Below are positions 1 through 64,000 of a stretch of 64,000 nucleotides of DNA, in pieces. The notes beneath the pieces are model-generated. The model had not been told where the DNA came from and ran no database searches. It was given only the letters and a program-made list of their open reading frames with translations. The stretch's first letter is position 1. Each line of letters opens with the position of its first letter. Made by a program: the position numbers and the translations under genes. Source of the stretch: Halorussus marinus. Its GTDB lineage: Archaea > Halobacteriota > Halobacteria > Halobacteriales > Haladaptataceae. The DNA is taken from positions 62,001 to 126,000 of the forward strand of contig NZ_SBIV01000005.1 in assembly GCF_004765795.1 (NCBI RefSeq), written 5' to 3'.

Positions 1-491
1 TGTACCACGGTCGCTACCCCCACAGGGGGTTCTTCGAGTCGGTCACGGACGCCGACCGGGCGGCGGTCGAGCGCGCCATCGACCTCGCGGGCGTCGACCA
101 CCTCCGCGACCAGCAGGTGGGCTCGCTCAGCGGCGGCCAGAAGCAACTGGCGTGGATCGCGATGGTGCTGGCTCAGGACACCGAGGTGCTGTTTCTCGAC
201 GAACCGACGACGTTCCTCGACCTCCACCACCAGCTCAGGGTGTTAGAGACGGTCCGTCGGCTCAACGAGGAGGAGGGAGTCACGGTCGCGGTCGTCCTTC
301 ACGACCTCTCGCAGGCCGCTCGGTTCGCCGACTACCTCGTCGCGCTCGACGACGGCGGGGTGTACGACTGGGGGCCGCCCGAGGACGTGGTGACCGAGAA
401 ACTGCTCGCGGACGTGTTCGCGGTCGACGCCGCGGTCACCAAAGACTCGGGCGTGACCATCCTCCCGAAGCGGGCGCTCGACGACGAGTAG
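1..491 (+). CDS. ABC transporter ATP-binding protein, iron/siderophore or cobalamin type (5' end outside window)
   Basis: The reading frame is open from base 3 and reads YHGRYPH, the Q-loop-region sequence typical of FecE/BtuD-type importer ATPases. The ABC signature (GSLSGGQKQ, from about base 117), the Walker B (VLFLDEPTTFLD) and the switch histidine (VVLHD) follow, so only the N-terminal part with Walker A is missing. The protein would energise import of ferric siderophore or a corrinoid from the inner face of the membrane. The downstream lipoprotein gene with iron-type operators favours an iron substrate. The permease is presumably just upstream, outside the window. Confidence 0.93.
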   Translation, partial: YHGRYPHRGFFESVTDADRAAVERAIDLAGVDHLRDQQVGSLSGGQKQLAWIAMVLAQDTEVLFLDEPTTFLDLHHQLRVLETVRRLNEEEGVTVAVVLHDLSQAARFADYLVALDDGGVYDWGPPEDVVTEKLLADVFAVDAAVTKDSGVTILPKRALDDE

Positions 492-519
492 CGGTCGGGT
501 CGTTTGGATCGACGCATGT

Positions 520-535
520 TTTAGGCCGGCCTAAA
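520..535. promoter_or_regulatory. palindromic metal-regulator box 1 (DtxR/IdeR-like)
   Basis: TTTAGGCCGGCCTAAA is a perfect 16-bp palindrome. It resembles the TTAGG...CCTAA boxes bound by DtxR/SirR/Idr-family iron repressors in haloarchaea. It lies 39 bp before the start of the siderophore-binding lipoprotein, where it would cover the promoter. The regulator identity is inferred. Confidence 0.7.
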
Positions 536-552
536 CCGAAACCGCTTTCAAC

Positions 553-570
553 TTTTAGGCTGGCCTAAAA
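553..570. promoter_or_regulatory. palindromic metal-regulator box 2 (DtxR/IdeR-like)
   Basis: TTTTAGGCTGGCCTAAAA is an 18-bp palindrome broken only at its central pair. It ends 3 bp before the ATG at 574 and its centre is 34 bp from that of box 1, about three helical turns, so two dimers could bind on one face. Its position over the likely transcription start suits metal-dependent repression. Confidence 0.7.
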
Positions 571-573
571 ATT

Positions 574-1776
574 ATGGCAGACGACAACGACGCCGAGAGC
601 CCGACGCGCCGCCGATTCCTGATCGCGGGCGGAACCGCCGCGACAGCCGCCATCGCGGGCTGTACCGGCGCGAGCGACTCCGGGGACCGGACGACCACGA
701 CCGAGACGACGGCGACGACCGAGGCCGCCACGACCCGACCGGAAACCGACGAGACGACCGACGAGGAGACGACCACCGAAGACTCCTCGTACACGGTCTC
801 GATGGCTCCGGTCGGCGACGTGACCTTCGAGTCGGTGCCCGAGACGTGGGTCGCGAACAACGGGAGCTGGGCCGACATGGGCGCGGCGCTCGGCGTCGAA
901 CCGCCGAAGGCGGTCTGGCTGACGAGCCGGTATCACACCCAGTACTACGACGCCATCGACGGCGTCTCGGTCGACAAGAGCGACATGGTCGACCTCTCGC
1001 AGGACGGGGTGAGCAAGGAGTTGTTCTACGACCTCGACGCCGACGTCCACGTCATCGACCCCAACTTCCTGATGAACCGGTTCGGCGGCTGGAAGCAGGC
1101 CGATATCGACGAGATCCGCGACCGGGTCGGTCCGTTCTTCGGCAACAGCATCTTCTCGCAGGGGTACGGCTGGCACGAGGACTACCGGTATTACGACCTC
1201 TACGAGGCGTTCGAGAAGCTCGCGCGGGCGTTCCAACGCACCGACCGCTACGAGGCGTTTAGCGCGCTCCACGAGGAGTTCCAGTCGTCGGTCTCCGAAA
1301 TCGTCCCGCCGGAGGGCGAGCGCCCCGCGGTCGCGATCGCCTGGGCGGGCGCCGACGAACCGGAGACGTTCCTGCCGTACGTCGTGAGCGAGGGGACAAG
1401 CTTCAAGCAGTGGCGCGACCTCGGGGTCCGGGACGCGCTCGCGGAGACCGACGTCGAGGACTTCCACGACAACCGCGGCGAGATCGACTACGAGACCCTG
1501 CTCGAAATCGACCCGGACGTGTTGCTCCTCCGGGGCCACGAGACCAAAACCGCCGCGGAGTTCCGGGACACGGTCGTCTCGTTCATGGCGGACCACGACG
1601 TCGCGAGCAGTCTGAGCGCGGTCCAGAACGGCGACGTCTACCGGGGCGGCCCGCTGTATCAGGGGCCGATCACGAACCTCGTCCTCACCGAGCGCGCCGC
1701 CCAACAGGTCTACGGCGTCGAGGCGGACCTGTTCGACCGCCAGCGCGTCGCCGACATCGTCGCCGGCGACGTCTGA
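574..1776 (+). CDS. iron-siderophore ABC transporter substrate-binding lipoprotein
   Basis: This 400-residue FecB/TroA-fold periplasmic-binding-type protein captures ferric siderophore outside the cell. The N terminus has a Tat motif (RRRFLIAGG) and a lipobox ending in AIAGC near residue 29, so it is exported folded and lipid-anchored. A Thr/Glu/Asp-rich linker (about residues 31-75) tethers the binding domain, which then shows the two-lobe FecB pattern ending in YGVEADLFD. Start choice: the ATG sits 3 bp after operator box 2, which suggests a nearly leaderless transcript. It lies 82 bp after the ATPase gene but has its own operators, so it can be controlled by metal independently. The exact ligand is not visible. 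Confidence 0.9.
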   Translation: MADDNDAESPTRRRFLIAGGTAATAAIAGCTGASDSGDRTTTTETTATTEAATTRPETDETTDEETTTEDSSYTVSMAPVGDVTFESVPETWVANNGSWADMGAALGVEPPKAVWLTSRYHTQYYDAIDGVSVDKSDMVDLSQDGVSKELFYDLDADVHVIDPNFLMNRFGGWKQADIDEIRDRVGPFFGNSIFSQGYGWHEDYRYYDLYEAFEKLARAFQRTDRYEAFSALHEEFQSSVSEIVPPEGERPAVAIAWAGADEPETFLPYVVSEGTSFKQWRDLGVRDALAETDVEDFHDNRGEIDYETLLEIDPDVLLLRGHETKTAAEFRDTVVSFMADHDVASSLSAVQNGDVYRGGPLYQGPITNLVLTERAAQQVYGVEADLFDRQRVADIVAGDV

Positions 1777-1821
1777 GTCGCCGCCGTAACGTTCAATTCT
1801 CGGCCCGTGGTATCGACGCCC

Positions 1822-1968
1822 ATGGCACAGTGCCCTCACTGCGAGTCCGACATCACCGACTGGGCCGAGCGACTGGAGAGCGGCGTGGCCGCGAGCTCGC
1901 CGAAGGTCTGGACCTGCCCGGACTGTGACTCGGTGCTCGGGATCTCCGACTGGGGGTCGAAGACGTAA
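1822..1968 (+). CDS. 48-residue CPxC zinc-ribbon microprotein
   Basis: A complete short frame from ATG 1822 to TAA 1968 encodes 48 residues beginning MAQCPHC, with a second pair CPDC near residue 36. Two CxxC knuckles about 30 residues apart make a one-zinc ribbon, the pattern of haloarchaeal zinc-finger microproteins. It is acidic and has no signal peptide, so it is probably cytoplasmic. It stands alone between the iron lipoprotein gene and a convergent gene ending at 1990. The 21-bp gap holds short CGCAAA repeats. Function unknown. Confidence 0.75.
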   Translation: MAQCPHCESDITDWAERLESGVAASSPKVWTCPDCDSVLGISDWGSKT

Positions 1969-1989
1969 CGTTAACGCAAACGCAAACGC

Positions 1990-3243
1990 TTACGCACGGT
2001 CGACGGTCCAGAACGCCAGCGCGGAGAGCGCGCCCGCCTCGTCGATCGCCCGCGCGCCGAACGGGAGACCGGGATCGGGGTCGTGGACCGCGCTCGCTCG
2101 CGCGGCGGGCCCGTCGACCGGCGAGACCGCCGCCACCGAGTCGCCCTGACTGATCCACCAGACGACCCGGTCGAGCGCGCCGTCGGGATCGGTCGCCCTG
2201 ACCGCGAAGGTCCGCGGATCGACGGCGTCGCGAGCGGTGGTGATCGCGTCGGTCGCGGGGCGCACGCGCTCGACGGTCGGCGCTCGGTTCCCGTCGGGCG
2301 AGACCTCGACCGTCCATCTCGCGGTGCCGATCGGTGAGTCGCCGTCGTCCGGACGCGCGTCCCCGTCGTAGAGGTCGGCCCGGACCCGGTGGGTGCCGGT
2401 CGACTCGAACGTCCGGGTGAAGGTGTGGCGACCGTCGGTGTTGAGGTGGGTGTAAAACGCGTCCGGTCCGTAGCGACGCCGGCCGTCGACGTACCACGCT
2501 CCGATCGGTCGGTCCCCGCGAAACCCCCGCGCGAGCGCCTGAAACACGACGGTCGTCCCGGGCGCCGCGGTGATCTCCGACCGAGGGCTGGCCCGGACGA
2601 CCTCGCGAGCGCCGCCGCCCGCGACCACCGCCTCGCCGTCGAGGCGCACCGACGCCGGGCCCGCGAGCCTGAACCGGGTCACGCCCCCCGCGAGCTCGAA
2701 CGCGTCGGCGCCCCGATCGGGGCCGACGTGGCCGGCGGCCCGATCGCCAGCCACGCGGTCGCCGTCGTCGAGCTGGCGCACCGACCGGCCGGCCTCGATC
2801 TCGTAGGCGGCGACGCCCCCGCCCTCGCTCTCGATTTCGAGCCGGCTCGTCCCGGCGTGAGCCGGGAAGTCCCGGGTGGCCGCCACTCCTTCGGGCGCGG
2901 GGTACGTCGCCGGGCGGAGCCGGTAACCGTCCCGGCGGACTCGCGCCGGGCCCGCCACCGACAGCCCGGTGATCTCGCCCGAGTAGGCGAACGCGTCGAC
3001 CCCGCGGTCGGGACCGACGTGGCCGTACGCGCGGCCCCCGGTGGCTCGATCGCCGCCGTCCTCCTGTCGGACCGATCCGCTCACCGTGAACTCGTAGGCG
3101 GCGACGCCGCCGCCCTCGCTCTCGATCCGGAGCCGGTTCGACTGGTCGGTCGTCGCCGCGATCGTTCCGACCGGCGCGACCGCGATCCCGGCCGCCGCCG
3201 CACTCCGACCCAAGAACGCGCGTCGTGTCTCTCGATTCCCCAT
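1990..3243 (-). CDS. Tat-exported repeat/Ig-like domain protein, function unknown
   Basis: 417 residues. The start MGNRETRRAFLGRSAAAAG was chosen because it gives a canonical Tat signal; the frame stays open further upstream without one. Two tandem repeats of about 85-90 residues follow, each opening with IESEGGGVAAYE and holding an AxGHVGPDRGxDAF motif, which suggests small beta domains duplicated in tandem. The C-terminal half resembles PKD/Ig-like domains (TVVFQALARGF, FESTGTHRV, RAPTVERV). No lipobox or C-terminal anchor is visible, so it is probably secreted. It is convergent with the zinc ribbon and shares its strand with the NlpC/P60 gene. I do not recognise a catalytic motif. Confidence 0.8.
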   Translation of the reverse strand: MGNRETRRAFLGRSAAAAGIAVAPVGTIAATTDQSNRLRIESEGGGVAAYEFTVSGSVRQEDGGDRATGGRAYGHVGPDRGVDAFAYSGEITGLSVAGPARVRRDGYRLRPATYPAPEGVAATRDFPAHAGTSRLEIESEGGGVAAYEIEAGRSVRQLDDGDRVAGDRAAGHVGPDRGADAFELAGGVTRFRLAGPASVRLDGEAVVAGGGAREVVRASPRSEITAAPGTTVVFQALARGFRGDRPIGAWYVDGRRRYGPDAFYTHLNTDGRHTFTRTFESTGTHRVRADLYDGDARPDDGDSPIGTARWTVEVSPDGNRAPTVERVRPATDAITTARDAVDPRTFAVRATDPDGALDRVVWWISQGDSVAAVSPVDGPAARASAVHDPDPGLPFGARAIDEAGALSALAFWTVDRA

Positions 3244-3344
3244 ACCGACGACTGGAACGCGCTCGGACAAAGGTATACGTCGCTTATCCGCCGCGCAACT
3301 CGGCTGAATCCGACTGAACCGAGTTACCGCCGACGTATCCCGAC

Positions 3345-4337
3345 TCACGCGGGCCGGGTCGCGAACTCGAACGACTCGGCGCGGGCCTCGTTGTACCGGT
3401 CGTCGTCGGGATCGAGGCTGTCGACGACCACCTCGCTCGCGTCGCCGTCGGCGTGGACGAAGCGGTCGCCGCCGAGGCCGAGCGCGACGTGACCCGGAAA
3501 AAAGAGGAGGTCGCCCGGCGCGAGCGCCTCGCGTTCGACGCGCTGGCCCACCCGGCGCTGGAGGTCGGCGTCCCGCGGGAGCGCCACCCCGTTCCGGCGG
3601 TACGCGATCCACGTCAGCCCCGAGCAGTCGATTCCCTCGACGGTCAGCCCGCCCCAGACGTACTCGGTGCCCAGATACGCTCGGGCGGTCTCGACCGCGG
3701 CCTCGCCGACCGACTCGGCCGGCGCGTCGGGGAGCGGTTCGAGCGCGTCCGCGGGGAGGTCGTTCTCGGCGCCGGTGCGAAATCGCACCCGGACGCGCTC
3801 GCCGCGGTCGAGCACCTCGCACTCGGTGCCACCGTACAGGGTTCCGGGGTCGGTCGCCACGTCGAGTCGGCCGGCCCCGACCGCGGCGTCGGCGTCGATC
3901 TCGGCCCCCACGCCGAGGTGGGCCCGCTCGATCCAGCCGACGTACCCGTCGGGGGACCGGACCCGCCGCCACTCGACCCCGTCGGCGTCGGTCTCGGAGT
4001 CGTAGGCGGTGATCGACGCGCCGTACAGCGCCTGTGTCACCTGCTCGGCGTCGCGGTCGGGGTCGGCGCGGACCGACACCACCGGCGCGGTGACGGTCCG
4101 GGCCGCGGCCTCGGCTTCGAGTACGGTCAGATCGGTCGCCGCGACCGGGCGGTCGGCGGTCGCGGCGACGGCCTCGATCGCGCGGGTCTTCAGGTGGTCT
4201 GTCAGCACGCTCCCCGAGAGGACGACCGCGTCCCGCCCGCGCTCGGCGGCGACGTCGAACGCCGTGAGCCGGGGGTCTGGCGCCCGGTGTATCTCACACC
4301 GCGTCAGCGCGCGGTCGAGTCGTCGGTCCGATTCCAT
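3345..4337 (-). CDS. NlpC/P60 (C40) family protein with SH3-like domains
   Basis: 330 residues from ATG 4337; a second ATG at 4349 is possible. About residues 1-90 look like a BON-type domain (VVLSGSVLTDHLKTRAIEAV). One or two SH3-like segments follow (GASITAYDSE...GWIERAHLGV). The C-terminal NlpC/P60 domain carries the catalytic Cys in GIDCSGLTW and His in FFPGHVALGL. In bacteria the family cuts gamma-D-Glu-diaminopimelate peptides of murein, which archaea lack, so another peptide or amide substrate is likely. No signal peptide is visible. Neighbours give no clear pathway. Confidence 0.85.
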   Translation of the reverse strand: MESDRRLDRALTRCEIHRAPDPRLTAFDVAAERGRDAVVLSGSVLTDHLKTRAIEAVAATADRPVAATDLTVLEAEAAARTVTAPVVSVRADPDRDAEQVTQALYGASITAYDSETDADGVEWRRVRSPDGYVGWIERAHLGVGAEIDADAAVGAGRLDVATDPGTLYGGTECEVLDRGERVRVRFRTGAENDLPADALEPLPDAPAESVGEAAVETARAYLGTEYVWGGLTVEGIDCSGLTWIAYRRNGVALPRDADLQRRVGQRVEREALAPGDLLFFPGHVALGLGGDRFVHADGDASEVVVDSLDPDDDRYNEARAESFEFATRPA

Positions 4338-4392
4338 TGCTGGACCCAACTGCTCGGGCGGGGGTGTTAAGTTTTAGCACGTCGCCTCGGGC

Positions 4393-4414
4393 GCGTTTGC
4401 GTCTGCGCAAACGC
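4393..4414 (-). terminator. 9-bp hairpin just downstream of the alcohol dehydrogenase gene
   Basis: GCGTTTGCG and CGCAAACGC form a perfect 9-bp stem with a 4-nt loop, 3 bp beyond the stop codon of the minus-strand dehydrogenase gene and upstream of the NlpC/P60 gene. It could end or stabilise the dehydrogenase transcript. No clear T-tract follows, so a terminator role is tentative. Confidence 0.4.
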
Positions 4415-4417
4415 GGT

Positions 4418-5485
4418 TCAGAACTCCGTCACGACCTCGATGCCGACGGTGCCGTAGTCGCTCATGGCCGCGAGGCGGTCCGGAACGTCGCCGAGCGACA
4501 CCTCCGCGGTCACCAGTTCGGCGGGCGAGACCGTCCCGCGATCCATCATCCGGAGGAGCTCGTCGTACCGGGTCGGGGGCATCCCGCGCGAGCCGAGGAA
4601 CGTGATCTCGCGCATCGTCATCGCGTCGGTCGGGAGCGAGACCGCCCCGCGCTCCTCGTCGGTGGTCAGCCCGAGTTGGAGATGGCGCCCGCGCTTGCGG
4701 AGACACGCGACCGAGTTGCGGCAGGTCTCGGCGACCCCGAGCGCGTCGACCGAGACGTGGGCGCCCCCGTCCGTGAGCCCGCGGATCGCCTCGGGAACGC
4801 CGCCGTCGGCTTCTTCGCGGGCGTTCACGGTCTCGTCGGCCCCGAGATCGGTCGCTTTCGCCAGTTTCTGGTCGTCGAGGTCGACCGCGATCACGTTCGC
4901 GCCGAGCGCGTCCGCGACGTGGACCGCCGAGAGGCCGACCCCGCCACAGCCGTGGACCGCGACCCAGTCGCCGGCCTCCACGTCGACCCGGTGGGCCAGC
5001 CCGTGGTAGGCGGTCGCGAACCGACAGCCGAGGCTCGCCATCTCGGCGGGCGAGACCCCCTCGGGGAGGTGGACCGCGTTGTAGTCGGCGTACGGGACGG
5101 CGACACGCTCGGCGAACGCCCCCGGCGCGTCGGCCTCGAACCCCAGCGCCAGCCCGTCCGAACAGACGTTGCCGTGGCCGTTCCGGCAGTGCGCACAGTC
5201 GCCGCGCCCGAGGTTGAACGGGACGGCGATCCGATCGCCCACGCCGATGCGCTCGACCCGATCGCCGACCGCGAGCACCGTACCGGCGGGCTCGTGGCCG
5301 AGGATCTGGCCGATCGGCACCCGATCGTCGGCCCACTCGCCGTGGCCCTGCCAGGCGTGCCAGTCGCTCCGACAGATCCCGCAGGCCTCGGTCTCGATCA
5401 CGACCCCGCGGGGGTCGGGCTCGGGGTCGGGTACCTCGCGGATGTCGAGCGGTTCGCCGTACGCGTCGAGGACTGCGGCCTCCAT
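4418..5485 (-). CDS. zinc-dependent alcohol dehydrogenase family protein (MDR)
   Basis: 355-residue medium-chain dehydrogenase/reductase that would oxidise an alcohol or reduce a carbonyl using NAD(P). Catalytic zinc ligands are visible in CGICRSDWH and the GHEPAG motif. The Rossmann glycine motif is VHGCGGVGLSAVHVADALGA, followed by an acidic residue in VIAVDLDD that favours NAD. The structural-zinc lobe has only three cysteines (CAHC...NVC); the first of the usual four is replaced. The C terminus (SRGMPPTRYDELL) resembles enzymes acting on acyl or branched alcohols, but the substrate cannot be read. It is followed by a hairpin. Confidence 0.88.
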   Translation of the reverse strand: MEAAVLDAYGEPLDIREVPDPEPDPRGVVIETEACGICRSDWHAWQGHGEWADDRVPIGQILGHEPAGTVLAVGDRVERIGVGDRIAVPFNLGRGDCAHCRNGHGNVCSDGLALGFEADAPGAFAERVAVPYADYNAVHLPEGVSPAEMASLGCRFATAYHGLAHRVDVEAGDWVAVHGCGGVGLSAVHVADALGANVIAVDLDDQKLAKATDLGADETVNAREEADGGVPEAIRGLTDGGAHVSVDALGVAETCRNSVACLRKRGRHLQLGLTTDEERGAVSLPTDAMTMREITFLGSRGMPPTRYDELLRMMDRGTVSPAELVTAEVSLGDVPDRLAAMSDYGTVGIEVVTEF

Positions 5486-5557
5486 GGGCGGGCGTTGGAG
5501 GACCGAGCGGTTAAATCGGCGGGTCGCGGCGATCCGCGAGTCGCGGGGCCGGCGGGT

Positions 5558-6790
5558 TCACTCGTCGAGGATGTTCTCGGCGAGCGCCGGGACGAAGGTG
5601 CCCACGTCGGTCACCATCCCGATGGCCTGTGCGCTCCCGCGGTCCAGCAGTTGGGTGACCGTCGCGGGGTTGATGTCGACGCAGACGACCCGGGTGGTCG
5701 ACGGCAGGCAGTTGCCGACCGCGACCGAGTGCAGCAGCGTCGACAGCATCAACACCATGTCGGCCTCGTGGGCCTGCTCGCGGATCGCGTTCTGGGCCTC
5801 GACCGCGTCGGTGATGGTGTCCGGAAGCGGGCCGTCGTCGCGGATCGATCCCGCCAGCACGTAGGGCACGTCGTTGTCGACGCACTCGTACATCACGCCG
5901 TCCTCGACGATGCCCTCTTGGACCGCCGGCTCGATCCCGCCCGCCCGGATGATCTCGCTGATCGTGTAGATGTGGTGTTTGTGGCCCTTCCGCGGGCTCT
6001 CGAGGGTCTCGACGTCCATCCCGAGCGAGGTGCCGTACTGACCCCGTTCGAGGTCGTGGACCGCGAAGCCGTTTCCGGCCGACAGCGCGTCGACGTACCC
6101 CTCCCGGACCAGCCGCGCGAGCGCGTCGCCCGCCCCGGAGTGGATGAGCGCGGGCCCGACGACCGCGAGCACCGACCCGCCCTCGGCTTTCGTCTCCTCG
6201 AGTGCCTCCGCGACCTCCCGGATCAGCGACCCGGAGGGCCGCTCGGCCGACACCCCGCCCTGCATGAAGCCGAACGGGCCGCCAGACCCCCGGGGTCGCT
6301 CGGGCGGGTCGACCCGGACGCCGGCCTCGTCGGTGGCGACGAGGTCGCCCTCCTCGATGGCGTTGAGGACTTTGGTGTACGCCCGCGGGCCGCCGTCGGC
6401 GTCGGGATCGACCACGACCGCACAGTCCATCTCGATGTTCTCGACGTCGAGCCACTCGCCCTCGTAGCGAACCTGCGTGGGGTGGTTCGTCGTCGAGTAA
6501 AAGCCGTGCGGGACGACCCGGTCGGCCGGGGCCGGCTCTAAAGTCGCGTCCGGGGGCTCGGCGAGGTGGGCGCCGTGCTGGTGGAGTTCGTGGAGGATCT
6601 CCCGAAGGGTCTGCTCGTCGTCGGCTTTCACCGTCATCCGACAGAACGACTCGGCCTCCTTGTGCTTGCCCACGTCGAACACCTCGACGTCGAAGTCGCC
6701 CCCGAGGTCCATCACCGCGCCGAAGCACTGTTGCATCGTCCCCGAGTCGATGATGTGGCCTTCGAGTTCGACCGTTCGAGCTACCGTCAT
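5558..6790 (-). CDS. TIGR00300-type archaeal ornithine cyclodeaminase / LOR-SDH domain protein
   Basis: 410 residues from ATG 6790; the frame extends 13 codons further but this ATG begins the conserved MTVARTVELEGHIIDSG. The N-terminal LOR/SDH-type domain contains GHIIDSGTMQQ and FGAVMDLGGDF. The C-terminal NAD-binding part has PALIHSGAGDAL and MVLMLSTLLHSVAVGN. Members of this family in methanogens convert ornithine to proline with loss of ammonia; related bacterial and cyanobacterial proteins carry the same C-terminal domain. A role in arginine/ornithine breakdown is therefore likely. It stands alone, 72 bp upstream of the dehydrogenase on the same strand. Confidence 0.8.
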   Translation of the reverse strand: MTVARTVELEGHIIDSGTMQQCFGAVMDLGGDFDVEVFDVGKHKEAESFCRMTVKADDEQTLREILHELHQHGAHLAEPPDATLEPAPADRVVPHGFYSTTNHPTQVRYEGEWLDVENIEMDCAVVVDPDADGGPRAYTKVLNAIEEGDLVATDEAGVRVDPPERPRGSGGPFGFMQGGVSAERPSGSLIREVAEALEETKAEGGSVLAVVGPALIHSGAGDALARLVREGYVDALSAGNGFAVHDLERGQYGTSLGMDVETLESPRKGHKHHIYTISEIIRAGGIEPAVQEGIVEDGVMYECVDNDVPYVLAGSIRDDGPLPDTITDAVEAQNAIREQAHEADMVLMLSTLLHSVAVGNCLPSTTRVVCVDINPATVTQLLDRGSAQAIGMVTDVGTFVPALAENILDE

Positions 6791-6893
6791 ACGCCGGACA
6801 ACGGAACCGGCTCTCTTTAGCGTTCGCACGCCGACGGGCGACCCCGACCGACGGTCGGTGGTCGGCCGGCGCGACCGGAGCCGACGGCCGGGG

Positions 6894-7559
6894 TTACGGC
6901 CCGTCGACGTACGTCGAGACCAGCTTCGATTCGACCCGCTGGAGGTGTTCGCTCACCGTCGCGGGCGAGAGATCGAGGTCGGCCGCGAGCTCGCGGTGGG
7001 TCGTCTCCCGGGGCACCTCGTAGTACCCCTCGGCGACAGCGAGCTCGAACAGTTCGAGCTGTCGGTCGGTCAGGACCGACGACAGCCGGCCGGTACCGGG
7101 GTCGTACTCGCCCGTGCGCTCGAGGTCGAGTCGGAACCCCTCGGGGAGGTCGGCGGCCGCCCGCTGGATCGCCCGGCTGGTCCCGATGACGGTGAGCTCG
7201 AACCCCCGACCGCTCGGCGGGTCGATCACCGACAGCGGCCAGTCGACGACGATCTCGTGCTCGTGGAGGATCGAGAGCAACTCCCCGGCGACCGCCGCGG
7301 TCCGACACTGGACGTACGCCACGCCCCGCTCGCCGTCGCCGGCCACGTCGTACGCGATGGCGTCCTCGTCGTCGGCGAGCAGTCGCCGCGCCTCCTCGAG
7401 ATCGCCTCGGAGCTCCAGCAGTTCGGCGTACGCCTCGTCGCGGATCGGGCTCACGTACCGGATCGCCTCGACCGACATCGCGTCGGACGATGCGAACGCG
7501 TCGTCGAGCGGGAGGACCGACAGGTCGGTCCACGTCAGCGTCACGGTCGCGTAGCGCAT
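6894..7559 (-). CDS. HTH-10 (bacterio-opsin-activator type) transcriptional regulator
   Basis: 221 residues from ATG 7559; the twelve extra codons upstream look non-coding. The N-terminal two-thirds is a ligand-sensing-like region. The C terminus is an HTH-10 domain: LTDRQLELFELAVAEGYYEVPRETT then ELAADLDLSPATVSEHLQRVESKL (given as two segments). Such proteins control adjacent haloarchaeal genes. It is divergent from the cytochrome P450 gene with a 9-bp inverted repeat between them, so control of the P450, and of itself, is a reasonable inference. A possible TATA element (TTTTTAC on the minus strand) lies about 25 bp upstream. Confidence 0.88.
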   Translation of the reverse strand: MRYATVTLTWTDLSVLPLDDAFASSDAMSVEAIRYVSPIRDEAYAELLELRGDLEEARRLLADDEDAIAYDVAGDGERGVAYVQCRTAAVAGELLSILHEHEIVVDWPLSVIDPPSGRGFELTVIGTSRAIQRAAADLPEGFRLDLERTGEYDPGTGRLSSVLTDRQLELFELAVAEGYYEVPRETTHRELAADLDLSPATVSEHLQRVESKLVSTYVDGP

Positions 7560-7589
7560 CGCGGGACGATACGGCCCCGCCCCGTAAAA

Positions 7590-7626
7590 AGACACCTAGG
7601 ATGCTCGGATACACACGTAGGTGTCT
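7590..7626. promoter_or_regulatory. 9-bp inverted repeat in the divergent regulator/P450 promoter
   Basis: AGACACCTA (7590-7598) and TAGGTGTCT (7618-7626) are perfect inverted copies with a 19-nt spacer. They lie in the 87-bp gap between the HTH-10 gene and the P450 gene. The left arm abuts the presumed TATA of the regulator and the right arm is about 21 bp before the P450 ATG. It is a strong candidate operator for the adjacent regulator. Confidence 0.6.
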
Positions 7627-7646
7627 CCGGCCGGTATTCGAGACCA

Positions 7647-9008
7647 ATGAGCGACGACACGACTCGCGCCCCCGGCGAGACGCCGCCCGGCCCCGACGGC
7701 CTCCCGCTGGTCGGCAACCAACTGGCCTACGTCCGGGACCCGTACGACTTCATGACCCGTACCGCCAGAGAGTACGGCGACATCGCCCACTGGGAAGACC
7801 CCGGCGGCCCGGTCTACCAGCTCAACCACCCCGAGTACATCGAGCGCGTCCTGGTCCAGAACAATCAGAACTACGTCAAAGGCGAGCAGTTCCAGCGGAC
7901 GCTCGGGCCCGTGACCGGCAACGGCATCCTGAACAGCGAGGGGGAGGTCTGGCGGCGCAACCGCCACCGGATCCAGCCCGCGTTCCACCCCGACCGGATC
8001 CGGAACTACGCGGAGATGATGACCGACGAAACCGAGGCGCTGTTGGGCGACTGGGCCGACGGCGAGACCCGCCCGGTCCACGAGGACATGATGTCGGTCA
8101 CGCTCCGGATCGTCGCCCGCGCGCTGTTCGGCGTCGACATCGACGAGCACGTCGACACCATCGGATCGGCGCTCGAGGAGTTCATGGTCGCGACCGAGAG
8201 CCTCTCGAACGTCGTGTTGCCCCCGGGCGTGCCGACGCCGTCGCGTCGCCGGATTCGACGCGCGCGCGAGCGCCTCGACCGCGTGGTCACCGAGATGATC
8301 GCCAAGCGCCGCGAGGACCCCGGCGAGGACGACGTCATCTCGATGCTGCTGTCGGCGACCGGCGACGACGGGACCGCGATGTCCGACGACCAGATCCGCG
8401 ACGAGGTGACGACGCTACTGTTGGCCGGCCACGAGACGACCGCGCTCTCGCTGACGCTCACGATGTACGCCCTGTCCCAGCACCCCGAGGTAGAGCGCCA
8501 GTTGGTCGCGGAGCTCGACTCGGTGCTCGACGGCCGGACGCCGACGATGGCCGACCTGTCGGAGCTGACCTACACCGAGCGGGTCGTCAAGGAGTCGATG
8601 CGTCTCTACCCGCCGGTGCCGGGCATCGTTCGCGAGCCGGTCAAGCCCGACGTGATCGGCGGCTACGAGATTCCGACGGGCGCGACCGTTCGGATGCACC
8701 AGTGGGTCGTCCACCGCGACCCACGGTGGTACGACGATCCGCTCGCGTTCGACCCCGACCGGTGGACCGACGGCTTCGAGGAGTCGCTCCCGAAACTTGC
8801 GTACTTCCCGTTCGCGGCCGGCCCGCGACGGTGTATCGGCGATCGGTTCGCGCTCCTGGAGGCCCGACTCCTGCTCGCGACCGTCTACCAGCGGTATCAC
8901 CTCGAACTCGTCCCCGGGACCGACCTCGACCTGATGGCGACGGTCACCGCCCGGCCGAAACACGAGATCCCGATGACCGTCCACCGCCGCGAGGCGACCG
9001 ACCAGTAA
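7647..9008 (+). CDS. cytochrome P450
   Basis: 453-residue soluble P450. The I-helix oxygen-activation motif AGHETT is near residues 257-262, the K-helix ExxR is in KESMRLYPP near 314, and the haem-thiolate loop FPFAAGPRRCIG has its Cys at about 396. The proline-rich start GPDGLPLVGN is normal, and there is no membrane anchor. It would hydroxylate a hydrophobic substrate using a ferredoxin or flavodoxin partner not encoded here. The start at ATG 7647 matches the conserved N terminus. It is divergent from an HTH-10 regulator. The CYP family cannot be fixed from sequence alone, though CYP174-like haloarchaeal enzymes are plausible relatives. Confidence 0.94.
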   Translation: MSDDTTRAPGETPPGPDGLPLVGNQLAYVRDPYDFMTRTAREYGDIAHWEDPGGPVYQLNHPEYIERVLVQNNQNYVKGEQFQRTLGPVTGNGILNSEGEVWRRNRHRIQPAFHPDRIRNYAEMMTDETEALLGDWADGETRPVHEDMMSVTLRIVARALFGVDIDEHVDTIGSALEEFMVATESLSNVVLPPGVPTPSRRRIRRARERLDRVVTEMIAKRREDPGEDDVISMLLSATGDDGTAMSDDQIRDEVTTLLLAGHETTALSLTLTMYALSQHPEVERQLVAELDSVLDGRTPTMADLSELTYTERVVKESMRLYPPVPGIVREPVKPDVIGGYEIPTGATVRMHQWVVHRDPRWYDDPLAFDPDRWTDGFEESLPKLAYFPFAAGPRRCIGDRFALLEARLLLATVYQRYHLELVPGTDLDLMATVTARPKHEIPMTVHRREATDQ

Positions 9009-9039
9009 CCCACATCTCCGTCGAGCCCCTTCGACCCGT

Positions 9040-9330
9040 ATGGCCGAGACGCTCACCGGCGAAGTGCTCCACGTCGTCCCGCCCGAGAAGCTCGACGAGT
9101 ACGACCTCGACGACGACCTCAGGCGGCTCGCCGAGTCCCGGTACGTGCTCGTCTGTCGAAAGGGCGGTGCGCCCTCGCTGATCGAGCGCGTCCGGTCGTT
9201 CCTGCTCCGGGACCCGATCGAACCCGTGACGCTCGTGGCCGACGCCGACCCCGAGGAGGGCGAGGAGGTGACCGCGACCGTCGAGGCGACGCCGATCGCG
9301 GGCGTCTACGACGTGCGGGACCTCCGGTGA
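9040..9330 (+). CDS. conserved hypothetical protein, 96 residues
   Basis: Small acidic soluble protein (MAETLTGEVLHVVPPEKL start), 31 bp after the P450 gene and possibly cotranscribed with it. It holds a RYVLVCRKGGAPSL segment and a basic patch (ERVRSFLLRDP), then an acidic beta-rich tail. No cysteine cluster, signal or membrane segment is visible. I do not recognise a family with known function. Confidence 0.72.
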   Translation: MAETLTGEVLHVVPPEKLDEYDLDDDLRRLAESRYVLVCRKGGAPSLIERVRSFLLRDPIEPVTLVADADPEEGEEVTATVEATPIAGVYDVRDLR

Positions 9331-9408
9331 GCCCGCCGAGCCCGTCGGCCGCCTGCTCGGCGCCGAGCCCGTGACAACTGGTTTGTCCGAGGCCGTCGTG
9401 GGTGGGCT

Positions 9409-10257
9409 ATGGCCGACCTCGCGTTCTCGACGAACGCCTACACGAACCACTCGCTTTCCGAGGCCGTCGACCGGATCGCCGACCACGGCTACGCCGGCGT
9501 CGAACTGCTCGGCGACGCCCCCCACGCGTACTTCCCCGAGTTCGGCGACGAGGACCGCCGAGCCCTGACGGCGGCGCTCGATGCGACCGACCTCGCGGTG
9601 TCGAACGTCAACGCAAACACCGCGATGGGGTACTACGACGACGCCCCGCCGTCGGCGTTCTTCGAGCCGAGCCTCATCACCGCCGACGACGACCGCCGGT
9701 CGTGGCGGGTCGAGTACACCAAGCGCGCGATCGACCTCGCCGACGCGGTCGGATCGCCGGCGGTCTGCGTCGCGACCGGGCGGCCGTTGCCCGGAAACCC
9801 GCCCGAGCGCGCCCGCGAGCACCTCGAAGCGTCGCTCGACGAGATCCTCGACTACGCCGAGCCTCGCGGCGTCGAGGTCGGCATCGAGTTCGAGCCCGAA
9901 CTCCTGATCGAGTGCACCGACGAGGTGCTCGAACTGATCGAGACGGTCGACCGCGACGCGCTCGGGGTGAACCTCGATCTGGGCCACGCCGCGGTGTACG
10001 GCGAGGACCTCGCCGAGACCATCGAGCGCACCGCCGGCCGCGTCACCGGGGTCCACCTCGAAGACATCGTCGGCGGCCGGCGCGGGAAACACTACCACCG
10101 GATCCCCGGCGAGGGCGATCTGGACTTCGCCTCGATCTTCGACGCGCTCGACGACGCCGGCTACGACGGCTTCGTGACGATGGAGCTGTACACCTACCCC
10201 GACGAGCCCGACCGGGCGGCCCGCGAGTCGATGGAGCAACTGAACCGGTACGTCTGA
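9409..10257 (+). CDS. sugar phosphate isomerase/epimerase-like TIM barrel
   Basis: 282-residue xylose-isomerase-like (AP endonuclease 2 fold) protein. Metal and substrate motifs are EFEPELLIE, NLDLGHAAV, VHLEDIVGGRRGKHYH and FVTMELYTYP, which supply the usual Glu, Asp/His, His and Glu ligands. The start FSTNAYTNHSLSEAVDRI is clearly related to that of the second TIM barrel at 15175, so the two are paralogues within 6 kb. It would isomerise or epimerise a keto-sugar or a cyclitol. Its stop is one base from that of the convergent amidohydrolase. It may be functionally linked to the inositol-phosphate/ebo-like genes downstream, but this is not proven. Confidence 0.85.
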   Translation: MADLAFSTNAYTNHSLSEAVDRIADHGYAGVELLGDAPHAYFPEFGDEDRRALTAALDATDLAVSNVNANTAMGYYDDAPPSAFFEPSLITADDDRRSWRVEYTKRAIDLADAVGSPAVCVATGRPLPGNPPERAREHLEASLDEILDYAEPRGVEVGIEFEPELLIECTDEVLELIETVDRDALGVNLDLGHAAVYGEDLAETIERTAGRVTGVHLEDIVGGRRGKHYHRIPGEGDLDFASIFDALDDAGYDGFVTMELYTYPDEPDRAARESMEQLNRYV

Positions 10258-10258
10258 C

Positions 10259-11536
10259 CTACGACTCCGCGGCGGCCGACCGGATCGCGTCGGCGAGCAC
10301 GTCGACCGCCAGCGGAATGCTGTCCTCGTCGACGTCGAACGTCGCGGTGTGGTGGCCGGTCGGGTTGCTCGATCCGACGCCGACGTACGTCGCCTCGCCG
10401 CCGCGTTGCTGGACGGCCCGCATCAGCCGGGTGGCGTCTTCGCTCCCGCCGAGCGCGTCCTCGTCGCCGTCGAGGACGGTCGCCCCGCGGTCTTCGGCGG
10501 CCGCCGAGACCGCATCGACCAGTCGGTCGTCGCACTCGGCGCTCGGCGCGCCGTCGCCGAACTCGACGGAGGCCTCACAGCCGTGCTTCTCGGCGGCGGC
10601 CCGCAGGACGGTCTCGGCCCGGTCCTGCATGTAGTCTCGCAGTTCGGTGGTCTCGCCCCTGACCTCGCCCTCGATGAACGCCTCCTCGGCGACGATGTTG
10701 GTCGCGGTGCCGCCCCCGACGACCCCCGCGTTGACCCGGGTCGCGCCGTCGCCGTGGCGCGGGATGCCGTAGAGGTCCTCGACCGCCGCCGCCATCGCCC
10801 GGACGGCGTTGGCCCCGCCGTCGGGGTCGTTGCCGGCGTGGGCCGGCTCGCCGTCGAACTCCGCGTCGAAGCCGTTGATCGCGAGGAACGACTCGATGCC
10901 CGGGATGACGGTCCCGACCTCCCGATCGAGCCCGACGTGGACCGCCAACAGCGAGTCGACGTCTTCGAGGTGGCCGCTCCCGACGATCGAGGCGGCGCCG
11001 GCGCCCAGTTCCTCGGCGGGCTGGAAGAAGACCTTGAGCGTGCCCTCGAAATCGCTGTCGGCGATCGCCTCGACGACCCCGACTCCGATCGCGGCGTGGG
11101 CGTCGTGGCCGCAGGCGTGCATCCGGTCGTCGAACCGCGAACGGAACCCCTCGGCCGCGGGGTAGTGGTCGTCGTCGGTCGACTCGCGCTGGGGCAACGC
11201 GTCGATGTCGACCCGGAGCCCGACGGTCGGCCCCTCGCCGCGCTCGATCACGGCCACGGCGCCGGTGTAGCCGTCGCCGACCTCGTCGAGGAACGCCTCG
11301 TCGACGCCCGCCTCGCGGGCCCGTTCGCGCTCGCGCTCGAGGTCCTCGTCGGCGGGCGGTCGGAGCCGGTCTTCGGTCAGCATCTCGGGGCCGACGTGGA
11401 GCTCGTCGACGCCGATCGATTCGAGCTCCTCGACGATGCGGGCGGTGGTGTAGAACTCACACCAGCTGAGCTCGGGGTGTTCGTGCAGGTCTCGCCGGAG
11501 CCGGATCAGCCGGCTCTCGGAGTCGGTCGTCGCCAT
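10259..11536 (-). CDS. M20 family amidohydrolase/metallopeptidase
   Basis: 425 residues from ATG 11536. A TTTAAT element about 25 bp upstream supports this leaderless start over the ATG at 11563. M20 (aminoacylase/IAA-amino-acid-hydrolase-like) features include HACGHDAHAAIG, EELGAGA, LLAVHVGLD and the dimerisation-domain motif GEPAHAGNDPDGGANAV. It hydrolyses an N-acyl amino acid or related amide using a dinuclear metal site in the cytoplasm. It is convergent with the TIM barrel (one-base gap) and runs in the same direction as the alkaline-phosphatase-like gene upstream. Confidence 0.9.
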   Translation of the reverse strand: MATTDSESRLIRLRRDLHEHPELSWCEFYTTARIVEELESIGVDELHVGPEMLTEDRLRPPADEDLERERERAREAGVDEAFLDEVGDGYTGAVAVIERGEGPTVGLRVDIDALPQRESTDDDHYPAAEGFRSRFDDRMHACGHDAHAAIGVGVVEAIADSDFEGTLKVFFQPAEELGAGAASIVGSGHLEDVDSLLAVHVGLDREVGTVIPGIESFLAINGFDAEFDGEPAHAGNDPDGGANAVRAMAAAVEDLYGIPRHGDGATRVNAGVVGGGTATNIVAEEAFIEGEVRGETTELRDYMQDRAETVLRAAAEKHGCEASVEFGDGAPSAECDDRLVDAVSAAAEDRGATVLDGDEDALGGSEDATRLMRAVQQRGGEATYVGVGSSNPTGHHTATFDVDEDSIPLAVDVLADAIRSAAAES

Positions 11537-11601
11537 GGCTCCACGAACGAACAGTGGTCCCATTAAACACACTGAACCGGCAGGCCGGGACCGTCCGGCG
11601 A

Positions 11602-12987
11602 TCACGCTCGATCGAGTAGCGACGGCGCCTCGAAGCCGGCGTCGAGGCCCTCGACGCCAAGCAGGTCGGCGAGCGTCGGCGCGACCGCCCGGGCGTCGAC
11701 CGCCCCGTCGGCGACCGACTCGTCGGGCGCGGCCGGGCCGCCGAACCCGTAGACGCCGAGCGTCGCGTCGTCGACCCGCCCGTGCGAGCCCTGAATCTTC
11801 GAGGGGTCGAGCGACGCCAGCCCCTCGTCGCCGAAAAAGAGCTCGCAGGGGTCGAAGCCCGGTTTCGCGTGGATGTCCATGTCCGTGGCGTAGTAGGGGG
11901 CGTCGGCGCGGTCGGTCCACCAGTAGTACTGGAACCACGCCGTCGGCTCGGCGACGACCACGAGGTCGCCCGCGTTCGGGTGGTCGAGGCCGTACTCCGC
12001 CCGGTCGTCGCCGGTCGCGATCCGATCGATCCCGTCGAGGTCCGCGAGCGCCTCGCGGGCGTCCCCGATCGCCCCTCCGTCGGCGTAGACGTGGGCGACC
12101 TGATGGTCGACCATGGCGAACGCCGCCGACCCGGCTACGTCGACCTCCTCGCCGCCCTCGCCGTCGTCCCGCACGGCGAGCAGGTCGGCCGCCCGGAGCG
12201 CGCGGTTCGGGAAGACGGGCGTCTCGACCGCGTGGAAGCCGTACTCGCTGACGACGTTGATCGCGGTCTCGTTCCACCGGTCGCCGCCCCGGAGGAACTC
12301 GAGAAACTCCCCGACCATCGCGTCGACGGTCTCGACCGCCGCGGCCTGCTCGTCGGAGTCGGGGCCGTACCGCTGGCCGTCGTAGTCGAGGTGGGGGACG
12401 TACACCCACAGCAGATCGGGGTCGTAGCGCTCGACCGCCTCGCGGGCGGCGGTCAGGATCCACTCGGTGCCCCGCTCGTTGGCGCCCGGCCCCCAGTAGT
12501 GGTGGAGCGGGAAGTGACCGTGGTCGGCCTCCAGGTGGTCGTAGAAGTCGTCGGGGTTGGTCCAGCAGTTCATCTCGATCAGGTCGTTGTTCTCGTCCTC
12601 GATCGGCGAGGGAGTCACCGCCACGTCGGCGGACGTCCCGATGAGGTGCTGGAAGAACAGCGCGCCGGTCGTGAGCCCGGCGTCGCTGGCGGTCTCCCAG
12701 AGCCGGTCGCGGTCGCCCCGGTCGCGCTCCCAGAACGCCACGTCGTCGGTCGCCCGGTCGTACTCGCCGCTCGAAACGTCGCCGTGGGTCGCGGGCGACT
12801 GGCCGGTCGCGAGCGTCGTCTGGACCGGGACGGTCACCGCCGGGAACGGCGGCCGGAGGTCGGCGGTCGGGCCGCCGTCGAGCAGTTCGGTCAGGTTGGG
12901 CGCGCGACCGCCGCCGAGGTGGTCGCGCTGGAGCCCGACCACGTCGAGGACGATCGCCCGACCCGCGGCGCCCCCGGCCCCGCTCAT
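11602..12987 (-). CDS. alkaline-phosphatase superfamily protein (nucleotide pyrophosphatase type, EboF-like)
   Basis: 461 residues. The start at ATG 12987 overlaps the stop of inositol-1-phosphate synthase by 4 bp (ATGA), implying translational coupling. Superfamily features are IVLDVVGLQRDHL, the nucleophile region PAVTVPVQTTLATGQ, the metal-binding VPHLDYDGQRYGP and the later QGSHGRVDD. Enzymes of this fold cleave phosphomono- or diesters, so it could dephosphorylate the inositol phosphate made by its operon partner. Alkaline-phosphatase-like EboF is a component of the bacterial ebo cluster. No signal peptide, so cytoplasmic. Confidence 0.85.
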   Translation of the reverse strand: MSGAGGAAGRAIVLDVVGLQRDHLGGGRAPNLTELLDGGPTADLRPPFPAVTVPVQTTLATGQSPATHGDVSSGEYDRATDDVAFWERDRGDRDRLWETASDAGLTTGALFFQHLIGTSADVAVTPSPIEDENNDLIEMNCWTNPDDFYDHLEADHGHFPLHHYWGPGANERGTEWILTAAREAVERYDPDLLWVYVPHLDYDGQRYGPDSDEQAAAVETVDAMVGEFLEFLRGGDRWNETAINVVSEYGFHAVETPVFPNRALRAADLLAVRDDGEGGEEVDVAGSAAFAMVDHQVAHVYADGGAIGDAREALADLDGIDRIATGDDRAEYGLDHPNAGDLVVVAEPTAWFQYYWWTDRADAPYYATDMDIHAKPGFDPCELFFGDEGLASLDPSKIQGSHGRVDDATLGVYGFGGPAAPDESVADGAVDARAVAPTLADLLGVEGLDAGFEAPSLLDRA

Positions 12988-14201
12988 CGGTCGGCCTCCG
13001 TCCCGGACGAGCCCGCGTGGCGCTCGACGTAGGCTTCGAGCAGGTCGAACTGCCGGGAGAGGTCGTGCTCGTCGACGCCGAGCGGCGACTTGAAGAACGA
13101 CGCGAGCTGGGGCTGGACCCCCGACTCGCCGGCCTCGTCGGCGTGGGCCGCGAGCCGTACGAGGTCGAGGACGAGGGGCGCGGCCAGCGCCGAGTCCGAG
13201 CCCTCCCAGGTGAACTGCATGGTCATCTGGGTGTCGAGAAACCCCTCGAAGTGGATGTAGTCCCACGCGGTCTTCCAGTCGCCCAGCGACGGCGTGTAGT
13301 CGATCCGCACCCGGTTGTGGCCCATGTCCGGGAGGATCGAGTCGAGCACGCCGCCCTTGCTGGCGAGCTTACCGGCCTCGTTGGCCTCGTCTTCGAGCAC
13401 CTGCCCGTCGGTGTTGCCGAGGATGTTGTGGCCCTCCCACGACATGACCCGGAGGTTCCGCCCGGCGAACATCGGCGCGAGCGCCGACTTCACGAGCGTC
13501 TCGCCGGTCTTCGCGTCTCGACCCATGTGGGGGACGCCCTCCTGGCGGGCGAGGTCGTCGAGCCCGTCGAGCGCCGACCCGGTGCTGGGCGTGAAGTTGA
13601 CGTACGGGTGGCCGTCGGCGATCGCGGCGTAGGCGTACAGCGAACTCGCGGGGAGGTCCTGATCGTCGTCCGCGATGGCGCGTTCGACCGCCTCGCGGGT
13701 GTCGTATCGGTCGGGGGCCGCGAGCTCTGGCTCGGTCGAGGCCACGTTGACCACGACCAGTCGGTCGGCGTCGACCGCCCGGCGGAACGACTCGTAGTCG
13801 TCCCGGATCTGGTCGACGACCTCCTCGACGCCGAAGCGGTCTTCGAGCGGCGGCCCGTCCCCGAGATCCGCGACCGCCTCGCCGCAGTTGACGGCGGTCC
13901 CCGTCTTGATCCGGCCGTCGATCTCGCGGAGGTCCTCGGCCACCGCCTCGACGGTCTCGGCGGTCGGGACCCCGCTCTCGGAGAGCGACCGGGCGGTCTC
14001 GACCAGCCCCGTCTCCCGGATGTCGTGGCCGCCGAACGCGAACTCCTCGACCGCGGGCAGGTCGAGGCGCGACGCGGGTTCGCGGCCCGTCACCATCCCC
14101 GTCTCGTCCGTCCGACCGTGCGCGATCGCGCGCGCGCCCGCCATCGCAGTCGTCGCAACGTTGCCGCGCGCCCCGATCAGCCAGACCCCTGTTTTCGTCA
14201 T
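12984..14201 (-). CDS. ino1: myo-inositol-1-phosphate synthase family protein
   Basis: 405 residues. This NAD-dependent cyclase converts glucose 6-phosphate to inositol phosphate. Visible are the Rossmann motif GARGNVATTAMAGA, VNVASTEP, YVNFTPSTG, the segment GETLVKSALAPMFAGRNL with a Lys expected in catalysis, and the C-terminal WKTAWDYIHFEGFL. It matches the archaeal/actinobacterial short form. It heads a two-gene operon with the phosphatase-like gene (4-bp overlap) and is divergent from the TatD/TIM/UbiA operon. In archaea inositol phosphate feeds archaetidylinositol or inositol-based solutes; here the neighbourhood suggests an ebo-like product. Confidence 0.9.
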   Translation of the reverse strand: MTKTGVWLIGARGNVATTAMAGARAIAHGRTDETGMVTGREPASRLDLPAVEEFAFGGHDIRETGLVETARSLSESGVPTAETVEAVAEDLREIDGRIKTGTAVNCGEAVADLGDGPPLEDRFGVEEVVDQIRDDYESFRRAVDADRLVVVNVASTEPELAAPDRYDTREAVERAIADDDQDLPASSLYAYAAIADGHPYVNFTPSTGSALDGLDDLARQEGVPHMGRDAKTGETLVKSALAPMFAGRNLRVMSWEGHNILGNTDGQVLEDEANEAGKLASKGGVLDSILPDMGHNRVRIDYTPSLGDWKTAWDYIHFEGFLDTQMTMQFTWEGSDSALAAPLVLDLVRLAAHADEAGESGVQPQLASFFKSPLGVDEHDLSRQFDLLEAYVERHAGSSGTEADR

Positions 14202-14254
14202 CCCAACCGAGTACGCCAGCGAGCCCCTTCGTTCTTATGGGCTACCTGAGATGT

Positions 14255-14270
14255 TTTTCCGGGCGGAAAA
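14255..14270. promoter_or_regulatory. palindrome in the divergent ino1/TatD promoter region
   Basis: TTTTCCG and CGGAAAA are perfect 7-bp inverted arms around two bases, in the 170-bp gap between two divergent operons. It is 54 bp from the inositol-phosphate synthase start and 102 bp from the TatD-like start. It may be an operator shared by both operons. The regulator is unknown. Confidence 0.5.
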
Positions 14271-14371
14271 TACGACCCCGGCAAGTCGCGGCCGTTCCTG
14301 CCGGCAGTATAGTATCACTACGATGAGGAAACAACTCCATAACAAAGTGGCTACGGGCCGGTATCCCGACG

Positions 14372-15172
14372 ATGCGGATCATCGACCCACACATGCACAT
14401 GGTGTCCCGGTCGAGCGACGACTACGAGCGCGCTCGACGCGCGGGCATCGAGTGCTGTATCGAACCGGCGTTCTGGAGCGGCACCGACAAGCGACACGCC
14501 GAGTCGTTTTTCGACTACTTCGAGCAGATCATCGACTTCGAGACCGACCGCGCCGAGCGGGCGGCGGGGATGGACCACTACGTCACCATCGCGCTCGAAC
14601 CGAAAGAGGCCAACTACCCCGAGATGGCCGACCGAGTCATGGAACGCATTCCCGAGTACCTCGACCGCGAGAACGTGGTCGGAGTCGGCGAAATCGGACT
14701 CGATCAGGGCACCGACGAAGAAGAAGAGGCGTTCCGGCGCCAGCTCCGGATGGCCGAGGAGCGCGAGCTCCCGGTCATCGTCCACACGCCCCACGAGAAC
14801 AAGCCCGAGGGGACCGAGCGCCTCGTCGAACTGATCGAAGACGAGGGCGCGACCCAAGAGCGGATCATCATCGACCACAACACCGTCGACACCGTCGAAA
14901 CCGCGGTGGCGACCGACTGCTGGGTCGGGTTCACTCTCTACCCCGGCAAGATCGAAGCCGAGGCCGCCATCGACCTGCTCGAAGAGCACGGCACCGACAA
15001 GATGATCCTCAACAGCGCGGCCGACTGGGACCCCTCCGACCCGCTGGCGGTCCCGAAGGCCCGCGACAAGATGCTCGATCGGGGCTGGGACCGCGATGCG
15101 GTCCGGAAGGTCGTCTTCGACAACCCCTACGAGTTTTTCGACCAGTCGCCGAACTTCGACTACGAGCGGTGA
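14372..15172 (+). CDS. TatD-family metal-dependent hydrolase (EboB-like)
   Basis: 266-residue amidohydrolase-fold barrel. Metal ligands: HMHM near residues 7-9, Glu in GVGEIGLDQ, His in VIVHTPHEN, His in IIIDHNTVD and Asp in LNSAADWDP. TatD relatives are nucleases or small-molecule hydrolases. In the ebo cluster the TatD-like protein (EboB) is one of the conserved components. It is the first gene of a three-gene operon: its stop is 2 bp before the next ATG. A CATAACAAAG stretch about 25-30 bp upstream may serve as TATA for a leaderless message. Confidence 0.88.
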   Translation: MRIIDPHMHMVSRSSDDYERARRAGIECCIEPAFWSGTDKRHAESFFDYFEQIIDFETDRAERAAGMDHYVTIALEPKEANYPEMADRVMERIPEYLDRENVVGVGEIGLDQGTDEEEEAFRRQLRMAEERELPVIVHTPHENKPEGTERLVELIEDEGATQERIIIDHNTVDTVETAVATDCWVGFTLYPGKIEAEAAIDLLEEHGTDKMILNSAADWDPSDPLAVPKARDKMLDRGWDRDAVRKVVFDNPYEFFDQSPNFDYER

Positions 15173-15174
15173 CG

Positions 15175-16002
15175 ATGGAGTTCGCATTCTCAGCCAACGC
15201 GTTTCAGGAGTACACTCCGGTCGAGACCGTCGAGGAGCTCGCGGCCATCGGCTACGACGGCGTCGAACTGCTGTTGGGGGGCTCGCACCTCCACCCCGAC
15301 GACACCGGCCCCGACGAGATTCGGGCGGTCGAGGACGCCCTCGAGGAGACCGGGCTCGCGATCAGCAACTGCAACGCGTTTATGGTGTCCGAGGAGGACT
15401 TCCAGCATCCGTCGTACATCGAGAAAGACCCCGAGTACCGCCGCGAGCGCGTCGAGTACACGCTGGGCGCGCTCGAACTGGCCGACGCGTTCGGCGCCGA
15501 GTACATCTCCGTCCAGCCCGGCGGGCCGATCCCCGAGGGCAAGTCCCGCGAGTGGGGGATGGAGACGTTCGCCGAGAGCATCCGCGAGGTGGTCCCGGCC
15601 GCCGAGGAACTCGGCGTCGACGTGCTCGTCGAGCCCGAACCCGACCTCCTGATCGAGACCACCGACCACTTCCTCGACTTCGTCGACCGGATCGACTCCG
15701 AGGCGGTCGGCTGTAACTTCGACGCGGGCCACCTGTTCTGCGTCGGCGAGGACCCCGCCGCCGCGGTCGAGCGCCTCGAAGCCCACACCGGCCACTACCA
15801 CGTCGAGGACATCCCCGAGGACCGGAGCCACGAGCACACCCAACTGGGCGAGGGCGCGATGGACATCGAGGGCTTTCTCGACGCGGTCGCGTCGACGGGC
15901 TACGACGGGTTCGTCACGGTGGAGCTCTACCCGTATCGGGAGACCGCCGCCGAGACCGCGCGCGAGGCGTACGCGTACCTCGACGAGCGCGGGTGGGCGT
16001 AG
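15175..16002 (+). CDS. sugar-isomerase-like TIM barrel (EboE-like)
   Basis: 275 residues, starting at the ATG 2 bp after the TatD-like stop. Xylose-isomerase-like barrel motifs are VEPEPDLLIETTDH, CNFDAGHLF, YHVEDIPEDRSHEH and FVTVELYPY, giving a Glu/Asp/His/Glu metal site. The first 20 residues are similar to those of the TIM barrel at 9409. EboE of the ebo cluster is a TIM-barrel protein of this fold. It would act on a sugar or cyclitol intermediate. The next gene begins at the base following its stop, so expression is coupled. Confidence 0.87.
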   Translation: MEFAFSANAFQEYTPVETVEELAAIGYDGVELLLGGSHLHPDDTGPDEIRAVEDALEETGLAISNCNAFMVSEEDFQHPSYIEKDPEYRRERVEYTLGALELADAFGAEYISVQPGGPIPEGKSREWGMETFAESIREVVPAAEELGVDVLVEPEPDLLIETTDHFLDFVDRIDSEAVGCNFDAGHLFCVGEDPAAAVERLEAHTGHYHVEDIPEDRSHEHTQLGEGAMDIEGFLDAVASTGYDGFVTVELYPYRETAAETAREAYAYLDERGWA

Positions 16003-16935
16003 GTGGGCGTGACTCGGAGCGACGCGACCGGCCTCCGGGCCGCGGTCGGCGCGTACGCCGAACTGCTCCGGGTCCCGAACCTCTTTACCGCGCCGCCCGA
16101 CGTGATCGTCGGCGCGGCGCTGGCCGCGGCCGCCGGCGCGACGGTCCCGCTCGGTGCGACCGCGGGGCTCGCGGTCGCGTCCGCCCTGCTCTACGCCGGG
16201 GGCACCACGCTGAACGACTACTTCGACGCCGCGGTCGACGCCGCCGAGCGCCCCGAGCGCCCGATCCCCTCCGGACGGGTCTCGCGGGCGGCCGCGCTCG
16301 GCGTCGGCCTCTCGCTTTTGGGCGGCGGCGTCGCGGTGGCGGCCGCGGCCGGCGGCGCTCGCGGGGGGCTGGTCGCGGCGGCGCTCGCGGCGGCGGTGGT
16401 GCTGTACGACGCCGGGCTGAAGGGTAGCGCTCCGGGATTTCTGACGATGGGATCGACGCGCGGGCTCAACGTCTTTCTGGGCACGACCGCCGCCGGGCTC
16501 GCGCCCTCGGTGGCCCCGGCGTGGCTGTTCGCGGTCCCGGTCGTCGTCGCCGGCTACATCGCGGCGGTGACGTCTATGGCCGCCGACGAGGCGACCGGCG
16601 GGGACCGGCGGGCGATCGCGCTCGCGGGCGCGGCCGCCGTCGCGGCGGGCGTCGTGGCCCCCGCGCTCGTCTGGGCGGTCGGGCCCGGCGCGGTCGCCGT
16701 CGGGGCGAGCGGGCTCGCCGCGGTCGGCTTCCTCGCGTGGACGGGCGGCGCTCTCCGGGCGGCGTACCGCGACCCGACGCCCGAGACCGTCGGCCCCGCG
16801 GTCGGCACCTGCGTCCTCGGGCTCGTCGCCCTCGACGCGGCGTTCGCGGCCGTCGCTGGGGCCGAGTGGGCCGCGGTCGCGCTCGCGTTTCTCCTCCCGG
16901 CGGTCGGGCTCTCTCGGGCGTTCGACGTCTCCTGA
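16003..16935 (+). CDS. UbiA-like membrane prenyltransferase (EboC-like)
   Basis: 310 residues with about eight or nine hydrophobic helices. The GTG start directly abuts the TAG of the upstream gene; a second GTG lies two codons on. The first aspartate motif is intact (NDYFDAAVDAAERPERPIP) and binds prenyl diphosphate through Mg2+. The second motif is unusual (ADEATGGDRR), lacking one of the normal aspartates. UbiA enzymes move a polyprenyl group onto an acceptor inside the membrane; the ebo cluster has a UbiA-like EboC. It is the last gene of the operon, so the substrate may be a product of the cyclitol/sugar enzymes beside it. Confidence 0.88.
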   Translation: MGVTRSDATGLRAAVGAYAELLRVPNLFTAPPDVIVGAALAAAAGATVPLGATAGLAVASALLYAGGTTLNDYFDAAVDAAERPERPIPSGRVSRAAALGVGLSLLGGGVAVAAAAGGARGGLVAAALAAAVVLYDAGLKGSAPGFLTMGSTRGLNVFLGTTAAGLAPSVAPAWLFAVPVVVAGYIAAVTSMAADEATGGDRRAIALAGAAAVAAGVVAPALVWAVGPGAVAVGASGLAAVGFLAWTGGALRAAYRDPTPETVGPAVGTCVLGLVALDAAFAAVAGAEWAAVALAFLLPAVGLSRAFDVS

Positions 16936-17088
16936 GTCCCGCCGCCGAACCGGGAAAGTTCGGTCGGCCGAAATCTCGTGTTGCGAATCGGTAGCTCCGC
17001 CGTAATATGGCTGACGGGCAGGAAATCAGGTGTTTGTCTCGGAAACGGTATTCGGAGACTATATGGGTCGGCGTCGGCGGATGAGTGG

Positions 17089-19047
17089 ATGTCACGAGAC
17101 AACGAACAGACGAGCGGAATCGGCGACCCGTCCTCGCGGCGAACGTTCCTCAAGGCCACCGCGGCCGCGGGAGCGCTCGTCGGGGTAGGCGGCGTCGCGG
17201 CGGGACAGGAGCGCCAGGAGTTCGTCTTCGGCGGCGAGGTCGCGGGCTGGATGGGCCGAGAGCCCTCGGAGATCGCGGACACGACGAACCCGACGCTCGA
17301 ACTCGAACCCGGACAGGAGTATGCGTTCACCTGGGAGAACACGGACGGCCGACCCCACAACGTCGCCATCCTCGACGGCGAGGGCGAGGCGCTCGAATCG
17401 ACCGAGATCATCAACGAGGAGGGCGCGACACAGACCCTGCAGTTCTCGGCGACCGAGGAGATGGCCGAGTACGTCTGTGAGGTCCACCCCGCGTCGATGC
17501 GGGGCTCGATCAGCTTCGGCGGGGAGACGACCCAAGCCGAGGAGTCCCAGGAGCGGTTCATGCCGTTCGGCGCCGGTGCGGGCGTCGAGAAGGTCGCCGA
17601 AGGGCTGGTCTCACCGGTCGGGTTCGAACCCGCGCCCGACGATTCGGGGCGGGTGTTCATCCTCGACCAGCCCGGCCGGCTCTACGTCCACGACGGCGAA
17701 CAGCTTCAGGACGAGCCGTTCCTCGACGTCTCGGACATGCTGGTCGACGTCGGCGGCCGAGAGAGCGGCCCGTTCGACGAGCGCGGACTGCTCGGGCTGG
17801 CGTTCCACCCCGAGTTCGCCGACAACGGTCGGTTCTTCCTGCGGCTGAGCGTGCCGCTCGGTGACCCGCCGTACGTGAGCTCCGCCGAGTGGGGCGAGCG
17901 CCCCGGCGAGTTCGACCACATGGAGGTGCTCTCGGAGTTCCAGGCAAGCGAGGACCTCTCGAGCGCCGATTCCGAGTCCGAGACGCGACTGCTCGAGATG
18001 CCTTCGCCCCAGTTCAACCACGACGCGGGGGCGGTCGCCTTCGGACCCGACGGCTACCTCTACGTGCCGACCGGCGACGGCGGCGACGCCGACGACACGG
18101 GGCTCGGCCACGTCGAAGACTGGTACGACGCGAACGAGGGCGGCAACGGGCAGGACGTCACCCAGAACCTGATGGGCGGCGTGCTCCGCATCGACGTCGA
18201 CAACGAGGGCGAAGACCTGCCGTACGCCATCCCGGAGGACAACCCGTTCGCGGAGGGCGGCGACTTCGCCGACTACGACGGACTACCGGAGTACTACGCG
18301 TGGGGACTGCGCAACCCGTGGAAGGCGTCGTTCAACGACGGCGACTTCTACGTCGCGTCGAACGGGCAGAACCTCTTCGAGCAGGTCGACATCGTCGAGA
18401 AGGGCGGCAACTACGGCTGGAACGTCAAGGAGGCGACCCACTGCTTCAGCACGGACAGCCCCAACGACCCGCCCGAGGACTGTCCGGACAGCACGCCCGA
18501 CGACGTCCGGGGCGGCGAGCCGTTGCTCGACCCCGTCATCGAGTACCCCCACACCTACGAGGGTCGCGGGGTCGGCGTGTCGATCATCGGCGGGTACATG
18601 TACAACAACGACGCCATCTCCGGGCTGAACGGCAAGTACGTCTTCGGCGACTACAGCCAGACGGGAGCCGACCCCGCGGGCCGGATCTTCGCGGCGACGC
18701 CGTCCGAGAGCGAGGGCGAACTCTGGTCGCTGGAGGAGGTCCAGCTCGAGGGCTCGCCGAACGGACAGCTCAACATGTACGTCCTCTCGTTCGGACGGGA
18801 CAACGACGGCCGCCTCTACGTGATGGGCAACGACAGCGGCGTGCCCCAGGGCGAGACCGGCGTCGTCTACCGGATAGTCCCGGCCGGCGAGGGCGAGCAG
18901 ATATCGGCGCCCCAGGGCGAGGACATGACGACCGAGGGCGACGGCGAGATGACGACGACGGCGGAAGGCGAGAGCATGACAACGACCGAAAGCGAGAGCA
19001 TGACGACCGAGGGCGACGGCGAGATGACGACGACCGAGAGCGAGTAG
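17089..19047 (+). CDS. Tat-exported cupredoxin-PQQ sugar dehydrogenase fusion
   Basis: 652 residues from ATG 17089, chosen because it places SSRRTFLKATAAAGALVG in a Tat signal. About residues 40-145 form a plastocyanin-like domain with blue-copper ligands visible in GRPHNVAIL, YVCEVHPASM. About residues 165-610 form a glucose/sorbosone dehydrogenase-type six-bladed propeller (NRRRG-like ERGLLGLAFHPEF, FNHDAGAVAFGPDGYLYVPTGDGGD, GLRNPWKASF, GGNYGWNVKE), which binds PQQ and calcium. The last 40 residues are a Met/Thr/Glu/Gly repeat. The fused copper domain probably receives electrons from sugar oxidation at the cell surface. PQQ synthesis genes are not in the window. Confidence 0.9.
   Translation: MSRDNEQTSGIGDPSSRRTFLKATAAAGALVGVGGVAAGQERQEFVFGGEVAGWMGREPSEIADTTNPTLELEPGQEYAFTWENTDGRPHNVAILDGEGEALESTEIINEEGATQTLQFSATEEMAEYVCEVHPASMRGSISFGGETTQAEESQERFMPFGAGAGVEKVAEGLVSPVGFEPAPDDSGRVFILDQPGRLYVHDGEQLQDEPFLDVSDMLVDVGGRESGPFDERGLLGLAFHPEFADNGRFFLRLSVPLGDPPYVSSAEWGERPGEFDHMEVLSEFQASEDLSSADSESETRLLEMPSPQFNHDAGAVAFGPDGYLYVPTGDGGDADDTGLGHVEDWYDANEGGNGQDVTQNLMGGVLRIDVDNEGEDLPYAIPEDNPFAEGGDFADYDGLPEYYAWGLRNPWKASFNDGDFYVASNGQNLFEQVDIVEKGGNYGWNVKEATHCFSTDSPNDPPEDCPDSTPDDVRGGEPLLDPVIEYPHTYEGRGVGVSIIGGYMYNNDAISGLNGKYVFGDYSQTGADPAGRIFAATPSESEGELWSLEEVQLEGSPNGQLNMYVLSFGRDNDGRLYVMGNDSGVPQGETGVVYRIVPAGEGEQISAPQGEDMTTEGDGEMTTTAEGESMTTTESESMTTEGDGEMTTTESE
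18925..19034 (+). repeat. 35-bp direct repeat, two copies, in the 3' end of the dehydrogenase gene
   Basis: Identical 35-bp copies at 18925-18959 and 19000-19034, offset by 75 bp (25 codons), encode MTTEGDGEMTTT-type tails. The in-frame offset means copy-number change would lengthen or shorten the tail without a frameshift. Confidence 0.85.
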
Positions 19048-19129
19048 CCCTCGCAGTTCGGTCACGCGCAGGCGCTCATTTTTCGGCATCGACGCCAGCG
19101 CTAAGTGGACGCGCTCGATAGCGAACGCC

Positions 19130-20256
19130 ATGAGCGACGCCGACACGGATCCGTGGCTGGCCGGCGGTCTCGCGGCCCGGAACGCGCTCCGGGCCGCCTC
19201 GACGCCGACTCGCCGGCGGTCCTCGCGACCGTCGCCGGCGCCGAGGGGGCGGCCTACCGCCGCCCGGGCGCAAAGCGGGTGGTCGAGTCCGACGCGGCGC
19301 GGGCCGGAGACACCGAGGACCCGCTGGCCGACCTCGCGGCGGCGGCGCTCGACGACGGTCCGCTCGCCCGGACGTTCGACCTGACGGCCGACGGGGGGAC
19401 GCTCGGCCGGGGACTGGGGTACAGCGGCGTCGTCGACCTGCTGGTCGAACCGATCGACGCGAGCGTCGAGCCGGCGCTCGACCGGATCGCGGCGGGCGAG
19501 CGGGTCGCCGTGGTGACGGTCACGGGCGGCGACCGGGCGCCGGTCGGCGCGCGAGCGATCGCGACCCCCGACGGCGGCGTCGAGGCCGCCGACGCGAGGC
19601 CACCGATCCCCGACGACGTGCTGGCCGACGTTCGGCCGACGGCCGGCGACCTCGCGGCCGCCGGCGAATCCGCCCGGATCACCGCCGAGACCGACCGCGG
19701 GACGGCGACGGTGTTCGTCGACGGCTACGCGCCCGCGACAGAACTCCTCGCGCTCGCCGGCGACCTCGACGTGCGCCCCGTCGCGCGGTTCGCCCGCGAG
19801 GCGGGCTTTCGGGTGACGGTCGCGACCCCGACCGGGACCGGGATCGACGCCGGCGACGTTCCGGCCGCCCACCGGGTCCTCGCGATCCGGCCCGCGGACC
19901 TCGCCGACGCTGTCGGGCGGCCCGCCGACACCTACGCCGTGCTCCTGTCCCACGACTTCGAGGCCGACCGACTCGCGCTGGCGTCCCTGCTCGACACAGA
20001 CGTTCCCTACGTCGGCGTGATGGGGCCCCGCGAGCGCTTCGGGGCGCTGGCCGAGGCGCTCGCCGAGGACGGACGCGACCTCTCGGACGCCGACCGCGAC
20101 CGGATCGCCTCGCCGGTCGGCCTCGACCTCGGGAGCGACGACCCCGCGCAGGTCGGCCTGAGCGTCGTCGCGGAGGCGCTCGCCGTCGCGAACGGCCGCG
20201 AGGGCGGTCGGCTCACCCGCGGCGAGGGGCCGATCCACCCGCGCCCGGACGTGTGA
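19130..20256 (+). CDS. XdhC/CoxI family protein, apparent 1-bp frameshift near the 5' end
   Basis: XdhC inserts or sulfurates molybdopterin cofactor of xanthine/CO dehydrogenases. From ATG 19130 the frame reads MSDADTDPWLAGGLAARNALR, a normal start, but the conserved continuation RLDADSPAVLATVAGAEGAAYRRPG lies in another frame. Adding one G to the GGG at 19191-19193 joins them. After that the frame is open to the stop, with the NAD-like segment TYAVLLSHDFEAD and the C-terminal GLDLGSDDPAQVGLSVVAEALA. The only in-frame alternative is a GTG at 19105 giving an implausible Arg-rich start. This is either a frameshift mutation or a sequencing error. No molybdenum hydroxylase gene is nearby. Confidence 0.75.
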
Positions 20257-20357
20257 CCGCGCCGCGCGACCCGCGGTTCGGCGGGCTCACGGGCGGAGCG
20301 CGCGCCGGCCGGACCCAAAGCATAACACCCCCGGGTTCGTGGTGTCTGCCAACACTG

Positions 20358-20570
20358 ATGGCGCTCGGACCGAAGCAGTGGCAGTGCAAAGACTGCGGGC
20401 GAAAGCACAGCACCGACCGCAAGCAGTGTGTCTCGTGTGGGTACAGCGTGCTCACGCCCGTCGACAACGAGCGCCGACTGAGCCGGCTCGTCTCGACCCT
20501 GCTGGCGTTGCTACCCGCTATCCTCTCGATCCTCACGATGGGGCTGTTGGCGTGGGTGCTCTTTTTCTGA
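20358..20570 (+). CDS. 70-residue zinc-ribbon protein with one membrane helix
   Basis: The start at ATG 20358 (MALGPKQWQCKDCGRKHS) was chosen over the longer frame from 20253, whose first 35 residues are the overlapping end of the previous gene and non-conserved. Cys pairs CKDC and CVSC form a rubredoxin-like zinc knuckle. The C-terminal half (VSTLLALLPAILSILTMGL) is a transmembrane helix, so the ribbon faces the cytoplasm. Its 3' end overlaps the convergent glycosyltransferase gene by 38 bp. Function unknown. Confidence 0.8.
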   Translation: MALGPKQWQCKDCGRKHSTDRKQCVSCGYSVLTPVDNERRLSRLVSTLLALLPAILSILTMGLLAWVLFF

Positions 20571-21771
20571 CCGCGAGGACACAGCCGGCGAGCATCAGCG
20601 CCGTCCCGTACAGCGGCGGCGTCGCCAGCGCGAGCGCGGGCGCCAGCGCTTCGAACGCCGCGTCGGGGATCGGCGTCTCGGTCACCAGCGTCTCGACGTT
20701 CGACGCGGTGAGCGCGACGTTCGAGACGAACGCGCCGGTCGCGAACAGCGCCCGTTCGGGCCCGGCCTCGAACAGGTAGAGCAGGGGCACCAACGGGAAA
20801 AACAGGAACGCGAAGTACAGCAGTAGCGACGGGAACCCGACGACCATCACCGCCATCGTGACGAAGATCGCGACGAGGCGCTCGATCGGCGTCTCGATCC
20901 GCCGGAAGGTGTACGCGACGACGGGCGCCAGCGCGAGGAACCCGAGCGCGGTGTAGGCGCTCGACGGGAGCGACGGGAACAGCACCGACAGCGGCCGGCG
21001 CACTGTGACCAGCTGGGCGGCGGGGTCGAGCCCGCCGACGAACTGGTCGTTCGAGAGCCGCGGGACCAGCGCCCGTTCGACGTACGTCAGGTGGGTGTCG
21101 ACGCCGAACGCCGCCACCCCGACCGCGAACGCCCCGACGCCGGTCGCGGTCGCGGCCGCGATCGCCCGCCACGCCCGCCGGCGGAGGAGCCAGAGCCCCA
21201 CCGCCGCGGGGAAGAGCTTGACGACCGCCGGGAGCGCGAACGCGACGCCGGCCTTCGTCTGCTCGCCGTCGACTTCGAGCCACCAGAACCCCGCCGCGAT
21301 CGCGAGCAACAGCGGGAAGTTGGTCTCGCCGTACAGGATCGAGGGCACCGAGTGGAGCGACGCGACCGCGAACGCCCCGACGAGCGCGCGGTCGACCCAC
21401 GGTAGCTCGGTCCCGCGATACCGCTCGGTGAACGCCACGAGCAACGCCGCCACGCCCACGGCGGCCGCGACGTTGACGAGCGTGTGGACCGCGAACGCGG
21501 CTTCCCACCCGTCGAGTAGCGCGTAGGGGTAGAACGCCGGGATCGTGACCGGCGGGTAGACGTAGCTGTACGGGTGGCCGGCCGGCGAGGCGGCGTAGAA
21601 GTCCCCGCCGGCCAGCGCGGTCTCGGCCGCCAGGTGGTACACCTTCAGGTCGACGCCGACGAGCGACGCTCGGCGGGCGAGCGTCGCCTCGGCGCCGGCG
21701 ATGCCGAGCAGGACGCCTGCGAGGAGGACGATGCGTGCGGGCCACGGAGAGGGCGGGGCGTCGTCTGTCAT
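20533..21771 (-). CDS. polytopic membrane protein, GT87/DUF2029-type mannosyltransferase-like
   Basis: 412 residues with about ten or more hydrophobic segments. The first extracellular loop has DLKVYHLAAETALAGGDFY, the GT-C-fold pattern with an Asp/Tyr pair, then YVYPPVTIPAFYP; both fit polyprenyl-phosphate-mannose-dependent GT87 transferases. It probably adds a sugar to a lipid or glycoprotein on the outer face of the membrane. The 3' end overlaps the zinc-ribbon gene on the other strand by 38 bp. Substrate unknown. Confidence 0.8.
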   Translation of the reverse strand: MTDDAPPSPWPARIVLLAGVLLGIAGAEATLARRASLVGVDLKVYHLAAETALAGGDFYAASPAGHPYSYVYPPVTIPAFYPYALLDGWEAAFAVHTLVNVAAAVGVAALLVAFTERYRGTELPWVDRALVGAFAVASLHSVPSILYGETNFPLLLAIAAGFWWLEVDGEQTKAGVAFALPAVVKLFPAAVGLWLLRRRAWRAIAAATATGVGAFAVGVAAFGVDTHLTYVERALVPRLSNDQFVGGLDPAAQLVTVRRPLSVLFPSLPSSAYTALGFLALAPVVAYTFRRIETPIERLVAIFVTMAVMVVGFPSLLLYFAFLFFPLVPLLYLFEAGPERALFATGAFVSNVALTASNVETLVTETPIPDAAFEALAPALALATPPLYGTALMLAGCVLAVRKRAPTPTAPS

Positions 21772-21819
21772 GGTGTGGTCGGCAGTCGTCGAACGGGCGA
21801 ATCGGGAGCGTCGCGACGC

Positions 21820-23601
21820 TCAGTCCTCGGCCTCGCGGGCCGCCTCGGGCGACCAGTCGTCGAGGGTGCGCTGGACGGCCTCCTCGCCGACCGCGCGGGC
21901 CAGCGTCTCGAAGCCCGCCCGCTCGGCCCGGCCGTCGGCGCCCGCGAGCAGTCGCGAGACGATGAACTCCGGGGTCGACCGGCCGACCGTGCCAAAGCGG
22001 GGCTGGTAGTCGACTTCGAGTTCGAGGTCGTCGTCGAGCCCCTCGGCGAAGATGCCGTCCTTGCGGGCCTTCTCGGGCAGGGGCTTGAGGTCGTCGGCGA
22101 GGTGGGTGACGAACACCCCGAGCGCGCCCCGGTCGACCGTGAGCCGGACCAGCCCGTGGAGCAGGTCGGCCGCGCTTCCCGGTTCGGTGATGGCCTCGAA
22201 CTCGTCGACCAGCATCAGGGTGTTCTCCCCGCCGGTCAGCGGCGGGACGATGCTCCGGAGCGTCGATTCGAGCACGCCGGCGTTGAAGCTGGCGTGGCGC
22301 CGGTGGAACACGATGTCGTCGGACAGCGAGATCGCGGCGCGCTCGGCGGGCACCGGCAGGCCCATCTGGGCGAGCAACGCGCACTGACACAGCGTCTCCA
22401 GCAGGGTCGTCTTCCCGCCGGAGTTCGCGCCGGTCAGGACCGCTACCCGGTCGCCGGCCGGCGGGGACCGCTCGCTGTCGGCCGCCGACCCGTCGGCAAC
22501 GTCGTGGTCGCCGATCGCGTAGGTCACCGGCTGGACGTCCTCGTCGGCGGCTTCGAGTCCGACGTTCCGGGCGTTCCGAACCGCGAACCCGTCGTCGACG
22601 AACTCGGGGCGCGAGAGGTCGAACGCGACCGCGAACCGAGCGAGCGAGAGGTGAAACGCGAGGTCCTCGACCGCCTCGGCCGCGGCGTCGATCGCCGCCC
22701 GGGCGTCGGCGATCCGGCCCCGGAGCCGGCGGGCGACCGACCGCTCGCGCTCGTCGGCGGCCTCCCGAAGCGCCGCGAGCAGTTCCCGGAGCGTCGCGTT
22801 CACGAAGTCAGCGGCGTCGGCGGCGTCGTCGGGGGCGGCGTCTCTGACCCGCTGGAACCCCGCGCCGGTCTCGCTCGCGACGTAGTCGACGACCACCTCG
22901 CCGAACTCCGCGCCGGCCCGGGCCTCCGACCGGATCTCCTCCATCGCGTCGAGCGAGTCGGCCGACAGCGCCTCGGTCGCGTCGCGGGCGTCCCGGAGCG
23001 AGTCGAGTTCGTCGTCGACCCCGCGAGCCACCTCGCCGCCGTCGAGGTCCGCGAGCGCGTCGGCCGCAGTTTCGAGCGCGTCGCGGTTGATCGCCGTCAC
23101 GTCGGCGAACGCCCCGCCGGAGACGCCGGCGTCCCGGATCGCCAGCGCTGTCCGGACCGCGGCCTCGTCGCGGTCGAGGCCGTCGTCGGCGTAGGTCTCG
23201 AACGCCGCGCGGACCGCCTCGCGGGTCGTCCCGTCGAGGGCCTCCCACGACGCTCTGGCGTCGACCACCGCGTCGAGGCGCGCCTCGGCGTCGTCCCGAG
23301 AGCGGAGCGGGGTCAGCACCCGGATGCGGTCGGCCGCCGACTCGGTCAGGGCGTAGTCGCTCGCGATCCCGAGCAGGTCCTTGTACACCGACCGGGCGTC
23401 TCTGGTGGCGAGCACCGACATCCCCTCGCCGCCGTTCGCGCGGCGCAGGATGCGGGTCGCGCGCCCGCGGGCCAGCCCCGCCGCCACCAGCGCGCCGACG
23501 TCGCCGGACTCGATGGCCTCGATCGAGCGCTCGGTGCCAAGCGCGGCTTCGAGGCGCTCGCTCGTCTTGGGCCCGACGCCCCAGTACTCCTGCAGTCGCA
23601 T
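21820..23601 (-). CDS. MutS-related ATPase with N-terminal helix-hairpin-helix
   Basis: 593 residues. The start MRLQEYWGVGPKTSERLEAALG is a helix-hairpin-helix DNA-binding unit. A long helical lever/clamp region follows (about residues 75-370). The MutS ATPase domain has Walker A TGANSGGKTTLLETL, Walker B NTLMLVDEFEAIT and the FVTHLADDL switch. The mismatch-recognition domain of MutS1 and the Smr nuclease of MutS2 are both absent, as in archaeal MutS5-like proteins. It probably acts on branched DNA or recombination intermediates rather than simple mismatches. It is followed 48 bp downstream by the GT87-like gene on the same strand. Confidence 0.88.
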   Translation of the reverse strand: MRLQEYWGVGPKTSERLEAALGTERSIEAIESGDVGALVAAGLARGRATRILRRANGGEGMSVLATRDARSVYKDLLGIASDYALTESAADRIRVLTPLRSRDDAEARLDAVVDARASWEALDGTTREAVRAAFETYADDGLDRDEAAVRTALAIRDAGVSGGAFADVTAINRDALETAADALADLDGGEVARGVDDELDSLRDARDATEALSADSLDAMEEIRSEARAGAEFGEVVVDYVASETGAGFQRVRDAAPDDAADAADFVNATLRELLAALREAADERERSVARRLRGRIADARAAIDAAAEAVEDLAFHLSLARFAVAFDLSRPEFVDDGFAVRNARNVGLEAADEDVQPVTYAIGDHDVADGSAADSERSPPAGDRVAVLTGANSGGKTTLLETLCQCALLAQMGLPVPAERAAISLSDDIVFHRRHASFNAGVLESTLRSIVPPLTGGENTLMLVDEFEAITEPGSAADLLHGLVRLTVDRGALGVFVTHLADDLKPLPEKARKDGIFAEGLDDDLELEVDYQPRFGTVGRSTPEFIVSRLLAGADGRAERAGFETLARAVGEEAVQRTLDDWSPEAAREAED

Positions 23602-23702
23602 GTCCGAGGCGTGACGCCGGCGGGCCTTAACGTTTGCACAAGAGCCGGTCGCCCCGGTGCAGACGAAACCGTTACAACCGTGGCGGATCTGTCACGACTA
23701 AC

Positions 23703-26700
23703 ATGCTCCCGCAGTCGGTAGAACGCGGCCCTCACGACGGGGACCTGCGTCGCGTACTGTACGTCGACGCCGGCGACGGAGACGGCGTCGCGGACGCCCC
23801 GTCGTTCACGCTCGAAACCGAGTCGCGGGCGACCGACGCGCTGGGCCGTCTCGACGCCGAGCGGTTCGACTGCGTGATCGCGGGGCCCGACCTCCCCGAG
23901 ACCGACGGCATCACCCTGCTCGAAACCGTCGGCGAGCTGTTCCCGGCGGTCGGGCGCGTCCTCGTGGCCGACTCGGTGGCCGACGCGCCCGACGGCGTCG
24001 AGTTCGTCTCCGCCCGGCCGTCCGACGACCGCCCGGCTCGGCTCGCTCGCCGTGTCGCGCGCGTGCTCGATCGCCGCGAGACCGAGCGGTCTCGCGACCT
24101 GCTCGCCGACCGGTTCGGCACGCTGGTCGAGTGCTCGCCCGACGCGATGCTCACGCTGGACGACGACTGCACGATCCTGTTCGCCAACGCGGCGACCGAA
24201 CGGGTGTTCGGCTACGACCCCGCCGAGCTGGTCGGCGACTCGGTGGGCCGCCTGCTCGCCGAGCGGGTCCGCGGGTCGGTCAGGGCGGCGATCGCGGAAC
24301 TGCGCGAGGCCGACGCGACCGCCGAGTGCGAGTACGTCGAGCTCCCGGGACGGGACCGCGAGGGCGAGGAGATCCCGCTCGTGGTCTCGGTCACCGAGTC
24401 GGTCCGGGACGGCCGGCGCTACTACTCGTGTATCGTGAGGGAAGTCAGCGAGCGAAAGCGCCTCGAAGAGCGCCTCGGCGAGGAGCGGCGCAAGACCCGC
24501 GACCTCCACGACGTGGCGGTGATGCTCGAAGCCTGCGACACCGCCGACGAGGTGTGTCGGCTCGCGGTCGAGACCGCAGAGCAACTGCTCGAATTCGACA
24601 TCGCGGCGGTCGATATAGTCGAAGACGACGTGCTCGTCCCGCGGGCCGTCTCGAAAGGGATACCTTCCGACGGCTACTACACGACCACCCCGATCGACGC
24701 CGACGACAAGCTCGCGGCGCGGGCGCTCCGGGCCGACGAGACGATCCGGACCGGCGACCTCCGCGAGGCCGGGGTCGACCCGGCCGCGACCGGCTACCGG
24801 TCGGCGCTGACCGTTCCCATCGGCGAGACCGGCGTGTTTCAGGCGGTCTCGAAGGAGTCCGACTCCTTCGACGAGAGCGACCGCGAGCTCGCCGAACTGC
24901 TGGTGGCTCACATGCGCGAGGCGCTCGCGCGCATCCGGTCTGAGCGCGCGCTGGCCGCCGAGCGCGACCGGTTCGCCGCGCTGTTCGAGCACATCCCCGA
25001 ACCGACCGTCGACTACCAGATCCGCGACGGCCGTTGTCTCATCGAGGCGGTCAATCCGGCCTTCGAGGCGGTGTTCGGCTACGACGCCGAGGAGGCGGTC
25101 GGCGAGGCGGCCGAGGAGCTGATCGTCCCCGAAGAGGCCCGCGCGGAGGCCGAACACCACATTCAGAAGGTCAAGGCCGGCGAGCAGATCAACGCCGAGG
25201 TGCGCCGGGAGACCGCCGAGGGCTACCGGGACTTCCTGTTGCGAAACGCCGACATGCCCGGCGAGGACAACGCGGGCTATCTCATCTACACCGACATCAC
25301 CGACCGCAAGCAACTGGAGCGAGACCTCTCGCGCGAGAAAGAGAAGATCGAGCGGCTCCACCACGTCGCGGTCAGGCTCGAAAGCTCCGAGTCGCCCGAC
25401 GAGATCTACCAGCGCACCGTCGACGCCGCCGAGGAGATCCTGAAGTTCGACAGCTGTAGCATCGACGTCGACGAGAACGGGTGGTTCGTCGCGAGGGCGA
25501 CGTCCTCGGAGCTCGAAACCGACGACTACCCCGACCTCCGGACCGACGCGGGGCTCGCCGGCAAGACCTACCAGACCGGCGAGACCTACGTCGTCGACGA
25601 CGCCCAGAGCCCCGACGGCCCCGAGGTGCTCGACGAGAAGTACCGGTCGTTCCTGAGCGTCCCGGTCGGCGACCGCGGGGTGTTTCAGGCGGCCTCGCGG
25701 TCGGTCGGGGAGTTCGACGGCGAGGACGCCCGGCTGGCCGAACTGCTCCTTTCACACGCGGTCCAGGCGCTGGTCCGGGTCGAGTCGAAGTCGGCGCTCC
25801 GGGCCGAGCGCGACCGGTTCGCCGCGCTGTTCGAGAACGTCCCCGAACCGATCGCAGACTACGAGTTCCGGGACGGCGAACCCATCGTCCGGTCGGTCAA
25901 CGAGGCGTTCGAGGCGGTGTTCGGCTACGACGCCGACCGGGCGGTCGGCCGGTCGCTCGACGACCTCATCACCCCCGACGGCGAACGCGGGGCGGCCGAG
26001 CGGCTCAACGAGCAGGTGCGGGCCGGCGAGCGCGTCGACGCCGAGGTGCGCCGGGAGGCCGCCGACGGGATCCGCGATTTCCTGTTGCGCAACGCGGAGG
26101 TCTCGGGGAGCCCCGGCAACTACGTCATCTACACCGACATCACCGAGCGCAAGGAACGCGAGCGCCGCCACCGGTCGATGACCGAGGACGTGCTCGACAA
26201 CACCGACGTGGGTATCTTCGTCCTCGACGAGGAGTTCGACGTGGCGTGGGCGAACGCGACGGTCGAGGAGTACTTCGGCGTCGACCGGGAGGACCTGCTC
26301 GGCCGCGACAAGGAGACGCTCGTCGACGAGCGCATCGCCCCGACGGTCGAGGACTCGGCGCACTTCGCCGAGACGGTGGTCGGGACGTACGAGGACAACA
26401 CCGGCGTCGAACAGTTCTCCTGTCGGGTCACGCCCGCCGAGGGCCGGGCCGAGCGGTACCTCCAGCACCGGAGCCGCCCCATCGAGTCGGGGCTGTACGC
26501 CGGCGGTCGGGTCGAGCTCTACTACGACGTGACCGAACGCACCGAGCGCGAGGAGATGCTCGACGCGCTCCACGGCGCGAGCCGGCGGCTGATGGCGGCC
26601 CAGAGCCAGCGCGAGATCGCCGAGACCGCGGTCGAGACCGCCGCCGAGGTGCTCGACATCCCCCACACGACGGTGCTCCGGTGGAACGACGACGCCGGGG

Positions 26701-28232
26701 TGCTCGAACCCTACATCGTTCCGCCCGAGACGACCGCCGAGATCGGCGAGACGCCGGACTTCGCGCCCGGGGAGGGGATCGTCGGTAGCGTCTTCGAGTC
26801 GGGCGAGCCCGAGCACTTCGACAACGCCTACGACGACCCGCGCGCCCACGACGACGGCGCGTCGGGAGTCCGGGCGTTCGCGGCGTTTCCGCTCGGCGAC
26901 TGGGGAGTGCTCACCATCGTGTCGACGACGCCCGGGGCGTTCGACGACTACGAGATCGACCTCACGAAGGTGCTCGCGGCCAACGCCGAGGTCGCGCTCA
27001 ACCGCGCCGAACACGAGGCCGAGCTCGCCGACCAGCGCGAACAGCTCGCCGAACTCGACCGCATCAACGAGGTCATCAGGGACATCGACCAGCTTCTGGT
27101 CCGGGCGGGCACCCGCGAGGAGATCGAGCAGGCGGTCTGCGACCGGCTCGCCGACTCCGACCACTACCGGTTCGCGTGGACCGGCACCACCATCGTCGGC
27201 AACCGGATCGAACCGACCGCTTCGACGGGGCCCGCGGACGGCTACCTCGACGCGGTGACCGTCCCGGTCGACCACGACGACCACGGGACCGGTCCCGCGG
27301 GGCGGGCGGTCCGGACCGGCGAGACGCAGGTGATCGAGTCCATCGCGGACTCGGCGGTGTTCGAACCGTGGCGCGAGCCGGCGCTCGCGCGGGGCTTCCG
27401 GTCGATGGCGGCGATCCCGCTCCGGTACCGCGACACCACCTACGGGGTCCTCTGTGTCTACGCCGACCGGGCGAACGCGCTCAACGACCGCGAGACCGCG
27501 GTCCTCTCCGAGCTCGGCGAGACCATCGGCCACGCCATCAACGCGGTCGAGAACAAGCGCGCCCTGCTGGCCGACGACGTGGTCGAGGTCGAGTTCGACG
27601 TCACCGACGGCGAGGGGTTCTTCTCGCGGGCGGCCCGCGAGGAAGACTGCACATTCACCCTCGAAGGCGTGACGATCAACACCGACGGGTCGTTCGTCCA
27701 CTTCGTGACCGTCGACGGCATCGACCCCGACCGACTCCGCGAGCGCGCCGAGCCAGACCCCGACATCGAGCGCGCCCGTCTCGTCAACGAACACGACGAC
27801 GGCCACCTGTTCGAGCTCGTGTACACGGGGCCGTCGTTGCTCTCGACCCTGCTCGATCACGGCGGGACCCTCCGGGAGTCGCGGTTCACCGCCGACGGCG
27901 GCCGGAGCGTGGTCGAGCTCCCGATGAACGCCGACGTGCGGGCGGCCATCGAGTCGATCACCGACCGGATCCCCGGCGCGGAGGTGGTCGCCCAGCGCGA
28001 GCGCAAGCGTCCCGACCGCACCGTCCAGGAGTTCCGGGCCGCGATCGAGGACGATCTGACCGACCGCCAGCGCTCGGCGCTGGAGGCGGCGTTCTACGCC
28101 GGCTTCTTCGAGTGGCCCCGCGAGAGCACCGGCGAGGAGGTCGCCGAGTCGCTCGGGGTCTCGGCGCCGACGTTCCACCAGCACCTCCGGGTCGGCGAGC
28201 GCAAACTGCTGGCGGCGCTCCTCGACGAGTAG
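23703..28232 (+). CDS. giant multi-PAS/GAF sensor with HTH-10 output and degenerate receiver
   Basis: 1509 residues from ATG 23703; the 23 codons upstream are non-conserved. Order: receiver-like domain (about 15-130), PAS (145-250), GAF (260-410), PAS (420-540), GAF (550-690), PAS (700-820), PAS (825-950), GAF (955-1100), GAF (1115-1290), a Bat-type bacterioopsin-activator sensor region (1300-1440) and HTH-10 (1450-1505, LTDRQRSALEAAFYAGFFEWPRES...VSAPTFHQHL). In the receiver the phosphorylated Asp is replaced (VIAGPDLP instead of VISDYDMP). The PAS-GAF pair is duplicated: FAALFExxPEP...FLLRNA occurs twice. It has no kinase domain, so it probably senses small ligands or redox state and binds DNA itself. 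Confidence 0.88.
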   Translation: MLPQSVERGPHDGDLRRVLYVDAGDGDGVADAPSFTLETESRATDALGRLDAERFDCVIAGPDLPETDGITLLETVGELFPAVGRVLVADSVADAPDGVEFVSARPSDDRPARLARRVARVLDRRETERSRDLLADRFGTLVECSPDAMLTLDDDCTILFANAATERVFGYDPAELVGDSVGRLLAERVRGSVRAAIAELREADATAECEYVELPGRDREGEEIPLVVSVTESVRDGRRYYSCIVREVSERKRLEERLGEERRKTRDLHDVAVMLEACDTADEVCRLAVETAEQLLEFDIAAVDIVEDDVLVPRAVSKGIPSDGYYTTTPIDADDKLAARALRADETIRTGDLREAGVDPAATGYRSALTVPIGETGVFQAVSKESDSFDESDRELAELLVAHMREALARIRSERALAAERDRFAALFEHIPEPTVDYQIRDGRCLIEAVNPAFEAVFGYDAEEAVGEAAEELIVPEEARAEAEHHIQKVKAGEQINAEVRRETAEGYRDFLLRNADMPGEDNAGYLIYTDITDRKQLERDLSREKEKIERLHHVAVRLESSESPDEIYQRTVDAAEEILKFDSCSIDVDENGWFVARATSSELETDDYPDLRTDAGLAGKTYQTGETYVVDDAQSPDGPEVLDEKYRSFLSVPVGDRGVFQAASRSVGEFDGEDARLAELLLSHAVQALVRVESKSALRAERDRFAALFENVPEPIADYEFRDGEPIVRSVNEAFEAVFGYDADRAVGRSLDDLITPDGERGAAERLNEQVRAGERVDAEVRREAADGIRDFLLRNAEVSGSPGNYVIYTDITERKERERRHRSMTEDVLDNTDVGIFVLDEEFDVAWANATVEEYFGVDREDLLGRDKETLVDERIAPTVEDSAHFAETVVGTYEDNTGVEQFSCRVTPAEGRAERYLQHRSRPIESGLYAGGRVELYYDVTERTEREEMLDALHGASRRLMAAQSQREIAETAVETAAEVLDIPHTTVLRWNDDAGVLEPYIVPPETTAEIGETPDFAPGEGIVGSVFESGEPEHFDNAYDDPRAHDDGASGVRAFAAFPLGDWGVLTIVSTTPGAFDDYEIDLTKVLAANAEVALNRAEHEAELADQREQLAELDRINEVIRDIDQLLVRAGTREEIEQAVCDRLADSDHYRFAWTGTTIVGNRIEPTASTGPADGYLDAVTVPVDHDDHGTGPAGRAVRTGETQVIESIADSAVFEPWREPALARGFRSMAAIPLRYRDTTYGVLCVYADRANALNDRETAVLSELGETIGHAINAVENKRALLADDVVEVEFDVTDGEGFFSRAAREEDCTFTLEGVTINTDGSFVHFVTVDGIDPDRLRERAEPDPDIERARLVNEHDDGHLFELVYTGPSLLSTLLDHGGTLRESRFTADGGRSVVELPMNADVRAAIESITDRIPGAEVVAQRERKRPDRTVQEFRAAIEDDLTDRQRSALEAAFYAGFFEWPRESTGEEVAESLGVSAPTFHQHLRVGERKLLAALLDE

Positions 28233-28281
28233 GGCGCCGAAGGAACACTTTTGTTGTGTCCGGGTCACCTCCCGTCCGACG

Positions 28282-29844
28282 ATGGCCGAGGAGACCGACG
28301 AGCGCGAGCGGATCCGACGGCTCCGGGAGGCGGCCCGCGAGCGCTGGAGCGGGGCCGACGACGACGCCGACGCCTTGGCCTCGCGCCTCGACAGCGACGA
28401 CCCCGAGGTCCGGGCCGAGGCGGTGTGGGGACTCGCCGAGCTCGCGTCCGATCCCGACCGATCGGTCCGGCTCCCGGTCGAGTCGCGGCTCGCTCCGCTT
28501 CTCGACGACGACGACCAGTGGGTCCGGCGCGGGGCCTCGTGGGCGCTGGCGATCGTCGCCGACCGCCGCCCCGAGCGCGGCCGCCCCGCGGCCGAGGCGC
28601 TCGCGCGCGCGCTGACCGACGACGACCCGCTCGTCCGGGAGAACAACGTCCTCGCGCTCTCGGCCGTGGCCGCCGAGTACCCCCACGCCGCCGAGCCCGC
28701 GCTGTCGCGGCTCGCCGACCTCGTCCGGGACGGTGACGGGCTCGTCCGGCAGTACGCCGCCGAGGCGCTCCGACGGCTCGTGGGCCAACTCGACGAGGAC
28801 GGCTTCCCGGAGACCGTCGAGGCCGGCGGGGAGATCGCGGATCTCCTGCCCGACGACGCGGGCGTGGTCGCGGTGACCGACGAGGGCGGCGCGACCGGGT
28901 CGATCCGGGTCCGGACCGACGCCGCGGCGGACGACGAATCGGCGGTCGATTCCGACGCCCGCGACTCGCCCGACGAGACCGGCCCGCCCGAGGCGATCCC
29001 CTCGCCGCCGCCGATCGACGCCGATTTCCGGGGGTTCGATCGGCTCGCCGACCGGGGCGGCGACCCCGTGACGACCGCTCGGAAGGCGCGAGCGCCGGCC
29101 GCGGGCGCGGACGACCGGCCCGTCGTCGTCTCGCTCCGGACGGCCCGATCGGAGGCGGGCGTCGACGCCGACCGGGTCGCGGAGGCGTTCCGGGCGTGGG
29201 ACCGCATCGACGACCACGACCACGTCGCGCCGGTCCTCGCCCGCGGCGACCGGCCCCGGCCGTGGATCGCGACCGAGTTCATGGACGCGGGCACGCTCCG
29301 AGATGCGGTCGGCTCCGTCGGCTTCGAGCGGGCGCTCTGGACGGTCCACTGCCTCTCGCGGGCGGTCTCTCACGCCCACTCTCGGGGAGTCGTCCACGGC
29401 GCGCTTCGGCCCGGTGCGGTCGGGCTCTCGACGGTGCTCGGAGCGTGGCCGGCGCCGAAGGTCGGCGACTGGGGGCTGGGCGAGCCCCTCGCCGCGGTCG
29501 CCTCCCCGCCGGTCCCGCCCGCGTTCGCCGCGCCCGAGCACTTCGACCCCGAGGCGTTCGGCCGCCCCGATCAGGCCACCGACGTCTACCAGTTGGGCGC
29601 GCTCGCGTACGCGCTGTTCGCCGGTCGGCCCCCGTTCGTCGACGCCGCCGGCGAGATCGTCCGCGACTCGCCCGTCGCGGAGCCGCCGCCGGTCACCGAC
29701 CACGTTCCCGGCGTCCCCGCGGCGGTCGACGATCTGGTGGCGCGGGCGCTCGCGGCCGACAAGCGCGCGCGGTTCGAGACCGCGGCGGACTTCCGACGGG
29801 ACGTCGAACTCCTCGCGTCGGAGTTCGACTGGGCGGGGCGGTGA
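28282..29844 (+). CDS. HEAT-repeat protein fused to a protein pseudokinase
   Basis: 520 residues. About 30-180 are HEAT-like repeats (DDPEVRAEAVWGLAELA, DDQWVRRGASWALAIVA, DDPLVRENNVLALSAVA, GDGLVRQYAAEAL). A disordered acidic/proline linker (about 195-250) leads to a Ser/Thr-kinase-like domain (about 255-515). The catalytic loop reads VVHGALRPGAV where kinases have VHRDLKPEN, so the catalytic Asp and metal-binding Asn are lost. The VAIK Lys is replaced (VVVSLRTA), but the DFG-like GDWGLG remains. It therefore probably works as a scaffold or nucleotide-sensing pseudokinase. It starts 50 bp after the giant sensor and may be cotranscribed with it. Confidence 0.85.
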   Translation: MAEETDERERIRRLREAARERWSGADDDADALASRLDSDDPEVRAEAVWGLAELASDPDRSVRLPVESRLAPLLDDDDQWVRRGASWALAIVADRRPERGRPAAEALARALTDDDPLVRENNVLALSAVAAEYPHAAEPALSRLADLVRDGDGLVRQYAAEALRRLVGQLDEDGFPETVEAGGEIADLLPDDAGVVAVTDEGGATGSIRVRTDAAADDESAVDSDARDSPDETGPPEAIPSPPPIDADFRGFDRLADRGGDPVTTARKARAPAAGADDRPVVVSLRTARSEAGVDADRVAEAFRAWDRIDDHDHVAPVLARGDRPRPWIATEFMDAGTLRDAVGSVGFERALWTVHCLSRAVSHAHSRGVVHGALRPGAVGLSTVLGAWPAPKVGDWGLGEPLAAVASPPVPPAFAAPEHFDPEAFGRPDQATDVYQLGALAYALFAGRPPFVDAAGEIVRDSPVAEPPPVTDHVPGVPAAVDDLVARALAADKRARFETAADFRRDVELLASEFDWAGR

Positions 29845-29856
29845 GCCGCTGTCGGA

Positions 29857-30099
29857 CTACCGGGCGCCCGCCGGGGCGCCGTCGTTGTGAAAGTACACGA
29901 CGCGCTCGCCCTCCCCGGTCGCTGTCTCGCGCTCGACGTCCTGCCTGCTCGCGCACCGCCGCCGGTAGCGTTTCAGGAACGACAGCGGCTGGCCGCCGAA
30001 GACGTCGGCCCACCGGTCGCCCCGTTCGACGAGGAGCCGCTCGTCGTACGGCTCGCCACAGACCGGGCAAGCGGGTTCGTCGGGGTCGTTCGAGTGCAT
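29857..30099 (-). CDS. 80-residue zinc-finger-like small protein
   Basis: MHSNDPDEPACPVCGEPYDERLL gives one CxxC knuckle. A third Cys and a His (RRRCASR, VVYFHND) could complete a zinc site. The middle is basic and aromatic (PLSFLKRYRRRC), unusual among the acidic proteins here, and could contact nucleic acid. It is convergent with the pseudokinase gene (12-bp gap). Function unknown. Confidence 0.7.
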   Translation of the reverse strand: MHSNDPDEPACPVCGEPYDERLLVERGDRWADVFGGQPLSFLKRYRRRCASRQDVERETATGEGERVVYFHNDGAPAGAR

Positions 30100-30144
30100 T
30101 CGTGGGGTAGTTGGGGCGCGAGCTGTTTCAATGTCGCGGGGGCG

Positions 30145-33100
30145 TTACTTGGCTCGTCGCGCGAGCAGCGCCGCCGCGAGCAACGCGACCGCCGCGGTCC
30201 CGACGCCGAATCCGGGCACGCTCGGCGTCTGGCCGTCCGCGTCCGAGTCGTCCTCGCCGGTCACTTCGAGGCGCGCGGTCTCGTCGTTGACGCCGACGGT
30301 GTAGGTTCCGCCGGCGTCGACGCGCTGTTCGAAGGTGACCTCACGTCGCTCGCCGCCGGGCACCTCGACGGTCTCGGTTTCGAGGTCCTCGCCGAACATC
30401 GACAGGGTGAGATCGACGGTGCCGGGCTCGCCGCCGGCGTTCTCGACCGTGGCGGTGACCGCGACGGTCTCGCCCGCCTCGATGCTCGACGACGACAGCG
30501 AGAGATCGACGACCGAGACGTCGGACGGGCCGGTCGCGCCCTCCTCGACGGTCAGGTCGCCGAGTTCGTCGCCGCCGAGGGTCGCCTCGTAAGTGCCGGG
30601 CTCGACGTCGTCGGCACGCAGGGTCACCTCCGTCCGCTCGCCGGCGGGCACCGAGACGCGCTCGGTCGCGACCGTCTCGCCGTCGAGCGCGAGGCTGACG
30701 GGGACGGTCCGGTCGGACGCGCCCGGATTCCGGAGGGTCGCGGTCGCTTCGACCGCGCCCTCGGGGCCGACCGCGGTCTCGGCGAGCGCGGCGTCGGCTA
30801 CTTCGACGGTCCGGTCGGCGCCGACCGCGATCGCGCCCAGCCCGTCGGTCGTCGCTTCGAAGCGGTAGCCGCCGTCGGTCTCCTCGACCATCGTCGCGTC
30901 GAGGCGCTCCCACGCGCCGTCGTAGCCGTACACCGACACGTCGGCGGCGCCGCGCAGTTCGCCCAGCGCGGCGCGCTCGACCCCAAAGGACACGGTCGCG
31001 TTCTCGACGCCGCCTTCGAGGTACTTCGCGCTCACGTCGAGGGACGCGAGCGTCCGGTCGCTCGCGGTCGGCGCCGGCGCTTCGCCCGGCGCTTTGGCGC
31101 TCGCGACCGCCTCGAAGGCGACGTGGGCGTCGTCGCTGTCGAGGTTCACGTCGAGGCGGTCGAAACGGACGCCGGTCGCGTTCGCGACGCCGGTCTCGCG
31201 CAGATCGGCCGACACCGTCTCGTCGGCGCGGCCGTTTCTGACGTCGACCAGCGTCGCGTTCGCCCCGGCGCGCTCTATCTGGGTCACGACCGCCGGCGGG
31301 CTCGCCGAACCGCCACCGCCGCCACCGCCGCCACCGCCGCCACCGCCGCCGATGGAGCCGCCCGTCGAGCCGCCGTCGTCCTCGTCGTCGATGGCGCGCT
31401 CGCCCTCGTTCACGGTGACCTCGACCGCGGCCTCGTTGGCGTTCCCGCGCTCGGTCCCGATGGTGACCGTTGCGGTGTAGGTCCCGCTCGCGTCGTAGCG
31501 GTGGATCACGGCGTCCTCGCCCGCGCCCGTCGTCCGCTCGGGGTCGCCGTCGCCGTCGAAGTCCCACCGGTACTCGGTCACGTTCGAGGGCGCGGTCGAG
31601 CCGTTCGCGTCGAACCGGAGCGGGTCGGTGGCGTTCACCTCGCTCGCGTTGACCGCCAGTTCGGCGTCCGGACCGGGGTCGACGGTGAACGAGAACCCGC
31701 GGGTGGCGGCGTGGCCCGCGGCGTCGCTCGCCCGGACGCTCCCGTCGTACGTCCCGGCGTCGAACTCCCGCGAGAGCGTCGCGCCGGCGGTGGTCCGCTC
31801 GTACTCGCCGTCGCCGTCGAGGTCCCACGCGTACTCGGTGATCCCGACGTTGTCGGTGGCGTTGGCGTAGAGGTCCACCACGTCGCCCGCCGTGATCGTC
31901 GCCGCGGCGGGCGCGTCGCCGTCGGCGGTCACGTTCCCGATCGCGGGGGCCTCGGCCGGCGTCACGTCGAGCGCGACCGTCGCGTTGTCGGTGTTTCCGT
32001 TGCCGTCTTCGACCGCGACGGCGGCCTCGTAGGTGCCGTTCGCGCGGTACGGCGGGACGGCGCTCGTCACGGGGTCGCTGGTGGCGTTCTCGTACTCGCC
32101 GTCGCCGTCGAGGTCCCACCGGTACTCGGCGATGCCGCGGTTGTCGTCGCTGGCGCTCGCGTCGAACTCGACCGTCGTATCCGCCTCGAACGCGGTCGGC
32201 GAGGCGTCGAGCGACGCCTCGGGGTCCGCGGTGTCGGGCGCCTCGATCTCGACGGTCCGCTCGACGGTGGCCTCGCGTCCGCCGCGGTCGGCGACCGTCA
32301 GCGACACCTCGTAGCTCCCGTTCTGGTCGAACCGATGGGCGGTGCGCGTCTCGCCGGTCACCGTCGAGTTGTCGTCGCCGAAGGTCCAGGTCACCGAGCT
32401 CTGGTCGATGCGGCCGTTGTCGGTGCTGTTGCTCGCGTCGAACACCAGCCGTTCGCCCTCGACGTGGTAGTCGGGGAGGCCGACGTCTCCGGACGCCACG
32501 CTCATCGCCGCGGTCGGCGGTTCGGCGGGTCGGACGGTGATCGGTATCGAGTCGGTGCTCTCGGTGCCCTCCGCGGACTCTGCCAGCACCTCGACGGTCC
32601 GTTCGCCCGTCCGGTTCGCGTCGTATCGGTGGGTTATCGTTCGGTCGGTCCGGTTTCGCTCGTACTCGCCGTCGCCGTCGAGGTCCCAGTAGAACTCGGC
32701 GGCGTCCGTGCCCGCGTCGAACGTGACTGGCCCGCCGACCTCCGGGTCGTCGTAGTCGGCGCTCAGGTCCGCGTTCGTACACTCGCCCCCGCGGGTGATG
32801 GTGACCGGTTCGTCCATGTCGAGGCGGACGTTGTCGTCGCCTTTCCGCCGGACGACCCAGTCGGTGACGGTGTCGTTTTGCTCGTCGTAGCGCCACCAGT
32901 AGTTGCTCCAGTGGTACGACTCCTCGTTGAAGTACGGTTCGATGGTGATGCTCTCGCCGTATCCGAGGTTCTGTAGCCCGCGGTACGCGCCGCCGTCCGT
33001 TCCGTGGTCGCCCCACCGCCAGTGGGCGGTGAAGTCGCTGTTGCCGTCGTAGCTCTCGATCGGGACGGCTCCGTAGTTGTTGTCGCGGTGGCCGTAGCGG

Positions 33101-33831
33101 GTGTGGCGGTCCTCGTCGTAGTCGAACTCGCCCGAGTCGTAGTAGAGCGCGTCCATGTCCTCGGGGTAGAGGTCGTCCATGTACGCCCACTCGCCCGCGG
33201 GCAGGTCGCGGAAGACGAACGACACCGCCCCGCCGCCCGGCTGGGGGCTCATGAACCCCTCGCGAGTGCTATGGAAGTGCTCCCCGTTGTACGGGCCGTG
33301 GGATCCGATCCCGGTGTCGTCGTAGAGTTTGTCGTGGCGGACGACGAGGCTGTCGCCCTCCGGGCCGTCGTAGAAGAACATGTGGCTCTCCTGGTTCGTC
33401 GACCAGTTCCACAGTCCGTAGGTGCCGTACGCCCACGGCTCCTTCCAGTAGGGCTCGGAGAGCCACGGCGCGTAGTGGGGTATCTGGCCCCACGCCTGAC
33501 CGTTGTCGCTCACGTTGCCCTCGGGATCCCGGTACCGGTAGTCCATCACGGACTCGATCGTCGGCGAGCCGTCCCAGCTTCGGTTCGGCACGTAGCCGAA
33601 CTCCTCGGTCTCGTCGACGATCTCGACGTGCGGTCGGATCGTCTCCTCGGGGTACTCGGGGTTCTGATCGCCCGGTTCGAACGGTGTCACTTCCCAGCAC
33701 TCGTCGCCCTGTGTGATCACGTACCGGTTCGAAGCCTCCTGTGCGCCCGCGGTTCCGACCATGCCCGTCGGGAGGACGGACGCGACGACCAGCAGTGTCA
33801 GTGCGACGCTCGCTATCTTATCTACGCGCAT
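30145..33831 (-). CDS. large secreted PKD/CARDB surface protein with PGF-CTERM anchor
   Basis: 1228 residues. Sec signal (VDKIASVALTLLVVASVLP, cut near AGA|QE). About 33-370 is an aromatic-rich N-terminal domain I do not recognise. About 375-800 are five PKD-like domains (repeated WDLDGDGEYE). A poly-Gly hinge of 14 residues lies near 835. About 860-960 is a PGF-pre-PGF-type domain (VSVYGYDGAWERLDATM), then two CARDB-like adhesion domains. The end is PSVPGFGVGTAAVALLAAALLARRAK, a PGF-CTERM signal normally processed and lipid-linked by archaeosortase. It is probably a cell-surface adhesin or S-layer-associated protein. Many NxS/T sites suggest N-glycosylation. Confidence 0.88.
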   Translation of the reverse strand: MRVDKIASVALTLLVVASVLPTGMVGTAGAQEASNRYVITQGDECWEVTPFEPGDQNPEYPEETIRPHVEIVDETEEFGYVPNRSWDGSPTIESVMDYRYRDPEGNVSDNGQAWGQIPHYAPWLSEPYWKEPWAYGTYGLWNWSTNQESHMFFYDGPEGDSLVVRHDKLYDDTGIGSHGPYNGEHFHSTREGFMSPQPGGGAVSFVFRDLPAGEWAYMDDLYPEDMDALYYDSGEFDYDEDRHTRYGHRDNNYGAVPIESYDGNSDFTAHWRWGDHGTDGGAYRGLQNLGYGESITIEPYFNEESYHWSNYWWRYDEQNDTVTDWVVRRKGDDNVRLDMDEPVTITRGGECTNADLSADYDDPEVGGPVTFDAGTDAAEFYWDLDGDGEYERNRTDRTITHRYDANRTGERTVEVLAESAEGTESTDSIPITVRPAEPPTAAMSVASGDVGLPDYHVEGERLVFDASNSTDNGRIDQSSVTWTFGDDNSTVTGETRTAHRFDQNGSYEVSLTVADRGGREATVERTVEIEAPDTADPEASLDASPTAFEADTTVEFDASASDDNRGIAEYRWDLDGDGEYENATSDPVTSAVPPYRANGTYEAAVAVEDGNGNTDNATVALDVTPAEAPAIGNVTADGDAPAAATITAGDVVDLYANATDNVGITEYAWDLDGDGEYERTTAGATLSREFDAGTYDGSVRASDAAGHAATRGFSFTVDPGPDAELAVNASEVNATDPLRFDANGSTAPSNVTEYRWDFDGDGDPERTTGAGEDAVIHRYDASGTYTATVTIGTERGNANEAAVEVTVNEGERAIDDEDDGGSTGGSIGGGGGGGGGGGGGGSASPPAVVTQIERAGANATLVDVRNGRADETVSADLRETGVANATGVRFDRLDVNLDSDDAHVAFEAVASAKAPGEAPAPTASDRTLASLDVSAKYLEGGVENATVSFGVERAALGELRGAADVSVYGYDGAWERLDATMVEETDGGYRFEATTDGLGAIAVGADRTVEVADAALAETAVGPEGAVEATATLRNPGASDRTVPVSLALDGETVATERVSVPAGERTEVTLRADDVEPGTYEATLGGDELGDLTVEEGATGPSDVSVVDLSLSSSSIEAGETVAVTATVENAGGEPGTVDLTLSMFGEDLETETVEVPGGERREVTFEQRVDAGGTYTVGVNDETARLEVTGEDDSDADGQTPSVPGFGVGTAAVALLAAALLARRAK
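31312..31350. repeat. 9-bp microsatellite (GCCACCGCC x4) coding for a Gly hinge
   Basis: Four perfect tandem copies of GCCACCGCC (31312-31347) plus a partial copy encode the poly-Gly linker of the surface protein on the minus strand. In-frame slippage would change hinge length by three residues per unit. Confidence 0.85.
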
Positions 33832-33989
33832 GCGATGATACCGACCGTATTCCGCTGTTTCCCTTTGTTATGGACTTGCTGTCGGAGAATTTGGCATCGG
33901 CTACGCGCGAGTAGCTCCTGCAAGAACTGATCGAACGCCGCGCGTACCGGCTCGGTAACCGCACCGTACGGTCGGGGGTGGCCAGCGGG

Positions 33990-35891
33990 CTACTCGGTCC
34001 GGTCGCGCTCGTCGACCGCTTCGGCGTCGCGCTCGGTCACCCGGACCCCCTTCGAGGACAGGTGAGACATCTGCTGGCGCGCGAACTCCTCCTCGGTGGT
34101 GCCCAGCGTCGCGAGCACGTACAGCCGGGCGTTGCCGGTCGGGCGCATCGTCCGGCCGGCCCGCTGGGAGCCCTGCCGGCGCGACCCGCCGAGCCCCGAG
34201 GCCACGATCGCCAGTTCGGCGTCGGGCAGGTCGATCCCCTCGTCGCCGACCCGCGAGACCACCAGCGCGTCGCGCTCTCCCGTCCGGAACTCCTGTAACA
34301 ACAGCTCCCGGCGGGCGTGGCGCATCTCGCCGCTGATGAACGGGAGGTCGAGCGCCTCGGCGATCGCCGTCCCGTGGTCGAGGTACTCCACGAAGATCAG
34401 CGCCTTCGAGGTGGGGTGTTGGGCGAGCAGGTGGCGGATCTCGTCGAGCTTCGCGGGGTTGCTCGCCGCGACCCGGCGGCGCTCGTGGCCGTGGGCGGTT
34501 CCGTACTCGTTCCGGTAGGTCTCGTCGTCCCACGGGACGTATCTGATCTGGACCTCCGGCTCCTGAACGTAGCCCGCCTCGAACAGCGCGTCCCAGTCGG
34601 TGCCGATCGGCGGACCGACGAGGGTGAAAATCTCCTCCTCGCGGTCGTCCTCCCGGACGGGCGTGGCGCTGAGCCCGAGCCGGTGTTTGCTCTGGAGGTC
34701 CGCCGAGCGCCGGAACACGTTCGAGGGGATGTGCTGGCACTCGTCGTACACGATCAGCCCCCACTCGCGCTTGTCGAACAGCTGGCGGTGCCGATCCATC
34801 CCCGCGGTCTGGTAGGTGGCGATCGTGACGGGCCGGACCTGCTTGGTGCCGCCGTGGTACTCCCCGATCTGGCTCTCGTCGAGGGTGGTGTGTGCGAGCA
34901 GTTCCTCGCGCCACTGGGTGGCGAGCTCCCGGCTGGGGACCAGGATCAGCGTCTCGCCGCCCACCGCTTCGAGCACGCCCATCGCCGCGACGGTCTTGCC
35001 CGACCCGGGCGGCCCGACCAGCACGCCCGATTTGGTCTCGACGAACTCGGTGACCCACTCGCGCTGGTACGGCCGGAGATCGAGAGTCAGCGCCACGTCG
35101 AGGGGCTCGCCGGTTTCGAGGTCCCGCTCGTCCTGCACGGGGTAGCCCGCCTCGTAGAGGACGCGCTTGATCTCGGCGACCGCCCCCTCGGCGACCCAGC
35201 TCTCGGTGTCCGAGATCGGCGCCCGGAGCTGGCCCTCGTCGAGCTTCTGGCGTGCGACGTTGCCCATCAGGTCCTCGCTTGCGGCTTCGAGGACGACGTA
35301 GCCGTCCTCGTGGGTCGTCAGGACGAACTGGCGGGCGCGCTTCCACTGGCTCTCGATCCAGTCTTCGAGGTGGGCCGACCGCTCGGGAACCACGTCCCGG
35401 ACGGTCCCGAGCAGAGCGTCGAGGTCGTCGTACGGGGCGGCCCAGACGTCTTCCTGTCGGATTCGATAGAGGTACCCGCCCTCGCGGGTCGTCTCGACGA
35501 GGTGAGCGAACTGCGAGAGCTGGGCCCGGGTGAACTGGGTCGGCTGGTCGACCACCAGCTCGCGGCGCTTCGGAAACACCACCACGCGCTCGCGGTCGGC
35601 GACCGCCCCCCAGTCGGTCGGATACCAGACCACCGGGTCGGTCGAGACGTCGAGGCGTTCGACGCCCTCCTCGCCCGCCAGCCCAGCCAGTTCCTCGGCG
35701 GTCTCGGCCTGCGTGCGATCGAGCGCCCGCGCGACCTCCTCGGCGGTCACGACCGGGCGTCCGAACTCCTCGACGGCGTCGTGGAACGCCGAGACGTCGA
35801 CCGCCTCGGCGCGCTCGCCCTCGGCATCGTCCACCGCGCTCTCGTCCCCGTCGGCGACTTCGCCGCCGGCCTCGTCTCCGGTGTCGGTCAC
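33990..35891 (-). CDS. XPB-like superfamily 2 DNA helicase
   Basis: 633 residues from GTG 35891; a second GTG at 35897 is equally possible and no ATG is suitable. After an N-terminal acidic region comes a damage-recognition-like domain, then helicase motifs: I (GPPGSGKTVAAMG), II (VYDECQHIP), III (GLSATPVRED) and VI (QRAGRTMRP). The RED-like segment (SATPVREDDREEEIF) and overall layout match archaeal XPB/Ssl2. XPB melts DNA in repair or transcription. The archaeal partner nuclease Bax1, often adjacent, is not encoded here. Confidence 0.87.
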   Translation of the reverse strand: MTDTGDEAGGEVADGDESAVDDAEGERAEAVDVSAFHDAVEEFGRPVVTAEEVARALDRTQAETAEELAGLAGEEGVERLDVSTDPVVWYPTDWGAVADRERVVVFPKRRELVVDQPTQFTRAQLSQFAHLVETTREGGYLYRIRQEDVWAAPYDDLDALLGTVRDVVPERSAHLEDWIESQWKRARQFVLTTHEDGYVVLEAASEDLMGNVARQKLDEGQLRAPISDTESWVAEGAVAEIKRVLYEAGYPVQDERDLETGEPLDVALTLDLRPYQREWVTEFVETKSGVLVGPPGSGKTVAAMGVLEAVGGETLILVPSRELATQWREELLAHTTLDESQIGEYHGGTKQVRPVTIATYQTAGMDRHRQLFDKREWGLIVYDECQHIPSNVFRRSADLQSKHRLGLSATPVREDDREEEIFTLVGPPIGTDWDALFEAGYVQEPEVQIRYVPWDDETYRNEYGTAHGHERRRVAASNPAKLDEIRHLLAQHPTSKALIFVEYLDHGTAIAEALDLPFISGEMRHARRELLLQEFRTGERDALVVSRVGDEGIDLPDAELAIVASGLGGSRRQGSQRAGRTMRPTGNARLYVLATLGTTEEEFARQQMSHLSSKGVRVTERDAEAVDERDRTE

Positions 35892-36010
35892 TGGCACGCG
35901 GTAGGGCCGGCACGGACAAACGGCTTGCGCTCTGGCCGTCGCCGGCCGTCTCAGCTTCCGAACCGTCGCGGGGACCCGCCCGTTGCCTCGCCGACACGAG
36001 GCCACAAGGC

Positions 36011-36034
36011 TTATATATACTAGCTGACAGTCAG
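36011..36034 (+). promoter_or_regulatory. TATA box followed by an 11-bp palindrome
   Basis: TTATATATA (36011-36019) is the strongest TATA element of this region. CTGACAGTCAG (36024-36034), a perfect 5-bp inverted repeat around one base, lies between it and the expected transcription start near 36040. An operator here would block initiation of the downstream zinc-finger gene. Binding factor unknown. Confidence 0.55.
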
Positions 36035-36071
36035 GGTAACATTTGAATACCCCGAGTTTGAGTGAGCCAGT

Positions 36072-36215
36072 ATGGAAACGGGAACTGCGGCCATCGAGCG
36101 GTGTGCGTACTGCCGAGAGTGGGTGCCGATAACCGTCGTCGAAGTCGCGGCCGGCAACGACCAGATCTCCGCGTCGGTCGCCGTCTGCGAGTCGTGTCGC
36201 ACCGACGGCCGGTGA
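36072..36215 (+). CDS. 47-residue double-CxxC zinc-finger microprotein
   Basis: ATG 36072 to TGA 36215. Cys pairs CAYC (residue 11) and CESC (about 40) make a treble-clef or ribbon-like zinc site. It has a good TATA box 55 bp upstream and a palindrome just after it, so this short frame is probably expressed and regulated. It has no signal or membrane segment. It belongs to the same general class as the microprotein at 1822, but the sequences are not closely alike. Function unknown. Confidence 0.72.
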   Translation: METGTAAIERCAYCREWVPITVVEVAAGNDQISASVAVCESCRTDGR

Positions 36216-36365
36216 GCGGGCTCGCTCGGCGACCGCGCTCGAGAGTTCCTTTAACACCGGTCGCTCGCACCGACCCGTCGTCCCCGCTCGCGTCCTGCGG
36301 CCGAGACGCTCCCGTACCCCGCGCTAACCCCGACTCACCGTTCGGCCTCGGCGGGGTCGTCGTTA

Positions 36366-36731
36366 GGACACGCCCTCTCGGTCTCCGGCCCCGACGCGGC
36401 CGCGCCGACCCAGCTGACCGTCGACTCCCGTACCACCATCACCAACTCGGGCACGTACCTGCTGACCGCCGACGTCGAGGGCGCGGGCGACACCGCCATC
36501 TCCCAGTCGTGCGTCGAGATCCGCGTCGCCGACGTGACGTTCGACGGCGGCGGCCACGTCCTCGATGGCCGCGCCGAGAGCCACACCACCGGCGTCGCGG
36601 TCGAGCACGGCTCGGCGACCGTCCCGAATGCCACTATCGCGGACAACCTCGTCTGCGTCTCCGCGCTCGGCGCGACCGACCTCACCCTCGCCGACAACGA
36701 CCGCGCGCCAGACCGACCGAGCGCCGCGTGA
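36366..36731 (+). pseudogene. remnant of a right-handed beta-helix (NosD-like) exported protein
   Basis: An open frame without a credible start reads LTVDSRTTITNSGTYLLTAD, then VEIRVADVTFDGGGHVLDG, a TTGVAV rung and a TDLTLADN rung. This is the opening of haloarchaeal beta-helix surface proteins, where 'TTI...G.Y.LTAD' leads to 'V.FDG.GH.LDG'. Such proteins normally run for hundreds of residues after a signal peptide. Here the signal is missing and the frame stops after about 120 residues. I therefore call it a truncated, decayed copy. It lies in the 555-bp gap between the microprotein and the methyltransferase. Confidence 0.6.
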
Positions 36732-36769
36732 TCGCCCGGCTTTAGTGGCTCGGAGAACGTGTAAAACAC

Positions 36770-37357
36770 ATGACCGACGATCCCGCGACGTGGTGGGACG
36801 AGGCGTACGAGGGCGACCCCCCGTGGGAGAACGGCCGCCCGCAACCGGCGCTCGTCGACCTCGTCGAGGCCGGCGCCCTCGACGGCCGGATCCTGGACGC
36901 GGGCTGTGGCGCCGGTACCCACGCCTGCTATCTCGCCGCGCGCGGGCGCTCGGTCGTCGGCGTGGACGTCTCGGAGCGCGCGGTCGAGCGGGCGCGTCTC
37001 ACGGCCCGCGAGCGCGACCTCGACGCGACCTTCCGGGTCGGCGACGCGCTCGACCTCGACCCCGACCTCGGACCCTTCGACGCGGCGTTCGACTGCGGCC
37101 TGTTCCACGCGCTCGATCCGGTCCAGCGCGACGCCTACGCCCATAGCCTCGCGGGCGTGCTCCCGGCCGGCGGGCGCGCGTACGTCCTCTCTTTCGCCGA
37201 GCGAGCGCCCGCCGACTGGGGGCCGAACCGCGTCGCCGGCGCCGACGTTCGCGAGGCGTTCGCCGACGGGTGGCGCGTCCGGGACCTGCGTGAGGTTCGG
37301 TTCGAGACCAACGACACCGACGTTCCGGGGTCGCTCGCGGTCCTCCGGCGCGTCTGA
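36770..37357 (+). CDS. class I SAM-dependent methyltransferase (TehB/TPMT-like)
   Basis: 195 residues. The SAM-binding motif I is RILDAGCGAGTHACYLA, the acidic post-I residue is in VVGVDVSERAV, and motif II is FDAAFDCGLFHALDP. The start WWDEAYEGDPPWENGRPQPAL is typical of thiopurine/tellurite-type small-molecule methyltransferases, in which 'PPWE' contacts the substrate. Cytosolic and free-standing; the substrate is unknown but may be a thiol, selenium or tellurium compound or a hydrophobic xenobiotic. Confidence 0.88.
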   Translation: MTDDPATWWDEAYEGDPPWENGRPQPALVDLVEAGALDGRILDAGCGAGTHACYLAARGRSVVGVDVSERAVERARLTARERDLDATFRVGDALDLDPDLGPFDAAFDCGLFHALDPVQRDAYAHSLAGVLPAGGRAYVLSFAERAPADWGPNRVAGADVREAFADGWRVRDLREVRFETNDTDVPGSLAVLRRV

Positions 37358-37424
37358 GTCGCCCGGCGACTCGTTCTCTGCCCCTTCCCGGTCGTTTTTA
37401 GCCCCGTCTCGCTAATCGTTACCC

Positions 37425-39083
37425 ATGTCCGACCCCGATCTCGACAGATTCGTGTCCAGACGATCGACGACGTACGCGCCCAACGGCCTCGTCGCGACGA
37501 GTCAACCGCTCGCGGCGGAGGCGGGCGTCGAGATCCTCCGGGCGGGCGGCAACGCCTTCGACGCCGCCGTCGCCACGGCGGCGGCGCTGAACGTAGTCGA
37601 ACCCACCAGCACCGGCCTCGGCGGCGACGTGTTCGCGCTCTACCGGACCGCCGACGGCGAGGTGGGCGCGATGCGCTCGTGCGGCGGCGCGCCCGCCGAC
37701 GCCACCATCGAGAACGTCCGAGAGTCGCTGCGCGAGGCCGACGACATCTCCTCGTACTACCCCGACGACGGCGGCTACGCCGTCGACGACACCGAGGAGG
37801 CCGGAATGCCCTTCTACGGCCCCCACGCGGTCACGGTCCCCGGCACCGCCCGGGGGTGGGAGGCGACCGTCCAAGAGCTCGGCCGGCTCACGCTCGCCGA
37901 CGCGCTCGAACCCGCGATCGGATACGCCACCGAGGGGTACCCGGTGTCGGAGGTCATCGCCTCCTACTGGCAGGGCGCCGAGGAGCTTTTCACCGACGAG
38001 AACGCCCGCGAGGCCTACCTGTTCGACGGGGAGGCCCCGAGCGTCGGCGAGACCGCCCGGCTCCCGAAGCTCGGCGAGTCGATGCGCAGGATCGCCGAGG
38101 AGGGCGCAGACGTCGTCTACGAGGGCGAGATCGCCGAGCAGATCGCCGACGAGATACAGTCCCACGGCGGGTTCATGACCGTCGAGGACCTCGCGGCCTT
38201 CGAGCCGGAGTTTCTCGATCCGGTGTCGACGACGTACAACGGCGCGGAGATCTACGAGCTCCCGCCGAACAATCAGGGCCTGATCGCCTTAGAGGCGCTC
38301 AACATCGCCGAGGAGCTCGGAGCGGGCGAGCACCCGATCGACTCGCCCGAGCGCGTCCACTACTTCGCGGAGGCGACCAAGCGGGCCTTCCACGACGGCC
38401 ACCGCTACATCACCGACCCCGAGTACGAGGAGATCCCGCCGCTCGCATCGAAGTCGTACGCCGCCGAGCGCGCGGCCGACGTCGACGACACCGCCTCGGA
38501 CGTCTCGTTCGGGGTTCCGAACGCCAACGCCGAGGACGCCGATACGGTCCTGTTGACGGTCGCCGACGACGAGGGCAACGTGGTCTCGTACATCAACTCC
38601 CGCTTTGCGGGCTTCGGCTCCGGGCTGGTCGCGGGCGACACCGGCATCGCGCTCCAGAACCGCGGCTCGTCGTTCTCGCTCGACCCCGACCACCCCAACA
38701 GCCTCGAACCCGGCAAGCGACCCTTCCACACACTGATCCCCGCTGTCGCCGACTTCGGAGACGACGACTGGGCCGCGTTCGGGGTGATGGGCGGGTACAT
38801 GCAACCCCAAGGCCACGTTCAGGTCATCTCGAACATCGTCGATTACGACATGCCCCTGCAGGCCGCGCTCGACCAGCCCCGGTGGCGCTACCGCGAGGAC
38901 GGCTCGCTCGCGGTCGAAGGACGAATGGACGGCAACGTCCAGTCGAAGCTCGCCCGGATGGGCCACGACGTGCGGGTGCTCCCGCCGGTCTCGTTCGGCG
39001 GCGCCCAGATCACCCGCCGGGAGGGCGAGACGCTGTCGGGCGCGACCGAACCGAGAAAAGACGGCTCCGCGTCCGGCTACTGA
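37425..39083 (+). CDS. ggt: gamma-glutamyltransferase family Ntn-hydrolase
   Basis: 552 residues. The protein self-cleaves before a catalytic Thr, which aligns with the Thr in EDADTVLLTVADDEGNVVS. The N-terminal large-subunit half begins VATSQPLAAEAGVEILRAGGNAFDAAVA. The small subunit has FGSGLVAGDTGIALQNRGSSF and PGKRPFHTLIP. The second Thr/His of E. coli GGT is replaced (TVLL for TTHY), as in many GGT-like paralogues that act on other gamma-glutamyl amides. No signal peptide is seen, so it acts inside the cell. Haloarchaea use gamma-glutamylcysteine as thiol, a possible substrate. Confidence 0.9.
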   Translation: MSDPDLDRFVSRRSTTYAPNGLVATSQPLAAEAGVEILRAGGNAFDAAVATAAALNVVEPTSTGLGGDVFALYRTADGEVGAMRSCGGAPADATIENVRESLREADDISSYYPDDGGYAVDDTEEAGMPFYGPHAVTVPGTARGWEATVQELGRLTLADALEPAIGYATEGYPVSEVIASYWQGAEELFTDENAREAYLFDGEAPSVGETARLPKLGESMRRIAEEGADVVYEGEIAEQIADEIQSHGGFMTVEDLAAFEPEFLDPVSTTYNGAEIYELPPNNQGLIALEALNIAEELGAGEHPIDSPERVHYFAEATKRAFHDGHRYITDPEYEEIPPLASKSYAAERAADVDDTASDVSFGVPNANAEDADTVLLTVADDEGNVVSYINSRFAGFGSGLVAGDTGIALQNRGSSFSLDPDHPNSLEPGKRPFHTLIPAVADFGDDDWAAFGVMGGYMQPQGHVQVISNIVDYDMPLQAALDQPRWRYREDGSLAVEGRMDGNVQSKLARMGHDVRVLPPVSFGGAQITRREGETLSGATEPRKDGSASGY

Positions 39084-39290
39084 TTACACGCCCGCCTCCT
39101 CGTCGCCCGCCGGCTCCCCGGCGTCCCCGTCGATCGTGATCTCGGTCGGTTCCCGCGCGGCGCGGTCGCGCGTTCCGGCGTCGCCGGCGCTCCGGGATCC
39201 CACAGCGTATCCGATCCCGAACGCCAGCGCGAGCGCGAGCAGTCGGCCGACCGACGAGCGTCCCGCCTCGTCGTGGGTCTGATCTCCCAT
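39084..39290 (-). CDS. 68-residue hypothetical protein with one hydrophobic segment
   Basis: Starts at ATG 39290 (MGDQTHDEAGRSS); the longer frame would need a GTG at 39302. The segment SVGRLLALALAFGIGYAVGS is a single glycine-containing membrane helix, and the rest is charged and acidic. Its stop directly abuts the stop of the convergent ggt gene. Function unknown. Confidence 0.65.
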   Translation of the reverse strand: MGDQTHDEAGRSSVGRLLALALAFGIGYAVGSRSAGDAGTRDRAAREPTEITIDGDAGEPAGDEEAGV

Positions 39291-39345
39291 GTCGTAGCCC
39301 ACGGACGAGAGTGACTTTGGGGTTGGGGCGTCCCGACCCCGCTTT

Positions 39346-39720
39346 TCACCCCTCGTGGCGCCGAATCTTGTCGAGGAAGCTCGCGAGCGTGCCGCTCACC
39401 GCGACCGCCGTCACCTCTCCTTCGTCGCTGTCGTAGGTGAGCACGCCCGACTCCTCGAGCTTCGGGAGGTGGTTGTGGTGGAGCGCGGTGGCGATCTGGG
39501 TCCGAGTTATCATCGAGACGTCGTCGGGCGGCCGCTGGAACTCTCGGCCGGCGACCTGATCGGTGAGCCGTTCGATGGGTATCGGCTCGGGCTGGCCGTC
39601 GACGACCGCGAGCGCGTGGCGGCGGTAACGCTCGCTCAGTAACGAGAGGATCTCGTCGAGTTCGAGGTCCGCCCCGCCGTCGGTCTGCTCGGGTTCGTCG
39701 GTGGCGGGGTCGTCTGGCAT
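39346..39720 (-). CDS. winged-helix domain protein (haloarchaeal DUF7344-like)
   Basis: 124 residues. LDEILSLLSERYRRHALAVV and IATALHHNHLPKLEESGVLTYDSDEGEV make a compact winged helix, with the HHNHLPKLEE-Gly-hxxY pattern typical of small haloarchaeal DNA-binding proteins. It was not assigned a target. A CCTAAAC stretch (39743-39749; GTTTAGG on the coding strand) about 25 bp upstream could be its TATA, giving a leaderless message. It is on the same strand as SufB, 148 bp downstream of it. Confidence 0.82.
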   Translation of the reverse strand: MPDDPATDEPEQTDGGADLELDEILSLLSERYRRHALAVVDGQPEPIPIERLTDQVAGREFQRPPDDVSMITRTQIATALHHNHLPKLEESGVLTYDSDEGEVTAVAVSGTLASFLDKIRRHEG

Positions 39721-39867
39721 ACACGACTCAAATTCTTTCTCGCCTAAACGGTTATCGCATTCTGTCGGCGATCACCCGAGCGAGAAATACGCGCGTAACT
39801 GGCCGTAGAAGAAGCGAAACGTCCTCGTACCGCGTGAGGAAACCGGGCGACGAGGCCGACTCGGAGA

Positions 39868-41295
39868 CTATCCGAGGCTCCCCTCCATTTCGAGTTCGAT
39901 GAGCCGATTGAGTTCGACCGCGTACTCGATCGGGAGTTCCTCGGTGATTGGTTCGATGAACCCCGAGACGATCATCTGTTTTGCGTCGTCGTCGTCGAGC
40001 CCTCGAGACTGGAGGTAGAAGACGTCCTCGTCGCCGATCTTCCCCACCGTCGCCTCGTGGGCCACGTCGACTTTCGACTCGTCGATCTCCATGTACGGCA
40101 TCGTGTCCGACGTCGACTCGTTGTCGAACATCAAAGCATCACACTCCACCGACGTCGAGGAGTGTTCGGCACCCTCCGAGATGTGGACCAGCCCTCGGTA
40201 GTTGGTGCGCCCGCCGTCCTTGCTGATGGATTTCGACTCGATCGTCGAGTTCGTATGCGGCGCGTTGTGATAGACCTTCGCACCGGTGTCGATGTTCTGG
40301 CCCTCGCCCGCGAACGCGATCGAAATCTGGTTCGCCGACGCGCCTCGGCCCTTCAGCACCGAACACGGGTACAGCATCGTCGCCTTCGACCCCATGCTTC
40401 CGGACACCCACTCCATGCGCCCGCCCTTCTCGACGAGCGCGCGCTTGGTGTTGAGGTTGAACGTGTTCTTGCTCCAGTTTTGGACGGTCGAGTACTGGAC
40501 GTGAGCGTCCTCGCCCACGAAGACCTCGACGCCGCCGCTGTGGAGATTGTGACTGCCGTACTTGGGCGCGCTACAGCCTTCGATGTAGTGGACCTCGCTT
40601 CCCTCTTCGGCGATGATGAGGGTGTGTTCGAACTGGCCCATGCCCTCCGAATTCATGCGGAAGTAGGCCTGGACGGGCATTTCGACGGTGACGCCCTCGG
40701 GGACGTAGACGAAACTGCCGCCACTCCAGACGGCGCCGTGGAGCGCGGCGAACTTGTTGTCCGACGGGGGGACACAGGAGGTCATGAAGTACTCCTTCAC
40801 TAACTCTTCGTGTTCGCGGACGGCCTCGTCCATGTTGCAGAACACGACGCCTTTCTCCTCCCACTGTTCTTGCATGTTCTGGTAGACGACCTCCGACTCG
40901 TACTGAGCGCCGACCCCGGAGAGGGCCTTGCGCTCGGCCTCGGGAATGCCGAGTTTTTCGAAGGTGTCCTGGATGTCCTCGGGGAGGTCGTCCCAGCTGT
41001 CGGCGCCCTCGCGCTTGTCGACGTCGGGGCGGATGTAGGGGACGATCTCTTCGATGTCGAGTTGGGTGAGGTCGGGCTGGCCGGGCCAGTCGGTGGGCAA
41101 CGGCATGTTCTGGTAGTGCTCGAGCGCGCGCAGGCGCCGGTCGAGCATCCAGTCGGGCTCGTCTTTGTCCTCGCTGATCAGCCGCACGACCTCTTCGGTA
41201 AGGCCCTTGCCGGACTTGACCGCGGAGCTCTCCTCTTTTTTGAACTCGAAGCGCTCCTCGGTGTTGGTCTCCTGAAGCTCCTCGTCGGTACTCAT
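39868..41295 (-). CDS. sufB: Fe-S cluster assembly protein SufB
   Basis: 475 residues, full length. SufB forms the scaffold with SufC and SufD on which Fe-S clusters are built. Family signatures are GVVFCNMDEAVREHEELVKEYFMTS (two segments), HGAVWSGGSFVYVPEGV, NLHSGGVEVFVGEDA, NTKRALVEKGGRMEWVSG, and the conserved Cys in VECDALMFDN. The C-terminal EPITEELPIEYAVELNRLIELEMEG is typical. sufC and sufD, usually adjacent in haloarchaea, are not next to it: the flanking genes are a winged-helix protein and TatA. It may be a separated copy or a second paralogue. Confidence 0.95.
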   Translation of the reverse strand: MSTDEELQETNTEERFEFKKEESSAVKSGKGLTEEVVRLISEDKDEPDWMLDRRLRALEHYQNMPLPTDWPGQPDLTQLDIEEIVPYIRPDVDKREGADSWDDLPEDIQDTFEKLGIPEAERKALSGVGAQYESEVVYQNMQEQWEEKGVVFCNMDEAVREHEELVKEYFMTSCVPPSDNKFAALHGAVWSGGSFVYVPEGVTVEMPVQAYFRMNSEGMGQFEHTLIIAEEGSEVHYIEGCSAPKYGSHNLHSGGVEVFVGEDAHVQYSTVQNWSKNTFNLNTKRALVEKGGRMEWVSGSMGSKATMLYPCSVLKGRGASANQISIAFAGEGQNIDTGAKVYHNAPHTNSTIESKSISKDGGRTNYRGLVHISEGAEHSSTSVECDALMFDNESTSDTMPYMEIDESKVDVAHEATVGKIGDEDVFYLQSRGLDDDDAKQMIVSGFIEPITEELPIEYAVELNRLIELEMEGSLG

Positions 41296-41389
41296 ACGCG
41301 TAACTGCGTACCGAAGCCTCTTAACTTCGTGGCCGAATACGGGCGCGAAGAAACCGAAATCAGTTACGAACGCCGCGAAACGTATGGAA

Positions 41390-41647
41390 CTACGATTCCG
41401 TTTCGACGTTGGCGTTGGCGTCGGTGGCGGTCGGGTCGGCGTCGGGTTCGACGTCCGGGTCTTTCATCTCGTCGAGCTCGTCTTCGATCTCCTGGCGGCC
41501 CTTCTTGAACTCGCCCATCGCCTCGCCGGTCGAGCGGGCGAGCTTCGGGATCTTGTTGGCCCCGAACAGCAGGACGGCGATGAGGAGGATCACCATCATC
41601 TCCATCCCGCCGGGAATCGGGCCGAACAGCGGAATCAGTTGCGTCAT
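41390..41647 (-). CDS. tatA: Sec-independent translocase subunit TatA
   Basis: 85 residues. One membrane helix (MEMMVILLIAVLLFGANKIP), the FGANKIPKLARSTGEAMGEFKKG hinge/amphipathic helix (two parts), and an acidic tail are exactly TatA. It oligomerises to form the pore for folded proteins with twin-arginine signals; several such substrates are encoded in this window (574, 1990-3243, 17089, 45728, 54667). TatC is not in the window. It lies 94 bp upstream of sufB on the same strand. Confidence 0.94.
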   Translation of the reverse strand: MTQLIPLFGPIPGGMEMMVILLIAVLLFGANKIPKLARSTGEAMGEFKKGRQEIEDELDEMKDPDVEPDADPTATDANANVETES

Positions 41648-41753
41648 CTCTACCTCAACGTTTCCGGCCTCACTTGTAGGCTTTTCCCCTGTCGCGCCCG
41701 GCTCGGACCGTACGAGTGGCCTTCAAGTGAGTGGGGTTCGTACTCCCGGCCGA

Positions 41754-42497
41754 ATGGACGTAGCATCCTCCAAGGGCCGGACGATTCTGGCGGCGACCGG
41801 CCTCGGGGTCGGCGGCTTCGCGTTCGCGTCGGTCCTGGTCACGGTCGCCTCGCTGGCGCTGATCGTCGCTGGTATTCCGCTGATGGAGCGCCCGACGCTC
41901 CTGCTCGGGCTCTCGACCGTCATGGGCCAAGGCGTCGCGTTCGGCACGTTCGCGCTCGCGTACCTCCGATACACCGACCGCGGACTCGGGTTCGTCCGCG
42001 CCCGCGTCCCGACGCTACGGGACGTGGCGTGGTCGATCGGCGGGCTCCTCGCGCTGTTGGGCGGGCTGGTCGCCATCTCGGCGGTGTTCGCGTCGCTCGG
42101 CGTCGAATCGGCGTCGAACACGGTCGAACAGTACGCCGAGCAGGACCCCCGGGTCTACCTGTTCTTGATCCCGATGTCGTTCCTGTTCATCGGTCCCGGC
42201 GAGGAACTGCTCTATCGGGGCGTGGTGCAGGGCCGGCTCCGGGAGGTGTTCGGCCCCGCGCTCGCCATCGGCGCGGCGAGCGTGATCTTCGCCGGCATCC
42301 ACATCTTCTCGTTGCAGGGGCAGGGCAAACTGGCGTACCTCGCCATCCTGCTGGTCCTCTCGCCGATCCTCGGGTTCGCCTACGAGGCGACCGACAATCT
42401 GGTTGTGCCGTCGCTCATTCACGGCGCGTTCAACGCGGTCCAGTTCTACGGCGCGTACGTGGCCGCCACCGGCGGGGTCGGACTCGCCGTCCTCTAG
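41754..42497 (+). CDS. CPBP-family intramembrane glutamic protease
   Basis: 247 residues from ATG 41754 with about seven or eight helices. ABI/CPBP (Rce1-type) motifs are GEELLYRGVV, the FAGIHIF histidine and the HGAFNAVQF histidine. Members cleave membrane or prenylated peptides, or handle bacteriocin-like peptides; the substrate here is unknown. The TAG stop is shared as CTAG with the stop of the convergent gene. Confidence 0.9.
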   Translation: MDVASSKGRTILAATGLGVGGFAFASVLVTVASLALIVAGIPLMERPTLLLGLSTVMGQGVAFGTFALAYLRYTDRGLGFVRARVPTLRDVAWSIGGLLALLGGLVAISAVFASLGVESASNTVEQYAEQDPRVYLFLIPMSFLFIGPGEELLYRGVVQGRLREVFGPALAIGAASVIFAGIHIFSLQGQGKLAYLAILLVLSPILGFAYEATDNLVVPSLIHGAFNAVQFYGAYVAATGGVGLAVL

Positions 42498-42781
42498 GCG
42501 CCGGCCCACCGGACGACCCGAAACCGATCGTAGCCGCCGTACGCGAGTTCGAGCGCACCCATCCACCAGTTCCACCGTTCGGGAAGCGAGAGCCCGTCGG
42601 GCGCGTCGTCGAGGTTCTCGACGACCTCGCCCGCGGTCAGCTCTCGACCCGCGTCAGCTCGGAACTGCCCCGAGTCCGCCAGATCGCGGGCCTGTCGCGC
42701 GACCACCCGCGTGCCCGGTGCGTCGGTCCCGAAGGCTTCGCCAAGCAGTCGTTCGAATCGCTCGTCTGTCTCTGTGTTCAT
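42494..42781 (-). CDS. 95-residue hypothetical soluble protein
   Basis: MNTETDERFERLLGEAFG start. The body is helical and charged and ends in a Trp/Tyr-rich LPERWNWWMGALELAYGGYDR. No motif for catalysis or metal is visible. Its stop codon uses the same CTAG as the convergent protease gene. It is on the same strand as TFB, 61 bp downstream. Unrecognised. Confidence 0.7.
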   Translation of the reverse strand: MNTETDERFERLLGEAFGTDAPGTRVVARQARDLADSGQFRADAGRELTAGEVVENLDDAPDGLSLPERWNWWMGALELAYGGYDRFRVVRWAGA

Positions 42782-42842
42782 CGTTTGGTGTCGTCGACCC
42801 CGTCCCGTCGGAGACGGCCGGGCCCACGGTGGCTACGGTCGC

Positions 42843-43808
42843 TCAGTTGTAAAGTCCGATGGCCTTAATCTGCTCTTGATACCGATTGCGGATGGTGACC
42901 TCGGTCACCTGCGCGACGTCGGCGACCTCCCGCTGGGTCTTTTTCTCGTTGCACAAAAGCGAGGCGGCGTAGATGGCGGCGGCGGCGTAGCCGGTCGGGG
43001 ATTTGCCCGAGAGCAGGCCCTTCTCGGAGGTCACGTCGATGATCTCGTTGGCCTTGCTCTCGACCTCCTCGGTCAGTTCGAGCTCCGAGCAAAAACGGGG
43101 GACGTACTTTTTGGGGTCGACCGGCTCCATCCCGAGCGCGAGCTCCTGGGAGATGTACCGATAGGTGCGGCCGATCTCCTTGCGTTCGACCCGCGACACC
43201 TCGGCGACTTCCTCGAGGCTTCGCGGGATGCCTTCCTTCCGACAGGCGGCGTACAGCGCGGCGGTCGCGACGCCCTCGATCGAGCGCCCCCGAATCAGGT
43301 CCTCCTTGAGCGCGCGCCGGTAGATCACCGACGCGACCTCCTGAACCGACCGGGGAACGCCGAGCGCCGAGCACATCCGATTGAGTTCGCTCAGGGCGAA
43401 CTGGAGGTTGCGCTCGCCGGCGTCTTTGGTGCGGATGCGCTCTTGCCACTTTCGGAGTCGGTGCATCTGACTCCGCTTTTTCGAGGAGATCGACCGGCCG
43501 TAGGCGTCTTTGTCCTTCCAGTCGATGGTGGTCGTCAACCCCTTGTCGTGCATCGTATTGGTGGTCGGGGCACCGACCCGGGACTTCTCCTGGCGTTCGG
43601 AGTGGTTGAACGCCCGCCACTCGGGCCCCCGGTCGACGTTGTTCTCCTCGACGACGAGCCCGCAGTCCTCGCAGACGACCTCGCTCCCCCCGGCGTCGGC
43701 CACGAGCGATTTCGACTCACACTCCGGACACGTTTCGACCCCCTCCGACTCCTCCGCGGTGGTCTCGGCGGCTTGCTCTCGCTCGCGCTGGCGAATGGGC
43801 CCCGTCAT
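42843..43808 (-). CDS. tfb: transcription initiation factor IIB (TFB)
   Basis: 321 residues from ATG 43808. It bridges TBP-DNA and RNA polymerase at promoters. The N-terminal zinc ribbon is [10 protein letters not shown]...[10 protein letters not shown]. The B-reader/linker includes [21 protein letters not shown]. Two cyclin folds follow, each with [17 protein letters not shown]-type helices, and the C terminus has [17 protein letters not shown], the helix-turn-helix contacting the BRE. Haloarchaea usually have several TFBs, so this may be one paralogue with its own set of promoters. Confidence 0.96.
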
Positions 43809-43921
43809 GAGTCTATAACCGTACGCGACTTTGATAGATAAACCCTCCGCGGACTCCGATACCGGTTTCGAGGTTCTCGGGGCCGCGTCGTCGGACCGTT
43901 GGTCTCGGCGGTCGAGCCCGG

Positions 43922-43930
43922 GATTTATAC
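43922..43930 (+). promoter_or_regulatory. TATA element of the 43954 gene
   Basis: GATTTATAC lies 24-32 bp before ATG 43954, the spacing expected for a leaderless haloarchaeal transcript. It supports that ATG over an earlier in-frame one. Confidence 0.55.
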
Positions 43931-43953
43931 GTGTTCCCGACGCCCTCACGCAC

Positions 43954-44241
43954 ATGGCATCGTCACGACCGACCGTCTACGCGGTAGACGAGTACGACCC
44001 CCTCGAATTCGACGCGGTCCTCGTCCGGGAGGACGCGCTGGTCTGTCTCGACGGCACCGACTCCGTCCGAGTCGTCCCGATGGACAAGGTCAACCACGTC
44101 GAGGCCGACCCCGACTCGATGCTCGTCGAGCGCGAACTCCCCGAGACGTTCTACGGCGGCGGCGAGTACGGCTTCGTCGACGTCGAGGCGTACCCCGACC
44201 TCGAACAGCACCTCGAAGAGCTCGAAGCCGAGCAGTACTGA
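43954..44241 (+). CDS. 95-residue conserved haloarchaeal protein (DUF5796-like)
   Basis: Starts at ATG 43954, as supported by the TATA element. The sequence has [27 protein letters not shown] (in two parts) and [25 protein letters not shown], a pattern I associate with a haloarchaeal domain of unknown function. It is acidic and soluble, with a Glu-rich C terminus. It is 28 bp before the Xaa-Pro peptidase gene and may be cotranscribed with it. Confidence 0.78.
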
Positions 44242-44269
44242 TAAGCCGGGCCCCGACCAACGCCCGGCC

Positions 44270-45406
44270 ATGAACGTCTTCGAAGACCGCACCCGACGCT
44301 GTCAGCGCCGGCTCGCGGCGGTCGGCGCCGACGCGGCCGTCCTGTTCCCGAGCGCGAACCTCTTTTACGCCGCGGGGTTCCGCGAGGAGCCGATGGAGCG
44401 CCACCTGTTCCTGTTCGTGCCGAGCGCCGACGAGGACGACCCGGCGACACCCGGCGACGATCCCGTCTTCCTCGCGCCCGAGATGTACGACGAGCAGATC
44501 CGGGACGCCTCGTGGGTCCCGGACGTCCGGCTGTGGGCCGACGGCGAGGACCCCGCCGAACTGACCGCGGAGATCGCCGACGAGCTCGGGCTCCGCGGGG
44601 GTCGCCTGCTGGTCGACGACACCATGTGGGCGCGGTTCACACAGGACCTCCGGGCCGCGCTTCCGGACGCGACGTTCGGGCTCGCCAGTGAGGTGTTCGA
44701 CGACCTCCGGATCCGGAAAGACGAGGCCGAACTCGACGCCCTCCGGCGGGCCGCCGCCCTCGCCGACGAGGTCAGCGTCGCGGTCCGAGAACTGGGCGCC
44801 GAGGCGGTCGGGATGACCGAGTCGGCGCTCGCCGACGAGATCGGCCGCATGCTCGCCGATCGGGGCGGCGACGGCGTCGCCTTCGAGACCGTGGTCGGCG
44901 CCGGGCCGAACGGCGCCAAGCCCCACCACCGTCACGGCGACCGCGAGATCCGGCGCGGCGACCCGGTGGTCCTCGATTTCGGCGCGTACGTCGACGGCTA
45001 CCCGGGCGACCAGACCCGGACCGTGGTGTTCGACGGCGAGTCCCCGGCCGAGTACGAGACGGTCCACGAGACGGTCCGGGCGGCCCAGCGGGCCGCCGTC
45101 GAAGCCGTCGAGCCCGGCGTCCCCGCGGAGGCGGTCGATCGGGCCGCCCGCGAGGTCATCGAGGAGGCGGGCTACGGCGATCGGTTCGTCCACCGCACCG
45201 GCCACGGCGTGGGGCTCGACGTCCACGAGGCGCCGTACGTCGTCGACGGCAACGACGCCGAACTGGAGCCCGGGATGGTGTTCAGCGTCGAGCCGGGGAT
45301 CTACCTCGACGGGGCGTTCGGCGTCCGGATCGAGGACCTCGTGGTCGTGACCGAGGACGGCTGTGAGCGACTCAACGACTCGCCCCGGACGTGGGAACCG
45401 CTCTGA
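44270..45406 (+). CDS. M24 family Xaa-Pro peptidase
   Basis: 378 residues. Pita-bread metallopeptidase cutting peptides next to proline. Dinuclear metal ligands are visible: VLDFGAYVDGY and DQTRTVVF (two Asp), GHGVGLDVHE (His), FSVEPGIY (Glu) and GVRIEDLVVV (Glu). The N-terminal creatinase-like domain begins VFEDRTRRCQRRLAAVGADA. The next small gene begins 4 bp after its stop, so the two are probably cotranscribed. Confidence 0.93.
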   Translation: MNVFEDRTRRCQRRLAAVGADAAVLFPSANLFYAAGFREEPMERHLFLFVPSADEDDPATPGDDPVFLAPEMYDEQIRDASWVPDVRLWADGEDPAELTAEIADELGLRGGRLLVDDTMWARFTQDLRAALPDATFGLASEVFDDLRIRKDEAELDALRRAAALADEVSVAVRELGAEAVGMTESALADEIGRMLADRGGDGVAFETVVGAGPNGAKPHHRHGDREIRRGDPVVLDFGAYVDGYPGDQTRTVVFDGESPAEYETVHETVRAAQRAAVEAVEPGVPAEAVDRAAREVIEEAGYGDRFVHRTGHGVGLDVHEAPYVVDGNDAELEPGMVFSVEPGIYLDGAFGVRIEDLVVVTEDGCERLNDSPRTWEPL

Positions 45407-45410
45407 GCCG

Positions 45411-45671
45411 ATGGCGTACGTGAGCCACGCTGTCCGGTCGATCCGCGAGGAGCCGATTCCGGGCGAGACGGTCCGGCTCGTGGTGACCGCCGCCGACGAC
45501 GCCGACATCGCCGACCTCCGCGCGGCGCTCGACCCGCTCGGCGAGGTGGTGGACGAACTCCCGTTCGACCGCCTGCTCGTCGCGGTCGACCACGACCGGG
45601 TCGGGGCGGTCTGTACCCTCGACGCCGCGAGCGCGGTCGAGACCGACGCCACCATCGGCTTCCCGTCCTAA
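45411..45671 (+). CDS. 86-residue conserved hypothetical protein
   Basis: ATG 45411 lies 4 bp after the peptidase stop. MAYVSHAVRSIREEPIPGETVRLVV then two ferredoxin-like beta-alpha-beta elements (ADIADLRAALDPLGEVVDEL and DRLLVAVDHDRVGAV). The pattern resembles small regulatory or peptidase-inhibitor-like domains, but the family was not recognised. Acidic, soluble, no signal. Confidence 0.72.
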   Translation: MAYVSHAVRSIREEPIPGETVRLVVTAADDADIADLRAALDPLGEVVDELPFDRLLVAVDHDRVGAVCTLDAASAVETDATIGFPS

Positions 45672-45727
45672 CGCCCGGCAGGCAGTTTGAAGTGACCGTC
45701 CGGTGTACGGTGTTGGGGGACCGGGGG

Positions 45728-46852
45728 ATGCACGCAGAGAGCACACCACGAACGGGGGGAATCCACGACGAGCGGGTGTCGACGATGGGGCGACGGCGGT
45801 TCATGGACACGCTACGGACGCTCGGGTTCGGCCTGCTGTCGTCGCTGTTTCTGACGACCGAGGACGTACTGGCGGCCGACGACGACGAGGTACCGGTCGT
45901 CTACGGGCTGACCCGCGACGACGGCGAGCTCCGACCGCGGCACAAGACCGTCCCGGCCGACTGGTACGACGACTTCCGGGAGGCGTTGGCGGCCCACGAC
46001 CGACTCGGCGCGATCGCCACGGAGGGCGTGGCGAACTCGGCGGTCGAGCCGGGCGAGTACGGCGGCGCGAACGCCGCCATCCGGGTCGAGGTCACCGCCG
46101 AGGAGGCCCGGGGTGCGGTCCCGGAGGCGATCGATCAGGTGCCCGTGGAGGTGACCCGCGTCGACTCCCGGAGCCGGAAGACCGACCCCGAGGAGCTGTC
46201 GAACCCGAGCGCGCCGACCGACCCGGGCGTCCCGGGGAGCGTCGCGGTGAGCAACGGCGAGATGTTCGGCACGCTCGCGCCCGCGTTGCGGGACCCCGCG
46301 GACGGCTCGACGTACTTTGCGACGGCGAACCACGTCTTCGGCGGGTCGGACAATCAGGGCGAGCCGTTCTACCTCCTCGACGGCGAACGGACCCGGATCG
46401 GGACGGTCTCGGCGGGGTTCCCGAAGGCCGATCTGGTCTGTGCCACCCCGGAGGAGGAGTTCGAGCCCCTCCACCGAATTCGGGACGTGTCGCCGGGTCG
46501 GGTGCTCGGGCAGTTCACCCGGGCCGGGCTCGCCGATCTAAAGGCCGAGGGCGAACCTCTCCAGAAGATCGGGGTGAAGACCGGCCACTCCGCCGGACAG
46601 ATTCAGGCCGTCGACGGGCTTACCTGCGCGTACGGCGCCATCTGCAAGAACGGCCAGATCAAGTGGGGTCGCGAGTCGGGGTTCTCGGACGGCGACAGCG
46701 GCTCTGTGAACTTCCACCCCGACCCCGAGAACCCCGACGCGGGCGTGCTTGTCGGCGGGCTCAACAACGCCCGGACGTGGTGGCCCGGCGAGAACTACAT
46801 CTGGGGCACGGGCGCGTATCACATCACCGAGAAACACGGCTACACGTTCTGA
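45728..46852 (+). CDS. Tat-exported trypsin-like serine protease, putative
   Basis: 374 residues from ATG 45728; ATG 45785 would give the shorter MGRRRFMDT start. The twin-arginine GRRRFMDTLRTLGFGLLSS precedes a hydrophobic stretch, so it is exported or membrane-tethered. A chymotrypsin-fold triad is visible: His in FATANHVFGG, Asp in PKADLVCA and Ser in SDGDSGSVNF. It is not close to the usual haloarchaeal extracellular subtilisins. The active site looks complete, but activity is unproven. There is no obvious propeptide, although residues 60-150 could serve. Confidence 0.82.
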   Translation: MHAESTPRTGGIHDERVSTMGRRRFMDTLRTLGFGLLSSLFLTTEDVLAADDDEVPVVYGLTRDDGELRPRHKTVPADWYDDFREALAAHDRLGAIATEGVANSAVEPGEYGGANAAIRVEVTAEEARGAVPEAIDQVPVEVTRVDSRSRKTDPEELSNPSAPTDPGVPGSVAVSNGEMFGTLAPALRDPADGSTYFATANHVFGGSDNQGEPFYLLDGERTRIGTVSAGFPKADLVCATPEEEFEPLHRIRDVSPGRVLGQFTRAGLADLKAEGEPLQKIGVKTGHSAGQIQAVDGLTCAYGAICKNGQIKWGRESGFSDGDSGSVNFHPDPENPDAGVLVGGLNNARTWWPGENYIWGTGAYHITEKHGYTF

Positions 46853-46933
46853 TAGCGCTCCTCGCGGACGTCGGGTGTCCGGACTGCGGCCGAGGGCTCA
46901 CCCGCGAGGACGCCGTCAGGGAGGCCGGCCCGA

Positions 46934-47410
46934 TCAGCCCTGCGTGGTCCCGCAGTCGGTACAGGTCAGCTCGAACGCGCCGTCCGCGAGCGCGACGTCG
47001 TGGGTCCGTTCGGCCTCGCACTCGGGGCAGTAGGCCCGCGACTGGAGCGCGTCCCAGTCGTGGGTCGGGCCGGGCGCGCCGATCGCCCACCCCTCGACGG
47101 TCGCCTCGCCGTCGTTGTACCCCTTCTGGAACTCGCCGGGCCGGAACCGGATCAGCTCGCCGGCCGCGACGGTGACCGATTCGCGGTCGATCCCGACGTC
47201 GAACGTCGCGGTGCCCGACTCGACGTAGAACACCTCCTCCTGATCGTTGTGACGGTGGAGCCCGCCCGAAAACGACTCGCCGGCGTCGAGCTCGAAGTAG
47301 TTCATCGCGACGTGATCGGTGCCGAGCGCGCGCGAGACGGGCTTTCGCATCCGGTGGACGTTCATCGGATTGGGCTCGTTGTCGACCGCGTCGATCGCGA
47401 CTTTCTCCAT
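46934..47410 (-). CDS. cupin-domain protein with C-terminal zinc ribbon
   Basis: 158 residues from ATG 47410. The cupin core has GGLHRHNDQEEVFYVESGTA and FRPGEFQKGYND, supplying the usual His/Glu metal ligands. The tail CPECEAERTHD...CTDCGTTQG adds a zinc ribbon. A cupin fused to a ribbon suggests a nucleic-acid or protein-binding partner, or a stabilising module. Substrate unknown. The 193-bp gap to the next gene contains only a T-rich stretch and no gene. Confidence 0.85.
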   Translation of the reverse strand: MEKVAIDAVDNEPNPMNVHRMRKPVSRALGTDHVAMNYFELDAGESFSGGLHRHNDQEEVFYVESGTATFDVGIDRESVTVAAGELIRFRPGEFQKGYNDGEATVEGWAIGAPGPTHDWDALQSRAYCPECEAERTHDVALADGAFELTCTDCGTTQG

Positions 47411-47603
47411 ACGCGTTCGTTGGTCGACGCTCGGAAAAAACTGTCCGGTCGACGCGCCTGCGCCCGAAGAGTCCGACGAGCGCGACCGAGAGCGGGGCCA
47501 ACGGCCGCCGCGTCCGCGACGTCCCACTTAAAAACACGGGGCGGTCGCAGGGCCGGCGACTCGCGTCCCCGCTTTAGGTAGTCGCCGACCCACGGTCGAA
47601 GCG

Positions 47604-48278
47604 ATGGCAACCGACGTTCGAACGTCGCTCTCGAAGGTCGCACAGGTCCCGCCCGTGACGCTCGCCACCCTCGGTGTCTCGCTCCTCGCCCTGCCGGGAT
47701 ACGCGTGGGCGTCGACCGCCCTCGGACTGAACGCCCCGCCGCTCGTCACCGTGGCCGTCCAGTGGACCGTCGCGGTCGGCGTGGTCGCGGTCGCGGTCGG
47801 CGTCGAGGGCAGGTCGCTCGCCAGCGTCGGGTTCCGCCGCGCGAGGCGGGGAGACGCGCTCGCGCTCGCGGGTGCGGCCGCCGCGGCGATGCTCGTCTTC
47901 GCGGCCACCGACCCGCTCGTCACGGCGCTCGGACTTCCGGTTCGAGGCGACTCGGGGACGCTCTCCACGGGCGTCGGCCTCTCGGTCGCGCTCGTGCGCG
48001 CGGTCACGACCGGCGTCGTCGAGGAGGTCCTCTTCCGGGGGTACCCCATCGAACGGCTCGTAGAGTACGCCGAGAGCCCGCTTCTCGCCGGCGTCGTGAC
48101 GTGGGGCGCCTTCACCGCCGCCCACGCCGTCGCGTGGCCGCTCGGGAATCTCGTCCAGATCTCGGCCGTGGCGGCGGTGTTCACCGTGGTCTATCTCCGC
48201 CGCCGGTCGCTGGTCCCGGTCGTCGGGGCGCACGTCGCGGTCTGGGCGCTCTCGGTCCTCGGTCGAGTTTACGGCTGA
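47604..48278 (+). CDS. second CPBP-family intramembrane protease
   Basis: 224 residues with about six to seven helices. Motifs are VVEEVLFRGYPIERL, the WGAFTAAHAVAWP histidine and VVGAHVAVWA. It is related in type to the protease at 41754 but diverged in sequence. It ends 3 bp before the stop of the convergent epimerase gene. Substrate unknown. Confidence 0.9.
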   Translation: MATDVRTSLSKVAQVPPVTLATLGVSLLALPGYAWASTALGLNAPPLVTVAVQWTVAVGVVAVAVGVEGRSLASVGFRRARRGDALALAGAAAAAMLVFAATDPLVTALGLPVRGDSGTLSTGVGLSVALVRAVTTGVVEEVLFRGYPIERLVEYAESPLLAGVVTWGAFTAAHAVAWPLGNLVQISAVAAVFTVVYLRRRSLVPVVGAHVAVWALSVLGRVYG

Positions 48279-48280
48279 GA

Positions 48281-49249
48281 CTACGCCACCGGCTCCAGCC
48301 CGCGCTCCTCGCGCAACACGCGGACGTACTCCCGGAACCCGGCTTCGAGGTCGTACTCGGGCTCGTAGCCCAGATCCTCTCGTGCGGCGGTCATATCGAG
48401 CGTCTGGGTCCACGGGAGTTCGCCCTCGTCGCTCACTTCGAGGTCGGCGTCGGGCACGATGCGCTCGACGGTCTCGGCGGCCTCCCGGATCGTCGCCACC
48501 TCGCCCCGGACGTTGTAGACGCGCCGACCGAGCGCCGACTCGGGGGCGAACGCCGCCTTCCGGAACGCCTGGGCGATGTCTTCGACGTACTGCCAGTCGA
48601 TAACCTGATCGCCGTACTCGACCGCGAACGGCTCGCCGACCGCCGGCTTCTCGACGATGTTCGCGAGGAACGCCGAGCCGCCCGTCTCGCGGTACGGGCC
48701 GTACGCGACCGTCGGCCGGAGCCCGACGTGGCTGACGTCGTGGTCCTCGAAGTACACCTTCGCCTGGTGTTCGTTGTACTCTTTGGTCGCGCCGTAGAGG
48801 GTGTCAGGGTACACCAGCTCGTCCTCGTCGACCCACTCGCCGTCGTAGTTGGCCGGGGGGGCGTACACCGCCGCCGACGACGCCCACGCCACGCGCTCGA
48901 TCTGGTCGTCGAGCGTCCGGGCGGCCTCGAACACGTTGTTCGTGCCGAGCACGTTCACCCGGGCGGCGTCCCGCGGGTTCTCGCGCGCCAGCGAGGTCAA
49001 AAGCGCCGCGAGGTGGACGACGCGGGTCGCGCCGGTCTCTCGGATCGCCCGGATCACGCTCGTCGGGTCGGTCACGTCGCCGCGGACGACCTCGACGGCG
49101 TCGGCGACCCCGAGCTTCTCAAGGATCCGCGCGTCGGTCGCGAGGTCGTACGCGACCACGTCGTGGCCCGCGTCCGCGAGGTCTCGTGCAACGTACGACC
49201 CGATGAACCCGGTCCCGCCGGTGACCAGCACCGTCTCTGGATCGGCCAT
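48281..49249 (-). CDS. NAD-dependent epimerase/dehydratase (extended SDR)
   Basis: 322 residues from ATG 49249 (MADPETVLVTGGTGFIGSYVARDL); the nine residues upstream are not conserved. Cofactor motif TGGTGFIG is followed by an acidic D (VVAYDLATD), indicating NAD. The catalytic set is Ser in WASSAAVYAP and Tyr-Lys in YGATKEYNE. It epimerises or reduces a nucleotide sugar or related compound. It is a stand-alone gene between the protease and an MFS transporter. Confidence 0.9.
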   Translation of the reverse strand: MADPETVLVTGGTGFIGSYVARDLADAGHDVVAYDLATDARILEKLGVADAVEVVRGDVTDPTSVIRAIRETGATRVVHLAALLTSLARENPRDAARVNVLGTNNVFEAARTLDDQIERVAWASSAAVYAPPANYDGEWVDEDELVYPDTLYGATKEYNEHQAKVYFEDHDVSHVGLRPTVAYGPYRETGGSAFLANIVEKPAVGEPFAVEYGDQVIDWQYVEDIAQAFRKAAFAPESALGRRVYNVRGEVATIREAAETVERIVPDADLEVSDEGELPWTQTLDMTAAREDLGYEPEYDLEAGFREYVRVLREERGLEPVA

Positions 49250-49344
49250 GTCTCGACCCACCACCGGCAGCCCCAAAAGCGTGTGCGACGGATTACCGCG
49301 AGCGCAGGATACTTGGCTCGGCTCCTCCCAGATTCAGGGAGTCG

Positions 49345-50652
49345 ATGGATCGACTCCCGTCGCTGGCCGACGTGCCCCGCGAGACCGCCGTCGTCGTCGG
49401 ACTCGTCGGCGGCGCCGAGTTCGTCAACCACACCTACCTCGTGCTGTTTCCGCCCATCCTCGGTATCCTGTCGGCGGAGTTCGACGCGTCGCTCGCACTG
49501 CTCGGGGTCGCGATGGGAGTGCAGGGGTTCACCAACACCGCGTTCCAGCTCCCGTGGGGGTATCTCTCGGACAACTACGACCGGCGGCTCACGCTCGGGC
49601 TGTCGCTCGGACTCGCGACCGCGAGCGTGTTCGTGGTCGCGGCCGCGCCCACCTTCGAGATACTGCTCGTGGGCCAAGCCCTGCTCGGGATCGGCATCGC
49701 GGGCCACCACCCGGTCCACTTCCCGTTGCTGGCGGCGGCCTCCCCCGAGCGCCACCGCGGCCGGGCGTTCTCGATCCGGGCGTTCCTCGGGAACCTCGGG
49801 TTCGCCGCGCCGCCGGTCGCGCTCACGGCGGTCATCGCACTCCCGGGGCTGACGTGGCGCCACGCGGTCGGGCTTGTCGGGGCGTTCGGCGCCGTCTACG
49901 CCGTCTCGATGCTGTTCGTCCTCTACCGGTACGTCGATCCGGCGGTGACCGCGCCGGACGTCGACGACGCCGAGGACGCACACGAGTCCGCCGACGGCGA
50001 GCGCACGCTGGGAGCGATCCGGGCCGCGGCCCGCCGGGAGGTCCGGGCGATCCTCGGCTCGCCCGCCATCCTCGCGCTGGCGGTGCTCGCGCTCGTGGTC
50101 TCGACCGCCAGCTGGGGCATCACCTCCTACGCCGCCGTCCTGTTGCAGGACGGCTACGGGGTCGGCCTCGACGTGGCGAACCTCACGCTCTCGGCGATGT
50201 TCGCGGTCGGCGCCGTGATGGTGCTGGTCGGCGGCGACCTCTCGGACCGGTTCTCGCCCGGGCCGGTCATCGTCGCCAGCTACGGCGCGGTCGTCGTCTT
50301 CGTGGCGCTGGTCGCGACCATGACACTGCCGCCGCTGGCCGCGGTGGCCTGCCTGCTCGTGGTCGGCGGGGTCCGGAGCCTCGGCGGCCCGGCCCGGTCG
50401 AAGCTCGCCGACGCGGTGTCGGCCCGGTCGGACCTCGGGCGCAACTTCGCGCTCATCACCGTCGGCATCATGACCGGAAGCTCGATCGCGCCGCCGGTGT
50501 TCGGCGCGCTCATCGAGAACCGGGGGCTCGGCGCGACCTTCTGGGCCATCGCGGCTGTCGCGGCGCTCGGGGTCGGGGTGACGCTGTTCGTGCTCCGGCG
50601 CCACGGCGACGGGACCGACCCCGCGGCGGCCGGCCCGGTCGAGGCCGAGTGA
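49345..50652 (+). CDS. MFS family transporter
   Basis: 435 residues and about twelve helices. The loop 2-3 signature is GYLSDNYDRRLTLGL and the loop 8-9 equivalent is GGDLSDRFSPGPVI. The cytoplasmic central loop holds an acidic DVDDAEDAHESADGE stretch. It is proton- or ion-coupled; the substrate is unknown. It is divergent from the epimerase with a 95-bp gap. Confidence 0.9.
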   Translation: MDRLPSLADVPRETAVVVGLVGGAEFVNHTYLVLFPPILGILSAEFDASLALLGVAMGVQGFTNTAFQLPWGYLSDNYDRRLTLGLSLGLATASVFVVAAAPTFEILLVGQALLGIGIAGHHPVHFPLLAAASPERHRGRAFSIRAFLGNLGFAAPPVALTAVIALPGLTWRHAVGLVGAFGAVYAVSMLFVLYRYVDPAVTAPDVDDAEDAHESADGERTLGAIRAAARREVRAILGSPAILALAVLALVVSTASWGITSYAAVLLQDGYGVGLDVANLTLSAMFAVGAVMVLVGGDLSDRFSPGPVIVASYGAVVVFVALVATMTLPPLAAVACLLVVGGVRSLGGPARSKLADAVSARSDLGRNFALITVGIMTGSSIAPPVFGALIENRGLGATFWAIAAVAALGVGVTLFVLRRHGDGTDPAAAGPVEAE

Positions 50653-50668
50653 GAGCGCGCCGGCCGAC

Positions 50669-51121
50669 TCACTCCGATTCGGCGAACAGGAGGTAGGTCA
50701 ACACGATTGCGAGCCCGACCTCCGAGACGATGGCGAGAAACTCCAGCGGTCCGGCGAACAGGTGCTCGACGACGAACGGAACGACCGCCACGTCGTGGGT
50801 CGAGCCCTGTCCGAGGAAAAAGAGCGGCCGGTGGCCGCTCAGATGCCAGCCGAAGTAGCCGAGCACGTACACCACCATCAGGCCGATGCCCCCGAGGTAC
50901 AGCGGCCGGCGGGGCCACCCCTGGGCGGCGAGGACCATCCCGGCGACGATCGCGATCCCGGACACCGCAAACAGCGGCCACCGGAGATCGCGCGGGAGCA
51001 GAAAGCCCGCCCGCGCCCACCGGAACCAGTTGTACAGCCCGAGCGAGACGTGGATCACCGCCGTCACGAGCGCGAGGTGTCCCGCGACGAGGTGGATCGG
51101 CGAGGGGAACTCCGAGTCCAT
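50669..51121 (-). CDS. 150-residue four-helix membrane protein, hypothetical
   Basis: Four hydrophobic segments with membrane-embedded histidines (LVAGHLALVTAVIHVSLGL, GWHLSGH, VVEHLF). The pattern of His pairs in helices 1 and 4 may bind haem or metal, but I see no recognised family. It is convergent with the MFS gene (16-bp gap) and on the same strand as the ThDP enzyme 50 bp upstream. Confidence 0.75.
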   Translation of the reverse strand: MDSEFPSPIHLVAGHLALVTAVIHVSLGLYNWFRWARAGFLLPRDLRWPLFAVSGIAIVAGMVLAAQGWPRRPLYLGGIGLMVVYVLGYFGWHLSGHRPLFFLGQGSTHDVAVVPFVVEHLFAGPLEFLAIVSEVGLAIVLTYLLFAESE

Positions 51122-51170
51122 TACTCCGATCCGAGACAGGGCGTGGTGAAGGGACTGACGGTTTCGGGCG

Positions 51171-52886
51171 TCACTCGTGGAGGCCGCCGACCTCCTCGTA
51201 GAACGACGACCGGAGCCGGTCGGCCATCTCGACCTCGCGGTCGATCCGAACGTCGACGACCGTCGGCACGTCGTTCGCCTTCGCGTCGCGGAGCGCCGTC
51301 GCCAGTTCCTCGGGCGTGGTCGCCCGGATCCCGTCCGCGCCGAACCCCGCCGCGACCGTCACGAAGTCGGTGTCGTGGAACTCCACGCCCGCGATGTCGC
51401 CCTCGGCGGCCTGCATCTGGCGGACCATCCCGAGGCTGGTGTCATTGAGCACGACGAACGTTGGCGCGACCCCCTGTTCGACCGCGACCTCGACGTTCGT
51501 CATCGTCATCGCGAACCCGCCGTCGCCCGCGACGCCGATCACGTCCCGGTCGGTCGTGATCGCGGCCGAGACGGCCGCGGGCGTCGCCCACCCCATCCCG
51601 CCGACTCCGCCCGACCCGAAGTACGTCCGGACGCCGGGCGTCCGGAGGTAGTTCAACAGCCAGAACCGGTTGTTGCCCGAGTCGGCGGTCACGATGGTCT
51701 CCTCGTCGACCACCGCCTCGATCTCCTTGACGGCGCGCTGGGGCTTGATCGGCGAGGCGTCGCTCTCGCAGGCCGGCGCCGAGAACGACTCGCGGGCCGT
51801 CGCGGCCCGTTCGCGCGCCCAGTCGTCGCCGCCCGCCGCTACGCCTTCGCGCCCGCACGCGTTCGCGAGCGCGCGAAGACTTTCGGAGGCGTCGCCGATG
51901 AGTCCGACGTCCGCGGGGTAGACCCACCCGGCGTTGCGGGTGTCGACGTCGGCGTGGACGATGGTCTGCTCGTCGGGCCGGACGAACGACGGCGCCTGCC
52001 AGTTCGTATCCATCGGGTTCAACCGACAGCCGACCACGAGCAGGGCGTCGGCGTCGCTCACCACTCGGTTCGCCCCCTCGTGGCCGAACGAGCCGATGAC
52101 CCCAGCCGCGAGGTCGTGTGTCTCCGGGATCGTCGACTTGCCGAGATAGGAGGTGACGACCGGGGCGCCGTAGGCCGCCGCCGCGGCCCGGAGTTCGTCG
52201 TACGCCTGTGCGGCGTGAACGCCGTTGCCCGACACGATCACCGGCCGGTCGGCGTCGGCGAGCGCGCGCGCCGCGGTCGTTACGTCGCCGTCGGTCGGCG
52301 CGGCGTCCCAGTTGCGGACCTGCTCGTCGGCGTCCCAGACGGGCGGGACCGGATCCTCGGGTACCTCCTCGGTGATCGCGGTGCCGTCGAGGATCACCGC
52401 GGTCGGCCCGGGTCGGCCCGCGGTGGCGTGCTTGAACGCCAACTGGACGCTCCGGAGCGTCTCGGTCGGCGACCGGGGGAACCAGTGTTCTTTGGTCACG
52501 CCGTCGAGGATCTTCGGGAGGTTCAGCCCGCCGTAGTCGCCGCGGGCCTGCTGGTAGGGCGCCAGCGTCGAGTAGTCTCCGCGCTCGGAGGCCTCGGTCA
52601 GCACGACCATCGGCGACGACGACAGCCGGGCCTCCATCTGGCCGATGGCGCCGAGACTCCCGATCCACGGCCCCTGGCCCGCGAGTACGCCCGGCCGCTG
52701 GGTGAGCCGGCCGTACATCTCCGCCATCACGCTGGCCTCGCGCTCGTCGCGCGGCCGGACCACGTCCACGTCGGTCTCGGGGAGCGCGTCGAACAGTTCG
52801 ATGACCCGGCCGCCGGGGTAGCCAAAGACGTACTCGACGCCGAGCGATTCGAGGTGGGCGACCAGCGCCTCGCTGGTCTCGGTCAC
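51171..52886 (-). CDS. thiamine-diphosphate-dependent enzyme, acetolactate-synthase-like
   Basis: 571 residues from GTG 52886; the frame runs further to a TTG with a serine-rich, unconserved extension. N-terminal domain: GYPGGRVIELFDAL and the catalytic Glu in RDEREASVMAEMYG. Central domain: ALADADRPVIVSGNGV. ThDP-binding domain: GDGGFAMTMTNVEVAVEQG...LNDTS. It is a paralogue of acetolactate/2-oxoacid decarboxylases, but no small regulatory subunit gene is next to it, so it may act on another 2-oxo acid. It lacks an obvious FAD-binding signature. Confidence 0.87.
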   Translation of the reverse strand: MTETSEALVAHLESLGVEYVFGYPGGRVIELFDALPETDVDVVRPRDEREASVMAEMYGRLTQRPGVLAGQGPWIGSLGAIGQMEARLSSSPMVVLTEASERGDYSTLAPYQQARGDYGGLNLPKILDGVTKEHWFPRSPTETLRSVQLAFKHATAGRPGPTAVILDGTAITEEVPEDPVPPVWDADEQVRNWDAAPTDGDVTTAARALADADRPVIVSGNGVHAAQAYDELRAAAAAYGAPVVTSYLGKSTIPETHDLAAGVIGSFGHEGANRVVSDADALLVVGCRLNPMDTNWQAPSFVRPDEQTIVHADVDTRNAGWVYPADVGLIGDASESLRALANACGREGVAAGGDDWARERAATARESFSAPACESDASPIKPQRAVKEIEAVVDEETIVTADSGNNRFWLLNYLRTPGVRTYFGSGGVGGMGWATPAAVSAAITTDRDVIGVAGDGGFAMTMTNVEVAVEQGVAPTFVVLNDTSLGMVRQMQAAEGDIAGVEFHDTDFVTVAAGFGADGIRATTPEELATALRDAKANDVPTVVDVRIDREVEMADRLRSSFYEEVGGLHE

Positions 52887-53015
52887 CGGCGACGCCTCCC
52901 GGCTCGCGGGACTGTTCGCGGTGGCGTGGGAATCGGTATCACTGCTGAAACCGACAGGTCCCGGCAACTTTTGCTTGTCGGTCGTTCCAGAACGAGTGAG
53001 TCGGCGAGCGTGGGC

Positions 53016-54368
53016 TTATTTCGCGTCGTCGAACGGCCAGTCGCCGGTGTTTCGCATCCCCTCCTCGTAGCCCTGTTCGATCGTCGCCTCCCGAATCTCC
53101 GAGACGGGCTTGTGGTCGACCTCGCGGTCTGCCTCCGCGAGCTTGCAGACGCCGCCCGCGAGCCCGACCGCGAGGTCTCGGAGGTCCCGCAGGTCGAGCT
53201 TATCGAGGGTGTCGCCGTGGGTGTGGCCCCACCCCCGCCCGCTTCCCTCGGAGGTCGAGCGGGCCTGCGAGCCCGCGATCCCCTCCTGCACGAACGGCCA
53301 GTGGTCGCTGTGGGGTCGGATGTCGTCGTGGACCTCTATCGGCACCGCGAGCTCGTCGCTGACCTCCCGGAAGGCCTCGCCGATGGGGTCGAAGCCGTGG
53401 GTGTACACCGCGAGGTTCCGGGAGTAGCCCGCGCCGTCGACGTTGACGATGCACTTCACCCGGTCGGCGTCGTGGGTCTCGACCCAGTGGTAGGCGCCGA
53501 ACAGTCCGACCTCCTCGGCGCCGAAGACCAGGAGCCTGACCTTGGTTTCGAGGTCGTCTTCGATCCGGGAGAGGAGCCGGCCGACCTCCGAGACGAGGAC
53601 CGTGCCGACGCCGTTGTCGTTCGCGCCCTCGCCCACGTCGTGGGCGTCGACGTGCGCGGTGAAAAGCACCTCCTCGTCGGTGTCCGGACCGATCACCGCT
53701 TCGACGTTCCGCGACTGGGCGGGCTCGTTTCGACACTCGACGGAGAGGCTGGCCTCGATCGGGCCGTCCTCGCAGTACCGGACGAGCCGGTCGCCGACCT
53801 CCTTCGAGACGCCGACCGCCGGGATCGGGCCGGGACCGTCGTCCTCGCCGATCGAACCGGTCGGCGGGAGACACCCCTCGATGTGGTTCCTGAAGAGGAA
53901 GCCGGCGGCGCCGGCCTCGGCGGCCGCGTAGTACTTCTCTGCCCGGTGGATCCACCGGTCGTGGTCGTCCGGCGTCAGACTCGACGCCATCGCGATCTTC
54001 CCTTCGAGGTCCGCCTCCGCGAAGTCCGCGGGGAGGCCGTGGCCCACGTCGACGATCTCGGCTTCGATCTCGCCGCTGGGCGTGCCGGGGAGTTCGACCA
54101 ACTGGTAGCGCTCGTCGAAGGTGTGGGTCCGGTCGGGTTCGGCGGTGAGCGAACACTCCCCGCGCCACCATCCGGGAATGTCGAACTCGGTTATCTCGGC
54201 CTCGCGGAGGCCGTGGCTCTCGAAGGCGTCCCGGACGAGTTCGGCTCCCTCCGCCTCGCCTCGCTGTCCGGCCATCCTGTTGTCGATGTCGACGAGATCA
54301 CAGAGCAGGTCCCACGAGTGGGTGCTTGTGTACGCGTCGCCGACGAGATCTGTGGGTACTGTTGGCAT
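53016..54368 (-). CDS. M28 family zinc aminopeptidase with PA domain
   Basis: 450 residues. PA-like insert in about 95-210 (YYAAAEAGAAGFLFRNHIEG). The M28 metal site is HVDAHDVGEGANDNGVGT, FGAEEVGLFGA, IVNVDGAGY and the late WGHTHGDTLDKLD. It removes N-terminal residues from peptides. There is no signal peptide, so it acts inside the cell. It is divergent from the peptide-type ABC operon (298-bp gap), suggesting breakdown of imported peptides. The gap holds the operon's TATA and no gene. Confidence 0.92.
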   Translation of the reverse strand: MPTVPTDLVGDAYTSTHSWDLLCDLVDIDNRMAGQRGEAEGAELVRDAFESHGLREAEITEFDIPGWWRGECSLTAEPDRTHTFDERYQLVELPGTPSGEIEAEIVDVGHGLPADFAEADLEGKIAMASSLTPDDHDRWIHRAEKYYAAAEAGAAGFLFRNHIEGCLPPTGSIGEDDGPGPIPAVGVSKEVGDRLVRYCEDGPIEASLSVECRNEPAQSRNVEAVIGPDTDEEVLFTAHVDAHDVGEGANDNGVGTVLVSEVGRLLSRIEDDLETKVRLLVFGAEEVGLFGAYHWVETHDADRVKCIVNVDGAGYSRNLAVYTHGFDPIGEAFREVSDELAVPIEVHDDIRPHSDHWPFVQEGIAGSQARSTSEGSGRGWGHTHGDTLDKLDLRDLRDLAVGLAGGVCKLAEADREVDHKPVSEIREATIEQGYEEGMRNTGDWPFDDAK

Positions 54369-54631
54369 CGTGCGAGTTCAATCGCCGATTTGCGGACCAT
54401 CTACATGGGGGTTTGGTTTCCGGAAGCCCGACCCGGGTAGCGACCGGGGCGGCCGAGCCCCGCATAAGAATCCCCGCCGCCTGTCGGCGAACCGAACTGT
54501 GTCCGGATTGTCACCCGGTCGGAACGCACTCGATTAAACCGGTCCCCGCTATCGGAATTTACGACCGATATGTCACCTAAACTGTAAGTTCTGTTTCCAT
54601 TAAACAGCCTCAATCTGGGATTAACAGTAGT

Positions 54632-54639
54632 TTTATATA
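54632..54639 (+). promoter_or_regulatory. TATA box of the dpp-type operon
   Basis: TTTATATA lies 27-34 bp before ATG 54667. This spacing suggests a short leader and argues against the ATG at 54655. The flanking sequence is unusually AT-rich for the window. Confidence 0.7.
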
Positions 54640-54666
54640 CTCGCTTGTTTAACGATGCCATGTTCC

Positions 54667-56385
54667 ATGGCGAAGCCAGGCAATGATGTGAAACGGCGCG
54701 ACTTCCTGAAGGCAACGACCGGGGCCGGCGTGGTCGGTATGACCGCGCTCGCGGGCTGTTCCGGCGGCGGTCAGGAAGAGACCACGACCGAAGAGACCAC
54801 CGAAGACTCCGGCGGGATGGACACCGAGACCACCGAGGAATCCGGTGGCGGCGAAGGCGAGACCCTCCCCACGTACACGTACGTCAACAACGCTCAGGCG
54901 TACAATCCCCCGAGACACGACGCGATCAACCTCATCGCGAGCCAGTTCGGCGACGAGCTCGGGCTGGACATGGAGGTCGACGTGCTCGAGTGGGGGACGC
55001 TGTACAGCCGCGTCTCCGAGGAGTACGACTACAGCTTCGCGACGTGGCACACCTTCTTCGTCTCGGAGCCGGTGACCGAGCTGAACAACCTGTTCAACTC
55101 CAGCAACACCGATCCGGGTCAGGGCAACTACTCGGGCTACGAGAACTCCGAGCTCGACGACATGATGGCGAGCTACCTCGCCGAGCCCGACGCCGACACC
55201 CGGATCGACCAGGCACACGAGATCCAGAAGACGCTGATGGACGACGTGCCGACGATGCCCATCACCCACATGCCCCAGGCGGCGATCTACAACAACAACC
55301 AGGTGGGCAACTGGCAGGCCGACCTCGCCAACGGCTTCAACTCCTACTGGACGATGATCAACCTGGAGATGAAGAACGGCGAGGACACCCTCAAGGGCTA
55401 CTGGCCCGAGACGCTCTCGACGATGAACGTGCTTGGTCACAACGACGAGAACAAGCACGTCTACCAGTTCAACATGATGTACGACTACCTGGTCCAACTC
55501 AACAACAACGCCGAGCCTGACCCCGAGGTCAGCCTGGCGACGGACTGGGAGCGCGTCGACGAGACCACGATGGAGTACACCATCCGGACGGACCACTCGT
55601 GGCACGACGGCGAGGACCTCACCGCCGAGGACGTCGCGTTCACGTACAACTACATCAACGACAACGAGGTGCCGCTGTACTCCACGCAGTCCCAGTACAT
55701 CGACAACGCCGAGGTCGTCGACGAGGAGACGGTCCGGATCAACATGTCCGAGCCGCTCGGTCCGTTCAACCTCGCGGTCGCGAATCTCGTCCCGATCATC
55801 CCCAAGCACAAGTGGGAGGGCCGGGAGAACCCGAGTCAGGCGAACATCCAGGAGCCGGTCGGCAGCGGTCCCATGAAGTTCGACTACTGGGAGCAGGGCA
55901 GCGAGTTCGGGCTCGCGAAGTTCGACGACCACTTCGCGCCCGTCAGCTTCGAGAAGCGCTTCTGGCGGGTCATCCCCGAGGCGTCGACGGTGTGGGAGAA
56001 CCTCATCAACGGCGACCTCAACTACGAGCCGTTCGGCCGGATCGACCGCAGTCTCAACGAGAACCAGGACAACGAGAACATCGGGACTACGTTCCAGGTC
56101 GCCTCGACGTTCTGGATGTTCACGTCGAACGTGCGCCAGGACGGTCTCGACGACAAGCAGATGCGGAAGGCGCTGGTCGAGGCTATCCCGCGGACGCCCA
56201 TCGTCGAGCAGATCCTGTTTGGCTTCCCGGACGTCGGCTTCAACATCGTCTCCGAGGCGTTCGGTCCGCTCCACACCGAGGACGTGACCCGCTACGAGGA
56301 GAGCACCGACGCCGCGCGGAGTCGACTCGAAGAGGCCGGCTACACCTGGAACGACGACGGCCTCATCCAGGCGCCCAGCGAATAA
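54667..56385 (+). CDS. peptide/nickel-type ABC transporter substrate-binding lipoprotein
   Basis: 572 residues from ATG 54667. The Tat signal KRRDFLKATTGAG leads to the lipobox LAGCSGG, then a Thr/Glu/Gly linker. The family 5 binding fold shows the start LPTYTYVNNAQAYNPPR and the motif DHSWHDGEDLTAEDVAFTYN. It captures oligopeptides or another bulky solute outside the cell and delivers it to the permeases encoded immediately downstream. It is the first gene of a five-gene operon. The tail ends in an acidic, unremarkable GLIQAPSE. Ligand unknown. Confidence 0.9.
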   Translation: MAKPGNDVKRRDFLKATTGAGVVGMTALAGCSGGGQEETTTEETTEDSGGMDTETTEESGGGEGETLPTYTYVNNAQAYNPPRHDAINLIASQFGDELGLDMEVDVLEWGTLYSRVSEEYDYSFATWHTFFVSEPVTELNNLFNSSNTDPGQGNYSGYENSELDDMMASYLAEPDADTRIDQAHEIQKTLMDDVPTMPITHMPQAAIYNNNQVGNWQADLANGFNSYWTMINLEMKNGEDTLKGYWPETLSTMNVLGHNDENKHVYQFNMMYDYLVQLNNNAEPDPEVSLATDWERVDETTMEYTIRTDHSWHDGEDLTAEDVAFTYNYINDNEVPLYSTQSQYIDNAEVVDEETVRINMSEPLGPFNLAVANLVPIIPKHKWEGRENPSQANIQEPVGSGPMKFDYWEQGSEFGLAKFDDHFAPVSFEKRFWRVIPEASTVWENLINGDLNYEPFGRIDRSLNENQDNENIGTTFQVASTFWMFTSNVRQDGLDDKQMRKALVEAIPRTPIVEQILFGFPDVGFNIVSEAFGPLHTEDVTRYEESTDAARSRLEEAGYTWNDDGLIQAPSE

Positions 56386-56452
56386 CCGAGGAGCACCGCG
56401 CTCCCGATAGAGTTTTTAAGCAGAAACACAGAGAATAACGTGACTTAGTAAC

Positions 56453-57430
56453 ATGGGAAAAGCTAGCTTTGTTATACGGCGCTCGCTCCAGCTCGTCGTG
56501 ACGTTCTGGGCGGTCGGGACGGTGCTGTTTAGCCTGTTCCGGCTGATGCCCGGGGACCCGACGTCGTACGTCGTTTCGTCGCAGATGACTCAGGAAGCTC
56601 GCCAGAAAATCATCGCGAGCTACGGGCTCGACGAGCCGATGCACGTCCAGTACATCAAGTTCATGGAGAACTTGGTCCAACTGGAGTTCGGCCAGTCGTT
56701 CCACTCGAACCAGCCGGTCAAGCAGGTCATCGCGACGTATCTTCCGAACACGCTCGTGCTCATGCTCACGGCGTTCATCGTCGCCTACGCCATCGGTATC
56801 ACCCTCGGCGTGTTGTCGGGCTGGTACCGCGGCTCCCGGTTCGAACGCAGTACCGTCATCACCGCGCTGACCGCCCGGAGCGTCCCGACGTTCTACGTCG
56901 GACTGATCGTGCTCTGGATCTTCGGGGCGGGCCTGGGCGTCATCCCGATGAGCGGGATGACCAGCCTCGGGACGCAAAACGCCGGCTTCTGGCAGATGGT
57001 GTTCTCGCTGGACTTCCTCCACCACCTCGCGGCACCGGCCGCAGTGCTCGGGTTCTACTACATGGGCTACCCGCTGTTGATCATGCGGTCGAGCATGCTC
57101 GAAGTCCTCTCGGAGGACTTCATCGACGTGTGCCGGGCCAAGGGGCTCAAAGAACGCACCATCATGTTCAAGCACGCCGCGCGCAACGCCCTGCTCCCGA
57201 TCGTGACCGCCGCGGCCATCGCGCTGGGCTACGCGGTCGGCGGGAGCGTCCTGATCGAGACGGTGTTCGCGTGGCCCGGGATCGGCCGCGAGATGGTCCG
57301 GGCGGTCCTGCGCCGGGACTTCCCGGTCGCCCAGGGGACGTTCATGGTGCTGGCGGCGACCATCATCATCCTGAACTTCCTCGCGGACCTGGCCTACGGC
57401 TACCTCGATCCGCGGGTGACCTACGACTAG
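56453..57430 (+). CDS. dppB: ABC transporter permease, DppB type
   Basis: 325 residues with six helices. The N-terminal helix and large extracytoplasmic loop (RLMPGDPTSYVVSSQMTQEAR) are typical of DppB/OppB. The EAA loop reads EDFIDVCRAKGLKERTIMFKHAARNALLPI (two halves). It starts 67 bp after the binding protein and is followed after 4 bp by the partner permease. Confidence 0.93.
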   Translation: MGKASFVIRRSLQLVVTFWAVGTVLFSLFRLMPGDPTSYVVSSQMTQEARQKIIASYGLDEPMHVQYIKFMENLVQLEFGQSFHSNQPVKQVIATYLPNTLVLMLTAFIVAYAIGITLGVLSGWYRGSRFERSTVITALTARSVPTFYVGLIVLWIFGAGLGVIPMSGMTSLGTQNAGFWQMVFSLDFLHHLAAPAAVLGFYYMGYPLLIMRSSMLEVLSEDFIDVCRAKGLKERTIMFKHAARNALLPIVTAAAIALGYAVGGSVLIETVFAWPGIGREMVRAVLRRDFPVAQGTFMVLAATIIILNFLADLAYGYLDPRVTYD

Positions 57431-57434
57431 AACA

Positions 57435-58415
57435 ATGGCACAAGAAGAACAAACCGGTCGGTCGATATTCACCGACCTCGACGACGGCACGTCCGACGAG
57501 GAGATCAACAAGTGGCAACGCACGTTTCGGCTCTGGCGCGAGACGCTTCGCGACCACTGGGGGAAACTGACCGACGAGCTGTCGGTCAAGCTCTCGCTGA
57601 TTACCGTCGCGGCGTTCGTGCTCATCGGCATCTTCGCGCCGTTCATCGCGACTCACGAACCGCTCACCCGCCAGTACCAGGGCGAGGCCGAGATCCTCAT
57701 CGACAAGTGGGCCGAGCCGTCGATCCTCGGGGCCGATAGCGGCTACATCCTCGGGACGACCGCCGAAGGGTTCGACATCTTCAGCCAGCTCGTCTACGGG
57801 ACGCGCGCGGCGCTGATGGTCGGACTCATCGCGGCGGTGTTCACCGCGGGCATCGGGACGCTCGTCGGGCTGGTCGCGGGCTACTACGGCGGGAAGGTCG
57901 ACGACGCGCTGATGCGGCTGGTCGACTTCCTGTACGGGATGCCCCTGCTCCCGACGGTCATCGTGCTCGTCGCGGTGCTGGGCCCGAACCTCTGGAACAT
58001 CATCTTTGCGCTGATCATCCTCCAGTGGCGCTCGACCGCCCGCGTCATCCGGTCCCAATCGCTGTCGCTTCGCGAGCGGCCGTTCGTGAAGGCCGCAGAA
58101 GTCGCGGGCGCGGGCGACTGGCACATCATCAGCAGACATCTGGCGCCCAACGTCCTGCCGCTGACGTTCCTGTACGGTTCGTTCGGCATCGCGTGGGCGA
58201 TTCTGGCGGAAGCGGGCGTCTCGTTCATCGGACTGGGCGACCCCAACACGGTCTCGTGGGGCACGATGCTCCAGGCCTCGCGGGCGTACTCGGCGCTGCA
58301 GTTCGGCGCCTGGTGGTGGTTCGTGCCGCCGGGCATCTGCATCGGACTGCTGGTGATTAGCGGCTTCCTCATCGGCCGCGGCTACGAAGAGATAACCAAC
58401 CCCAAGCTACAATGA
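57435..58415 (+). CDS. dppC: ABC transporter permease, DppC type
   Basis: 326 residues. A 60-residue soluble N terminus, then six helices. The family signature LGTTAEGFDIFSQLVYGTRAAL follows the first large loop. The EAA loop reads ERPFVKAAEVAGAGDWHIISRHLAPN (two halves). It pairs with the upstream permease, and its stop overlaps the next start by 4 bp (ATGA), coupling translation to the ATPase. Confidence 0.93.
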   Translation: MAQEEQTGRSIFTDLDDGTSDEEINKWQRTFRLWRETLRDHWGKLTDELSVKLSLITVAAFVLIGIFAPFIATHEPLTRQYQGEAEILIDKWAEPSILGADSGYILGTTAEGFDIFSQLVYGTRAALMVGLIAAVFTAGIGTLVGLVAGYYGGKVDDALMRLVDFLYGMPLLPTVIVLVAVLGPNLWNIIFALIILQWRSTARVIRSQSLSLRERPFVKAAEVAGAGDWHIISRHLAPNVLPLTFLYGSFGIAWAILAEAGVSFIGLGDPNTVSWGTMLQASRAYSALQFGAWWWFVPPGICIGLLVISGFLIGRGYEEITNPKLQ

Positions 58416-59449
58416 GTCAACTCGAAGTCGAAGACCTCGAAGTCTACTACGAAACCGAAGACGGTCCGGCACAGGCAGTCGACGGCGTCTCGTTCGAACT
58501 CGAACAGGGCGAGAACCTCGGCATCGTCGGCGAGTCCGGGTGCGGGAAGACCACCCTCGCCAAGGCGATCATCGGCATCCTGCCCGACGCCGGCTACGTC
58601 AACGGCGGCAGCATCAACTTCAAGGGCGACGACCTCACGGAGCTGTCCGGTCCGGAGCGTCGCCGCCTCAAGTGGGAGGAGATCTCGATGATCGCCCAGT
58701 CGGCGATGAACTCGCTCGACCCGGTGTACACCATCCGCGAGCAGATCGTGGAGGCCATCGAGACCCACCGGCCCGGCACCGGCCGGGTCGAGTCCAACGA
58801 GATCGTGACCGAGATGTTCGAACTCGTGGGACTGGACCCCGACCGGGCCGACGACTACCCCCACCAGTTCTCGGGCGGGATGCGCCAGCGCGCCATGATC
58901 GCGATGGCGCTCGCGCTCGAACCGTCGCTGATGCTGGCCGACGAGCCGACGACCGCCCTCGACGTGATCATGCAGGACCAGATCCTCAAGCGCATCGGCT
59001 CGATCCAAGAGGAGATCAACTCCTCGATGCTGGTCATCACCCACGACGTGAGCGTCGTCGCCGAGACGTGCGACCGCGTCATCGTGATGTACGCCGGGAA
59101 GATCGCCGAGGAGGGTCCGGTCGAGGAGATCTTCAATCAGCCGTACCACCCCTACACCATCGGGCTCAAGCGGGCGTTCCCCAACATCCGGATGCAGGAT
59201 CAGGACCTGCTGTCGATCTCGGGCTACCCGCCCGAACTGATCGACCCGCCCCAGGGCTGTCGGTTCGCCGAACGGTGTCCGATGGCGACCGACAAGTGCC
59301 GCGAGGAAGAGCCCGAGGCCCACCACAACAACGGTCTCCGCTCGTACTGCCACTACGCCGACGAGATCGACAGCGAGCTCCGGCCGTACGCCGACGATCC
59401 CAAGACGTGGAACCAGACCGCCGCGGCACAGGAGGCCGGAGGTGACTGA
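58412..59449 (+). CDS. dppD: ABC transporter ATP-binding protein, DppD type
   Basis: 345 residues. Walker [13 protein letters not shown] near residue 40, signature FSGGMRQRAMIA, Walker B LMLADEPTTALD and His switch VITHDVSVV. The C-terminal oligopeptide-transporter tail GCRFAERCPMATDKCREEEPE carries the Cys residues that hold a [4Fe-4S] cluster in this family. It starts inside the DppC stop (ATGA) and ends one base before the DppF start. Confidence 0.94.
   Translation: MSQLEVEDLEVYYETEDGPAQAVDGVSFELEQGENLGIVGESGCGKTTLAKAIIGILPDAGYVNGGSINFKGDDLTELSGPERRRLKWEEISMIAQSAMNSLDPVYTIREQIVEAIETHRPGTGRVESNEIVTEMFELVGLDPDRADDYPHQFSGGMRQRAMIAMALALEPSLMLADEPTTALDVIMQDQILKRIGSIQEEINSSMLVITHDVSVVAETCDRVIVMYAGKIAEEGPVEEIFNQPYHPYTIGLKRAFPNIRMQDQDLLSISGYPPELIDPPQGCRFAERCPMATDKCREEEPEAHHNNGLRSYCHYADEIDSELRPYADDPKTWNQTAAAQEAGGD
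59438..59445 (+). promoter_or_regulatory. Shine-Dalgarno sequence deciding the DppF start
   Basis: GGAGGTGA lies 5 bases before ATG 59451. It makes this ATG preferable to the GTG at 59442 that falls within the SD itself. It is the clearest SD in the window, at an internal operon gene, as expected where most first genes are leaderless. Confidence 0.7.
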
Positions 59450-59450
59450 G

Positions 59451-60551
59451 ATGAGCGACGACGACGTGCTCCTCGAGGTCGACAACCTCAAGAAACACTT
59501 CAAGGTCAACGAGGGCTGGATCGCGAGCCTGCTCCAGTCGGTCTCGGGCGGCGAGCCCGACTACGTCCACGCGGTCGACGGCGTCAGCTTCGAGCTCCGA
59601 GAGGGCGAGACCCTCGGACTGGCCGGCGAGTCGGGCTGTGGCAAGACCACGACCGGCATGTCGCTGGTGAAGCTCCACGAGCCGACTGCCGGCGACATCG
59701 AGTACGACGACAAGCGGCTCTCGGAGGCCAGCGACGCGGAGCTCAAGGAGTTCCGACAGAACGCCCAGATGATCTTCCAGGACCCGTTCGAGAGCCTGAA
59801 TCCTCGGATGACGGTGTACGACATCGTCGCCGAGCCGCTCCGGATCCACGACATCCGCAACGAGACCGCCCGGGTCCAGCGCGCCCTCGAGTTCGCGGAG
59901 CTCGAACCCGCCGAGCAGTACTTCGACCAGTACCCCCACGAGCTGTCGGGCGGTCAGCGCCAGCGGGTCGCGATCGCTCGGGCGCTCGTGCTCGATCCCG
60001 ACTTCATCGTCGCCGACGAGCCGGTGTCGATGCTCGACGTGAGCCTCCGGGCGGGCGTGCTGTCGCTGCTCGACCGGATGACCGAGGAGTTCGGCCTCTC
60101 GGTCGTCTACATCAGCCACGACCTCTCGTTGCTCCGGCACATGTGCGACCGGCTCGCGATCATGTACATGGGCAAGATCGTCGAGAAGGGGCCGACCGAT
60201 CAGATCATCGAGAACCCCCAACACCCCTACACGCAGGCGCTCATCAACGCGGTGCCGGTCCCGGACCCGGACGTGGGCCGCGAGCGCGTCGAGCTTCAGG
60301 GCGAGGTCGGCGACGTGATCGACATTCCGACCGGCTGTCGGTTCAAAGACCGGTGTCCCAAGCACATGGGCGAGGTCTGTGACAAGGTCGTCCCGCCGCT
60401 CGAACAGAAGGCCGACGTCGACGCCGATCAGGACATCGCCTGTCACCTCTTCGAGAGCGCGGAGGGTTACGACCCCTACGAGGAGTTAGAGGGCCGCTCG
60501 GCGGCGAGCGACGCGAGCGACGACACCGAGTCGGCGCCCGCCGACGACTAG
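59451..60551 (+). CDS. dppF: ABC transporter ATP-binding protein, DppF type
   Basis: 366 residues from ATG 59451, chosen on the SD. Walker [12 protein letters not shown], signature [12 protein letters not shown], Walker [13 protein letters not shown] and switch YISHDLSLL are complete. The C-terminal Cys motif is [16 protein letters not shown]. An insertion before the catalytic domain ([20 protein letters not shown]) is normal in this family. The tail is acidic and Ser-rich. The TAG stop is shared as CTAG with the convergent TldD-like gene. Confidence 0.94.
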
Positions 60552-62008
60552 TTCTTCTCCCCGACCGTCGCTTCCAGCCGGACCCCCGGCGCCGTCACCG
60601 AGAACGGAAGCTGAGACTTGTGTTTCTCACAGACTCCGGTGACCGTCTCCCGGGCCGCGCCGAGCGCCGAGATCGTTTCGAGCGCCTCGGGGACGTAGTC
60701 GAGCGCCGCGCTCTCGACCCGCCCGGCGCGCTCGCCGTCTTCGAGCCGGTAGGCCTCCGCGAGCGGGAACTCCGCGGAGCCACAGTCGGGCCGTTCGTCG
60801 ACTTTCCGCTCGACGTCTCTGGCGTACGAGACGCTCGCGGGGAACACCCCCGACCGCTGGACGCGCTCGTACTCGTCGCGCAGGTACGGGGCGCCGAACC
60901 GCTCTACGTACACGTCCGCGTCGGCTCGCAACTGCGCCGGGTCGGCGTCACCGGCCCCGACTTCGAGGTGGCGGGCGTGGATGCGAGGGGGCTGTTGGCG
61001 ACCCAGACTCGGGACCGCGTTGCCGGTCGGATACGTCTCCTGTTCTGCCGCGCTGGTCGTGTTGTGGAGCCGGCGCTCGACCCGGCCGTCCCGCACGAGT
61101 CGGGTCGGCGTGGTGGGCCGGACCTCGGCGTCGTAGGCCCGCGAGCCCCACCCGCCGGCGTGGACGGTGTCCTCGATGTCGAGGCCTTCCGGCCCGATTT
61201 CGTCGCCGACCGCGTAGGGACTCATCCCCATGTAGTCGGTGTCGGCTTCGAGGTAGTGAGAGACGAAGTGGAACAGCTGGCCGGCGGCCTGCGGGCTCAG
61301 CGCGAGCGTCGTCTGGCCGGTCGGCGGATCGGCCGGCTCGGCGACTGCCAGCGCCCGGGCGTCGTCGGCGGCCGCCGCGAACACCTCGGGGAGTTCGTCG
61401 AGGAACGCCGTGCCGTCGGTCGAGCCGGCGTGGCGGCGTACCTTCGGTCCGTCTTCGAGCGTGAGGCTGGCGGTCACCTGCGCTCGGTCGAGGGTCGTCC
61501 GGATCGTGCTCCCGGTGGTGGTGCCGACCGACTCCTCGAGGTGGGCGTCGGCGTAGTTGACCCACGTCCGGCTGAGATCGAGGTCGTCGGCGGCCGCCAG
61601 CCCGTCCTGAACGACGCCGACCTTGGTGTCGAGGTCGACGCCGCCGATTCCCTCGGTCGCCCAGCCGCCGTGAACGCCCCGATGGGTCGTGTAGGCGTCG
61701 AAGCGGCCGGGGTCCTCTTGGGCGAGCACCTCGCCGCTCCGGATCGCGCGGTCGGCCTCGTCCTGCAGGCTCTCCTCGTCGAGGCTCGTCGTGTACCGGT
61801 AGTCGGCCGCGCCGTCGGCGAACACCCGGACCCACGCGCCGGTCTCGGTGAACGCGACGGTTTCTCGGGGGCCGTCGCCGGTCACGACGGCGTCGGTCTT
61901 CTCCTTGTAGACGCCCCCGACCTCGGCGTACGCCACTCGCTCGTCGCTTTCGAGGTAGTCCAACAGCCAGTCCATCGCGTCCAACGCGGCTTCCCGTTCG
62001 TCGGTCAT
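60548..62008 (-). CDS. TldD/PmbA family protein lacking the HExxxH motif (TldE-like)
   Basis: 486 residues from ATG 62008. The fold of TldD/TldE peptidases, with RVFADGAADYRYTTSLDEE and GPEGLDIEDTVHAGGWGSRAYDAEV (two parts), is present. In active TldD zinc is bound by HExxxH followed by ExD; here the equivalent reads LFHFVSHYLEAD, so the catalytic Glu is missing. TldE is naturally such an inactive partner that pairs with TldD. It may therefore need a TldD encoded elsewhere. It is convergent with the DppF gene (CTAG overlap), suggesting possible links to peptide use. Confidence 0.85.
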   Translation of the reverse strand: MTDEREAALDAMDWLLDYLESDERVAYAEVGGVYKEKTDAVVTGDGPRETVAFTETGAWVRVFADGAADYRYTTSLDEESLQDEADRAIRSGEVLAQEDPGRFDAYTTHRGVHGGWATEGIGGVDLDTKVGVVQDGLAAADDLDLSRTWVNYADAHLEESVGTTTGSTIRTTLDRAQVTASLTLEDGPKVRRHAGSTDGTAFLDELPEVFAAAADDARALAVAEPADPPTGQTTLALSPQAAGQLFHFVSHYLEADTDYMGMSPYAVGDEIGPEGLDIEDTVHAGGWGSRAYDAEVRPTTPTRLVRDGRVERRLHNTTSAAEQETYPTGNAVPSLGRQQPPRIHARHLEVGAGDADPAQLRADADVYVERFGAPYLRDEYERVQRSGVFPASVSYARDVERKVDERPDCGSAEFPLAEAYRLEDGERAGRVESAALDYVPEALETISALGAARETVTGVCEKHKSQLPFSVTAPGVRLEATVGEKN

Positions 62009-62072
62009 AGACGCGTGGTACGGAACCACCACACATGAAACCCCCGCTACGGGGCGACGATATCGGTCGGGC

Positions 62073-62675
62073 TCACCGGTCGACGCTCGCGGCGCCGCGG
62101 TCGAGCGCGGCCCCGACCCGGTCGACGTCGCACACCGCCGACACCGGACGCGGCTCGTCGGGGTCGGCCGGCCGGTCGGCGAGCGACAGTTGCCACCACC
62201 CCACGTCGCGCCACTCTCCGCGCTTGTACCCGACCGCTTCGAAGGTCCCGACTCGCTCGAACCCCTTCGACTCGTGGAGTCCGACGCTCGCGGGGTTCGG
62301 GAGCGCGATCACCGCCACCGCGAGGTGGAACCGCTGGGCGGCCAGCGTCTCTAACAGCGCCTCGTAGAGTCCAGTCCCGACGCCCCGACCGCGCCAGCCC
62401 TCCCGGACGTACGCAGAGACGTCGACCGCCCACCGGTAGGCCGCCCTGTCTTTGTGCGGGCCGGCCTTGGCGAACCCGACCACGGCGTTCGGCTCGGCGT
62501 CGCCTTCCTCGGCTTCGCAGACCAGCCACGGGTACTGACCGTCCGCGATCTGCGCTCGGAGGTCGGCGACGCTCGGGGGCGTCTCGGCGAACGAAATCGC
62601 GGTCTCGCGGACGACGGGGGCGTAGATCGCCCGGACCGCCGCCGCGTCGTCGGGGGTCGCGAACCGGAGTCTCAC
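62073..62675 (-). CDS. GNAT acetyltransferase, arsinothricin/phosphinothricin type (ArsN1-like)
   Basis: 200 residues from GTG 62675, which overlaps the stop of the upstream gene by 4 bp (GTGA). Recognisable is the ArsN1/PAT pattern: AIYAPVVRETAISFAETPPS, the acetyl-CoA loop REGWRGRGVGTGLYEALL and ALPNPASVGLHESKGFERVG, ending GEWRDVGWWQLSLADRP. Such enzymes acetylate the amino group of arsinothricin or phosphinothricin. The divergent ArsR and permease support an arsenic role. About 35 C-terminal residues beyond the domain are unusual. Confidence 0.84.
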   Translation of the reverse strand: MRLRFATPDDAAAVRAIYAPVVRETAISFAETPPSVADLRAQIADGQYPWLVCEAEEGDAEPNAVVGFAKAGPHKDRAAYRWAVDVSAYVREGWRGRGVGTGLYEALLETLAAQRFHLAVAVIALPNPASVGLHESKGFERVGTFEAVGYKRGEWRDVGWWQLSLADRPADPDEPRPVSAVCDVDRVGAALDRGAASVDR

Positions 62676-63118
62676 GGGTCGACCTCCCGGCGCATGCAGA
62701 CCGCGGCGTCGGGACAGAGGTCGTCGAACTCGGGGGTCTCTCTCAGCGACTCGGGCGCCGACTCGCGTTCGACGCGCTCGAAACCCAGCGACGAGAAAAA
62801 CCCCGACGCCGTGGTCGTGAGCAAGTAGACGCTCTCGACGCCCTCGTCGGCGGCCTCGGCGAGCAGTCGGTCCCAGAGCGCGCGGCCGTACCCCTCGCCG
62901 CGGGCCGACTCCGCGATCGCCACCGAGCGCACCAGCGCGTGGTCGCCCCGACGCTGGAGGCCGCCGACGCCGACGCGCTCGCCGTCGACCTCACAGCAGT
63001 AGAGCCACTCGAGGTCTTCGGGGAGGTCTTCGACTGGCAGGTCATTGGCCGCCAGCAGCGACTCGGCGTACCCGCGCTCGGCGGGGTCGGCCGGCCGGAT
63101 GCAGATGTCGGTCGCCAT
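62672..63118 (-). CDS. arsN2: arsenic-resistance N-acetyltransferase ArsN2-like
   Basis: 148 residues. Pattern of ArsN2: LVRSVAIAESARGEGYGRALWDRLL (two parts), then VYLLTTTASGFFSSLGFERV and EFDDLCPDAAVCMRREV. It lies in an operon with the ArsN1-like gene and is divergent from ArsR with a 133-bp gap. A TATA-like TTTTATATC (minus strand, 63142-63150) lies about 25 bp upstream of ATG 63118, so the message is probably leaderless. Biochemical activity of ArsN2 is not well described. Confidence 0.83.
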   Translation of the reverse strand: MATDICIRPADPAERGYAESLLAANDLPVEDLPEDLEWLYCCEVDGERVGVGGLQRRGDHALVRSVAIAESARGEGYGRALWDRLLAEAADEGVESVYLLTTTASGFFSSLGFERVERESAPESLRETPEFDDLCPDAAVCMRREVDP

Positions 63119-63140
63119 GCAGAACGAATCGATCTGATAC

Positions 63141-63246
63141 GATATAAAAGTTTGGCGTGTGCTAGCGGTTCTAGGATCGAAATCGGAATATTAGGAACTA
63201 GAACGTGGTCGTGGCAAACCCTTATCCGAACACGAATCGTGCTAGC
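63141..63246. promoter_or_regulatory. divergent ars promoter region with inverted and direct repeats
   Basis: This AT-richer region (63119-63251) holds a TATA-like GATATAAAAG on one side and CTTATCC (63231-63237 region) before the ArsR start on the other. GTTCTAG (63168-63174) and CTAGAAC (63198-63204) are perfect inverted 7-mers. GTGCTAGC occurs twice in direct orientation (63159-63166 and 63239-63246). CTAG-bearing sequences are generally rare in haloarchaea, so their clustering here fits an operator, probably for the adjacent ArsR. Confidence 0.55.
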
Positions 63247-63251
63247 TCGAT

Positions 63252-63641
63252 ATGAGTGAAACCGGCGACTCGGCGCCGACCGGCGAAGCCCGCGAGACGC
63301 TCGAACGGCTGTACGACGACCCCGACGAAGAGATCCGAGCGCTGTTGGCGAACGGTCCCGACGAGGCCGCCGTCGAGGCCCAGTACCCCGTGTTCCGGGC
63401 GCTCGCCAACGAGGACCGACTCCGGATCCTCGACGCGCTCCGGGACGGCGAGCGGTGTGGCTGCGAGCTGATGGTGCTGGTCGAGGCGCCCCAGTCGACG
63501 GTCGCGACTCACCTCCGGAAGCTCCGGGACGACGGGCTGGTCACGAGTCGCAAGAAGGGCAAGTGGAACTACTACCGCATCGCCGACGCCGCGGTGATGG
63601 ACGTGCTCGATCTGGCGGTCGTGCTCCGGGGTGAGGGATGA
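63252..63641 (+). CDS. arsR: ArsR/SmtB-family metalloregulator
   Basis: 129 residues. The winged helix runs [30 protein letters not shown] (two parts), then [32 protein letters not shown]. The Cys pair ERCGCEL in the alpha-3 helix is where As(III) is sensed in ArsR proteins, and the KWNYYRI beta-wing matches the family. It represses the divergent ArsN genes and itself until arsenic binds. It overlaps the next start by 4 bp (ATGA). Confidence 0.92.
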
Positions 63642-64000
63642 CCGGGGCGCTCGCGGGCGACCTCGCGGCCGCGTGGGACTTTTTCGTCCACCTCGGGGTG
63701 GTGCTCGTCCCGCTGTTCGTCGGCGGCGCGTTTCTGGTCGGCCTGCTACAGGAGTACCTGCCCCCCGAGCGAGTCGAGGCCATCCTCGGGCGCCACGACG
63801 GCGGGGCGGGGAACGTCGCGGCGGCCGGCATCGGCGCGGTCACGCCGTTCTGTTCGTGTTCGACGGTGCCGGTACTCGCCGGCCTGCTGAGCGCGGGCGC
63901 GCCGCTCGGGCTGGCGTTCTCCTTTCTGCTCGCCTCGCCGCTCGTCAACGAACTCGCGGTCCTGCTGTTGGTCGGGCTGTTCGGACTCCGGATCGCGGCC
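63638..64000 (+). CDS. CxC permease (YraQ/ArsP/DUF318 type), 3' end outside window
   Basis: ATG 63638 overlaps the ArsR stop; 121 codons are visible and the window then ends. Helices: [23 protein letters not shown], then [21 protein letters not shown] (two parts) with the conserved CxC motif, then a third helix [20 protein letters not shown]. ArsP permeases of this family expel trivalent methylarsenicals, and relatives act on copper or zinc. Coupling to ArsR suggests an arsenical export role. The C-terminal half cannot be checked. Confidence 0.87.

Follow-up and report, generated by a model that had tools for sequence, protein, structure and literature searches.

An apparently horizontally acquired, ebo-related gene module of the MIPS type in haloarchaea

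Known ebo clusters and the haloarchaeal locus

The ebo literature describes bacteria and algal plastids. The classical eboABCDEF operons of Bacteroidota, cyanobacteria and eustigmatophyte plastids encode EboD, a DHQ-synthase-like sugar phosphate cyclase. An actinomycete ebo-like cluster, the SCO3242 type, is known in Streptomyces, Nonomuraea, Embleya and Saccharomonospora; the annotated Streptomyces cluster has the order MIPS-SCO3242-SPI-EboA-TatD-EboE-NPP, where MIPS is myo-inositol-1-phosphate synthase, and one Streptomyces cluster of this MIPS type adjoins a gene of the ScyD/ScyE family. Our literature searches, which covered open-licence papers, found no archaeal ebo case.

The window analyzed here is a 64,000-nt stretch of Halorussus marinus contig NZ_SBIV01000005.1, and all coordinates are positions within it (Table 1). 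An initial annotation had reported five genes in two divergent, tightly coupled operons. All five lie where it placed them and their Pfam matches agree with the families it named; the TatD, TIM and UbiA-like genes diverge from the NPP and MIPS pair, the end of MIPS and the beginning of NPP have 4 nt in common, and on the plus strand the gaps are 2 nt (TatD-TIM) and 0 nt (TIM-UbiA). The set was nevertheless incomplete: a sixth member of the module, the second TIM barrel gene TIM0, had been overlooked. Its usual site, in most of 37 haloarchaeal loci, is directly after the UbiA-like gene, whereas in the window it is displaced to the opposite flank, with a gene for an M20 hydrolase in between; TIM0 proteins share 64-79% identity among the haloarchaeal loci. 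The region between the MIPS and TatD starts has a GC content of 57%, against 70% for the window, and a palindrome within it is not conserved. After the module, the window carries a Tat-signal cupredoxin-GSDH gene.

Table 1. Features of the module in the window.
Feature	Position	Strand	Profile match or remark
TIM0, second xylose-isomerase-like TIM barrel	9409..10257	+	PF01261 157 bits
NPP-type (alkaline-phosphatase superfamily) phosphodiesterase, EboF family by sequence	11602..12987	-	PF01663 176 bits
MIPS, myo-inositol-1-phosphate synthase	12984..14201	-	PF07994 165 bits, PF01658 115 bits
Divergent intergenic region, presumed promoter, 170 bp	14202..14371	.	between MIPS and TatD starts
TatD-like metal hydrolase, EboB family by sequence	14372..15172	+	PF01026 69 bits
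TIM, xylose-isomerase-like TIM barrel	15175..16002	+	PF01261 160 bits
UbiA-superfamily prenyltransferase, EboC/SCO3242 lineage	16003..16935	+	PF01040 67 bits, cut-off 34

Distribution across Halobacteria

Of 292 Halobacteria genomes, 37 carry the EboC-like gene, and every one of these 37 also encodes MIPS, against just one of the 255 genomes that lack the EboC-like gene (Fisher p about 3e-46, a value that takes no account of relatedness). The layout NPP- MIPS- / TatD+ TIM+ UbiA+ TIM0+ is kept in 27 of the 37 loci, the remaining ten being rearranged, partial or contig-cut versions of it. The grouping that had been noticed in a single genome is thus conserved in other haloarchaea and is beyond chance. 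Module-bearing and module-free genomes stand side by side within several genera, Halorussus included, and a search of viral contigs with the UbiA-like protein gave no match.

Elsewhere, MIPS serves the synthesis of inositol phospholipids or compatible solutes, and it is present in the control genome of Haloferax volcanii. If the enzyme of the module made inositol for such ordinary uses, its neighbors would be coincidental. Halomarina-type genomes do have this MIPS without the rest of the module, and at two such loci the neighbors are glycosyltransferases or similar genes; the retention of gene order in 27 of 37 loci, the co-occurrence of 37 of 37 against 1 of 255 and the recurrence of the same gene set in bacteria nevertheless make this explanation highly improbable. 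Synthesis of archaetidylinositol or di-inositol-phosphate was set aside because the partner genes are missing from the module, as was inositol catabolism, in which a synthase would make no sense.

Family membership and the cyclase

By its sequence, the TatD-like protein is a member of the EboB family: it is 44% identical to the Streptomyces ebo TatD and has the EPxFWxG, FxDY, YPxK and DW residues that are invariant across 104 family members. The NPP-like phosphodiesterase can likewise be assigned to the EboF family, as it shares 41-42% identity with the Streptomyces NPP of a MIPS-type ebo cluster and has the invariant residues common to 99 family members, whereas the other PF01663 proteins of the same genome are without EboF-family motifs; two outgroup rows of the NPP tree (L179 and L183) have the canonical motifs. 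The EboF-family metal site is remodelled, in the window's protein as well, which casts doubt on a simple phosphatase reaction.

The UbiA-like protein matches PF01040 above its cut-off, carries an NDxxDxxxD motif that is invariant in its family alignment, and in a predicted model has the UbiA fold, matching UbiA structures with DGGGP synthase as the nearest. Its best NCBIfam match is EboC at 189 bits, which misses the cut-off of 250 (Algoriphagus EboC scores 409), followed by the SCO3242 model at 181 bits, below the cut-off of 260; the next UbiA model reaches only 71 bits. In profile terms, the protein falls between the EboC and SCO3242 models and below both cut-offs.

The two TIM barrels are not EboE. 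Against the EboE model, for which the cut-off is 250 and a true EboE scores 503, they reach 26 and 24 bits, and a profile search of 41 genomes found no EboE over the cut-off. TIM is separate from EboE in the tree and nearest to the TIM barrels of a Planctomycetota module (49-53% identity), and both TIM and TIM0 lie outside the SPI clade. The tree does not settle where TIM0 stands relative to TIM and EboE, so that TIM0 probably, but no more than probably, arose from TIM by duplication in haloarchaea. No match to the EboA model NF035938, which gives true EboA proteins 170-180 bits, was found among 37 genomes of haloarchaea and 4 of planctomycetes, none of which is a positive control, in agreement with the initial report, which saw no EboA-like gene.

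That report had counted five parts matching ebo and had made the link depend on the subfamilies of the TIM barrel and the UbiA-like protein. Three of the five parts stand (TatD as EboB family, the phosphodiesterase as EboF family and the UbiA-like protein as EboC/SCO3242 lineage), whereas the TIM barrel is not the EboE counterpart it had been taken for and the cyclase is an analogue. A standard ABCDEF operon in which the cyclase alone has changed would account for the EboB- and EboF-family members and the EboC-lineage protein; in its strict form it is refuted by TIM barrels that are not EboE and by the failure to find EboA, and the nearest bacterial modules are also without EboA and EboE, leaving it with very little probability.

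The cyclase itself can be assigned with confidence. It is the sole PF07994 match in the genome, both PF07994 and PF01658 are over their cut-offs, and it aligns to Archaeoglobus MIPS (1u1i) at 296 bits with four lysines conserved, the catalytic lysines being invariant across 70 sequences. No EboD was found at the locus and no second cyclase gene among its neighbors. When 85 loci were surveyed, 39 had EboD, 23 had MIPS and none had both, and an SPI-type sugar isomerase accompanied all 23 MIPS loci and none of the 39 EboD loci. The absence of any locus with both suggests that the two cyclases are alternatives. Within Gemmatimonadota both occur, EboD at L084 and MIPS at L078 and L083, and clusters with MIPS for EboD also occur in Actinomycetota and Planctomycetota; the suggestion of an archaeal version with a different cyclase was thus right about MIPS at the place of EboD and wrong about an archaeal invention.

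A proposed pathway and its relation to known systems

We suggest, at a probability of roughly 0.55, that the cluster is a MIPS-type biosynthetic module related to ebo and gained by horizontal transfer, whose product would be a prenylated cyclitol derived from inositol-1-phosphate. MIPS would convert glucose-6-phosphate to inositol-1-phosphate, a compound that has many other uses, which counts against a dedicated cyclitol pathway. The TIM and TIM0 isomerases may then epimerise, isomerise or dehydrate the cyclitol, and the EboC-like prenyltransferase would add a prenyl chain, in this archaeon probably geranylgeranyl, to a hydroxyl or ring carbon within the membrane, in a reaction resembling the alkylation of a phosphorylated polyol by DGGGP synthase. 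Substrates of the EboB- and EboF-type proteins could be intermediates that carry a phosphate or can be hydrolysed. MIPS together with an SPI-type isomerase would substitute for the EboD cyclase of classical operons.

The UbiA-like enzyme might instead prenylate an aromatic or quinoline acid, with MIPS supplying inositol for a separate step. In vitro data on an EboC protein speak for this and against a cyclitol substrate: Ubi-297 of Maribacter farnesylates 8-hydroxyquinoline-2-carboxylic acid, a quinoline acid and not a cyclitol (PMC9235831). The strict co-occurrence of MIPS with the EboC-like gene and the mutual exclusion of MIPS and EboD argue for the cyclitol as central, and we regard a quinoline-type substrate as quite unlikely. 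Somewhat less unlikely, though still improbable, is an idea put forward for ebo in Nostoc, by which the module would transport a small molecule through the membrane, its enzymes building or loading a carrier instead of producing a stand-alone metabolite. The ScyD/ScyE-family neighbor in Streptomyces would fit this, as would the cupredoxin-GSDH gene, relatives of which a direct search placed near 6 of the 37 haloarchaeal loci; against it, EboA and EboE, both required in Nostoc, were not found here, and no conserved transporter partner was seen. A carrier is compatible with the prenylated cyclitol that we favor, as the cyclitol lipid could itself be the carrier.

If EboD and MIPS are alternatives, the intermediate that they have in common would presumably be a cyclitol. 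It is conceivable, as a tentative extension that we consider rather doubtful, that EboD and the unrelated pair of MIPS and SPI-type isomerase feed one ebo-type pathway, and that haloarchaea use the MIPS route by way of an operon from bacteria now distributed through the class, giving a prenylated cyclitol lipid or carrier of a kind so far not described from archaea. The MIPS variant adds a cyclitol-forming step with a well-characterized enzyme family and product, inositol-1-phosphate, and since it occurs here in organisms otherwise almost without MIPS, the substrate of the pathway is directly testable in a haloarchaeon. The cluster thus suggests a second route into a little-understood bacterial pathway, one that can be tested in an archaeon.

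Among known systems, archaeal DGGGP synthase, a separate gene whose product makes the core membrane lipid, belongs to the same superfamily as the UbiA-like protein and is its nearest solved structure by sequence profile and fold, at only ~20% identity. Classical eboABCDEF operons share EboB- and EboF-family members and an EboC-lineage prenyltransferase with the haloarchaeal module; they differ in having EboD rather than MIPS, in having EboA and EboE, and in their lack of an SPI-type isomerase (0 of 39 EboD loci). The actinomycete cluster is closer, with identities of 44-47% for MIPS, 44% for TatD, 41-42% for NPP and 45-49% over about 150 aa for the UbiA-like protein, yet it has the EboA and EboE that haloarchaea lack, and on the SCO3242 model its prenyltransferase reaches 348 bits, above the cut-off of 260, whereas that of the window stays below it at 181. 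Given this score, the position of both TIM and TIM0 outside the SPI clade and the lack of EboA as well as EboE, we rejected an assignment of the window's module to the SCO3242 type.

The nearest relative is a Planctomycetota operon with the order MIPS-TatD-TIM-UbiA-SPI-NPP, and the Planctomycetota module groups with the haloarchaeal clade when the proteins are concatenated for the tree (SH-aLRT 99). In a tree of UbiA only, this grouping is not resolved, and the outgroup branches of that tree are too long for use. The cluster apparently came from bacteria to archaea by horizontal transfer. The Planctomycetota modules (L232, L241 and L245) differ in forming a single continuous operon and in having an SPI-clade isomerase at the place of haloarchaeal TIM0 (SPI was not detected in L241 and L245). 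They resemble the haloarchaeal module in missing EboA and EboE, in encoding MIPS, TatD, TIM, UbiA-like and NPP proteins (identity about 40-50% for MIPS, TatD, TIM and NPP), and in sharing the order TatD-TIM-UbiA.

Gene content and layout of the module

All five genes named in the initial annotation, encoding an NPP-type (EboF-family) protein, myo-inositol-1-phosphate synthase (MIPS), a TatD-like (EboB-family) protein, a xylose-isomerase-like TIM barrel and a UbiA-like protein, lie where it placed them in the 3.76-Mb, 37-contig source genome; it overlooked a sixth, the TIM barrel TIM0, so the module is bigger than described. TIM0 is counted in because it immediately follows the UbiA-like gene in most other haloarchaea, and the M20 hydrolase gene between TIM0 and NPP here is outside the module. 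The MIPS and NPP genes share 4 nt; TatD-TIM and TIM-UbiA are spaced by 2 and 0 nt. Immediately downstream lies a Tat-signal protein, relatives of which are close to 6/37 other haloarchaeal loci. The divergent intergenic region holds a perfect inverted repeat, TTTTCCGGGCGGAAAA, not kept in the 29 other loci checked.

Features of the module and its surroundings
Feature	Position	Strand	Remark
TIM0	9409-10257	+	sixth module gene
NPP-type protein	11602-12987	-	
MIPS	12984-14201	-	
Inverted repeat	14255-14270		
TatD-like	14372-15172	+	
TIM barrel	15175-16002	+	
UbiA-like	16003-16935	+	
Tat-signal protein	17092-19047		cupredoxin + glucose/sorbosone dehydrogenase domains

Relation to ebo families and to bacterial modules

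The proposed likeness to bacterial ebo holds for TatD and NPP, extends to the lineage of the UbiA-like protein, and fails for the TIM barrel as EboE. TatD (44% identity to Streptomyces ebo TatD) has the residues that never vary among 104 sequences spanning haloarchaea, Actinomycetota, Bacteroidota, Gemmatimonadota and Planctomycetota, and NPP (41-42% to Streptomyces counterparts) has those invariant across 99 NPP-type sequences. With the two prenyltransferase models EboC and SCO3242 the UbiA-like protein scores 189 bits (cut-off 250) and 181 (cut-off 260), the next UbiA model giving 71; for comparison, the two models give 409/129 for Algoriphagus EboC and 99/348 for the Streptomyces protein. 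Since its scores fall below both cut-offs and far above the next model, it can be placed on sequence grounds in the EboC/SCO3242 lineage, though not in either named family. With the EboE model the TIM barrels reach 26 and 24 bits (cut-off 250; true EboE, 503), and in a tree they lie apart from EboE. Among 41 genomes none had an EboE over cut-off and none an EboA match, bearing out the reported absence of EboA.

The cluster had been presented as an archaeal ebo version with a swapped cyclase, yet MIPS-for-EboD also occurs in Streptomyces, Embleya, Nonomuraea and Gemmatimonadota, and is therefore no archaeal peculiarity. On annotated Streptomyces plasmids the set is MIPS - SCO3242 prenyltransferase - SPI (a sugar isomerase clade) - EboA - TatD - EboE - NPP, unannotated Embleya and Nonomuraea loci carry the same set, and SCO3242 and SCO3243 (myo-inositol phosphate synthase) are numbered consecutively in the S. 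coelicolor CDA region (PMC3610822). In 85 bacterial loci, a non-random sample (80 are top matches of one scan), the cyclase is EboD in 39 and MIPS in 23, never both, and SPI accompanies 23/23 MIPS loci and 0/39 EboD loci. Gemmatimonadota have both types (EboD in L084; MIPS and SPI in L078 and L083), and the MIPS-SPI pairing extends beyond ebo to Hymenobacter and Roseomonas clusters. Mainly because of this distribution, within and outside ebo, there is reason to think that MIPS plus isomerase take the place of EboD. The proposed ebo reading is partly borne out: the cluster is an ebo-related, MIPS-type module that bacteria have as well, rather than an archaeal eboABCDEF with a single exchanged part.

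The Hymenobacter and Roseomonas clusters (L080, 8845-17546; L082, 8875-18187) encode MIPS, a Gfo/Idh oxidoreductase, a YcaO-like protein, an SPI-type isomerase and a PIG-L deacetylase. A ScyD/ScyE-family gene (L076, 7629-8828) lies immediately ahead of a Streptomyces MIPS-type ebo cluster. Two Herbidospora loci (L131, L134) have UbiA-like, SPI and NPP genes only, with no MIPS or TatD nearby; L086 and ~14 more loci, mostly Planctomycetota, have an EboC-like gene without nearby ebo genes, which in L086 comes after a phosphoglucosamine-mutase-like gene.

Possible chemistry

Window MIPS aligns along its length with Archaeoglobus MIPS and keeps four lysines, presumably catalytic. The structure nearest to the predicted UbiA-like model (pLDDT 88) is DGGGP synthase, an enzyme that couples a phosphorylated polyol with GGPP; the UbiA-like enzyme could analogously attach a prenyl group to inositol-1-phosphate or a derivative. 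The TIM barrels show only distant likeness to ketose 3-epimerases and inositol-pathway isomerases. Maribacter EboC farnesylates quinoline acids in vitro (PMC9235831), and an aromatic or quinoline acid might be prenylated here too, which we consider quite improbable. Nostoc ebo mutants do not export the scytonemin monomer; that the haloarchaeal module likewise moves a small molecule across the membrane, as put forward for ebo in Nostoc, seems unlikely.

The predicted NPP model has an ENPP fold. Relative to Xanthomonas NPP, at residues we take to be metal ligands, the first-motif Asp is V, one His of the PHLDY stretch is Gln and DH is EY. EY is invariant (99/99 EboF-family sequences), His-to-Gln occurs in most of these, the first Asp is missing from the family too, and the metal site is remodelled relative to canonical NPP in every phylum sampled. 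With its ligands changed, phosphodiesterase activity is not to be assumed, and EboF proteins in general may be something other than conventional phosphodiesterases.

Distribution and origin

Run against 292 Halobacteria genomes, the EboC model gave 160-202 bits in 36 and 100 bits in one more, where a contig end truncates the gene; other UbiA proteins scored below 90, with a clear gap. The grouping is conserved, NPP- MIPS- TatD+ TIM+ UbiA+ TIM0+ recurring in 27 of 37 loci (the others are rearranged, partial or contig-end-cut). MIPS is present in 38 of the 292, namely all 37 EboC-like genomes and G207 (Fisher p ~ 3e-46, a statistic that ignores shared ancestry), and several times the pair is both present and absent within one genus (1/6 in the window's own). 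In G020, G208, G249 and G255 MIPS lies apart from the UbiA-like gene, elsewhere in the assembly; the control genome, Haloferax volcanii, has MIPS. In Halomarina-type haloarchaea (L075 and L199; G207) a close MIPS relative lies in a glycosyltransferase region without the module, and G208 seemingly has two module copies divided among contigs (L056, L060, L197, L198).

A concatenated MIPS+TatD+UbiA+NPP tree (quick method, SH-aLRT support only, Bacteroidota root, some rows short of one or two genes) supports a haloarchaeal clade (100) and unites it with five Planctomycetota loci (99), labelled from four loci and the phylum of G292; the remaining Planctomycetota and two further phyla fall outside. 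The simplest reading of the tree would be a single bacterial transfer, whose direction we infer, followed by spread through haloarchaea. At 64-79% GC per gene, the module does not stand out as a recent arrival. The closest modules are those of Planctomycetota: window NPP is 40% identical to that of one planctomycete, and in another, L232, whose MIPS frame is interrupted by a stop and did not go into the tree, a single operon, MIPS-TatD-TIM-UbiA-SPI-NPP, matches the window at 48% (MIPS), 48% (TatD) and 50% (TIM) identity.
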